Source: an uncultured Christensenellaceae bacterium
Lineage (GTDB): Bacteria > Bacillota > Clostridia > Christensenellales > UBA3700
Reading direction: 5' to 3'
DNA length: 37,743 nucleotides
Assembly: GCA_944381355.1 (NCBI GenBank)
Contig: CALWKV010000023.1
Location: 1-37,743, forward strand
Below the pieces are notes generated by a model. The model was not told where the DNA came from and searched no databases. It saw nothing but the letters and a program-made list of their open reading frames with translations. The position numbers were made by a program, and so were the translations under genes. Below, in pieces: positions 1-37,743 of this stretch (positions are counted from its first letter, which is position 1; the number at the start of each line of letters is the position of its first letter).

Positions 1-644
1 GCTTCAGCTTCAACGTCAAGGGCGGCAGATGCGAGAACTGTCAGGGCGACGGTATTATCAAAATAGAAATGCACTTCCTTTCCGACGTATACGTGCCCTG
101 CGAAGTCTGCGGAGGAAAGAGATACAACCGCGAGACGTTGCAGGTCAAGTACAAGGGCAAGAGCATTTACGACGTGCTGGAAATGACGGTCGGCGAAGCG
201 TGCGAGTTCTTCAGGAACATTCCTCAGATATACAACAAGATCAAGACTCTCGACGACGTAGGACTTTCGTATATCAAACTGGGTCAGCCTGCGACTACTT
301 TGTCGGGCGGCGAGGCACAGCGCGTAAAACTCGCGACAGAGCTTTCCAAGCGCAGTACAGGCAAGACGATTTATATCCTCGACGAGCCGACTACGGGTCT
401 GCACAGCGCGGACGTCAAGAAGCTCATTTCGATATTGCAACGCTTTGTCGAAGGCGGCAATACCGTGGTTGTTATCGAACACAACCTCGACGTGATCAAG
501 GTCGCAGACCATATCATCGATCTGGGGCCCGAAGGCGGCGACGCGGGCGGCACCGTAATAGCTGAAGGCACGCCCGAGCAGGTCGCTGAAAATCCCGTCA
601 GCTTTACCGGACAGTATCTGAGAAAAAAACTCGGAAGGCAGTAA
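1..644 (+). CDS. uvrA: UvrA, excinuclease ABC subunit A (C-terminal part, 5' end outside window)
   Basis: This is the C-terminal 213 residues of the DNA-damage recognition ATPase of nucleotide excision repair; the reading frame is already open at base 3. Visible in order are the UvrA zinc finger (CENC near bases 30-41 and CEVC near 99-110, with the typical FNVKGGRC lead-in), the ABC signature [15 protein letters not shown] (about 301-345), Walker B with the D-loop ([11 protein letters not shown], about 372-404) and the switch histidine in VVIEHNLD (about 472-495). The protein ends in a normal UvrA tail. Residue order and spacing are those of a functional subunit. A consensus promoter begins only 34 bases after its stop, and no separate terminator is visible before that promoter, so transcription may run into the following RNA element. 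Identification is secure. Confidence 0.97.
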
Positions 645-677
645 AAACGGGAAAGCAGATATTTTAAAAGAAAGCCG

Positions 678-706
678 TTGACAAAGGTTCAACGATAAGT
701 TATAAT
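678..706 (+). promoter_or_regulatory. Consensus sigma-A promoter of the tandem-hairpin RNA
   Basis: TTGACA at 678-683 and TATAAT at 701-706 are separated by exactly 17 bp. Both hexamers match the consensus perfectly. No start codon follows before the terminator at 854-882, so the predicted product is a short RNA starting near 713. Confidence 0.8.
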
Positions 707-727
707 ATCTGTGAAGTGTTGAAAACA

Positions 728-836
728 AACCTGATTCTGGCACCGCCACAGCAGCGGCAGCAAGGCTGAACAGGCAGCCAAAACAACCTGATTCTGGCAC
801 CGCCATAGCAGCGGCAGCAAGGCTGAACAGGCAGCC
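728..836. repeat. Tandem direct repeat, 52 bp x 2, period 57 bp
   Basis: Copies lie at 728-779 and 785-836, identical except at 749/806 and separated by 5 bp. I saw no third copy in the window. The short spacing and self-complementary unit argue against a CRISPR array. Confidence 0.93.
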
Positions 837-853
837 CGAAAATCGACACTCGA

Positions 854-882
854 GGTCGTCCGTAGGACGGCCTTGTTTTTTT
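854..882 (+). terminator. Rho-independent terminator of the tandem-hairpin RNA
   Basis: An 8-bp stem (GGTCGTCC with GGACGGCC, one G-U pair) closes a 3-nt loop. It is followed by TT, a G and seven Ts. Confidence 0.8.
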
Positions 883-913
883 GTCGACTGCGTTGCGATT
901 TTAAGTTTTTCGC

Positions 914-944
914 AAAAAGAAAAAGAGCGCATAAGTTTGTGCCC
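914..944 (-). terminator. Probable terminator of the DUF421-DUF4363 operon
   Basis: On the minus strand an imperfect stem (GGGC-CA with TG-GCTC, one mismatch and one G-U pair) is followed by TTTTTCTTTTT. It lies just downstream of the DUF4363 stop. Confidence 0.5.
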
Positions 945-951
945 TTTTGCG

Positions 952-1338
952 TTACAGCACGTTTTTCCATTTGTAGGAAAGCAGATTTTTGGAGTTTTCC
1001 GCCATAGCCATGATGACTTCGCAACGCGTGATCGAGTCGTCGTACATTTCGGCTATCTGGGAGCCTTTGAGTTCTCCGATCTCCTTTGCGATGTCTTTGA
1101 TATCCGTGTTGGGGCAGGCGAACTCGAGCAGGTCGCGTTCTTTTCTCCAGTCGTTTTCAACGTGCTCGGTCATTTTCAGCGCTTCATCGTAATCGCCCGA
1201 GAGCAGAAGTTTCTGGATTTCTTCGCAGTCGCTTCTCAGATCGTCGAAAGAGCGGCTGATGAACACCTGCTCGCAAATTCCGAGTGAAAGGATAACAACT
1301 GCAAGTACGACGGCGAGGATTATCTTATTCATTTTCAA
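952..1338 (-). CDS. DUF4363 family membrane-anchored protein
   Basis: A 128-residue protein with one N-terminal hydrophobic segment (about residues 5-22) and a charged, mostly helical body, including a KLLLSGDYDEALKMTEHVENDW-like stretch. This shape and its position directly after a DUF421 protein match the DUF4363 proteins of spore-forming Firmicutes, whose biochemical role is not established. The start codon lies inside the end of the DUF421 gene (14-bp overlap), so the two are probably translationally coupled, with DUF421 first. It most likely faces the outside of the membrane. The family call is from pattern and context; no catalytic motif is visible. Confidence 0.75.
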   Translation of the reverse strand: MKMNKIILAVVLAVVILSLGICEQVFISRSFDDLRSDCEEIQKLLLSGDYDEALKMTEHVENDWRKERDLLEFACPNTDIKDIAKEIGELKGSQIAEMYDDSITRCEVIMAMAENSKNLLSYKWKNVL

Positions 1339-2005
1339 GCTCCTTTGCGCTTCCCGTTTCGCACGCGGACTTGATGGGCTGGAGGAAATAATCTCCGCCG
1401 TTTTCCGCCGTCAGCAGGAGCACGTCTTTCGTGCGCAGGCTTTTGCGTTTCAGAAGCGCCAGCACCTTTTCTTCCGACATATCGGCTTTTTTTATGTTGT
1501 TGCTCATCGTCTTGCCTTCGCATATCAGCGTGTAGGGGAGTTTTTCGCGCGCGCTTTGTCCGCTTTCTTTTTTTACGATAGAAATGTCGCCGTTTGTCTC
1601 CGCAATAGCGTACTGTACCTCGGCGGGAGAAAAACAGCCGCCCCCTCTCAACGCTTCCATGAGGTCGCTGACCGTCATGTCGAGAGAGGATATCGCCTTG
1701 TAGTCTATCCCTTGAGGATTCATAACTATCACGGGCTTGCCGTTGACGAGGTTGCGTATCCTGAGAGAATGTTTGACCGCCTTCGTCACTATGAATTCTA
1801 TGATGAACAGCGTGAATATCGGCACTAAGCCGTACAATACGGGCACCTGTGTGTCGGACATGGGTATGCAGGCGAGTTCTGCGACGATAAGCGTTATCGC
1901 AAATTCAAAGGGTTGCAGTTCGCCCAGTTGCTTTTTGCCCATCAGACGCATCGCGATCAGCAGAAACACGTATATGATTATCGCTCTGGTAAATACTGTC
2001 AGCAT
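1325..2005 (-). CDS. DUF421 (YetF family) membrane protein
   Basis: A 226-residue protein with three N-terminal membrane segments (about residues 3-21, 34-50 and 55-77) followed by a soluble alpha/beta domain. The motif MRLMGKKQLGELQPFEF and the later GKPVIVMNPQGI stretch are typical of the DUF421/YetF family. In Bacillus, relatives (YetF, YkjA and others) are membrane proteins, some made in the forespore or linked to germination; the biochemical role is not settled. No Shine-Dalgarno sequence is visible before the ATG at 2005. It forms a two-gene unit with the DUF4363 gene and lies divergent to the folate transporter gene. Confidence 0.85.
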   Translation of the reverse strand: MLTVFTRAIIIYVFLLIAMRLMGKKQLGELQPFEFAITLIVAELACIPMSDTQVPVLYGLVPIFTLFIIEFIVTKAVKHSLRIRNLVNGKPVIVMNPQGIDYKAISSLDMTVSDLMEALRGGGCFSPAEVQYAIAETNGDISIVKKESGQSAREKLPYTLICEGKTMSNNIKKADMSEEKVLALLKRKSLRTKDVLLLTAENGGDYFLQPIKSACETGSAKELENE

Positions 2006-2105
2006 GATTTTAGTCTGCGTAAAAGCGCGCGCTTTATTCTGAAAAGCGGTTTTGTGCTGAGTCTGTGAAAAATCGCACTATTATTGCGCAAATACGTCAA
2101 AAAAG

Positions 2106-2134
2106 ATGACAACGCGGCTGATAGGTGATATAAT
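2106..2134 (+). promoter_or_regulatory. Promoter of the THF riboswitch-folT unit
   Basis: ATGACA at 2106-2111 and TATAAT at 2129-2134 have a 17-bp spacer. Transcription would start near 2141, at the 5' edge of the riboswitch. Confidence 0.7.
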
Positions 2135-2139
2135 GCAAT

Positions 2140-2235
2140 CAGCAGAGTAAGCACAACGCGTCAAGTGTTGAAGGATGGGATGTCGCCTTCAAACGAAAAT
2201 CCCGCGCGGTTTGCGGTGTTGTGTTGCGTCCGCTG
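2140..2235 (+). promoter_or_regulatory. Tetrahydrofolate (THF) riboswitch
   Basis: The sequence matches the THF-I aptamer as I know it. P1 is CAGC 2140-2143 with GCTG 2232-2235. P2 is CACAAC 2152-2157 with GTTGTG 2218-2223. P3 is TTGAAGG 2168-2174 with CCTTCAA 2186-2192, closing the conserved loop ATGGGATGTCG. The expected pseudoknot is present: GGATG 2178-2182 pairs with CGTCC 2227-2231 (one G-U). The conserved GCGTCAAGTGT and CGCGGT segments are also there. It sits 70 nt before a folate-type ECF S-component gene, the classical partner. No terminator follows, so control is probably at translation initiation. Confidence 0.92.
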
Positions 2236-2305
2236 TAAAATATTATTACCATAAAATTTTATTGCAACGGCTCTGCTGTATCACTATTTTAAGGAGGACT
2301 GCGCT

Positions 2306-3043
2306 ATGAGAAGCAGGACACAGAAAATAGCTGATATGGCAATTTTTATCGCCCTCGGAGTGGTGTTAAATCTTTGTTCATTTCAGTCGTTCGGCACGTA
2401 TCTGGGAAGGATAAGTCTCGTTTATCTCTTTTGTTACCTTTCGGGATTCATTCTTGGACCGTGGCAGGGGTTTGCTGTCGCGTTTATCGCCGATCTTATC
2501 CCCGGGATATTTTTTCCGACGGGACCTTATTCTATAATTATATCGGTCAGCAACGCGACTATGGCGCTTATTGCGGGTTGTTACGGCAGATATACAGACT
2601 GGAAAGTCGTTTGGAAGCTGCTTGCGACTGCGGCGACGTCGTTTGTGGTCTGCACGCTTACTCTCACCGTTATCGGAGAAGTAAACAGCCTGCTGATAAT
2701 CCCTGTCGGAGAGTATGAAGCGGCAAGCCTATACAGTATGTATCCTTATACGCTTGCTAAAGTCATCATCGGCGAGGGGTGGGGAGTGAAAGAGCCTTAT
2801 TTCCAGATGATGCTTGCCAAGGCGATACAGCAACCGCTGTGGATCGTGCTTAATTCTTTGGTTACGTACGTGATTTACGCGAGACTTCAGCCGATACTCA
2901 AAAGGGGCGGCTACGTTGCGTCGGAGGAGCGCAAGAACGCGCAGGGCAACGGGCGTTCGCGTTATGACGGCGTTGTTATCGCGGGTAAACCCGCAGAGGA
3001 AAATCCGCCGTCTGCCTGCGACGGAGTAGTGATCGGCAAGTGA
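2306..3043 (+). CDS. folT: Folate-family ECF transporter S component
   Basis: Substrate-binding membrane subunit of an energy-coupling-factor importer. It would bind folate and work with the shared EcfT and EcfA1/A2 module, which is not in this window. The 245-residue protein has about six hydrophobic segments up to residue 200. It shows the S-component pattern of an N-terminal amphipathic start (TQKIADMAIFIALGVVLNL), GPWQGFAVAFIADLIPGIFFPTGPY, and a hydrophilic tail of about 45 residues that is probably lineage specific. The start follows AAGGAGG at 2291-2297. Folate specificity is inferred mainly from the THF riboswitch directly upstream. A strong bidirectional terminator follows. Confidence 0.85.
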   Translation: MRSRTQKIADMAIFIALGVVLNLCSFQSFGTYLGRISLVYLFCYLSGFILGPWQGFAVAFIADLIPGIFFPTGPYSIIISVSNATMALIAGCYGRYTDWKVVWKLLATAATSFVVCTLTLTVIGEVNSLLIIPVGEYEAASLYSMYPYTLAKVIIGEGWGVKEPYFQMMLAKAIQQPLWIVLNSLVTYVIYARLQPILKRGGYVASEERKNAQGNGRSRYDGVVIAGKPAEENPPSACDGVVIGK

Positions 3044-3075
3044 CACGATGACAGGCATAGTACCCGTATACAATT

Positions 3076-3102
3076 AAATTCCCCGCGCTATGCGGGGAAT
3101 TT
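3076..3102. terminator. Bidirectional terminator between folT and the flippase gene
   Basis: A perfect 11-bp stem, AAATTCCCCGC (3076-3086) with GCGGGGAATTT (3092-3102), has a 5-nt loop. It lies between convergent genes. Confidence 0.85.
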
Positions 3103-3130
3103 CATAATAAACGTATTTAAAAGTGCGGTA

Positions 3131-4666
3131 TCATTTCGCTCGGCAAGGCGATTTTTCTGCGCTTTTTTTCTTGCGCTTTCCTGACGAAAAGAACTGTATA
3201 TCGTCTTTGGCTATACAGCCGCTTGCCCATACGTAAACGGCATATCCTGCTGTCAGAGCAGAGACCGTTACTGCAAGAGAGAGAATATCGGATATTTCTG
3301 CAAGCAAAGAAGAGAGAGGGGAAAGACACAGCGCGGCAACGGCGCAGAAAGCGTACGCCAGAAGTGCGTGAAACAGCTGTTTTTTGTCGAGTTTCACGTT
3401 CTTTGACAGCGTGGTCAGATTTATCGCAAGGGCAAGAGTATGCGACAGGGTGATCGCAATGAAATAAGCGTATACGCCGACAAACCATACCGTGGAAAAA
3501 AGCGTTGCGAGAAGAAGGGCAAGTCCCGCAGTATGGCTTGCGAAAGTCGCGTTTTCTTTGCCGAGAGAATTGAGGGCGGATACGCAAAGCCCGTTGGCGC
3601 CCATAGGAAGCATCGCTATCGCCGCGACGCAGATATAGCGACCCGCGAGTTCGTCGTCGTAGAGGAGTCGCCCGAGGACAACGCCCGCGCTTGCAAAAAG
3701 CGCAAAGAAAAACCCGCTGGCAACGCATGAAAATTTTATAGATTGAGACAGCGCAGAGCCGATCTTGTTGAGTTCTTTGCCTGCATTGAGAGAGGCGAAT
3801 TCCGGGATTATCACGACCGCGAGCGAGCCTGTTATCGCCGTCGGCGCAAACAGCAAAGGCACGACCATGCCTGTTGCCCTTCCCAGTTCTGCCGTGGCTT
3901 CTCCTGTAGTCAGTCCGCATCCTTTGCAAAGCATCAGAGGCAAAGAGAGAGATATCAGCGTGGAGACAAGGCTTCCGCAAAGTCTGGTTGCTGTCAACGG
4001 AGCAGAGCTTTTGACGACCTGAGAAAAGCCTGACGGTCTGCGCATTCTGCCGCCGCAAACGAAAAACATGGCAATCAGCATTGCAACCACCACGACGTCG
4101 CCCGCGACCATGGCGTAGGCATATGCCTCCTGTACGTTGATTGCCAGAAGCGTACCCGAGAGGAAAAGCACGGAAAATAGTATCTTCGCGATCTCGTCCG
4201 TCAGTTCTGTCGCCGCGTATACGCCGTAATTCTTATTTCCCCAGAACCAGCCGCGCAGACAGGAGTACAGCGCAGTCGTTGCGAGAAGCGGCAGCATTAT
4301 ATAGAAAACGGGCACGCACCTTTCGTCTGAAAAAAGCATTGGTGCAAGCGACGGAAAAGCCGCGAAAACCGCGCACGACAGCAAAGCGAAAGACAGAGAA
4401 AGCGTCGTTGCCGCGCAAAGCAGGGAGTCGCTTTTCGAGCGGCTGTTCAGAGCGCTGTTTTCCGCCACGAGACGAGAAAGAGTCACGGGCACGCCGCTCG
4501 AACTTATGCAGGCGAGCGTTGCAACGACTGATATCGCGATCTGGTAAACGCCCAGTATTTCTGCGCCGAGTACCCTTGACAGGTATATTTTGAATATAAA
4601 AGATATGATCCGAGTGATGGTCGCTGCGGCAGTGACCAGAGCGAACGATCTGAATATTTTTTTCAT
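3131..4666 (-). CDS. SpoVB-like MOP-superfamily flippase (polysaccharide/lipid II-type exporter)
   Basis: A 511-residue polytopic protein with 12-14 predicted hydrophobic segments and the N-terminal pattern of the SpoVB/MurJ/Wzx flippases (ATITRIISFIFKIYLSRVLG, then AISVVATLACISSSGVPVTLSRLVAE). Members move lipid-linked cell-wall or polysaccharide precursors across the membrane; SpoVB is needed for spore cortex formation in Bacillus. The length is normal and the C-terminus is a basic tail (KRKKKSAEKS). With spoIIID and spoVG nearby a sporulation role is plausible, but a vegetative flippase cannot be excluded. A TATAAT hexamer (4667-4672, minus strand) touches the ATG and is preceded at 17 bp by TTGCCG, so either the start or that promoter call is wrong. 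Divergent to the LysM gene. Confidence 0.85.
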   Translation of the reverse strand: MKKIFRSFALVTAAATITRIISFIFKIYLSRVLGAEILGVYQIAISVVATLACISSSGVPVTLSRLVAENSALNSRSKSDSLLCAATTLSLSFALLSCAVFAAFPSLAPMLFSDERCVPVFYIMLPLLATTALYSCLRGWFWGNKNYGVYAATELTDEIAKILFSVLFLSGTLLAINVQEAYAYAMVAGDVVVVAMLIAMFFVCGGRMRRPSGFSQVVKSSAPLTATRLCGSLVSTLISLSLPLMLCKGCGLTTGEATAELGRATGMVVPLLFAPTAITGSLAVVIIPEFASLNAGKELNKIGSALSQSIKFSCVASGFFFALFASAGVVLGRLLYDDELAGRYICVAAIAMLPMGANGLCVSALNSLGKENATFASHTAGLALLLATLFSTVWFVGVYAYFIAITLSHTLALAINLTTLSKNVKLDKKQLFHALLAYAFCAVAALCLSPLSSLLAEISDILSLAVTVSALTAGYAVYVWASGCIAKDDIQFFSSGKRKKKSAEKSPCRAK

Positions 4667-4731
4667 ATTATATGATATTACTCCGATCGCGGCAATATTT
4701 TAATAACAGGGAAAAACGGGGAGGAAATTTC

Positions 4732-5028
4732 ATGAAAACTGTTTTGTATACGGTCAAGGATGGAGAAAGACTAAGTCAGATAGCCGAAAGATTTCACTCG
4801 GCGGAAGCCGCGATCAGGGCGAAGAACAGTCTCAGAGGAGAGCCGTTTGAAGGAATGAAACTTCTTATTGACGAACAGGAAGCGTTCGGATATACGGTGA
4901 GACCTTTCGACACGGTGGGTGTGATAGCCGCAAAATTCAATACGACAAGCGAAAAGATCAGGGAACTTAACGAAATAGACGAGGTATTTGTCGGGCAGAG
5001 GATACTTGTGCCGTCCGACAGCAGATGA
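4732..5028 (+). CDS. Small protein with two LysM-like domains
   Basis: The ATG at 4732 is chosen over an upstream in-frame start because GGGGAGGAAAT precedes it at good spacing. The 98-residue product consists of two LysM-like units: residues 5-45 (YTVKDGERLSQIAERF...) and 53-95 (YTVRPFDTVGVIAAKFNTT...EVFVGQRILVP). LysM domains bind N-acetylglucosamine-containing glycans such as peptidoglycan or chitin. No signal peptide or membrane segment is visible, which would suit a mother-cell protein targeted to the forespore (as with SafA or SpoVID), although this is inference. It is divergent to the SpoVB-like gene, from which 65 bp separate it. The function is otherwise unknown. Confidence 0.85.
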   Translation: MKTVLYTVKDGERLSQIAERFHSAEAAIRAKNSLRGEPFEGMKLLIDEQEAFGYTVRPFDTVGVIAAKFNTTSEKIRELNEIDEVFVGQRILVPSDSR

Positions 5029-5037
5029 TTTCTTTGA

Positions 5038-5098
5038 CGATATGCAAAGAAGCCGACAAAGCCGATTGTCGGTGCGAATGGCAACTTTGCACATATCG
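5038..5098. repeat. Long imperfect hairpin after the LysM gene
   Basis: The outer arms CGATATGCAAAG (5038-5049) and CTTTGCACATATCG (5085-5098) pair with a 2-nt bulge. The inner arms CCGACAA (5053-5059) and TTGTCGG (5066-5072) pair perfectly around a 6-nt loop. No T-run follows, so it is not an ordinary intrinsic terminator. Confidence 0.6.
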
Positions 5099-5248
5099 GG
5101 CGCTTTCCTCGCGACGCTCTTACGATGACGCCGCTCTTTTATAGGTCAAGTTCTGCAAAACAGGCGTTGTCGCATTTTTCGCAGAAAAACGAGACATATG
5201 ACCGACATGCGTCAGGAATACCGTGCGAGCAGAGAGGAGCGTGTTGAG

Positions 5249-5282
5249 AAAAAAGACGACTGCGTCTGCAGCCGTCTTTTTT
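5249..5282. terminator. Bidirectional terminator between LysM and lipoprotein genes
   Basis: AAAAAGACGACTGC and GCAGCCGTCTTTTT form a stem with one mismatch and a 4-nt loop, with T-runs on both strands. It lies directly after the stop of the minus-strand lipoprotein gene. Confidence 0.85.
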
Positions 5283-5297
5283 ATTTAAAGAAAAGTA

Positions 5298-8200
5298 TTA
5301 TTTCGTATACTTGTCTTTCTTGCTCTTTGCGGGAGCGTCGGACTGTTTTCTGGAGCCGCTCTTGACGAGCTTCTTGCTCTTCTTGGAGAACTTCCTGAAC
5401 AGCACCACGATCACAGCCACGATGATGAGCGCGCCGAGAACGCCGGAGGAGATCCACAGCCACAGATAATCCGCAGCGGGATTGGTCGGGTCGGTCGGCT
5501 CGGTTTCTTCGGGTTCTTCTTCTGCGTCGGCGTCGTCCTGCGTGAATACGATGCGGTAGTTGTTTGCTACGAGTTCGTCAGCGATCAGCGATTCGTCGAT
5601 CGTATCCTCGGTTTCGCCTTCAACGGGCTTTCTGTCTATGAAGTCTTCTTCGCTTATTTCGTCAACGGTGAAGTTGTCGAAGAACGCATATCCCTTGACG
5701 AAGTTTTCTTCGTCCTCGTATCCGAGCGAAAGCGTCAGAGTAGCGGTCGGGGTGACGTCTGCGTCCGTCTTTACATAGAAGTTGTACTGAGTCCAGCTGC
5801 CAACGGTCTCGGTGCCGTCATCGGCGTAAGTCGAGGTGTTGACTGCGCGCTTGACGTCGTTGTCCTCGGTGCGGGTCAGCTTGCCGAAGGTGTAGCTGAG
5901 GTTGTTCAGCTTGAGAGCGATCGTCGCGCTGTCGTCCTTTTCCAGTCCGTAGGTCAGCACCCATACGCTTATTCTGTAATAGGTGTCGCCCTTGAGGGTC
6001 AGAGAGGACGAGGTGTACTTGTAGGCGTTGGCGTTCTTGTTGTAGATAACGAGTACGTTGTCGCCCACGTTGTTGGTGTCGGTATTGTTGTAGACCGCGT
6101 TGACGATCACGCTGTCTTCAGCGTTGTCGGGGTCGAGGTCGAGGAGAGACCAGTCGCCCTCTTTGCGGTTGAATACGCCTGCAGTCAGATCAACGTCGTC
6201 GGTGCTTGCGTCGTCGTCGATCTTGGCACCCGTCCAGTTGGAGGGAGTGGACGCCGCGCCTTCAGAAGTCGTATAGCTGTCGAAAGAGTCGGTATTGAAA
6301 GATCTCTCAAACACCGTCTTGCCGAGCGAGCCGTCAGAAGTAGCGGCATCGAGAACCGCGTTGTAAGTCATCTCTGACAGAGTGGTGTACGACGCCATCG
6401 TGAAGTATGCGGTCTTGACTTCGCCGGGCAGACCGTTTTCGCTACCTATATAAAGGTTGAGGTTTGCGGAGACGGAAGTCGCGCTGGTCCTGACAAGGAA
6501 GGTGTACTGCTGCCAGTCGGTGCCCATGTCGGTAGCCGTTATCGGAGATACCGAGTAGTTGGCGCTTTTTGTGGTCGTATCGAGAGATACGGTCATGACA
6601 GAGTTGGCTTCCATCTTTGCCCATACGGAAACGAGATAGTAAGAATCCGAGGACAGAGATATCGTGTTGGACTTGTATCCGAAGTAAGCCGCGTCGCCGC
6701 TTATCGCGAGGACGTTGGGGTAGTCGGTCGCGTTGATACCAGCCATATTCATCGAATCGTAGAAAGTAGCTTCGTCAACGGTAAGACCCGCGGCAGCCTT
6801 CTGATCTGCGTTGGTGATATCGAGAACGCCCGCGGTAACGTCGCCGTTCTTAAGAGAATCGGTATTGCTTGCCGTCCAGTTGGTGGGAACGCCGAGCGCG
6901 CCGGTCAGAACGCCGTCTGCATTGTAAACATCGTCGCCGTAGGTCTCCATCGTGGACTTGACGTCAACGTTCTTGAAGTAGCCGTTGGAAGAAACTTCCG
7001 CGCTGCCGCCCGTAGAAGTGAAGGAGTAAGTCTTGAGCACGGTCGAAGTGCTTGCCGACGAATAATCGGACGCGGTGATCTTTTCTACGGTCGCGGTGGA
7101 AACGAACGCGTATCCCATAACGAACGATGAGGAGTCGTTTGCAGTGCCGCTTCCGAGGCTGATGTCGAAGCCTATCTTAGCGGCTTCGGAGCCGGTCTGA
7201 ACGAAGAATCTGATCTCCGTGTAATCGGCGTTGTTGGCGCTCTTGTAGTCGGAGAGATTTTCTGTGTTCAGAGACGAGAAGGTGGACAGAGTTGTCTTGG
7301 AATCTTCAAAATCCTTTTCGTCGTCGTAACTGACGAGAGAGACCGTCAGACCGGAAGAACTGTCGATGTCCTTTGTCTTTATCCACATCGTAAACGTGTA
7401 ATAAGAGTTGGGCAGTACCGTGTAAGAACCGTCGCTGACCGTACCGTCCTCTTTTTCATATATATTTGAAAGAGTATAGACGGAGGGCAGATAGTTGTTG
7501 ATCACGAGCACAGAGGTCGCGAGAGAAGTCGGGGTCTCGGGGTTGTCGATAGAGGAGTAGCTGCCGTTTGCCCAGTTTGCCGTGTCGACTACGCCGAAAG
7601 AGCTTCTTCCGGTGATAGCGTCCTCGCCGCCCGCTTCGCCGAAGTTGGCGAGATTGAGCAGAGAGTCTGCGGTCAGCTCGCTTGCAAAGCTGTGTTTGAA
7701 TACCGTCTCGCTCTCGGTAGCCGCGGCAAATTCTTCAGCGGTAATTTCGGTGAGACTCATATCGTCTGCAAAGAAGATGCCTTGTACGTGCGTGGAAGTG
7801 TCGTCTGCACCGCCTTCGCCCAGCCAGAACTCAAGGTATACGTCCTGATATCTGAACTGATTGGATTCTACGTAAATGTCGATCTGTTTCCATTCGCCTG
7901 CGGTGTTGATGTTTTCAGCCGCAAAATATACCGTGGAATCTGTCGTGCCGTCTGTCAGTTTTATCGACATGCCTTTGCTCTGATCGGCGATGACCGTTCT
8001 CACCCAGATGCTGAGCCTGTAATATTCTTCGCCGCCGATGAAGCGCGTCGCAACCGTGCTTCTTATGCCGTAGGCGGTCGCTTTCTTGTTCTGCTGATAA
8101 TATATCCTGCCCTGAGAGCCGTCGTGCGTCGTGACAGCTATGTCGGTAGCCGACGCGCTGTCGGTCACGGTAGCGGTCTCCGCGGTCTTGAGGATGCCTT

Positions 8201-9137
8201 TGGTTATATAGTCCGAAGCGGAGGGAGCGTCGTCACCGTTGCCCGTGCCCTTGACGCCCGTGTACTTGCTGGGAGTGTAGGGGGAGGAGGTGGACGTCGT
8301 ATAGTCGAAGTCTGCGTCAGAGAGCTTCATCGTATACTTGGCTACGCTTTCGGTCTCTTTGAGTGCGCTGAAATCCTGAGCAGTCCATGCGGTCTCGTCC
8401 TCTTCGACGTCGGAGAGGTTTTCAAGCGTAACGCTGTCGAAGAACGCCCAGCCCTTGGTCATGGATTTCTCCATCTTGGAGCCGTTGCCCAGAGAGAGGA
8501 CCACGGTGATCGTCTGAGAGGAAATGTCGCTCGTCTCGATATAGACGTTGTATTCTTTCCATGCGCCCTCGGTGTCTATGGCTTCAAACGCCGCATAAGC
8601 CGCGCCGTTCACATAGATATAAGCGCCGCTTTTGCCTTCGTTGTACTCGCTGTCGCTCTTGTCGATGCCGATAGTCTTGACCCATACGCTGAGCTTGTAG
8701 TAAGACGACTTGTCCAGCGTTACGCTTGCGGACGTGTACTTGTAGACCGTTGCGACTTTGTTGTATATCATAAGGATATTGTCGTCTTCGCCGATCTTGC
8801 CCGGGTTTGCCGCGCCGCCGTAAGTCTTGCTGTTGGCGCGGTAAGTCTTGTCCTCGGTGCTGATGACGCCCGCGATAAGATTGTCGCTGCCGGTAGGGGT
8901 CTTATAGCTGTCGCTGGAGCTGGTGGAGGAGCCTGCCGCACCCGTCCAGTTGGTCGGGATCTGAGGATAGCTCGTGCCGTCAGCGCCGCTGAAACTGCCG
9001 TTGGTGAAAAGTTCGGAAGTAGATTCTTCTGTCGGACTCGTCGTAGTGTCGTCATTGCAAGCGACGAAAGATGCGACGAGAAGGATGCAGAGAATTGCCG
9101 AGATCACTGTGAGCAAAATTTTCTTGTTCCTTTTCAT
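5298..9137 (-). CDS. Large five-module surface lipoprotein with C-terminal membrane anchor
   Basis: A 1279-residue exported protein. Residues 1-27 form a lipoprotein signal (basic start, hydrophobic core, FVAC with Cys27). Five diverged modules of about 200 residues follow, at roughly 43-243, 267-466, 478-688, 699-922 and 941-1161. Each module tends to carry a P-NWTG type turn followed by AGV, then YKYTS..S..L....YY.LSVWV.T, a W..Y/I.(V/F)YV.T strand and a GYAFFD..T closing strand. This layout resembles beta-jelly-roll carbohydrate-binding modules. An acidic PE/T-rich linker (about 1201-1220) leads to a membrane helix at about 1224-1247 and a strongly basic tail. There is no LPXTG motif and no obvious enzyme domain. 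AAAGGTGG precedes the ATG. It is a single-gene unit. Glycan or surface binding is inferred; the protein itself I do not recognise. Confidence 0.85.
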   Translation of the reverse strand: MKRNKKILLTVISAILCILLVASFVACNDDTTTSPTEESTSELFTNGSFSGADGTSYPQIPTNWTGAAGSSTSSSDSYKTPTGSDNLIAGVISTEDKTYRANSKTYGGAANPGKIGEDDNILMIYNKVATVYKYTSASVTLDKSSYYKLSVWVKTIGIDKSDSEYNEGKSGAYIYVNGAAYAAFEAIDTEGAWKEYNVYIETSDISSQTITVVLSLGNGSKMEKSMTKGWAFFDSVTLENLSDVEEDETAWTAQDFSALKETESVAKYTMKLSDADFDYTTSTSSPYTPSKYTGVKGTGNGDDAPSASDYITKGILKTAETATVTDSASATDIAVTTHDGSQGRIYYQQNKKATAYGIRSTVATRFIGGEEYYRLSIWVRTVIADQSKGMSIKLTDGTTDSTVYFAAENINTAGEWKQIDIYVESNQFRYQDVYLEFWLGEGGADDTSTHVQGIFFADDMSLTEITAEEFAAATESETVFKHSFASELTADSLLNLANFGEAGGEDAITGRSSFGVVDTANWANGSYSSIDNPETPTSLATSVLVINNYLPSVYTLSNIYEKEDGTVSDGSYTVLPNSYYTFTMWIKTKDIDSSSGLTVSLVSYDDEKDFEDSKTTLSTFSSLNTENLSDYKSANNADYTEIRFFVQTGSEAAKIGFDISLGSGTANDSSSFVMGYAFVSTATVEKITASDYSSASTSTVLKTYSFTSTGGSAEVSSNGYFKNVDVKSTMETYGDDVYNADGVLTGALGVPTNWTASNTDSLKNGDVTAGVLDITNADQKAAAGLTVDEATFYDSMNMAGINATDYPNVLAISGDAAYFGYKSNTISLSSDSYYLVSVWAKMEANSVMTVSLDTTTKSANYSVSPITATDMGTDWQQYTFLVRTSATSVSANLNLYIGSENGLPGEVKTAYFTMASYTTLSEMTYNAVLDAATSDGSLGKTVFERSFNTDSFDSYTTSEGAASTPSNWTGAKIDDDASTDDVDLTAGVFNRKEGDWSLLDLDPDNAEDSVIVNAVYNNTDTNNVGDNVLVIYNKNANAYKYTSSSLTLKGDTYYRISVWVLTYGLEKDDSATIALKLNNLSYTFGKLTRTEDNDVKRAVNTSTYADDGTETVGSWTQYNFYVKTDADVTPTATLTLSLGYEDEENFVKGYAFFDNFTVDEISEEDFIDRKPVEGETEDTIDESLIADELVANNYRIVFTQDDADAEEEPEETEPTDPTNPAADYLWLWISSGVLGALIIVAVIVVLFRKFSKKSKKLVKSGSRKQSDAPAKSKKDKYTK

Positions 9138-9165
9138 TTAACCACCTTTGTGTTATTGATTTCCT

Positions 9166-9194
9166 ATTATAAACAGGCGCGTGCCTGCCTAACT
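9166..9194 (-). promoter_or_regulatory. Promoter of the large lipoprotein gene with dyad in its spacer
   Basis: The minus-strand -10 TATAAT is at 9166-9171. A perfect dyad CAGGC-GCGT-GCCTG (9174-9187) fills most of the spacer, and the -35 position (9189-9194) reads AGTTAG, a poor match. A regulator-dependent promoter is possible. Confidence 0.45.
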
Positions 9195-9322
9195 CTAATA
9201 ATTATATAGTACGCGCAAGATAAAATCAAATAAAAACGCGTATATTTATTATAAACTTTACGCGTTACAAACAAAAGTAAAATATTGTTAAAACACAGTT
9301 AAAACATTGCGATGAAAAACGT

Positions 9323-9757
9323 TCACCGCCTGCTGCTCCTGCCTCGCGCCGCGGGGTAGTGAAAGCCGAGCGCGCGAATTTGCGTAAGAAACGAAAACGC
9401 GCGCGATACCAACATTACCGAAGCAAGGCATATCAGAAATACCGCAAACCCTTTGGAAATACCGTCCGACGGTATTTTCTGAGCGGCGAAAGAGGAAAGC
9501 GCGCAGGTCGCCGACGCGGGAATGGCGATAAGCAAAGCCTTTTTTATGTCGAGCAGTTTGTTTTTTGCATGAATGACGCAGGCGATTATACTCATGGGAA
9601 TAAAGGAGATCAGATTTATCGCGGCGGCTTGTTTTGCGTTGACGTCGAGAAAAAGCGTGAGTACGGGAATAAGCAGAGTTCCTCCTCCCAGACCCATGCC
9701 TCCCATTATTCCCCCCGCAAGCCCTGCGAGAATATAAAATATCACATTGTGCGTCAT
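9323..9757 (-). CDS. TSUP (TauE/SafE) family permease, second half-size subunit
   Basis: A 144-residue membrane protein with about four hydrophobic segments and the TSUP glycine-rich signature near its N-terminus (GGIMGGMGLGGGTLLIPVLTL). TSUP proteins export or import sulfonates, sulfite and other small organic anions. Full-length members have about 250 residues built from two homologous halves; here each half is a separate gene. Its ATG overlaps the stop of the preceding half (ATGA at 9754-9757), so the two are translationally coupled and probably form a heterodimer. The basic tail (RGRSSRR) is likely cytoplasmic. The substrate is unknown. Confidence 0.85.
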   Translation of the reverse strand: MTHNVIFYILAGLAGGIMGGMGLGGGTLLIPVLTLFLDVNAKQAAAINLISFIPMSIIACVIHAKNKLLDIKKALLIAIPASATCALSSFAAQKIPSDGISKGFAVFLICLASVMLVSRAFSFLTQIRALGFHYPAARGRSSRR

Positions 9758-10146
9758 CTTGTCAGCATCCTTATTCCTGCGGCAAGCATTACGGCGTAAA
9801 ATATAAATTCGAGCAGTCCTGACGATATCTTTTTCAGCAGAAAAGAGCCGACGATGCCTCCTGCTACGACCGCGCCTCCCACATAATATCCGAAAGACGG
9901 GTCAAAATTCCCGTTGGCGATGTATATCGCGGCACTTATAGCCGAAAGAGGTAAGATCGCCGCCACAGCCGTCGCGTGTGCTTTTTTCGTGTCCTCTCCG
10001 CAGAAAAGCGTGTACGCAGGCACGGCGAGCATTCCTCCTCCGCCGCCGAACAGACCGTTGGCGACTCCCGTCAGCAGGGCAGAAAAAACTGTTGCCGTAA
10101 CAGCGGTTTTTTTATGCGTGGCAATAAACTTTTTCAGCTTTTCCAT
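9754..10146 (-). CDS. TSUP (TauE/SafE) family permease, first half-size subunit
   Basis: A 130-residue protein with a short basic N-terminus and about four hydrophobic segments. It carries the second glycine-rich TSUP signature of the pair (GLFGGGGGMLAVPAYTLF, about residues 31-48). It is upstream of and overlaps its partner half-gene by 4 bp. No Shine-Dalgarno sequence precedes the ATG. Two half-size TSUP genes in tandem are common in Clostridia, so this looks like an ancestral arrangement and not a frameshifted gene: each half starts and ends cleanly and the frames differ. The function is anion transport by family; the substrate cannot be told. Confidence 0.85.
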   Translation of the reverse strand: MEKLKKFIATHKKTAVTATVFSALLTGVANGLFGGGGGMLAVPAYTLFCGEDTKKAHATAVAAILPLSAISAAIYIANGNFDPSFGYYVGGAVVAGGIVGSFLLKKISSGLLEFIFYAVMLAAGIRMLTR

Positions 10147-10352
10147 ATGGTTTATCGTGTGTAGCGACGCGTGAAATATTCTTCGGTTGCAGATATGAAC
10201 TTATGTAAATATGAAAATATTCCTGAACGATGATTCCGACAGCTTACGCATGCAGATATGAAAAGACGTAGATATGACGAATCTTTTACCGTTTAGTGCA
10301 TAAATCCTCTGCGGGGTGAATATTGTGTACAAGAAATGACGAGGGGCTTGAG

Positions 10353-10643
10353 ATGTCTGATTTGGTTGACGAGAGAGCGGCAAAGGAAGGGGAATATATC
10401 GTGCTGAACGGGGCAACGGTGAGAGAATGCGCCAAGGCGTTCGGCGTAGGTAAAAGCACCGTGCACAGCGACGTCACGAAAAAGCTGAGGACTGTCGACC
10501 CAGATCTCGCGGACGATGTAAAGAGGGTGCTTGAAGTTAATCTGTCTCAAAGACATCTGAGAGGAGGAGACAGCACCAAAAGAATGTACGAACAAAGAAA
10601 AACCCGCGTCATACCGACACGGGCAGGAAAAATATCAGATTGA
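10353..10643 (+). CDS. spoIIID: SpoIIID, mother-cell sporulation transcription factor
   Basis: A 96-residue DNA-binding protein closely matching SpoIIID, the sigma-E-dependent switch regulator of the mother cell. The start at 10353 (MSDLVDERA) fits the family, and GAGGGG lies upstream of it; an upstream in-frame ATG would add ten unrelated residues. The helix-turn-helix spans about residues 24-45 (TVRECAKAFGVGKSTVHSDV). The family hallmarks NPDLA/DPDLADDVK and SQRHLRGGDSTK follow. The basic C-terminal segment (YEQRKTRVIPTR) contributes to DNA binding in Bacillus SpoIIID. Its presence is the best single sign that the organism forms endospores. The gene is convergent with the TtcA-like gene. 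I could not make out a convincing sigma-E promoter. Confidence 0.95.
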   Translation: MSDLVDERAAKEGEYIVLNGATVRECAKAFGVGKSTVHSDVTKKLRTVDPDLADDVKRVLEVNLSQRHLRGGDSTKRMYEQRKTRVIPTRAGKISD

Positions 10644-10672
10644 CGCAAAGAAGGCAAGCGACGGAGAAAACT

Positions 10673-11434
10673 TCATTCGTCGTCGCGCATGTCCTTGCGG
10701 ACGTAATTCACGCACTTGTCCCAGAGGTTGTTGCGATCGGGATTGTAAAGAGCCGAAAGCATGAGCTTTTTTGCGTCCTTAAAACGGGAGTCAAGTTCTT
10801 CGACAAGGTTTTTCATATCTTCGCGGCGCGTGTGCTTGTCCACGGGACACGGGTTGTGAACGATCGGCAGATCGTATCTTCTGCAAAGACCTGCAAGATA
10901 TTTTTCCTCCGCATATATAAACGGACGTATCAGAGTTATACCCGTTCTGTCCATAACGCTGACGGGCATGAAAGTCGACAGCCGTCCCTCGTGCAGCAGG
11001 CTGAGGAAAAACGTGTCCAGTATGTCATCCGCATGATGCGCGAGAGCGAGTTTGTTGCAGCCGTGCGCTATCGCCGCAGAGTTGAGTGCGCCGCGGCGCA
11101 TTTTGGAGCACAGACTGCACGGAGATTTTTCTTTGCGTTCGTCGAATATTATCTGCGCGATCTGCGTGTGTTCTATCACGAGCGGAACGTCTACGCTTTC
11201 GCAATACGCGCAGAGTTTTTCCACTTCGGACTTGTTCGTGTCCGAAAATCCGAGATCGATATTGATCGCAACGAGTCCGAATTTTTCGGGCGCGAATTTT
11301 TTGTACGCGGCGAGTACCGCGAGCAGAGCCGTGCTGTCTTTGCCGCCGCTTACCCCCACGGCGATTTTGTCGCCGTCGGATATCATGTTGTAGTCGTTTA
11401 TCGCCTTTCTCGTGAGGCTGAGAAGTCTTTGCAT
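10673..11434 (-). CDS. TtcA-like tRNA 2-thiolation protein (PP-loop ATPase)
   Basis: A 253-residue cytosolic protein of the TtcA/TtuA family, which adenylates a tRNA base and replaces oxygen by sulfur, using an iron-sulfur cluster. The PP-loop SGGKDST is at about residues 29-35. A CSLC cysteine pair follows at about 109-112, and a third cysteine (NPCP) at about 199, the arrangement that holds the [4Fe-4S] cluster. The HHADD segment (about 135-139) is also typical. TtcA itself thiolates C32 of tRNA; the exact target here is inferred. No Shine-Dalgarno sequence is present, and a promoter (TTGCAA-N17-TATTAT) places the transcription start at the A of the ATG, so the mRNA may be leaderless. Confidence 0.88.
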   Translation of the reverse strand: MQRLLSLTRKAINDYNMISDGDKIAVGVSGGKDSTALLAVLAAYKKFAPEKFGLVAINIDLGFSDTNKSEVEKLCAYCESVDVPLVIEHTQIAQIIFDERKEKSPCSLCSKMRRGALNSAAIAHGCNKLALAHHADDILDTFFLSLLHEGRLSTFMPVSVMDRTGITLIRPFIYAEEKYLAGLCRRYDLPIVHNPCPVDKHTRREDMKNLVEELDSRFKDAKKLMLSALYNPDRNNLWDKCVNYVRKDMRDDE

Positions 11435-11440
11435 AACAAT

Positions 11441-11469
11441 ATAATAGAATAAATCCGGGTTTATTGCAA
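11441..11469 (-). promoter_or_regulatory. Promoter of the TtcA-like gene, apparently leaderless
   Basis: Minus-strand TTGCAA (11464-11469), 17-bp spacer, TATTAT (11441-11446), then six bases to the ATG at 11434. The predicted +1 coincides with the start codon. Confidence 0.6.
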
Positions 11470-11495
11470 CAAAAAATAATATTTAGAGCATAGCG

Positions 11496-11524
11496 TTGAC
11501 TTAACAGGAAAGATTCTATATAAT
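11496..11524 (+). promoter_or_regulatory. Promoter overlapping the start of the small-multidrug-export gene
   Basis: TTGACT (11496-11501), 17-bp spacer, TATAAT (11519-11524). The -10 ends 2 bp before the ATG at 11527 and 14 bp before an in-frame ATG at 11539. Confidence 0.65.
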
Positions 11525-11526
11525 AT

Positions 11527-12384
11527 ATGAGTAAAACTATGACAGACGCTATCATCAATTTTTTTGAGAATACTCTTAAGAACGACGTGCTGACTCTGAT
11601 CGTCATCGCCGTCATTCCCATTATCGAGCTGAGGGGAAGCATTCCCGTCGGTGTCGCGATGGGCATGCCTCTCTGGGAATCGTTTTTATGGGCGTGGATC
11701 GGTTCTTCGCTCGTATGCCCGATACTTCTTCTGATATTGAGACCCGTGCTTGACTGGATGAAAAAGACGAAGTGGTTCCGTTCGCTCGCTCTTGCGGTCG
11801 AAGGCACTTTCCGTTCGAGGGCGGACAAAGTGGTCAACGAAGCAGAGAGGAACGACCCGAAAAAGATGAAAAAGAAGATGTTTGGCGTTTACGCTTTCGT
11901 TGCCGTTCCTCTGCCTCTGACGGGAGTGTGGACGGGCACTGCCGTTGCGGCGTTTCTCGACATGCCGTTCTGGAAGGCGCTTGTCAGCGTGATTCTGGGC
12001 AATCTGACGGCGGGAGCGATTGTCACCACGCTGACGTATTTCTTCAAGGATTACGTCGATATCATTCTGACAGTTTTCCTGATAATAGTGCTTGCGGTGC
12101 TCGTTTTCTATATCTGTATGGTCGCTTTCAAGATATACAAGAACAAAAAGGCTGAAAGCGTGAAAAAAGACGCAGACGTTTGCTCCGGGCAAGACTCCGC
12201 GGACGAGAAGTGCAAAGAGAACCTTTCAGAAGAAAGCGCTCCCGTCGCAGACGCAGAGTCTGACGGCGAGACAAAAAGACGGGGAGGGGAACAGGCTGTC
12301 AAGGACGAGGCTCCTCCGCAAAAGGACGACGCAGACGAGCCGAGAGAGCTGGTTGCAAAAACCCAACGGGACAGGCGCGAGTAG
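11527..12384 (+). CDS. Small multidrug export protein family (COG2426-type) membrane protein
   Basis: A 285-residue protein with about four to five hydrophobic segments in residues 20-205. It carries the family pattern IPIIELRGSIPVGVAMGMPLW near residue 30 and YAFVAVPLPLTGVWTGT-AAF near 123. The family (Sm_multidrug_ex) is named for export, but transport has hardly been tested. The last 80 residues are a highly charged, probably disordered tail (rich in K, D, E and S) that most relatives lack. Start choice is uncertain: the promoter at 11496-11524 would begin transcription near 11531, which leaves ATG 11527 outside the mRNA and favours ATG 11539 (four residues shorter) on a very short leader without a Shine-Dalgarno sequence. 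The longer frame is reported. Confidence 0.8.
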   Translation: MSKTMTDAIINFFENTLKNDVLTLIVIAVIPIIELRGSIPVGVAMGMPLWESFLWAWIGSSLVCPILLLILRPVLDWMKKTKWFRSLALAVEGTFRSRADKVVNEAERNDPKKMKKKMFGVYAFVAVPLPLTGVWTGTAVAAFLDMPFWKALVSVILGNLTAGAIVTTLTYFFKDYVDIILTVFLIIVLAVLVFYICMVAFKIYKNKKAESVKKDADVCSGQDSADEKCKENLSEESAPVADAESDGETKRRGGEQAVKDEAPPQKDDADEPRELVAKTQRDRRE

Positions 12385-12508
12385 AGCGGCGGGAAGATCG
12401 GAACGATCTCTGACGGAGCATAAACAGAAGTTGCGCGAAAACTATCCTCCAACCGGGCGTTGATCGCGCAGGAGCGTAGCGATCGGTAGACGGGATTTAC
12501 GGGAATAA

Positions 12509-12539
12509 ATAAGGACGGGGAGCTTGCCCCGTCCTTTTT
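12509..12539. terminator. Bidirectional terminator between the export-family and DegV genes
   Basis: AAGGACGGGG (12511-12520) pairs with CCCCGTCCTT around the loop AGCTTG, followed by Ts. It lies between convergent genes. Confidence 0.88.
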
Positions 12540-12552
12540 GAGTTTTGATTTT

Positions 12553-13437
12553 TTATATTTCTCTGTCGGAACACAACAGTACCACAGCGAGCATCCCCGC
12601 TCCGACGTGAGATCCGATGACGGAGCCTACGTCGAAGATCATCGTGTTTGAGACGCCGAGTTCTTCCTTGACGATTTTCTCGAGAGCGAGTGCGTCGTCG
12701 TATGCGTCCGCATGACCTATGGCAACGAGTTTCTGTTGTTCCGGGGGGAGCATTTTCTTTTTGGCAAGTTCGACAACGCTGCGAATGGCACGCTTTTTGG
12801 AAATCGCTTTGGTTACGGGGATCAGCTGACCTTCGCTGTCTATGTGAAGTATCGGCTTTATGTGCAGGGTGGAGCCTATGAACGCCTCTGCCTTGCTGAC
12901 TCTGCCTGTGCGGCAGAGGTGATTTATATCCTCGATGGTAAAGAATCCGCACGCTTTACCCGAAAGCTCCTGTGCAAGAGCTACGCATTCGTCATAGCTG
13001 GCGCCGTCGTCTCTTGCTCGCAGAGCATAATATGCGATAAGACCTTCTACGAAACATGCGGCTTTAGAATCTATGACCGTGATCCTGCGCTCGGGGAATG
13101 CCTTCATCAGTTCCTGCGCCGCTGCAAATATCTGATCGAAAGTGCCGCTCAGCCTGGAAGAAAAACCTATATGGATTATGTCGTGTCCCGCTTTGAGTAT
13201 GGGAATGAAAAACTCCGTCGCGGTATATGCCGTGACCATTGCGGTGGTCGGAAGATCTTCTTTTGACTTAGCGTTGCGGCAGGCGTCGTAAAATTCTTTC
13301 GGGGAAAGTTTTGAGTTCTCGCCGTCGTAATCTTTGCCGCAGACGCTGTACGACATCGGTATAACCGCAAAGTCTTTTTCCTCGAGTGAAGAAGGGTAGT
13401 CGCTGGTCGCTTCTGTCGTGATAAAATAGTTACACAT
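12553..13437 (-). CDS. DegV family fatty-acid-binding protein
   Basis: A 294-residue cytosolic protein of the DegV/FakB family. These proteins bind a fatty acid and, when partnered with the FakA kinase, present it for phosphorylation; FakA is not in this window. The N-terminal YFITTEATSDYPSSL and the SSRLSGTFDQ and IGSTLHIKPIL segments are family landmarks. The start at 13437 (MCNYF) is chosen because AAGG lies just upstream and the family begins here; a longer frame would add 23 unrelated residues. It is transcribed alone from TTGACT-N17-TATTAT at 13505-13533, with a leader of about 60 nt. Which fatty acid it binds cannot be told. Confidence 0.9.
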   Translation of the reverse strand: MCNYFITTEATSDYPSSLEEKDFAVIPMSYSVCGKDYDGENSKLSPKEFYDACRNAKSKEDLPTTAMVTAYTATEFFIPILKAGHDIIHIGFSSRLSGTFDQIFAAAQELMKAFPERRITVIDSKAACFVEGLIAYYALRARDDGASYDECVALAQELSGKACGFFTIEDINHLCRTGRVSKAEAFIGSTLHIKPILHIDSEGQLIPVTKAISKKRAIRSVVELAKKKMLPPEQQKLVAIGHADAYDDALALEKIVKEELGVSNTMIFDVGSVIGSHVGAGMLAVVLLCSDREI

Positions 13438-13504
13438 ATAAAACATCCTTGTTGTTTTTATTACATTTATTGTGAATACGTACGCTTTTTGTACGGATAA
13501 TATC

Positions 13505-13533
13505 ATAATACATTATCAATAAAGATAAGTCAA
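13505..13533 (-). promoter_or_regulatory. Promoter of the DegV gene
   Basis: Minus-strand TTGACT (13528-13533) and TATTAT (13505-13510), 17-bp spacer. Confidence 0.65.
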
Positions 13534-13539
13534 TTATAA

Positions 13540-13735
13540 TTTATTTAAGGCGGTTTTTTGATTTTTAAGTCGGGCAGGAGTGTAAAGACGTTGACTCACG
13601 GCGGAATTGTTCGATCCGGAAAAGACTTTCGGCGGTTCAGGAACAAAAGAAACCCGCGTATGATTTTCTGCCTGAACGCCGATCGGTCGGGGAAAACCGG
13701 AACGCAAAAAAGTGCACGAATACAATGTCAAAACG
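13540..13735. repeat. Possible interspersed repeat element with internal hairpin
   Basis: This non-coding stretch between divergent genes holds CGGCGGTTCAGG (13630-13641) and CCTGAACGCCG (13671-13681), an inverted repeat with one extra base and a 29-nt loop. The minus-strand conceptual peptide (around SQRLYTPARLKNQKTA) reminds me of short spurious proteins that recur in gut Clostridia genomes, which would fit a dispersed repeat. No second copy is in the window, so this is only a suggestion. Confidence 0.3.
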
Positions 13736-13919
13736 GCGTTATTTTTATCGAAAAGTGCGGTTTAATGCAAAAATTATGGACATATTTGGGTTTTTATGTT
13801 CAAATATAATTTTATTTGCCGCGACATTTTACTTGATTTTTACGCACATTTAATATAAACTATACATTGACCCGAGGAAATTAATAATAAAAAGGGTAGT
13901 TGTTATAAAGGAGAAGAAT
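13736..13919. other. AT-rich upstream region of the lipoprotein gene
   Basis: No gene is visible. A possible weak promoter (TTGATT 13833-13838, TATAAA 13854-13859, only 15 bp apart) and AAAGGAG just before the ATG at 13920 are the only signals seen. Confidence 0.4.
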
Positions 13920-14924
13920 ATGAAAAAGTTTACCGCAATCATTGCAATTATTCTCGTGGTAGCGTTTGTCGGTGTCATCGCTGTCGGCTGTAAGGACGAA
14001 GTTCCTACCGACTTGGAGACCAGACCTTATTACGCCGAAGGTTTCGGCGATACCACAGGTCTCACCCCCACGAAGGCTATCAGCGCAGATATGTCCGCAG
14101 TAGATATGCTTCTTGCAGGCGTTGACAACTATTACGGCGCAGATTACGTCGCATCTCTCAGCGAAGGCAAGATCACGACCGAAGTTATCGGTATCAGCCT
14201 TACCCAGTTCGTTCAGTCTATGACGATCAGAGAGGGCAGCGCTAACGGAGATTACCGTCAGTTCAGCGACAACCAGTCCGGCAGTATCAAGGACGACTCC
14301 TCGCTCCCCATCGAGATACTTATCAGGGAGGAGACCGGCTATACCAAGACCGGAAGCACCGAGGACATAAAGTTCCACAGCGGTCTGAAGAAGGAAATGG
14401 GTGCAGGCACGATCGACAGAAACGGCGAGACTGCATATGCGATCTTCTTTGACGAGGGCAAGACTTTCCAGGCAACCGAGACTTTCACCAACATCAATGA
14501 TTACGCTGATGCTAAGGCGGCTAACCCCACCAAGATCTGGATGTACGAGATCGACGCCAACACCGTTATCGCAGACAAGTGCACGGCTCCTACTCCCGTT
14601 GACGGCGGCTACACCTTTAAGATCGTGGCAGACCCCAACACCTCTACGACCGAGTATCAGAAGCAGATGATGTACATGCTCAAAGAGCAGTCCGGTATCA
14701 GCCCCAGCGCGTTCAGATTCGACGCTATCGAGCTTGACATAACGATGAGCGACAACGGCTTCATCACCAAGGTCGACCTCGTTGAGACCTACACGATGAC
14801 CCTCAAAGTCATCTTCACCATCAACATCACGATCAGCCTCAAGTCCACGAGATATATCTCCTACAAGGACACCGAGACCGGTATGACCCCCGCAGATCTC
14901 GACACCTATATGGCTAGATTCTGA
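13920..14924 (+). CDS. Lipoprotein of unknown function
   Basis: A 334-residue exported protein. Residues 1-24 are a lipoprotein signal (MKKF, hydrophobic core, AVGC with Cys24). The mature part has no motif I recognise. It is mixed polar with alternating hydrophobic residues towards the C-terminus (about 270-315, YTMTLKVIFTINITISLK), which suggests a beta-rich fold like other clostridial substrate- or cell-wall-associated lipoproteins. AAAGGAGAAG precedes the ATG and a strong terminator follows, so it is a one-gene unit. Its synonymous codons favour C-ending forms (ACC, ATC, AAC), as in the pckG gene, which suggests strong expression. Confidence 0.8.
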   Translation: MKKFTAIIAIILVVAFVGVIAVGCKDEVPTDLETRPYYAEGFGDTTGLTPTKAISADMSAVDMLLAGVDNYYGADYVASLSEGKITTEVIGISLTQFVQSMTIREGSANGDYRQFSDNQSGSIKDDSSLPIEILIREETGYTKTGSTEDIKFHSGLKKEMGAGTIDRNGETAYAIFFDEGKTFQATETFTNINDYADAKAANPTKIWMYEIDANTVIADKCTAPTPVDGGYTFKIVADPNTSTTEYQKQMMYMLKEQSGISPSAFRFDAIELDITMSDNGFITKVDLVETYTMTLKVIFTINITISLKSTRYISYKDTETGMTPADLDTYMARF

Positions 14925-14944
14925 TAAGAAAAAAGAAAGATAAG

Positions 14945-14974
14945 ATATCCGTCCGCAAGGGCGGATATTTTTTT
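14945..14974 (+). terminator. Terminator of the lipoprotein gene
   Basis: ATATCCGTCC and GGGCGGATAT pair around a short GCAA loop (one G-U), followed by a run of Ts. Confidence 0.88.
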
Positions 14975-15299
14975 GTCTGAGATTTGTACCGCGCGGGATT
15001 TCTGCGCGCGGGGTCATTTTTGAAAGCCTTCTTTTTTACGCACAAAGAGATGCGGGAGTCTGCGCGCCGTATCTGCCGTACGGCGCAGTCATGACGGGAG
15101 AAAATGCAAGGCTGAATATGCGTGATCGGATAACGGAGTTTTAAGCGCAAGGTCAGAAAAGGCGAGAGCCTTAGCGGCTGCTTGTCGCAGGAGGGACAAA
15201 GAGAGGAGTATGCTTTGTCTGAAAACGCAGTTCTTTTTGAAAAATAAGGTCAAATGAATATCTGTTACGTGCGCGGGTGCGAAGAAATTCTCAAAGTAC
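14975..15299. other. Gene-free region with two further hairpins
   Basis: No coding frame is convincing. CCGCGCG (14989-14995) pairs with CGCGCGG (15005-15011) and leads to TCATTTTT, perhaps a second terminator. An imperfect hairpin lies at 15060-15088 (CTGCGCGCCGTA with GTACGGCGCAG). The rest shows nothing recognisable. Confidence 0.45.
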
Positions 15300-15328
15300 T
15301 TGATTATACGCGCAAAAGATAATATAAT
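15300..15328 (+). promoter_or_regulatory. Promoter of the PAP2-PAP2-ligase-kinase operon
   Basis: TTGATT (15300-15305), 17-bp spacer, TATAAT (15323-15328). Predicted start is near 15335, giving a 26-nt leader before the ATG at 15361. Confidence 0.75.
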
Positions 15329-15360
15329 AGTGTAGGGTGCGATACTGCAATTTCGGAACA

Positions 15361-16290
15361 ATGAAAAACGAAGAGAGATTTTCTAAAACAATATTCTGGA
15401 TCGTCAACGCGATAGGCTTTGCATTTTTTATCGCGCTGATGGCGGTTGCGACGAAATACGATCTCGAAATAAACCACGCGTTGTCTGACGGGGACAGCTT
15501 TTTTGCCGATCTGTTTGCGATAATCGGGGAATTTCCCGCATACGTCGCAATGCCCGTAGGCGGCGTTATCGTGCTGTTCAACGCGAATATCCCTAAAGAG
15601 AAGTATCAGCGCGTGATAGTATGCATCGTCGGATGCCTGGCAATATTCGGAGGCTGGTTTTTCTTCCTTTATGCGGGGACTAAACTTACTGACGTGCCGC
15701 ATCTTCTCGGTTTTTCGTTGGTAGGAACCGCGGGGCTGGGCGCGCTGACTTTGTGGGTCGGATCTTTCGTGAACAAGCAGACTATGAGAAAGCTGTTCAA
15801 ATACGGAGTTTTTCTTATCGTGTTCACTCTCGTCACTCTTGCGGTTATTCAGGCAAGCAAAAACATTTTCTGCCGCATGCGTTACCGCGATATGCTCAAA
15901 GAGGGCAATTTCGACGGATTTACGCCGTGGTACAAGGTGAATATCAACAGGGAAAATCCCAATCCCGATTACCATTACACATCGTTCCCGTCGGGACATA
16001 CGTCCAGCGCCGCGCACGTGTTCGTTCTATGCGTGCTTTGCGACCTGTATCCCGAGTGGAATAAAAAATGGGTGCGCGTACTGGTAAACGGTTGTTGCGT
16101 CGCTTTTACCGCAGTCGTTGCGATCGCCCGCATAGTCGACGACGCGCATTTCCTGTCGGACGTTCTTGTCGGCGGGTACGTGACTTATCTGATATACGTC
16201 CTTTGCAGATATCTCTTTTTCGGCAAAGGCAAATACAATTTCCGCATTGCGGAAAATATTAGAACGGAAGGGGAAAACGTTGGACAATAG
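15361..16290 (+). CDS. PAP2 family membrane phosphatase (first of two)
   Basis: A 309-residue protein with about six hydrophobic segments and the three phosphatase motifs of the PAP2 family: KNIFCRMRY (K-x6-R), SFPSGHTSS, and ARIVDDAHFLSD with the catalytic His and Asp. Members dephosphorylate lipid phosphates such as phosphatidate, undecaprenyl diphosphate or phosphatidylglycerophosphate on the outer face of the membrane. Motif 1 ends in RY, not the common RP. The start at 15361 is chosen because transcription from the promoter at 15300-15328 begins near 15335; an in-frame GTG at 15337 lies at that point. Only a weak CGGA serves as ribosome site. It opens a four-gene operon and overlaps the next gene by 11 bp. 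Confidence 0.9.
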   Translation: MKNEERFSKTIFWIVNAIGFAFFIALMAVATKYDLEINHALSDGDSFFADLFAIIGEFPAYVAMPVGGVIVLFNANIPKEKYQRVIVCIVGCLAIFGGWFFFLYAGTKLTDVPHLLGFSLVGTAGLGALTLWVGSFVNKQTMRKLFKYGVFLIVFTLVTLAVIQASKNIFCRMRYRDMLKEGNFDGFTPWYKVNINRENPNPDYHYTSFPSGHTSSAAHVFVLCVLCDLYPEWNKKWVRVLVNGCCVAFTAVVAIARIVDDAHFLSDVLVGGYVTYLIYVLCRYLFFGKGKYNFRIAENIRTEGENVGQ

Positions 16291-17155
16291 AAGATTATAC
16301 GTATGGTCGGCATTCGTTGCCGCGGCAATATTGGTATTTTTCGCAGTAGGAACGCTGTTCGATCTTAAAGTGTCCGAGCTGCTCTATATGAGAGACAATA
16401 TGTTCGGGAAGATCTACGAGGCGATAGGAAAGATGCCTGCTTTCGTAATATCTGTGTTCGCGTGCTTCGGTCTCGGAGAAAACGCGGCAAAGAACGAGAA
16501 AAACAATATCAAAAGATATGTGTTTTACATTCTCGGGTATCTGGTAGGGATCGTTACTTTCATCGATCTCGGTGAATTGCTGTTTGAAAGCACAAAGATC
16601 GCTCTTGCTCTTGGCGCGGTTCTTTCATTGCCCTTGTCAGGCATAGTTTATGCTATAATCAGACGTATATCTGCCGAAAACCTTGCGGCTCTCAAAAAAT
16701 GGGCGCTGGTCGTCCTTTTCTCGGTAGCTGTCGTCGGTGTGCTTGTCTTTGGGCTGAAGACGATCTGGGGCAGGGCGCGTTATGTCGATACGCAGATATC
16801 CGACGCAGAGTACTCTCCCTGGTATAAGCTTGTGCGCGTGGACGGAGACTCTTTCCCGTCGGGTCATGCTGCGTTCGGAGGAACGCTTTTCCTGCTTCTG
16901 CCGCTCTGCGGTATATCGGAGAAATTCAGGGGCAAGGAAAAAACGGTATTTTTGATAGCCGTATTGTTTGTGGCAGTAGTGATGCTGGCGCGCATAGCCG
17001 ACGGTCATCATTATCTGTCCGACGTATCGGCAGGATTCGGCATAGCATTTGTTACCGAGTGTCTGGTGATGCGTATTGCATATGGCAAGAGACTTGAAAA
17101 TATTACGTTCAATACCGACAATAAACTCGAAAGGTTGCTCGATGCAGTATTTTGA
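16280..17155 (+). CDS. PAP2 family membrane phosphatase (second of two)
   Basis: A 291-residue protein, a diverged paralogue of the preceding one. Motifs are KTIWGRARY, SFPSGHAAF and ARIADGHHYLSD, with the same RY ending in motif 1 and a shared (T/S)PWYK segment between motifs 1 and 2. About six membrane segments are visible. The TTG start at 16280 is preferred because GAAGGGGAAAACG precedes it at good spacing and it overlaps the upstream stop; a longer frame from TTG 16247 has no ribosome site. The two paralogues in tandem suggest a duplicated activity with different lipid substrates, or a heteromer. It overlaps the ligase gene by 14 bp. Confidence 0.88.
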   Translation: MDNRRLYVWSAFVAAAILVFFAVGTLFDLKVSELLYMRDNMFGKIYEAIGKMPAFVISVFACFGLGENAAKNEKNNIKRYVFYILGYLVGIVTFIDLGELLFESTKIALALGAVLSLPLSGIVYAIIRRISAENLAALKKWALVVLFSVAVVGVLVFGLKTIWGRARYVDTQISDAEYSPWYKLVRVDGDSFPSGHAAFGGTLFLLLPLCGISEKFRGKEKTVFLIAVLFVAVVMLARIADGHHYLSDVSAGFGIAFVTECLVMRIAYGKRLENITFNTDNKLERLLDAVF

Positions 17156-18794
17156 TAAATCCATGTATCGGCATTTTGCTGACAATACAGCGCATCTGCC
17201 GGATACGAACAAATGCATATCCTATTACGGGCGTACGCTCTCCAAAGGAGAGTTCTTCCGTCATTGCGACGTTTTGGCGGAATATCTGCGTTCCGTGGGA
17301 GCGAAACAGGGGACAAACGTGGTCCTGTGTCTCCCAAATATTCCCGACGCGATCGTCGCGTTTTATGCGATAAACAAGACGGGCGCGGTAGTCAACGCGG
17401 TGCATCCGCTCGTTACGGGACAGGCTCTTGCGGGGTTTATTAAGGATATGAAGGCGTGCGCGGCGGTAATATTCGAGGAATTTTATCCGGGATACGCCGA
17501 GTATCTTAAAGACGTCGGGGTGCCGATTATCGTCGCAAGCGCGGCGGATTATCTGCCTTGTCTGTATAAACCGTTTTACAAGCTCAAGACGGCAAAAAAA
17601 GCAAAGGCTGTGCCGTACGGGGATAAGGTCGTGCGCTTTGCGGACGTGATAAACGGCAAAGTGAATACTGCCTGCGGACAAGCGCCGTTTCCCGAAATAA
17701 AGGGCAGCGATATAGCGGTATATATGCACAGCGGAGGTACGACAGGCGATTCCAAGACGGTTATGCTGGACAATTCTGCGTTCAACTGCTTAGCGGACAA
17801 TGCGCTTGCGCTTATCGGCGGCAAACCCGTAGACGACAGGGACGGCATGCTTATGGTGCTGCCGATATTCCACACTTTCGGGCTGGGGATATGTATGCAC
17901 ACGACGATATGTGCGGGCGGACAGGTAGTGCTGATGCCGAAGTTCGATCCGAAAAAGGCGTGCAAGTTGCTTGCAAGCACGTCTGCGACGTTTATCTCGG
18001 GCGTGCCCAATATGTTTGCCAAGATGATCGATTGCGGCTGTTTCAAGGGCAAGTACGTCAAAAAACTCAAGCATTGTTATTGCGGCGGCGACAAGCTGAG
18101 CAACAGCATAAAAGAGAAGTTTTATGCGGCTACCGCCGCAGCGGGCAATCCTATCAGACTCAACGAGGGATACGGACTCACCGAAGCGGGGATATGTTGC
18201 GTCAATACTCCTCAGAACTACCGCGAAGGCTCTATCGGCAAGCCGTTCAAGAATACGACTTTCGGCATATTTGACGACGAGGACAAGCCTCTCGACTGTG
18301 ACGAGGTGGGCAATCTTTGTATCAGCTCCAATACGATGATGAGCGGATATTACGGCGACGAAGAAGCGACAAAGGCGGCGTTTTTCGAGTACGGAGGACG
18401 CAAATGGGTGCGCACGGGCGATATGGGCAGGATCGACAAAGACGGTTTCGTATATTTTGTCGACCGCAAAAAGAGAGTTATAAAGATCGCGGGGAACAAC
18501 GTATTCCCGCAAGAGATAGAAAACGTGGTCAACAAGGTGGACGGCGTAAAGCGGAGCTGCGTGGTAGCTACGACGGACGGAGGCAAACCCGCAGTAAAAC
18601 TCATAGTCCAACCGGTAGAAGGCGCAGACGAAAAAGCGCTTGAAAAGAAAATCCTGCGTGAGATAAAGGCACGACTCCTGAAATATGCGACGCCTAAAGT
18701 CGTAGAATTCAGCTCGCGTCTGCCGCTTACGCAGATAGGAAAAGTGGATTACCGCAAACTCGAAGAAAGAGGAGGAGAAAATGCACAGCTCTGA
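17142..18794 (+). CDS. Acyl-CoA-synthetase-like AMP-dependent ligase
   Basis: A 550-residue enzyme of the ANL superfamily, which adenylates a carboxylic acid and passes it to CoA or another acceptor. Visible core motifs: YMHSGGTTGDSKTV (about 194-207, phosphate-binding loop), NEGYGLTEA (341-349), RTGD (424-427), DRKKRVIKIAGNNVFPQEIE (hinge, 441-460) and the catalytic lysine in LTQIGKVDY (Lys534). The enzyme therefore looks active and of full length. The start at 17142 follows AAAGG and lies within the end of the second PAP2 gene. It overlaps the kinase gene by 14 bp. Fatty acid is the likely substrate given its phosphatase neighbours, but the substrate cannot be read from sequence. Confidence 0.9.
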   Translation: MQYFDKSMYRHFADNTAHLPDTNKCISYYGRTLSKGEFFRHCDVLAEYLRSVGAKQGTNVVLCLPNIPDAIVAFYAINKTGAVVNAVHPLVTGQALAGFIKDMKACAAVIFEEFYPGYAEYLKDVGVPIIVASAADYLPCLYKPFYKLKTAKKAKAVPYGDKVVRFADVINGKVNTACGQAPFPEIKGSDIAVYMHSGGTTGDSKTVMLDNSAFNCLADNALALIGGKPVDDRDGMLMVLPIFHTFGLGICMHTTICAGGQVVLMPKFDPKKACKLLASTSATFISGVPNMFAKMIDCGCFKGKYVKKLKHCYCGGDKLSNSIKEKFYAATAAAGNPIRLNEGYGLTEAGICCVNTPQNYREGSIGKPFKNTTFGIFDDEDKPLDCDEVGNLCISSNTMMSGYYGDEEATKAAFFEYGGRKWVRTGDMGRIDKDGFVYFVDRKKRVIKIAGNNVFPQEIENVVNKVDGVKRSCVVATTDGGKPAVKLIVQPVEGADEKALEKKILREIKARLLKYATPKVVEFSSRLPLTQIGKVDYRKLEERGGENAQL

Positions 18795-20340
18795 ACCGCT
18801 TATTCTCGTGTTCGATATCGGTACGCAAAGTACTCGCGCACTGCTTTTCGACCTCAAGGGCAATCTGGTCGAAAAGGCGAAGCACGACGAGCCGCCATAC
18901 ATTTCGCAGAACGACAACCGAGCGGAAAAAAATCCCGTAGAAAGCTGGCAAGGCATTTGCAAAGTCTCGGGAGATCTGAAAAAACTGGCAGGAAAAAGAT
19001 GGGACGATATCGTCGGAGTAACGGCGACAAGCGTCAGAAATTCTCTGGTATTTCTGGACAAGGATTGCAACCCCACGAGAAACGCCATTATGTGGCTTGA
19101 CAAAAGAGAGGTTCATTGTCCCGATCCGATGCCGCTTCTCAACAGATTTCTCTATGCTGTGGTCGGAATGGGAGAGACCGCAAAAGTATCCAGAAAGACG
19201 TGCTATATCAACTGGGTAAGAGTCAATCAGCCCGACGTGTGGCAGAAAACGGCGAAAATCGTGATGCCGACAGCCTGGTACAACTACAATTTTACGGGCG
19301 AACTTGCCGACAGCAGAGCGGGTCAGGCGGCGAAATTTCCTTACGATTACAAAAAGCGCGACTGGATGAGTAAATACGCTCTCAACTATCCGGTATTCGG
19401 CTGTCCGACAGAAAAGATGTGTCGTCTCGTAGATCCCGGCGAAATTATCGGATACATAACAGAAAAATGCAGTCGCGAAACCGGCATAAAACAGGGGCTT
19501 CCGTTTATTGCGACAGGCGCGGATAAGGCGTGCGAGACTATCGGCAACGGTTGTTTGTCGAAAGAGGTGGCGTCTATAAGCCTCGGTACGGCGGCTTCTG
19601 TGGAGATAACTACAGACAAATATGTTGAACCCGAGACGTTTATGCCTGCTTATACTGCTGTCGCAAACGGTAAATACAATCCTGAAATACAGATTTTCAG
19701 AGGATTCTGGATGGTGTCGTGGTTCAGAGATCAGTTCGCTCTCAACGAAAAGATAGAGGCAGAAAAACTGGGCGTTTCTCCTGAAAAACTTCTTGATGAA
19801 AAGCTGTCCAAAGTGCCTCTCGGAAGCAACGGACTGATGATTCAGCCGTATTGGGGGCCGGGTCTCAAGACGCCTCAGGCGAAAGGCATCATGATAGGCT
19901 TTTCGGACATACACACACGGTTGCACGTATACAGAGCGATAATCGAAGGTCTCGGCTATGCGCTTTACGACGGACTTGAAAATCTTCAGAGACGCTCCCG
20001 CAACAAGATCACGAGGATCGCAGTCGCGGGCGGAGGGTCTCAAAGCGATATAATCTGTCAGATCACGGCGGATATCATGGGCAGAGAAGTCTACCGCGTG
20101 CAGACTTACGAGACAAGCGGTCTGGGCTGTGCTATCGTCGGTTTCAGCTCTCTGAAATATTACGCTTCGATAGAGGATGCCGTAAACGGTATGGTCAGGG
20201 TAAAGGATACGTTTGCGCCCGACGCCGAAAATCACGAAAAATATATGCAGTACTACAACAGAGTCTATAAAAAGATTTATGAAAGAAATCTTCCCATATA
20301 CAACGAATTATACAAGATGATGGAAAAAGACAGGCTCTGA
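18781..20340 (+). CDS. FGGY family carbohydrate (polyol) kinase
   Basis: A 519-residue sugar kinase of the FGGY family, which transfers phosphate from ATP to glycerol or to pentoses and related polyols. Visible are the N-terminal phosphate loop DIGTQSTRALLFD (about 12-24), the central GADKACETIGNG and SLGTAASVE segments (about 240-270), and the C-terminal adenosine motif VAGGGSQSDIICQ (about 418-430). GAGGAGG precedes the ATG at 18781, inside the end of the ligase gene. Last gene of the four-gene operon, followed by a strong terminator. The substrate cannot be assigned from sequence; the lipid-type neighbours make glycerol or a glycerol-like polyol attractive, but that is inference. Confidence 0.9.
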   Translation: MHSSEPLILVFDIGTQSTRALLFDLKGNLVEKAKHDEPPYISQNDNRAEKNPVESWQGICKVSGDLKKLAGKRWDDIVGVTATSVRNSLVFLDKDCNPTRNAIMWLDKREVHCPDPMPLLNRFLYAVVGMGETAKVSRKTCYINWVRVNQPDVWQKTAKIVMPTAWYNYNFTGELADSRAGQAAKFPYDYKKRDWMSKYALNYPVFGCPTEKMCRLVDPGEIIGYITEKCSRETGIKQGLPFIATGADKACETIGNGCLSKEVASISLGTAASVEITTDKYVEPETFMPAYTAVANGKYNPEIQIFRGFWMVSWFRDQFALNEKIEAEKLGVSPEKLLDEKLSKVPLGSNGLMIQPYWGPGLKTPQAKGIMIGFSDIHTRLHVYRAIIEGLGYALYDGLENLQRRSRNKITRIAVAGGGSQSDIICQITADIMGREVYRVQTYETSGLGCAIVGFSSLKYYASIEDAVNGMVRVKDTFAPDAENHEKYMQYYNRVYKKIYERNLPIYNELYKMMEKDRL

Positions 20341-20356
20341 TATCTGCAAAGCGAAG

Positions 20357-20396
20357 AAAAAAGGCAACTCCGCTATCAACGAGGGTTGCCTTTTTT
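20357..20396. terminator. Bidirectional terminator after the kinase operon and spoVG
   Basis: AAAAAAGGCAAC (20357-20368) and GTTGCCTTTTTT (20385-20396) form a perfect 12-bp stem, with a 16-nt loop partly closed by C-G pairs. It lies between convergent genes. Confidence 0.9.
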
Positions 20397-20429
20397 GAGG
20401 TGTTGTATTATAAAAGCGAGAAATCGTAT

Positions 20430-20708
20430 TTATACTGCTGCGGGCGCATCTGCCGCGGCTTTTTCGTATGCGGCGAGCACTTCACGGTTGATGCAGTCGC
20501 GTGTTTCGGTGTTGAGAGGATGAGCGATGTCTTTGTATTCTCCGTCGGGAGTCTTGCGACTCGGCATGGCTATGAAAAGTCCGAGCTTGCCGTCTATTAT
20601 CTTTATATCGTGAAGAACGAAACATTCGTCGAATACGACCGAAGCGACAGCCTTGAGCCTGTCGTTTTCTTTAGTGACCATTCTGATTTTTATAGCGGTG
20701 ATCTTCAT
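20430..20708 (-). CDS. spoVG: SpoVG, regulatory RNA/DNA-binding protein
   Basis: A 92-residue protein closely matching Spo[57 protein letters not shown] and the C-terminal helix. In Firmicutes SpoVG binds nucleic acids and influences septation, sporulation and virulence or capsule genes. The ATG at 20708 is chosen because AGAGGTG lies just upstream; an in-frame GTG two codons earlier sits inside that ribosome site. The C-terminus ends in an alanine-rich stretch (AAADAPAAV). It lies alone, divergent to murC, behind an AT-rich region of about 170 bp. I could not identify its promoter type with confidence; in Bacillus it is sigma-H dependent. Confidence 0.95.
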
Positions 20709-20896
20709 TTGCACCTCTTAAGATTTTCTTAATATCAATATATCATAAAAAAATGAAAAAAACAATATTTTAAATAAAAAAAAACTTAAAAATTACTGAT
20801 ATTAATACATAAACACATTTATGTACATTTTCGTTATTAATGCCCGAAAAACAGTTTCAGCGATTATCCCTAAGAGGCTAACCGAGGTCGAAAGGC

Positions 20897-20926
20897 ATGA
20901 CAATTTCGTATGTTGCGGCATATAAT
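20897..20926 (+). promoter_or_regulatory. Promoter of murC, apparently leaderless
   Basis: ATGACA (20897-20902), 18-bp spacer, TATAAT (20921-20926). The murC ATG follows 5 bp after the -10, so the predicted +1 falls on the start codon. Confidence 0.6.
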
Positions 20927-20931
20927 ATGGT

Positions 20932-22293
20932 ATGCTTGAACCGACAGATTTTCATAATGTACACTTTATAGGAATAGGGGGAGTAAGCATGAAGTCGCTC
21001 GCATTGCTGTGTGTAAGAGCCGGGATGATTGTCTCCGGGTCTGACAAGGCAGACTCTCCGATTCTCGAAATTCTGTGTAAAAACGGAATTTACGCATATT
21101 GCGGCAGCAATCCTGAAGTGGTTGAAAAGGCGCAGCTCGTCGTCTATACCGCATGTATTCCGTCCGACGATCCGGAGCTGGTCAGGGCGAAAGAACTGCG
21201 CAGGGTCGTAATGGAAAGAAAAGCGCTTCTCGCGCTCGTGGAAAAGTTGTGCAAACGTACCGTAGCTGTTGCAGGTACGCACGGCAAGACAACAACGACA
21301 GCCATGATTTCGCGCATAATGGGTGCGCAGGGAGTGCGCTTTATCGGGCACATAGGAGGAGATCTGCCCGGAGGAGAGATAAGTCTGACCGATACAGGCA
21401 GAGACGTGTTCCTGACCGAGGCATGCGAATACAAACGCAGTTTTCTGTCTTTGTCTCCTGACATAGCCGTCGTGCTCAACGTAAAATTCGATCATCCCGA
21501 CTGTTACCGCGATATGACAGAACTTGAAGAAGCGTTCAGGGATTTTGCACGCAACATCAGGGAGGGGGGACTGCTGGTCGTCGATTACAACGTCAAAGAG
21601 CTGTTCGACGATATCGGGGTGAGGAAAGTTACCTTCGGTTTCAATGCGGGTTGCGATTACAGAGCGGACGACGTCAGCTACGAAAACGGCATTTACTCAT
21701 TCTCGCTTTACAGATACGGTGTCTGCACGGGAAGGTATACGACGTGTGTATACGGTAAACATAACGTTCTGAACGCGCTTGCCGCGCTTGCCGTAGCGGA
21801 CGGACTGGGTTTGGATATCGTCTATGCAGGCAGTGCGCTTGCGGATTTCGGCGGCATAAGCAGACGTTTTGAATGCAGGGGAATGCTGGAGGGCGGCGCA
21901 AGAGTAATAACGGATTATGCACACCATCCCGACGAGATCGCCGCGGCGATCAATACCGCGAGAGTGATGACAAAAGGCGATATTACGGTGTTTTTCGAGC
22001 CGCATACGTACAGCCGCACCAAGTCGATGATCGACGGGTTTGCGGACAGCTTTTACTGGGCGGACGAGGTGGTTATCCTGCCCACGTACGCGGCAAGAGA
22101 GAGCAACATCGAAGGCGGGAGCGCCTACGATCTGTATATGAGACTGAAAAAGAAAAAGCCCGAATGTCTTTATATGGACGGATACGGCGCCGCCGCCGAT
22201 TATATCAAAACAAGACTCTCCAAAAACGGTATAATTCTGCTTCTCGGCGCAGGCGGTATAGATACGGTAGCAGACATATTATTCAAAAGATAA
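20932..22293 (+). CDS. murC: MurC, UDP-N-acetylmuramate-L-alanine ligase
   Basis: A 453-residue cytosolic enzyme that adds L-alanine to UDP-MurNAc, the first peptide step of peptidoglycan synthesis. Visible are the N-terminal UDP-binding loop HFIGIGGVSMKSLA (about 11-24), SGSD (35-38), the ATP loop GTHGKTTTT (115-123), EACEYKRSFL (about 164-173), the NVKFDHPD metal/substrate segment, and the C-terminal DYAHHPDEI and FEPHTYSRT motifs that single out MurC among the Mur ligases. The length is normal. It lies apart from any mur/fts cluster, as a single-gene unit. No Shine-Dalgarno sequence precedes the ATG. Confidence 0.96.
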   Translation: MLEPTDFHNVHFIGIGGVSMKSLALLCVRAGMIVSGSDKADSPILEILCKNGIYAYCGSNPEVVEKAQLVVYTACIPSDDPELVRAKELRRVVMERKALLALVEKLCKRTVAVAGTHGKTTTTAMISRIMGAQGVRFIGHIGGDLPGGEISLTDTGRDVFLTEACEYKRSFLSLSPDIAVVLNVKFDHPDCYRDMTELEEAFRDFARNIREGGLLVVDYNVKELFDDIGVRKVTFGFNAGCDYRADDVSYENGIYSFSLYRYGVCTGRYTTCVYGKHNVLNALAALAVADGLGLDIVYAGSALADFGGISRRFECRGMLEGGARVITDYAHHPDEIAAAINTARVMTKGDITVFFEPHTYSRTKSMIDGFADSFYWADEVVILPTYAARESNIEGGSAYDLYMRLKKKKPECLYMDGYGAAADYIKTRLSKNGIILLLGAGGIDTVADILFKR

Positions 22294-22418
22294 CCTACAC
22301 GGGCAGGAAAATTTGCAACTTTTATGACTATTGTCCGTACCGCGCTGCAAATGCCGCGGCACGGCGGTCGGAGGTAAAAGCCTTTGCGTTTTCCGCTAAA
22401 TTAACGAGACATTAAAAC

Positions 22419-22437
22419 AGCCGCCCTTAAGGCGGCT
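22419..22437. terminator. Hairpin terminator between murC and the MDR gene
   Basis: AGCCGCC and GGCGGCT form a perfect 7-bp stem around CTTAA, between convergent genes. The T-run is short on both strands. Confidence 0.65.
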
Positions 22438-22442
22438 TGCTT

Positions 22443-23411
22443 TCAGCATTTTATTATCGTTTTGAGCGGATGAGGAGGCTCTTTCGCCATTTGCCCGAAA
22501 ATCTCTGCCGCGACGGATATGTCGGCTATCCTCTCGATGAGTTTGTCTACCTTGACGACTTCTGTCGCTATCATGTTTATTCCCGTTTCGATCTCACCGT
22601 CGCCGTTGTTGAGACCGTAAATTTCCAGCCCTTTGACGAATACGGGGGAGAGGTCGGCTTTGAGCGCTTCCGTCTTTTTGTCGAGACCCGCAAGACACAT
22701 TTTGCCGCCTTCGCGCAGACACGTGAGCAGACCGTCGGCATTGGGGAAGGTGTCCATATCTATGACCATATAGTCGCACATCTTGCCCGACGTGATCTCT
22801 TTGACCTTCTGATATACGTTTTCTTCGTTGGGATTGACGGTATAATATATGCCGAGATCCTGCGCAAGATCGAGAAGTTCCTGATTCTTGTCTATGATGA
22901 CGGGTATCGCCTGATAATAGATCGCAAGCTGTCCCACGATATAGTTGAGTGCGGAGCAGCCGTTGAGAAGTATGTAGCGGGTTTTGCCTACGTCGAGCTT
23001 TTCTATTATTTTTTCTGCAAGCGCGACGTCCTCTATGAATACTACGGCTTCGTCGGATATGCCTTCGGGAATGGTGTATACTTCTGAAAGAGGACAAATC
23101 ACGTAATCGGCAAGATATCCGTTCTTATCCACGCCGCTGACCTGAAAAGTACCCGCCGCTTTGCGGTAGGGGGACAGCATCACGCGCTGACCCGTCTTGA
23201 GCGTAAAGTCGGAACTTTCGCTGACAAGACCCATGGCGATTCTTGACGGCATGATCGGATAAAAAGACGATTTGCCTCTGTACGCCGAAATGTCCGAAGA
23301 AGTGACCGAAGCGCGAGCGATGCGCACCTTTACCTGTTCGTGCGGAACGTCTTTTTCTTCGTTCACGACGGTTTCCAGTTTGCCCGGCTCTGTTAAAACC
23401 AAGGATTTCAT
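22443..23411 (-). CDS. Medium-chain dehydrogenase/reductase-like protein lacking zinc ligands
   Basis: A 322-residue protein with the alcohol-dehydrogenase (MDR) fold. The GroES-like half begins MKSLVLTEPGKLETV, and the segment ASVTSSDISAYRG stands where zinc enzymes have GICGTDLH, so the first catalytic zinc cysteine is replaced. The GHE histidine motif is absent (SRIAMGLVSES), and the four structural-zinc cysteines are missing (SPYRKAAGTFQ). The Rossmann half has no clean GxGxxG (LLNGCSALNYIVGQLA). It is either a zinc-independent reductase or a protein that has lost enzymatic activity. GAGGG precedes the ATG. It is a single-gene unit divergent to rpmE. The substrate is unknown. Confidence 0.8.
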   Translation of the reverse strand: MKSLVLTEPGKLETVVNEEKDVPHEQVKVRIARASVTSSDISAYRGKSSFYPIMPSRIAMGLVSESSDFTLKTGQRVMLSPYRKAAGTFQVSGVDKNGYLADYVICPLSEVYTIPEGISDEAVVFIEDVALAEKIIEKLDVGKTRYILLNGCSALNYIVGQLAIYYQAIPVIIDKNQELLDLAQDLGIYYTVNPNEENVYQKVKEITSGKMCDYMVIDMDTFPNADGLLTCLREGGKMCLAGLDKKTEALKADLSPVFVKGLEIYGLNNGDGEIETGINMIATEVVKVDKLIERIADISVAAEIFGQMAKEPPHPLKTIIKC

Positions 23412-23550
23412 ATAATTCCCTCACACTTTTAAGTGGCTCTTATAATAGCACAAAAATCAGCGGATTGCAAGGGCAAAATGCCTCTTGCCGCAGCTGCACG
23501 CTTAAATAAAACGAAATTTTTCATTCCGATAAAAAAGCCGTGTATAACGC

Positions 23551-23579
23551 TTGACTTGCAAAAAATAAATATGTATAAT
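23551..23579 (+). promoter_or_regulatory. rpmE promoter
   Basis: TTGACT (23551-23556), 17-bp spacer, TATAAT (23574-23579). The leader before rpmE is about 30 nt. Confidence 0.8.
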
Positions 23580-23615
23580 CGTATGTGCGTAAAAGAATAC
23601 AGTGAGGTGAAGAAC

Positions 23616-23819
23616 ATGAAAGAGAGCATTCAACCCAAATATCATGACGTTATCATCCAGTGTACCTGCGGCGAAAAGTTCGTTTGCGGCACCACCAAGG
23701 ACGTCGACGTCATCAAAGTAGACGTTTGCAACAAGTGCCATCCTTTCTATACCGGCAAGCAGAAGCTCGTTGATACCGGCGGTAGAGTAGATAAGTTCAA
23801 GAAGCGTTACGGTCTTTGA
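23616..23819 (+). CDS. rpmE: 50S ribosomal protein L31 (zinc-binding form)
   Basis: A 67-residue ribosomal protein bL31. The start [12 protein letters not shown] is normal for the family and follows GTGAGGTGAAG; longer frames upstream are not coding. Cysteines in CTCGEKF (about 17 and 19) and [13 protein letters not shown] (about 37 and 40) make this the zinc-containing type, in contrast to the zinc-free paralogue used under zinc starvation. It is the first gene of the rpmE-DUF1385-prmC-prfA cluster common in Clostridia. A terminator directly follows, so rpmE alone is probably made in excess over the genes behind it. Confidence 0.97.
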
Positions 23820-23830
23820 TCGGCAATAAT

Positions 23831-23863
23831 GGTGCGGGGGCTTATCCCGCACCGTATTTTTTT
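23831..23863 (+). terminator. Terminator between rpmE and the DUF1385 gene
   Basis: GGTGCGGG (23831-23838) and CCCGCACC (23846-23853) form a perfect 8-bp stem, followed by GTA and a run of seven Ts. It ends just before the ribosome site ATGGAGG of the next gene, so read-through probably feeds the downstream genes. Confidence 0.85.
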
Positions 23864-23877
23864 ATGGAGGCTTTGCG

Positions 23878-25191
23878 ATGAGAAAAAAGAGCGTGGGCAT
23901 AGGCGGACAAGCTGTGATCGAGGGAGTCATGATGCGCGGTAAGCGCAGTATGGCGACCGCGGTGCGCGACGAAAACGGCAACATCGTCGTCGAGAGCAGA
24001 TACATTAAGCCTGCCGAAGAAAAAAACTTTTTGTTCCGCGCCCCCTTTCTGAGAGGTATATTCAGCTTCTTCGGGACAATGGTCTCGGGAGTGGGTACTC
24101 TCATGCGCTCAGGCGAAGTCTTTGACGGAGAACAGGAACCTTCCAAGGTCGAAAAGTGGTTCGCCAGAACCTTTAAGGTCGACGTGTTCAGCGTAGTGAT
24201 GGCGATATCGGTACTTGTCGGCGTCGCGCTGTCGCTGGGATTGTTTTTCTTCCTGCCTCAGCTGATTACTACGGGTATCACACAGCTTTTCAAAATAGAC
24301 ACGCAGGCAAACGTCGGAGTACAGATAGGCATGAATTTCCTTGAGGGATTCGTGCGCATGCTGATATTCGTCGGCTATATCGCGCTGACTTCGCTGATTA
24401 AGGACATCAGGCGCGTGTATATGTATCACGGCGCGGAGCACAAGACGATCAGTTGTTACGAGCACGATCTCGAGCTGACCGTGGAAAACGCTCAGAAGAT
24501 GACGACCGTACATGACAGATGCGGCACGACGTTTATGTTCATCACGATGGTCGTCAGCGTGCTGATATTCTCGCTTACGGGCTGGAGCAGTCAGCTCTGG
24601 GTCAGATTCCTGATAAGGATCGCGCTTATCCCCGTTGTCTCGGGCGTAAGTTACGAGGTGCTGAAGTTCCTCGCCAAATTCGACAATCCGCTCGTAAGGG
24701 CGCTCAAAGCGCCGGGACTTCTGCTTCAGAAGTTTACGACGCGTCAGCCTGACGACAGCATGGTCGAAGTCGCGATCGTAGCTTTTAAAACCGTGCTTGC
24801 GATGGACGAAGATCCGACTATTCCGGAGCAGACTTTCGATACAAAGCTCCTCAAGCGCAAGGCAGTGGAAGAACTCAAAAAGACGGGCGTTTCCGACGAC
24901 AGAGTGAAAGAACTCGTATGCAAGGCTACGGGAGTACCTGTTGAAGAATACGACAATATAAGTCACGTCAGACATTCCCGCATTCAGCTCATGCTAAAAG
25001 CGGCTAAAGGCGAGATATCGGACGAAGAACTCGAAAGAGAAGTCGGAAAGCTCAATGCCGAGGCAGAGCAGAAAAAGACGGCAAACGCTCAGGAGACCGT
25101 AAGCGAACAGGCTTCTGAAGCGGATTCAAAAGAGGATCAAACGCAAAAAGAAGCCGACAGGAACGCAGACGGCGGAGACGGAGACAGATGA
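23878..25191 (+). CDS. DUF1385 domain membrane protein
   Basis: A 437-residue protein of the DUF1385 family, typically found beside prmC and prfA in Clostridia. The N-terminus (VGIGGQAVIEGVMMRGKRSMATAVR) is the family signature. Membrane segments lie at about 101-128, 160-175, 216-235 and 240-260, with the conserved YHGAEHKTISCYE motif (about 182-194) between them. The last 75 residues are a low-complexity acidic tail (E, Q, A, D) that is not part of the domain. The function is unknown; one idea in the literature of gene neighbourhoods is a link to translation or envelope. Its stop overlaps the prmC start (ATGA). Confidence 0.92.
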   Translation: MRKKSVGIGGQAVIEGVMMRGKRSMATAVRDENGNIVVESRYIKPAEEKNFLFRAPFLRGIFSFFGTMVSGVGTLMRSGEVFDGEQEPSKVEKWFARTFKVDVFSVVMAISVLVGVALSLGLFFFLPQLITTGITQLFKIDTQANVGVQIGMNFLEGFVRMLIFVGYIALTSLIKDIRRVYMYHGAEHKTISCYEHDLELTVENAQKMTTVHDRCGTTFMFITMVVSVLIFSLTGWSSQLWVRFLIRIALIPVVSGVSYEVLKFLAKFDNPLVRALKAPGLLLQKFTTRQPDDSMVEVAIVAFKTVLAMDEDPTIPEQTFDTKLLKRKAVEELKKTGVSDDRVKELVCKATGVPVEEYDNISHVRHSRIQLMLKAAKGEISDEELEREVGKLNAEAEQKKTANAQETVSEQASEADSKEDQTQKEADRNADGGDGDR

Positions 25192-26009
25192 TCGCTCTCA
25201 GAGAAGCGCTTTCAAAGCTGGCATATATGATAAAAGACACTGCGGCTGACGAAAGCGAACCTGATTGGATCGCGTGCCACGTGCTTGGCTGCGGCAGAGC
25301 GGCGCTGAAGCTGATAAGAGAAACGGACGATGAAAGTTTCGAGAAGATGACGGCTGTCGCCAAAGAGCGCGCAACGGGAAAGCCTCTGTGTCAGATAATC
25401 GGTTATACAGAGTTTTGCGGGCTGAAGATACGCGTGAACGGCGACGTGCTCTGTCCGAGACCGGAAACAGAACTTCTCGTCGAACAGGCAATATTGTTTT
25501 TAAAGGATAGGAAAGACGCGCGCGCGCTCGACCTATGTACGGGCAGCGGCTGTATAGCGACGGCGCTCGCGGTGAATACGACTGCGGAAGTCGTTGCGAG
25601 CGATATTTCCGATAAGGCGCTCGCAGTCGCAGAGGAAAACGCAAGGCGGAGCGGCGCAAAAGTGAAATTCGTGCTGTCCGACGTTTTTGAGGACGTGGAC
25701 GGCAAGTTCGATATAATAGTGTCCAATCCGCCTTACATACCTGCCGCGGAAATAGAGAAGCTCGATCGCGAGGTCAGGGACTTCGAGCCGAGAGCGGCGC
25801 TTGACGGCGGCGAGGACGGGCTGGATTTTTACAGGACGATAGCTGCGCAGGCAGCAGGTCGTCTGAAAGAAAAAGGCGCGCTGATGCTCGAGAGCGGAGA
25901 GGGTCAGGCGCGCGAGATCGTAAAAATGCTCGACGGCTTCGATTGTACGGTTGTGCTCGACTATTGCGGCGTCGAAAGAATAGTAAAGGCGGTAAAAAAG
26001 AGTGTTTGA
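25188..26009 (+). CDS. prmC: PrmC, release factor glutamine methyltransferase
   Basis: A 273-residue cytosolic enzyme that methylates the glutamine of the GGQ motif in peptide-chain release factors with S-adenosylmethionine. Visible are the N-terminal helical domain, [10 protein letters not shown] (about 90-99), the SAM loop [11 protein letters not shown] (114-124) and the catalytic NPPYIP (180-185). The length and motif spacing are normal. It is translationally coupled to the DUF1385 gene (4-bp overlap) and to its substrate gene prfA (8-bp overlap), the classical arrangement. Confidence 0.96.
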
Positions 26010-27069
26010 CAAGCTCGAGGCGATGAAAAAAAGGTTTGACGAACTGACGGTAATGATCTCCGATCCTGCCGTTATCTCTGATACCGCAACGTGGCAGAAG
26101 CTCGTCAAGGAGAGATCGCAGCTCGAAGAAACGGTTGCCCTTTATGCAGAATACCGTACGGTCGAGGATACTTTGGCTGAGTGCCGCGATATTATAGAGG
26201 ACGGCTCTGACAAAGAGATGGTCGCGCTTGCAAAAGACGAAATGTCGGAAGCAAACAAGAAAAAAGAAGAACTGACAGAGCAGCTCAAGATCGCGCTTTT
26301 GCCCAAGGATCCGGACGACGATAAAAACGTAATTATCGAAATACGCGCGGGCGCGGGCGGAGACGAAGCGGGACTTTTCGGAGCGGAACTCGTCAGAATG
26401 TACGAGCGTTTTGCAGAGCGTTGCCGCTGGAAAGTCAAAGAGATAGACTTCAGCGAGAGCGATCTCGGAGGCATAAAAGAAGCGGTGTTCATGATATCGG
26501 GACACGGCGCGTACAGCAGACTCAAGTTCGAGAGCGGCGTGCACCGCGTGCAGAGAGTGCCGGAGACGGAATCGCAGGGCAGGATACACACTTCAACCGT
26601 TACCGTAGCGGTACTTCCCGAAGCGGAGGACGTCGAAGTCGAGATCCTCGAAAATGATCTGAAGATAGACGCTTACCGTGCGGGCGGCGCGGGCGGACAA
26701 TACGTCAACAAGACGGAGTCTGCAATAAGGATAACCCATCTGCCTACGGGCATAGTCGTCACTTGTCAGGACGAAAAGTCGCAGGGCAAGAACAAAGAGA
26801 GCGCGATGAAAGTGCTCAAAACGCGCGTTTACGATTATTATCGTACCAAACAGCAGAAGGAGTACGCTTCCAATCGCAAACTGCTCGTCGGCACGGGAGA
26901 CAGATCGGAGCGCATACGCACTTACAACTTTCCGCAAGGCAGAGTCACCGACCACAGAATAGGGTTGACGCTTTATACGCTCGACGCATTCCTTGACGGA
27001 GACCTGTTCGAGATGCTGGACGCGCTTGCGATAGCGAGCAGAAACGAATTGCTTTCTTCGGGCGAATGA
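26002..27069 (+). CDS. prfA: Peptide chain release factor 1 (RF1)
   Basis: A 355-residue release factor that reads UAA and UAG. The stop-codon recognition tripeptide is PET (about 187-189, in [18 protein letters not shown]), where RF1 proteins have P-x-T. The catalytic GGQ is at 231-233. The residue after GGQ is tyrosine ([12 protein letters not shown]) where most RF1 sequences I know have histidine. It starts with GTG at 26002, inside the end of prmC, with a weak purine-rich ribosome site. PrmC, encoded just upstream, would methylate Gln233. Confidence 0.97.
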
Positions 27070-27128
27070 CCCGCTGAAACGTAAAACCGATAACAATTTC
27101 AGATCATACCTGATCAGAGGAGAAAGAG

Positions 27129-28520
27129 ATGATCAAATACAATAAAGACAAAAATCTGTTGATCGAGAGCAACTGGCGCCCCTTCCTTCAGGACGTGGAG
27201 CAGCCCAACCTTTTCCGCGATCTTTTCGACTACGACAGCGTGCCTAAAGTCGCGTTCAACTTCCGTCAGACCCCTATTGATATGCCTGAGGATATCTGGA
27301 TCACAGATACGACTTTCCGCGACGGTCAGCAGTCCACTTCGCCGTTTACGGTCGAGCAGATAGTCAATATCTACAAACTTCTGCACAAGCTCGGCGGCAA
27401 AAAAGGTCTCGTCAGACAGAGCGAGTTTTTCCTTTATTCCGAGAAGGACAGAGAGGCTGTCAGAAAGTGTATGGAGCTGGGATACGAATTTCCCGAAGTC
27501 ACCAGCTGGATACGCGCCAACGAAAAGGACTTCGAGCTTGTCAAACAGATGGGCATCAAGGAGACGGGTATTCTCGTAAGCTGCTCGGACTACCACATTT
27601 TCAAGAAGATGAACATGACGAGAAAGCAGGCGGCAGAAAAGTACCTCAACATCGTCAAAATGGCGCTCGACAAGGGTATCGTTCCGCGTTGCCATTTCGA
27701 GGATATCACGAGAGCGGACTTCTACGGTTTCGTCGCTCCGTTTGCTTATGAGCTGATGAAACTGCGCAAGGAGAGCGGCGTCGATATAAAGATCAGAGCG
27801 TGCGACACTCTCGGCTACGGTTTGTCTTATCCGGGCGTGACACTTCCGAGAAGCGTTCCCGGCATAATCAGCGGTCTCAAATATTATGCAGAAGTGCCCA
27901 GCGAACTGCTCGAGTGGCACGGTCACAACGACTTCTACAAGGTTGTCACCAACGCTACCACCGCATGGCTCTACGGCTGTTCTTCGGTCAACTGTTCGCT
28001 CCTCGGCATAGGCGAGAGAACGGGAAATTGCCCCCTCGAGGCGATGATGATAGAATACGCTTCGCTCAAGGGCAAGGACGACGGCATAGACTTCAAGGTC
28101 ATCACGGAGATAGCTAAATACTTCGAGGACGAACTCGGTTATATCATTCCGCCGCAGACTCCGTTTGTTGGAAAATCGTTCAATACAACGAGAGCGGGCG
28201 TCCATGCCGACGGACTTCTCAAGGACGAGGAGATATACAATATATTCAATACAGAGAAGCTCCTCGGCAAGCCTCCGCTCGTATCCGTCGACGCACACAG
28301 CGGTCTTGCGGGCATAGCATATTGGATGAACGGTTTCTATTCGCTTCCCGAGGGACACAAGGTCGACAAACACGACGAGATCGTGGTTAAGATCAAAGAA
28401 GTCATCGACAAACAGTACGAGGGCGGAAGAACTACGTATATGGGCGACGACGAGCTTGATGCGATCATCACCGCGCTCGCACCCGAACTGCATAAAAAAC
28501 TCGTGGTAAAAACCTACTGA
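27129..28520 (+). CDS. Citrate/isopropylmalate-synthase family enzyme, candidate Re-citrate synthase
   Basis: A 463-residue enzyme of the HMGL-like (DRE-TIM) acyl-transferase family, which condenses acetyl-CoA with a 2-oxo acid. The signature DTTFRDGQQS is at 60-69, the metal-binding HGHND at 264-268 and a HADG segment near 359-362. The N-terminal extension of about 50 residues and the lack of a LeuA regulatory domain separate it from leucine-pathway LeuA. Relatives in strict anaerobes include the Re-face citrate synthase of Clostridium kluyveri. No leucine or lysine gene is nearby; pckG at the window end fits a role around oxaloacetate. GAGGAGAAAGAG precedes the ATG. Family is clear, substrate is inference. 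Confidence 0.85.
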   Translation: MIKYNKDKNLLIESNWRPFLQDVEQPNLFRDLFDYDSVPKVAFNFRQTPIDMPEDIWITDTTFRDGQQSTSPFTVEQIVNIYKLLHKLGGKKGLVRQSEFFLYSEKDREAVRKCMELGYEFPEVTSWIRANEKDFELVKQMGIKETGILVSCSDYHIFKKMNMTRKQAAEKYLNIVKMALDKGIVPRCHFEDITRADFYGFVAPFAYELMKLRKESGVDIKIRACDTLGYGLSYPGVTLPRSVPGIISGLKYYAEVPSELLEWHGHNDFYKVVTNATTAWLYGCSSVNCSLLGIGERTGNCPLEAMMIEYASLKGKDDGIDFKVITEIAKYFEDELGYIIPPQTPFVGKSFNTTRAGVHADGLLKDEEIYNIFNTEKLLGKPPLVSVDAHSGLAGIAYWMNGFYSLPEGHKVDKHDEIVVKIKEVIDKQYEGGRTTYMGDDELDAIITALAPELHKKLVVKTY

Positions 28521-28553
28521 ACGGGCGTTCGGGTATAATTTTCGTAAAAGCTA

Positions 28554-28582
28554 TTGAAATCCGCTTTTGTTTAGTCTAAAAT
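28554..28582 (+). promoter_or_regulatory. Promoter of the P-loop protein-thrC unit
   Basis: TTGAAA (28554-28559), 17-bp spacer, TAAAAT (28577-28582). Confidence 0.6.
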
Positions 28583-28611
28583 AGAAGTATAAACAAAACG
28601 GAGGGCAAAAC

Positions 28612-29025
28612 ATGGTAAATCTGATTTGCGGAAGCAAAGGCTCGGGAAAGACCAGCCGCATCATCGACAAGGCTAACGCCGACGTAAAAACAGCCAAGGG
28701 AGATTGCATTTTCGTCAACGACACGGACAGATATATGTACGACGTTGACCGCAATATCAAACTGATCGACGTTACCGAATACCCCGTTGCGGGCGAGGAA
28801 GCGCTTCTCGCGTTTGTGTGCGGACTTGCGGCGAGCAGAAGCGATCTGACCAATCTCTACATAGACGGCGCTTCGAGGATCGCCGGATGCGGACCCGACA
28901 AGATGAAAAAGTTCTACGACGAGTTGGGCAAGCTCGCAGACAAACTCTCATTGTCCGTGACGGTCACGGTCAGCGCTACCGCAGAAGAATTGCCTGATTT
29001 CTTATTGAAATACAAGATCATCTGA
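28612..29025 (+). CDS. Small P-loop ATP-binding protein of unknown function
   Basis: A 137-residue protein. The Walker A motif GSKGSGKT is at residues 7-14, and a probable Walker B-like strand ends in NLYIDGA (about 81-87). The overall length is that of a minimal P-loop domain without the usual helicase or kinase extensions. Such small ATP-binding proteins are frequent in Clostridia and lack a known function. CGGAGGG precedes the ATG. Nine bases separate its stop from the thrC ATG, and the thrC ribosome site overlaps its stop codon, so the two are cotranscribed from the promoter at 28554-28582. Confidence 0.8.
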   Translation: MVNLICGSKGSGKTSRIIDKANADVKTAKGDCIFVNDTDRYMYDVDRNIKLIDVTEYPVAGEEALLAFVCGLAASRSDLTNLYIDGASRIAGCGPDKMKKFYDELGKLADKLSLSVTVTVSATAEELPDFLLKYKII

Positions 29026-29034
29026 GGAGATAAA

Positions 29035-30531
29035 ATGAACTATATCAGCACTCGCGACAAAAGCGAGAAATGCAGCGGTGCAGAGGCCATCGTAAGAGGT
29101 CTCGCGCCGGATGGCGGACTATACGTCCCCGAGAGCCTTCCGAGGCTCGCTAAATAAGATTTTGAAAACCTTGCGAAAGAGGACTATCCTGCCCGTGCGG
29201 CTCGCGTCCTCTCGCTTTTGCTCAGCGACTACACGTACGAGGAGCTTCTTGACTATACGACCAAGGCGTATTCGCGTTTTTACGGCGACGATCCTTGTCC
29301 GCTCGTCAACGTCGACGAAGGCGTTTATGTGCTCGAACTGTGGCACGGCCCGACCTGCGCATTCAAAGACATGGCTTTGACCATGTTGCCGCATCTGCTG
29401 TCCGCCGCGAGGAAAAAGGTCGGTGAAAAGAACAAGACCCTGATCATGGTCGCGACTTCGGGCGATACCGGCAAGGCTGCGCTCGAGGGCTTCAAGGACG
29501 TCGAGGGCACCAATATCATAGTGTTCTATCCTTCCAAGGGCGTTTCGGATATGCAGAAATTGCAGATGAAGACCCAGACGGGAAGCAACGTCTGCGTATG
29601 CGCCATCGAAGGCAACTTCGACGATACGCAGAACGCGGTCAAGAATATCTTCGCAGACGAGAAGATCAACGAGGAAATACACTCTCTGGGATTCAATCTC
29701 TCGTCCGCCAACAGCATCAACTGGGGCAGACTCGCGCCGCAGATTGCCTACTATGTGTCGGCATACTGCGACCTTATAGAGTCGGGCAAGATAAAGTACG
29801 GCGACAAAGTCAACTTCTGTGTGCCTAGCGGCAACTTCGGCAATATACTCGCAGCGTACTACGCGATGCAGATGGGCGTGGGCATCAACAGACTGATCTG
29901 CGCGTCCAACGTCAATCACGTGCTGACAGACTTTTTCAAGACGGGCACATACGATATCAACAGAGAATTCCACAAGACGATCTCTCCGTCGATGGACATT
30001 CTTATTTCGTCCAATCTCGAAAGACTTCTGTTCGAGGTAAGCGGCAGAGACGACAAGCTGACCGCGGAGAGAATGAAAACGCTCAAGACTGCGGGCAAAT
30101 ACTCCGTCGGCGATAAAGAGCTGAATACGTTGCAGTCGCTGTTCTCCGTGGGCTACGCTGACGACGCGGCGACAAAGGAGACGATCGCGTTTGCGATGGA
30201 CGAGTTCGGTTATCTTATGGATACGCACACCGCAGTCGCATACGACGTGTATCTCGATTACGCGGAGAGCACCGGCGACGAGACTCCGACTGTCGTAGTC
30301 TCCACCGCCAATGCGTACAAGTTCCCCGCAGACGTCTACGAGGCTGTCAGCGGAGAGAGAGTGGACGACGCGTTCCTCGCCACCGAAAAACTCAACGCGG
30401 AGACGGGAGAGGAGATACCCGAGCCGCTCGACGGACTTAAGGACAGACCCGTGCGCTTCGAGGAAGTCATCGATCGTGCGGATATAGCGAAAAAAGTCGT
30501 TGAGTATTGCAGACAGGCGGCAAAAGAATGA
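29035..30531 (+). pseudogene. thrC: Threonine synthase interrupted by an in-frame TAA
   Basis: Threonine synthase converts O-phosphohomoserine to threonine with pyridoxal phosphate. The frame begins at ATG 29035 behind GAGGAG and reads 40 normal ThrC residues (including GLAPDGGLYVPESLP). It then meets TAA at 29155-29157 and continues in the same frame, without further stops, to 30531. The remaining part holds the PLP lysine segment GPTCAFKDMAL, ATSGDTGKAAL and the SANSINWGRL motif, all intact. Only one base change separates TAA from AAA, GAA or CAA. It may be a recent nonsense mutation, a sequencing error, or a read-through or reinitiation case: the next in-frame start, TTG at 29218, would remove the conserved N-terminus. 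The identity as thrC is firm; inactivity is not proved. Confidence 0.85.
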
Positions 30532-30542
30532 CGCAAATAACG

Positions 30543-30575
30543 AAAAAATTTCCGACCGAAAGGTCGGATTTTTTT
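30543..30575 (+). terminator. Terminator of the thrC unit
   Basis: TCCGACC and GGTCGGA pair around the loop GAAA, with As before and seven Ts after. Confidence 0.88.
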
Positions 30576-30576
30576 A

Positions 30577-30789
30577 CCGCGATTTCAGCCCGCGACGACC
30601 TTAACTTGTTGCGTATCGTCTCGTCGGTGAGCTTTCGCCGTGTTGCGGGAGCGGACTACGGCGACAAAAAAAGGTCGTGCTTTGACGGCGGTCGGAGCGT
30701 TTACGGACTTGAGAATACGCGAGGCGCTTCGTCCCGAGCGTCCTTCCGCCGACGCGGATTCAAGAATGCGGCTTTGATAGGGTATATAA
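30577..30789. other. Gene-free region between two terminators
   Basis: About 210 bp between the thrC terminator and the fprA terminator. I see no ribosome site, promoter or coding frame in it. Confidence 0.5.
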
Positions 30790-30820
30790 AAAACACGACC
30801 CGTGAAAGGGTCGCGTTTTT
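30790..30820. terminator. Bidirectional terminator after fprA
   Basis: CGACCC and GGGTCG pair around GTGAAA, extended through one mismatch, with A-run and T-run flanks on the two strands. It serves the minus-strand fprA unit. Confidence 0.82.
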
Positions 30821-30857
30821 ATATTGTGGTGAATAAAAGAGTAAGTCGAAAGATCTT

Positions 30858-32060
30858 TTATTTTACTGCGCTTGCAAGCTGTCTGCCGTATTCTTTCGCG
30901 CACTCGAGATCTGCGTCGGTGGGTACGAAGCAGACTTTGAGTCCTTCGCCGACGACGGCAGTTTTAAGTGAGTTGAGTCTTGCGATGAGGTTTGGCACCG
31001 CCTCGCCGCTCCAGCCGTAAGAGCCGAATACCGCGACGGGCTTTTTGCGGCAGTTGATCGCGTCTGCACCCGTGAGCAGATCCCATATCGGCGGCACAGC
31101 GTCTGCGTTGAGAGTGGGAGAGCCGATCGCGCAGGCGTCGGACTTGTTGAACTTTTCACGCAGGTCCGCCATATCGTTTTTGATAATGTCGTAGGTCTCG
31201 CACGCCGCGTCGGGAATGACTTCCTGTACGCCCGCCTTTATCGCTTCGGCAAGTTTTGCGGTGCAGCCGTATGCCGAACAATAGAACACGGGGATAGTTT
31301 TGACCGCGTTTTTGACGACCTTGCTCCATTCGCGGTACTTTTCGAGCACGTAGGGGAGCTGTCCGTCCTTGGTCAGCACGGGACCGTGGCTGGGGCAAAC
31401 CGTCTCGAACGGGAATTTCGCTATCTTGCCCATACCTGCGACGACAAAGGGTTTGAAAGGTCCGAAAATCGCGTCGTAATAACCCTTGAAAGCCCTTCTG
31501 TAACCCTCGACGTCCTCGATATCCTTATCAATGATTTTCTTGCTGCTGTAATGAGATCCGAACACGTCGCAGCTGAACAAAACCTTTTCCTCCGGGCAGT
31601 AGGTGAACATACTGTCAGGCCAATGCAGGAGAGGAGAGGGCGCGAACGTCAGCGTCACGCCGCCGAGGTCGAGCACTTCGCCGTCCTTGACGGGTCTGGA
31701 ATTGAAGGGCGCGTTGACGATATTTTTCAGATAATTGAGTGCGACTGCCGTTGCAAGCACTGTGGCGTCGGGGCACAGTCTGAGTATGTCGGCGAGAGCG
31801 CCGCTGTGATCAGGCTCTGTATGGTTAAGGATTATATATTTGATATCCTTGGGGTCTGCGACTTCGCGGATATTTTTTTCGTATTCGCCTCCGAAGTCCG
31901 CGTGCGACGCTTCTACGAGCGCGACTGCGTCGCTGCCCTTGACGATATAAGAATTGTAGCTTGTGCCGAACTCCGTAGCCATTACGATGTCGAACACGCG
32001 CAGGTCGGGATTCTGAACTCCCACGCTGTAAATTTTGTCGGTGATCTTGTCTGCCGCCAT
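30858..32060 (-). CDS. FprA-type flavodiiron protein
   Basis: A 400-residue cytosolic A-type flavoprotein that reduces oxygen to water or nitric oxide to nitrous oxide in anaerobes. The N-terminal metallo-beta-lactamase domain carries the di-iron ligands: HTEPDHSG (His80, Glu82, Asp84, His85), His146 (LLHWPDS), Asp165 (FSCDVFGSH) and His225 (CPSHGP). The C-terminal flavodoxin domain starts near 253 (IPVFYCSAYGCTAKLAEAI) and has the FMN loops IGSPTLN and FGSYGWSGEAV. No rubredoxin extension is fused. AGAGGAG precedes the ATG. It is 21 bp downstream of the NrdD-tail-like gene and divergent to a Crp/Fnr regulator, which suggests oxygen- or NO-responsive control. Confidence 0.94.
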   Translation of the reverse strand: MAADKITDKIYSVGVQNPDLRVFDIVMATEFGTSYNSYIVKGSDAVALVEASHADFGGEYEKNIREVADPKDIKYIILNHTEPDHSGALADILRLCPDATVLATAVALNYLKNIVNAPFNSRPVKDGEVLDLGGVTLTFAPSPLLHWPDSMFTYCPEEKVLFSCDVFGSHYSSKKIIDKDIEDVEGYRRAFKGYYDAIFGPFKPFVVAGMGKIAKFPFETVCPSHGPVLTKDGQLPYVLEKYREWSKVVKNAVKTIPVFYCSAYGCTAKLAEAIKAGVQEVIPDAACETYDIIKNDMADLREKFNKSDACAIGSPTLNADAVPPIWDLLTGADAINCRKKPVAVFGSYGWSGEAVPNLIARLNSLKTAVVGEGLKVCFVPTDADLECAKEYGRQLASAVK

Positions 32061-32081
32061 AGTATTTCTCCTCTTATGAAC

Positions 32082-32351
32082 TTAATTTATTCCGTGTTTA
32101 ACGCGGTCTCTTTCTTCTGCGCGCTTCGCGTTGTTGAAGCGGTCGAGAGTGCCGACGAGATAACCCGTGATGCGGCGTATTCTCTCAAACGGGACCGTGC
32201 CGAAAGTGTACTTCAGATCCACGTAGTCGCCGTCGACGTTTACGTCCATTGCGACGATGTTCTTGTCGGGGTATTTCTTCTTGCCGTAGTCGATATAAGC
32301 GTCGATTTCTTTCTGATCGATGTTGCCGCCGTTTACGTTAACTTTTACCAT
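32082..32351 (-). CDS. Small protein resembling the C-terminal end of anaerobic ribonucleotide reductase
   Basis: An 89-residue protein. Its last part (RITGYLVGTLDRFNNAKRAE, then ERDRVKHG) matches the C-terminal end of class III ribonucleotide reductase NrdD, where GYL...RFN..K..E...RVKH follows the zinc site. The zinc cysteines and the glycyl-radical loop of NrdD are absent, so it is not an enzyme by itself. The N-terminal 45 residues (NVNGGNIDQKEIDAYIDYGKKKYP) have no motif I recognise. GGGAGG precedes the ATG. It is the first gene of a probable two-gene unit with fprA. It could be a free-standing NrdD accessory domain or a regulatory protein. Confidence 0.7.
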   Translation of the reverse strand: MVKVNVNGGNIDQKEIDAYIDYGKKKYPDKNIVAMDVNVDGDYVDLKYTFGTVPFERIRRITGYLVGTLDRFNNAKRAEERDRVKHGIN

Positions 32352-32432
32352 TGTTGTATCCTCCCTTAAATAGTGTTTAAAATCGCTTTACTTTTAACCG
32401 TTATTACTATAACATATTTACGACAAATAATT

Positions 32433-32450
32433 ATGTTGCATTTGCAACAT
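32433..32450. promoter_or_regulatory. Perfect palindrome, candidate operator of the Crp/Fnr regulator
   Basis: ATGTTGCA and TGCAACAT form an 8-bp perfect inverted repeat with a 2-bp centre, 13 bp before the regulator's ATG and in the intergenic region shared with the fprA unit. The size and symmetry suit a dimeric Crp/Fnr-type regulator. Confidence 0.6.
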
Positions 32451-32463
32451 TTTGAGGAAAAAT

Positions 32464-33114
32464 ATGGAATATAGAGAAATTAATTTGTTTGAAGGCATCT
32501 CCGAGGCGGACCTTGCGAGAATGATAACCTGCTTCGGTGCGAAGATAAAGCGTCTCAGAGAGGGAGAGGTGGTCTGCGATTACTCGGATACGGGCGACGA
32601 CGTGGGCGTCATGCTAGAGGGGAGTGCGTCGATGATACGCACGGACGAGAACGGTGAAGTGGCGGTAATGGAGCTGTTTTCGGATGGAGATATATTCGGA
32701 GAGGTGCTTGCGTTTTCCAATGCGGCGGGAGACAGCGTAAAAGTCGTAGCGGAAAGCGATTGCAAGGTTATGTTCATCAAATACGGGCAGATAACCAAGA
32801 GATGCGAAAACGCCTGCGAACATCACAGCAGACTGGTCTCCAATATGTTCGGACTCATTGCCAGAAAGACGCTTTCGCTGAGTCAGAGGATAGAGATACT
32901 TTCCAAAAAGACGACAAGGGAAAAGCTGATGTATTATTTCAATATTCTTGCAAAGAAGCATGGCAGAGAATTCGATCTGCCTATGTCGGTAACGCGCCTT
33001 GCGGAATATATATGCGCGGACAGGAGCGCGATGACGAGAGAACTTTCGCGTATGCAGGCGGACGGACTTGTCGAGATAAACAAAAAGAGAATAAAGCTGA
33101 AAAAAACCTTCTGA
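32464..33114 (+). CDS. Crp/Fnr family transcription regulator
   Basis: A 216-residue regulator. The N-terminal cyclic-nucleotide-like barrel spans about 6-120 (INLFEGISEADLARMI, then GDIFGEVLAFSN). A long dimer helix follows, then a winged helix-turn-helix at about 160-210 (SVTRLAEYICADRSAMTRELSRMQADGLVEI). The cysteines are too few and too scattered for an Fnr iron-sulfur cluster. The ATG at 32464 follows GAGGAAAA; a TTG four codons earlier would lie in the ribosome site. It is divergent to the NrdD-tail/fprA unit and has a perfect palindrome just upstream, so it probably controls itself and fprA. The signal it senses is unknown. Confidence 0.9.
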   Translation: MEYREINLFEGISEADLARMITCFGAKIKRLREGEVVCDYSDTGDDVGVMLEGSASMIRTDENGEVAVMELFSDGDIFGEVLAFSNAAGDSVKVVAESDCKVMFIKYGQITKRCENACEHHSRLVSNMFGLIARKTLSLSQRIEILSKKTTREKLMYYFNILAKKHGREFDLPMSVTRLAEYICADRSAMTRELSRMQADGLVEINKKRIKLKKTF

Positions 33115-33133
33115 CTACATCGTCGCAATATGC

Positions 33134-33168
33134 AAAAAACCCTTTCCCGTGTTCAGGAAAGGGTTTTT
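33134..33168. terminator. Bidirectional terminator between the regulator and the protease genes
   Basis: AAAAACCCTTTCC (33135-33147) and GGAAAGGGTTTTT (33156-33168) form a perfect 13-bp stem, with an 8-nt loop. Confidence 0.9.
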
Positions 33169-33188
33169 CTATGCGGCATGTCCGACCG

Positions 33189-34526
33189 TCAGATCGCCGT
33201 GAAATGTGCCGATTCCGCAGTTATGGTCACAGCTACGGGCTGTCCGTCTCTGAGCACGTTGACCGTGACGGAGTCTCCTGCTTTGACGCCCATCAGAGTC
33301 TCCTGCGCCTTGTAGAACGCGTCTATCTTCACGGCTTCGCCGCCGTTGACGGATATGGATACGAGCACGTCTCCTTCGATGAGTTTGCCGTAAGCCGCCG
33401 TGCCTTCTCCGACTGAATATATCTTGTACGTGTAAGCGGTGCGTATCACGCCGTTTTCGTCAACGTACGTGCTGATGTCGACCACGTCTTCGGCATTGTT
33501 GGGGTATGTGTTTGCAGCGGCGGGACGGCTTATGCCGAGGACAAAACGCTGCCCGCCGTTTTCAATGATGTTGTCGGCTACCGCAACCGCAAGGGAAGCC
33601 GGAATCGCGTAACATACGTTGTCGTCGGTCGTGTCGGAGGATTTTGCGTCCGAAATCCCCATAAGCTCGCCGTATTCGTTGAACATACCGCCTCCGGAGT
33701 TTCCGCTGTTGAGCGCCGCATCGGTGCGGTAAACTCTTACGCTGGAAGAATATTTGGTCGCGATATATTCCGTTTCGACCGAAACTATGCCTGACGTTAC
33801 CGAGAACGTGTAGAGAGAGGGCGTTCCGATTGCAAAAGTTGCCTGACCGACCGTAGGAGTCGACGTGTTTACTTTAACCGCGGCGACCGTGTCCGTGAGG
33901 AACATGTCCGATTGGGCTTCTATGACCGCGATGTCGTTGCTCCGCGAAGCGCCGACTACGGTAGCGGTTATCAGATCCTCCTCTTGTACCTGATTGTAAA
34001 GATAAACTTTTATGTCGTTGCTGTAGCCGCCCGTCGAGCTGTCGAAAATAACGTGATAGTTGGTAATGATATATGCCTTGTTTTCGCTGAGCTTGTATAT
34101 TACGCCCGAGCCGGACGACGTTGAACGCGCATTTGTACAGATTATTCCGACAGAGCTTTTGAGAGCCTGCTGAACCGTGGACGTTATGCTGGGGGTGACG
34201 TCAAGTCCGAGAGACGCATAGAAATCTTCGATTGTCGATCTCGGATTGTTTTCAAGATAATAGTTTACAAGTTCATCGAGGGTAAAAGCGTCTTTTCCGT
34301 CAGTACCGTTGACACCGTCGGTACCGTCTTTTCCGTCAGTGCCGTCTGTGCCTTTCAGACTTTCGAGCCATTCGGCTTCAGTTCCTTCAAATCCGTTCTT
34401 TACTGCGATGTCGTATGCCGAGTCACCTTTGGTCTCCGTCGATAAGCACGACGCCGTCAAGGTCGCCACGAGCGCCGTTATCGCAATTATTATTACGATG
34501 CCGATCAGAGTTTTGCGTGTTTTCAT
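33189..34526 (-). CDS. Lipoprotein HtrA/DegP-like serine protease with collagen-like linker
   Basis: A 445-residue surface protease. Residues 1-27 form a lipoprotein signal (LTASC, Cys27). The segment 37-58 (YDIAVKNGFEGTEAEWLESL) and the following collagen-like Gly-X-Y run (about 59-78, GTDGTDGKDG and so on) form a spacer. The trypsin-like domain spans about 115-320 with His158 (ITNYHVI), Asp198 (SNDIAVIEA) and Ser277 (NSGNSGGGMF), a complete catalytic triad. A PDZ-like domain follows at about 325-440. HtrA proteases degrade or refold damaged envelope proteins. GGGAGG precedes the ATG. A single-gene unit, divergent to rtcB. The Gly-X-Y spacer is unusual for HtrA. Confidence 0.9.
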   Translation of the reverse strand: MKTRKTLIGIVIIIAITALVATLTASCLSTETKGDSAYDIAVKNGFEGTEAEWLESLKGTDGTDGKDGTDGVNGTDGKDAFTLDELVNYYLENNPRSTIEDFYASLGLDVTPSITSTVQQALKSSVGIICTNARSTSSGSGVIYKLSENKAYIITNYHVIFDSSTGGYSNDIKVYLYNQVQEEDLITATVVGASRSNDIAVIEAQSDMFLTDTVAAVKVNTSTPTVGQATFAIGTPSLYTFSVTSGIVSVETEYIATKYSSSVRVYRTDAALNSGNSGGGMFNEYGELMGISDAKSSDTTDDNVCYAIPASLAVAVADNIIENGGQRFVLGISRPAAANTYPNNAEDVVDISTYVDENGVIRTAYTYKIYSVGEGTAAYGKLIEGDVLVSISVNGGEAVKIDAFYKAQETLMGVKAGDSVTVNVLRDGQPVAVTITAESAHFTAI

Positions 34527-34679
34527 AATATGCCTCCCTGAAATTCAAAAAAAAGTATATTCCTAGTCTATGAAATAAATCTTAAAATCAACGATAATTT
34601 TACCACGAAATTCGTTTGACGCGCAAGAAAAGTTGAGGCAAATAAAAATAAAAAATTATAATATAAGGTTGTAAAACGC

Positions 34680-34709
34680 TTGACACGGCGTTGCACTAAA
34701 GGTTATAAT
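34680..34709 (+). promoter_or_regulatory. rtcB promoter
   Basis: TTGACA (34680-34685), 18-bp spacer, TATAAT (34704-34709). The leader is about 45 nt and carries AAGGAGG. Confidence 0.75.
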
Positions 34710-34760
34710 AGCGTTTACAAAGTCACGGAACAAAAATGCGACATAGCTGAAGGAGGCTTT

Positions 34761-35936
34761 ATGATAGAATTCGAAAACGTCAAAATATTTACAGACAGGG
34801 TGGGTGAAAACGCGCTGGCTCAGCTTCGCACGCTCTGCGGTACGGGCGTGTTCGACGGGCTTCCCATACGCATTATGCCGGACGTTCATGCCGGCAACGG
34901 CTGTGTGATAGGATTTACCGTGCCGCTCGGCGACAAGGTGATCCCCAATCTCGTGGGCGTGGATATTTCCTGCGGTATGCTCTGTGTGCCGCTCGGCAAA
35001 GCAGCGCCCGATTTCGCGGCAGTCGACGACGCGATCAGACGTTATGTGCCCTCGGGACGTGAAGTCGGAGGGTTTTCCGACGAGGCGCATGATATTATAA
35101 TGCAACTGCGCTGTTATGACAATATATGCAACAAGGCGAGAATAGAAGCGTCGCTCGGGACTCTCGGCGGCGGCAACCATTTTATCGAGATCGACGTTGA
35201 CGGCGAAGGAGGATATTATCTTATAGTACATACGGGGTCGCGCCATCTCGGCGTGCAGGTCGCCAATTATTATCAGAAGCTGGCGATCAAGTCGCGTTGG
35301 AAATTGATGAGTGCGGCACTGATAGAACGCTACAAGAGCGAGGGGAGAGACAAGGAGATCGCCTCCGCGCTTGCAGAGCTTAAGGCAGGAGACACTTTGC
35401 CCGAGGCGCTCAATTACCTCGAGGGAGAGCCTATGCTCGATTATCTGTACGACGCGAATGTGTGCGGACTCTTTGCCGATCTCAACAGAAAGAAGATCGC
35501 GTCGGCGATTCTTGCCGCGTGCTGCCCGGGCGTTAAAGTCGAGGACGGGTTTACGACTCTGCACAACTGCATAGGCGACGACGGCTACGTGCGCAAAGGC
35601 GCGATATGCGCGAGAGAGGGGCAGAGAGTGCTGATACCTCTCAATATGCGCGACGGCTGTATAATCGGCATAGGCAAGGGCAATCCCGACTGGAACTATT
35701 CTGCGCCTCACGGAGCAGGCAGACTTATGTCGCGAGCCGCCGCGAGAGCGAATATAGATCTTCAGGCATACAAGGAGAGCATGAAGGGAGTGTATTCCTC
35801 CACCGTGTGCGACGGCACTCTTGACGAAGCTCCGTCGGCATACAAGCCTTCGGAAGAAATCGTCGAACTTGTAAAAGATACAGTACAAATAGAAAAGAGA
35901 ATATTCAGCGTCTACAACTTCAAGGCATCGGAATGA
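34761..35936 (+). CDS. rtcB: RtcB family RNA ligase
   Basis: A 391-residue enzyme of the RtcB family, which joins RNA 2',3'-cyclic phosphate or 3'-phosphate ends to 5'-hydroxyl ends with GTP and manganese. The metal-binding GVDISCGM is at about 66-73, GGGNHFIE near 138-145, HTGSRHLG near 157-164, and the guanylylated histidine region SAPHGAGRLMSR near 313-324. The ATG at 34761 follows AAGGAGG; a longer frame has no ribosome site. It is shorter than E. coli RtcB but complete in motifs. No archease or RtcR gene is next to it, so in this organism it probably works alone, perhaps in repair of cleaved tRNA or rRNA. Confidence 0.92.
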   Translation: MIEFENVKIFTDRVGENALAQLRTLCGTGVFDGLPIRIMPDVHAGNGCVIGFTVPLGDKVIPNLVGVDISCGMLCVPLGKAAPDFAAVDDAIRRYVPSGREVGGFSDEAHDIIMQLRCYDNICNKARIEASLGTLGGGNHFIEIDVDGEGGYYLIVHTGSRHLGVQVANYYQKLAIKSRWKLMSAALIERYKSEGRDKEIASALAELKAGDTLPEALNYLEGEPMLDYLYDANVCGLFADLNRKKIASAILAACCPGVKVEDGFTTLHNCIGDDGYVRKGAICAREGQRVLIPLNMRDGCIIGIGKGNPDWNYSAPHGAGRLMSRAAARANIDLQAYKESMKGVYSSTVCDGTLDEAPSAYKPSEEIVELVKDTVQIEKRIFSVYNFKASE

Positions 35937-35943
35937 CGCGATG

Positions 35944-36033
35944 CTTTGCGGTCGGCGACAAAATTTTCAGCCTCTGCCGAAAGAGAGATCGTCTCATGTC
36001 GGCAGAGGTTTTTTCTCGGACGCGACCGCAAAG
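35944..36033. repeat. Nested inverted repeats around the rtcB terminator
   Basis: Outer arms CTTTGCGGTCG (35944-35954) and CGACCGCAAAG (36023-36033) are an 11-bp perfect match. They enclose the terminator hairpin with arms CCTCTGCCGA (35971-35980) and TCGGCAGAGG (35999-36008). Confidence 0.85.
35971..36014 (+). terminator. Terminator of rtcB
   Basis: The 10-bp stem CCTCTGCCGA/TCGGCAGAGG is followed by six Ts; the loop is long (18 nt). Confidence 0.8.
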
Positions 36034-36160
36034 TCGGCTTTACGGATTTTTATAAAATCTATGCGCATAATAATGCGTGTAAAAAATTAAATCAATAATA
36101 ATTTCTTCGGATAAGGTGTTGCGCATTTTGAATCGAGGTTTAAAAAAGATCTTATTTTAA

Positions 36161-36189
36161 TTGCCAAAAAACACATTGTTTGATATAAT
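36161..36189 (+). promoter_or_regulatory. pckG promoter
   Basis: TTGCCA (36161-36166), 17-bp spacer, TATAAT (36184-36189). The 67-nt leader contains a short hairpin (GCGGGA with TTCCGC near 36200-36228) and ends in AAGGAG. Confidence 0.75.
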
Positions 36190-36263
36190 ATTAACAATTG
36201 CGGGACCGGGTGAAAATTCGTTCCGCGACCTATTCAGAAATATTTTTATAAGGAGAATCATAT

Positions 36264-37743
36264 ATGACAGATTTGACTTCCAATAAGCAAGTGCTTGCGT
36301 TCGTCGAAGAAACAGTGAAGCGTTGCCAGCCCGACAAAGTCGTGTGGATCGACGGCTCTCAGGAACTCTACGACAAACTGACCGCAGAAGCTATCGCTAC
36401 CGGCGAGATGATCAAACTCAACGAAGAGCTTCTTCCCGGCTGTCTCTTGCACCGCACCAAGGAAAACGACGTAGCCCGCGTCGAGGGCAGAACTTTCATC
36501 TGCTCCCGTACCAAAGAGGACTGCGGCCCCACCAACAACTGGTGGAAGCCCGAAGAAGCGTATGCTACGCTTTACGGCATTCTCGACGGTGCATACAAGG
36601 GCAGAACGATGTACGTTATCCCGTTCTCGATGGGTCCCGTCGGCGGCGCTCTCTCCAAGATCGGCATTGAGGTCACCGACAGCATTTACGTCGTTCTCAA
36701 CATGAGAATAATGACCCGCGTCGGCGCAGACGTACTCAAGGCGCTCGGCGACAGCAACGACTTCGTCAGAGGCACGCACGCTAAATGCGACGTCGATCCC
36801 GAAAAGAGATATATTTGCCAGTTCCCCGAGGACAACGCGATCATCTCCGTCAACAGCGCTTACGGCGGCAACGTTCTGCTCGGCAAGAAGTGCTTCGCTC
36901 TGCGTATCGCTTCCTACCAGGGTAAGAACGAGAACTGGATGGCTGAACACATGCTCATCCTCGGCATCGAAAAGCCCAACAAGGAGACCGTTTACATGGC
37001 GGCGGCATTCCCGTCCGCTTGCGGCAAGACCAACCTCGCGATGCTCATTCCGCCCGAGGGTTACAGAAAGAACGGCTACAAGGTATTCTGCGTAGGCGAC
37101 GATATCGCCTGGATCAGAAAGGGCAAGGACGGCAGACTGTACGCGATCAACCCCGAGAACGGCTTCTTCGGCGTTGCTCCCGGCACCAACCAGAAATCCA
37201 ACCCCAACGCTCTCGCGGCTACCAAAAAGAACACCATTTTCACCAACGTTTGCCACAATCTGGAGAACAACACGGTATGGTGGGAAGGTCTCGACAAGAA
37301 TCCGCCCGAGCACGCTATCGACTGGAAGGGCAATCCCTGGAACGGCAAGACTTCTACCGAGAAGGGCGCTCACCCGAACAGCAGATTTACCGCTCCCGCT
37401 GTAAACTGCCCCTGCATCAGCCCCGAGTTCGAGAACGGCAACGGCGTTCCGCTCAGCGCGTTCATCTTCGGCGGCAGACGTGCAAAGACCGCTCCGCTCG
37501 TATATCAGGCTAAGGACTGGGAGAACGGCGTTTTCGTCGGCTCCATCATGGCGAGCGAGACCACCGCTGCGGCGGCAGGAGCTGTCGGCGTTGTAAGACG
37601 CGATCCTATGGCTATGCTCCCGTTCTGCGGTTACAACATGGGCGACTACTGGCAGCACTGGCTCGACATGGGCAAGAGCGTAGACGTAGACAAGCAGCCC
37701 AAGTTCTTCAACGTCAACTGGTTCAGAACTGACGACGAAGGTC
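36264..37743 (+). CDS. pckG: GTP-dependent phosphoenolpyruvate carboxykinase (3' end outside window)
   Basis: The first 493 residues of a PEP carboxykinase of the GTP-using type, which interconverts oxaloacetate and PEP. The kinase loop FPSACGKTN is at 249-257, and the family segments RTFICSRTKEDCGPTNNWW (about 77-95), MYVIPFSMGPVGGALSKIGIEVTDS-like region (about 115-140) and FGGRRAKTAPLVY (about 406-418) are present. The missing part is about 100 residues. AAGGAG lies 8 bp before the ATG. Codons strongly favour C-ending forms, a sign of high expression, in line with a central role in anaerobic carbon flow. It runs off the window in frame. Confidence 0.96.
   Translation, partial: MTDLTSNKQVLAFVEETVKRCQPDKVVWIDGSQELYDKLTAEAIATGEMIKLNEELLPGCLLHRTKENDVARVEGRTFICSRTKEDCGPTNNWWKPEEAYATLYGILDGAYKGRTMYVIPFSMGPVGGALSKIGIEVTDSIYVVLNMRIMTRVGADVLKALGDSNDFVRGTHAKCDVDPEKRYICQFPEDNAIISVNSAYGGNVLLGKKCFALRIASYQGKNENWMAEHMLILGIEKPNKETVYMAAAFPSACGKTNLAMLIPPEGYRKNGYKVFCVGDDIAWIRKGKDGRLYAINPENGFFGVAPGTNQKSNPNALAATKKNTIFTNVCHNLENNTVWWEGLDKNPPEHAIDWKGNPWNGKTSTEKGAHPNSRFTAPAVNCPCISPEFENGNGVPLSAFIFGGRRAKTAPLVYQAKDWENGVFVGSIMASETTAAAAGAVGVVRRDPMAMLPFCGYNMGDYWQHWLDMGKSVDVDKQPKFFNVNWFRTDDEG

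Follow-up and report, generated by a model that had tools for sequence, protein, structure and literature searches.

A candidate structured small RNA of one or two near-invariant 52-nt units in a little-studied gut lineage

Organization of the element

The window analyzed here is a 37,743-nt stretch of DNA from an uncultured Christensenellaceae bacterium (GenBank assembly GCA_944381355.1, contig CALWKV010000023.1, positions 1 to 37,743, forward strand). Between uvrA and a convergent gene with a DUF4363 domain lies a compact plus-strand element that begins with a sigma-70-type promoter (678..706), recognizable from its sequence by TTGACA (678-683) and TATAAT (701-706), a 17-nt spacer and a match to the consensus at 12 of 12 positions. 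It ends with an intrinsic terminator (851..882), composed of an 11-pair stem (851-875) and a T7 run ending at 882. In between, AGTGTTGA (715..722) can pair over 8 bp with TCGACACT (843..850), forming the two strands of an outer closing helix around two 52-nt units (728..779 and 785..836), which start 57 nt apart. The copies differ at a single base (C at 749, T at 806), located within the seven bases between CCGC and GCGG. A 21-nt probe taken from the unit, allowing up to 3 mismatches, has two matches in the window and none in 100 shuffles; elsewhere in the source genome, nothing beyond 14-15-nt matches was found. The promoter, units and terminator, as well as the single loop difference, had been reported in a preliminary description of this DNA and are confirmed.

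Both units contain the same short segments, in the same order. In the first, CCUG (730..733) is followed by a CCGC/GCGG arm (743..757, loop 747-753), which shows no variation in this unit among the five two-unit RNAs described below, and by a predicted GGCUG/CAGCC hairpin (764..779) with CAGG (771-774) in its loop, invariant and thus without covariation. An A-rich linker (780..786; 7 or 8 nt in all five two-unit RNAs) leads to the second unit, which has an inner CCUG (787..790), a second arm (800..814, loop 804-810) with one compensatory change to CCAC/GUGG in genome G012, and a second predicted GGCUG/CAGCC hairpin (821..836) with an invariant stem and the last CAGG (828-831) in its loop.

An alternative to an RNA product would be a repeat that encodes protein, on one strand or the other. 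A minus-strand ORF (689-1024) runs across the repeats, a TTG-initiated frame of 50 codons passes through both units in G014, and G000 has a GTG-initiated frame of 17 codons. However, the G000 frame is missing from G008, G023 has no plus-strand frame of at least 15 codons, and no plus-strand frame common to the carriers was found. Moreover, unit spacing is 57 nt in three two-unit genomes and 58 nt in the other two, so that reading frames shift, which argues for RNA. Given the differing spacings and the lack of a shared frame, coding on either strand was rejected and has next to no chance of being correct; the earlier claim that no start codon opens a plus-strand frame through the repeats stands insofar as no frame is conserved among carriers.

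Distribution and genomic context

A blastn search of 99 related genomes with positions 700-882 produced matches in 10, counting the source itself. The element is present in eight of them (G000, G004, G008, G012, G014, G019, G023 and G030), and the other two matches, a terminator-like stretch in G061 and 19 nt in G009, were discarded as chance. With a covariance model of 60 positions built from 13 units, the same eight were positive among 46 genomes of one bacterial family (E of 3e-17 or better for each unit), with one locus per carrier genome. Five RNAs have two units (G000, G012, G030, G014 and G019) and three have one (G008, G004 and G023); unit number differs even between the sister genomes G000 (two) and G008 (one). 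The promoter scores 11 or 12 of 12 with a spacer of 16-18 nt in all eight carriers, and each has a hairpin followed by a T-rich run in its DNA. The combination of promoter, outer helix, one or two near-invariant units and terminator is thus found in eight genomes, repeating the anatomy of the source in seven others. Variable copy number and compensatory changes had been named beforehand as potential support for a small RNA, and both are present among the carriers, as is conservation in relatives.

Outside the family, the covariance model added no credible member when run on samples of 396 genomes from the order (7 of the 8 carriers among them), 391 from the class and 398 from the phylum, using Infernal’s stricter filters, which diverged members could escape. 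Weak rows came from 11 of the 18 order genomes with a match (E 0.0016-0.073), 3 of 11 matching family genomes (one of them new), 2 of 3 in the class and 3 of 4 in the phylum. Thirteen weak loci (8 of 12 from order and family, 5 of 5 from class and phylum) were rejected after their DNA was read, lacking the promoter-units-terminator layout and in many cases overlapping ORFs; the other four from the order and family (L023, L025, L026 and L030) were judged from alignments only. Nine stretches were recovered by a pattern search of GTDB r220: seven belong to relatives, and two, from Coleofasciculus and Cytophagaceae, were taken as chance matches limited to model positions 35-56. No match to two patterns was found in IMG/VR. 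Phage and plasmid searches gave no credible member: all 17 phage rows cover at most 29% of the query (E 2 or worse), and the best 20 of 73 plasmid rows cover at most 20% (E 0.1 or worse).

Rfam 15 (4227 models) has no match on the element in the window, where its sole match lies elsewhere. Rows below gathering for positions 600-960 are at best far under their cut-offs, and no row falls on the element in the seven relatives at E up to 1. No description of this RNA was found in the literature, judged on the titles and abstract openings listed. These results support the earlier view of the element as a candidate for a new small RNA, about 170 nt long.

Neighboring genes are not constant across the eight loci. 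In G000, G008, G004 and G012 the element lies between uvrA (named by eye; Pfam identifies the fragment as ABC_tran) and a convergent gene. It is absent from the same uvrA-side site in G010, G006, G005, G009 and G003; congeners without the RNA have other terminator-like hairpins there (by eye). The remaining carriers have it beside GerAC and hydrolase genes (G030), YqfD (G014), aminotransferase and Fic genes (G019), and HAD hydrolase and another Fic gene (G023). The two Fic-domain genes differ from each other and are both downstream on the same strand as the RNA (L040 411-1466, minus strand, in G019; L039 1937-2878, minus strand, in G023), an association that is possibly coincidental. At 6 of 8 loci the next listed downstream gene is convergent. 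A tree of the UvrA C-terminal fragment, covering 29 of the 46 genomes and leaving out G041 and the carrier G023 (no locus), clusters the four same-genus carriers with support of 90/90, short of the mark of 95/80 set by the tool, and with one fork drawn open. A single gain at the uvrA site would fit this grouping.

Pairing within and between units

The preliminary description assigned both copies one and the same bulged-hairpin fold. This is not supported for CCUG and CAGG, which match between units rather than within them in 3 of the 5 two-unit RNAs; the inner CCGC/GCGG arm of that fold stands, with the compensatory change in G012. The first CCUG and last CAGG co-vary, as CCUA/UAGG in G030 and G014 and as CCCG/CGGG in G019, and are CCUG/CAGG in G000 and G012, so that both-sided changes affect 2 of 4 positions across the five RNAs. 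The inner CAGG and inner CCUG are complementary and constant in all five. A pairing of the first CCUG with the last CAGG, and of the two inner segments (CAGG and CCUG) with each other, is therefore supported, on few loci: outer CCUG/CAGG variation comes from three informative genomes and perhaps two events, and neither the inner exchanged helix nor the GGCUG/CAGCC stems vary in the five RNAs.

Under this exchange pairing, 130 of 130 cells are paired and three pairs are changed on both sides (two in the outer CCUG/CAGG, one in the arm), and the covariation score was reached by 4 of 500 shuffles. For within-unit pairing the corresponding values are 127 of 130 cells, one both-sided pair (in the arm) and 97 of 500 shuffles; the mismatches occur in 3 of 5 two-unit RNAs, those in which the CCUG/CAGG letters vary. 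The arm change in the second unit of G012 is common to both models, and a measure of further pair types showed no excess for the exchange model (500/500 shuffles). Matching outer ends could also result if an inner segment had been inserted into a one-unit RNA. Even then the match has been maintained, and G014 and G019, two members of one genus, differ at these ends.

Folding energies give a mixed picture. With both arrangements drawn nested and the hairpins left out, exchange has the lower energy in all five two-unit RNAs (-16.7 versus -13.1 kcal/mol for within-unit pairing in G000), and the arm with the GGCUG/CAGCC hairpin (-23.7 to -25.7) is more stable than either nested fold. Unconstrained minimum-energy folds reach yet lower energies and diverge both from the model and from genome to genome. 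RNAalifold, which draws no pseudoknots, recovered the hairpins and the outer helix, with inner pairs other than those of the model. The outer helix has two pairs changed on both sides in the five two-unit RNAs (RNAalifold) and is 5-8 bp long in 8 of 8 RNAs; in G014 and G023 the best closing helix found by script is in another register. The predicted 170-nt transcript, including the terminator, folds only moderately better than its shuffles (z -2.4; 4 of 200 equally stable), and units taken singly show no advantage over theirs (z -0.6 to +0.7). Both results weaken the earlier argument for selection on structure.

The units are probably joined by pseudoknots, because CAGG sits in a predicted hairpin loop. 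If the hairpins form, the model makes both joints H-type, with stems of 5 and 4 bp and AA in the short loop, and the inner joint would use the A-rich linker as a long loop of 7-8 nt. In one-unit RNAs the lone CCUG can pair with the lone CAGG, in cis or with a second molecule; in G023 these are CUUG/UAGG, with two wobbles.

Candidate function and competing explanations

With its own promoter, its own terminator and no conserved frame, the element has the layout of a free-standing small RNA gene, and sequence comparison gives good support to both the gene and its family. The reading that we favor for its function is a structured RNA with strand-exchanged, pseudoknotted units that would bind a protein through one or two sites, and our confidence in this combination is evenly divided between belief and doubt. 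The free-standing gene would encode a candidate structured RNA in whose two-unit form strand exchange links the units, each joint presumably being a pseudoknot with CAGG in the loop of the GGCUG/CAGCC hairpin. The product could be a compact particle with pseudo-twofold symmetry, shut by the outer helix. Least certain, and suggested by analogy, is that the invariant surface may be a protein binding site present once or twice per molecule, and that the RNA may hold or sequester a protein encoded elsewhere, in the manner of abiF and type III antitoxin RNAs. The preliminary description had likewise suggested an RNA that might sequester a protein or an mRNA. Protein binding is favored by the large conserved surface, by the variation of the open arm loop and by the occurrence of sites singly or in pairs. 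A bolder version is tentative and somewhat doubtful: a new class of RNA, in which identical units swap strands to build a covalent two-unit particle with two binding sites, and one-unit forms pair in trans into the same particle. If true, this would be RNA domain swapping that evolves through simple gain and loss of units.

The closest functional parallel is RCd22 of Clostridioides difficile, in which two abiF motifs in one RNA are described as binding and neutralizing AbiF (PMC12373285). The layouts are alike, RCd22 being described as a short structured RNA that has a SigA-type promoter, carries the motif twice and ends in a terminator (PMC12373285). The present RNA is not a member of the abiF family (RF03085): it has no Rfam match, its unit is 52 nt versus 33-35 nt for abiF, no abiF/Abi_2 gene lies downstream, and Abi_2 occurs in only 1 of 8 carriers. 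Repeated units are also found in ToxI/CptI type III antitoxins, and pseudoknots, probable here, are reported for ToxI (PMC8860590). In contrast to those systems, no carrier has a ToxN-family gene, and the modeled strand exchange occurs within one RNA and does not require a protein. As for the pseudoknotted tandem repeats of type III RNAs, repeats are present in 5 of 8 RNAs here and the pseudoknot is a prediction. Y RNAs, which are bound by Ro60/TROVE proteins, have ends that close a stem around a structured core. The closing helix described here resembles this arrangement, but TROVE was found in 0 of 46 family genomes.

In favor of an antitoxin RNA related in type to abiF or type III RNAs, whose linked toxin gene was lost or whose toxin is encoded elsewhere, are the RCd22-like order of promoter, repeated motif and terminator (PMC12373285), the pseudoknots formed by ToxI repeats (PMC8860590) and the same-strand Fic genes downstream in G019 and G023. 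We nevertheless consider this reading unlikely. A same-strand downstream gene is missing at 6 of 8 loci, and the Rfam abiF family gives no match. ToxN (PF13958) occurs in 3 of 46 family genomes, none of them carriers, and Abi_2 in 6 of 46, one of them a carrier with the gene on another contig and none beside the element in the loci read; these genomes are drafts (the source is 78% complete), which makes such absences soft evidence. Neither these families nor TROVE or Hfq co-occur with the element.

Equally unlikely, in our estimation, is a trans-acting small RNA that regulates mRNAs by base pairing. A free-standing unit with its own promoter and terminator is what such an RNA would need, but the arm loop belongs to the more variable segments, and in the model most of what is conserved is paired. 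Hfq (PF17209), found in 5 of 14 control genomes, was detected in 0 of 46 family genomes, which also speaks against it, although many Gram-positive small RNAs work without Hfq.

Units that are compact, strongly conserved and present once or twice ahead of a terminator would also suit a riboswitch-like RNA, with units acting as metabolite- or ion-binding aptamers on their own terminator, and tandem riboswitches are similarly described as having a conserved structured unit in one or two copies before a terminator (PMC9481103). No same-strand gene for such a system to regulate follows at 6 of 8 loci here, and the element matches no Rfam riboswitch. A leader role is unlikely at those six loci, because the next listed gene is convergent, and we regard the riboswitch-like explanation as improbable overall.

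Two further explanations have very little in their favor. The element could be a processed 3' end or terminator of uvrA and similar genes, without a job of its own, as its position directly after uvrA in four genomes and the other terminator-like hairpins of RNA-free congeners (by eye) might suggest; it has, however, its own strong promoter, unrelated neighbors in the other four genomes and invariant 52-nt units that a terminator would not need. A small mobile element carrying the RNA incidentally would explain the patchy occurrence at different sites and similarity that ends at promoter and terminator. Against this, there is a single locus per carrier genome, four same-genus carriers occupy one site and group with 90/90 support, and copies were not found among phages, in the best 20 of 73 plasmid rows or in IMG/VR.

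The element would add a compact RNA family outside Rfam, from a little-studied gut lineage, and its natural variation in unit number makes the comparison of one site with two directly testable. If the exchange pairing is right, it would be a case of natural RNA domain swapping, with tandem duplication offering an uncomplicated way for a monomer to become a dimer. How RNAs of this kind can persist on their own would also be illustrated by an antitoxin-like layout that lacks a linked toxin.

Elsewhere in the window, a THF riboswitch (RF01831; 2141-2237, plus strand, 68.8 bits) precedes an ORF (2306-3043) that, by eye, looks like an ECF-type folate transporter; THF riboswitches are also found near the element in L004, L006 and L009. 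On the minus strand, a 1279-aa ORF (5298-9137) starts, by eye, with a signal-like stretch, contains several long segments that resemble one another and ends in what looks like a membrane anchor.
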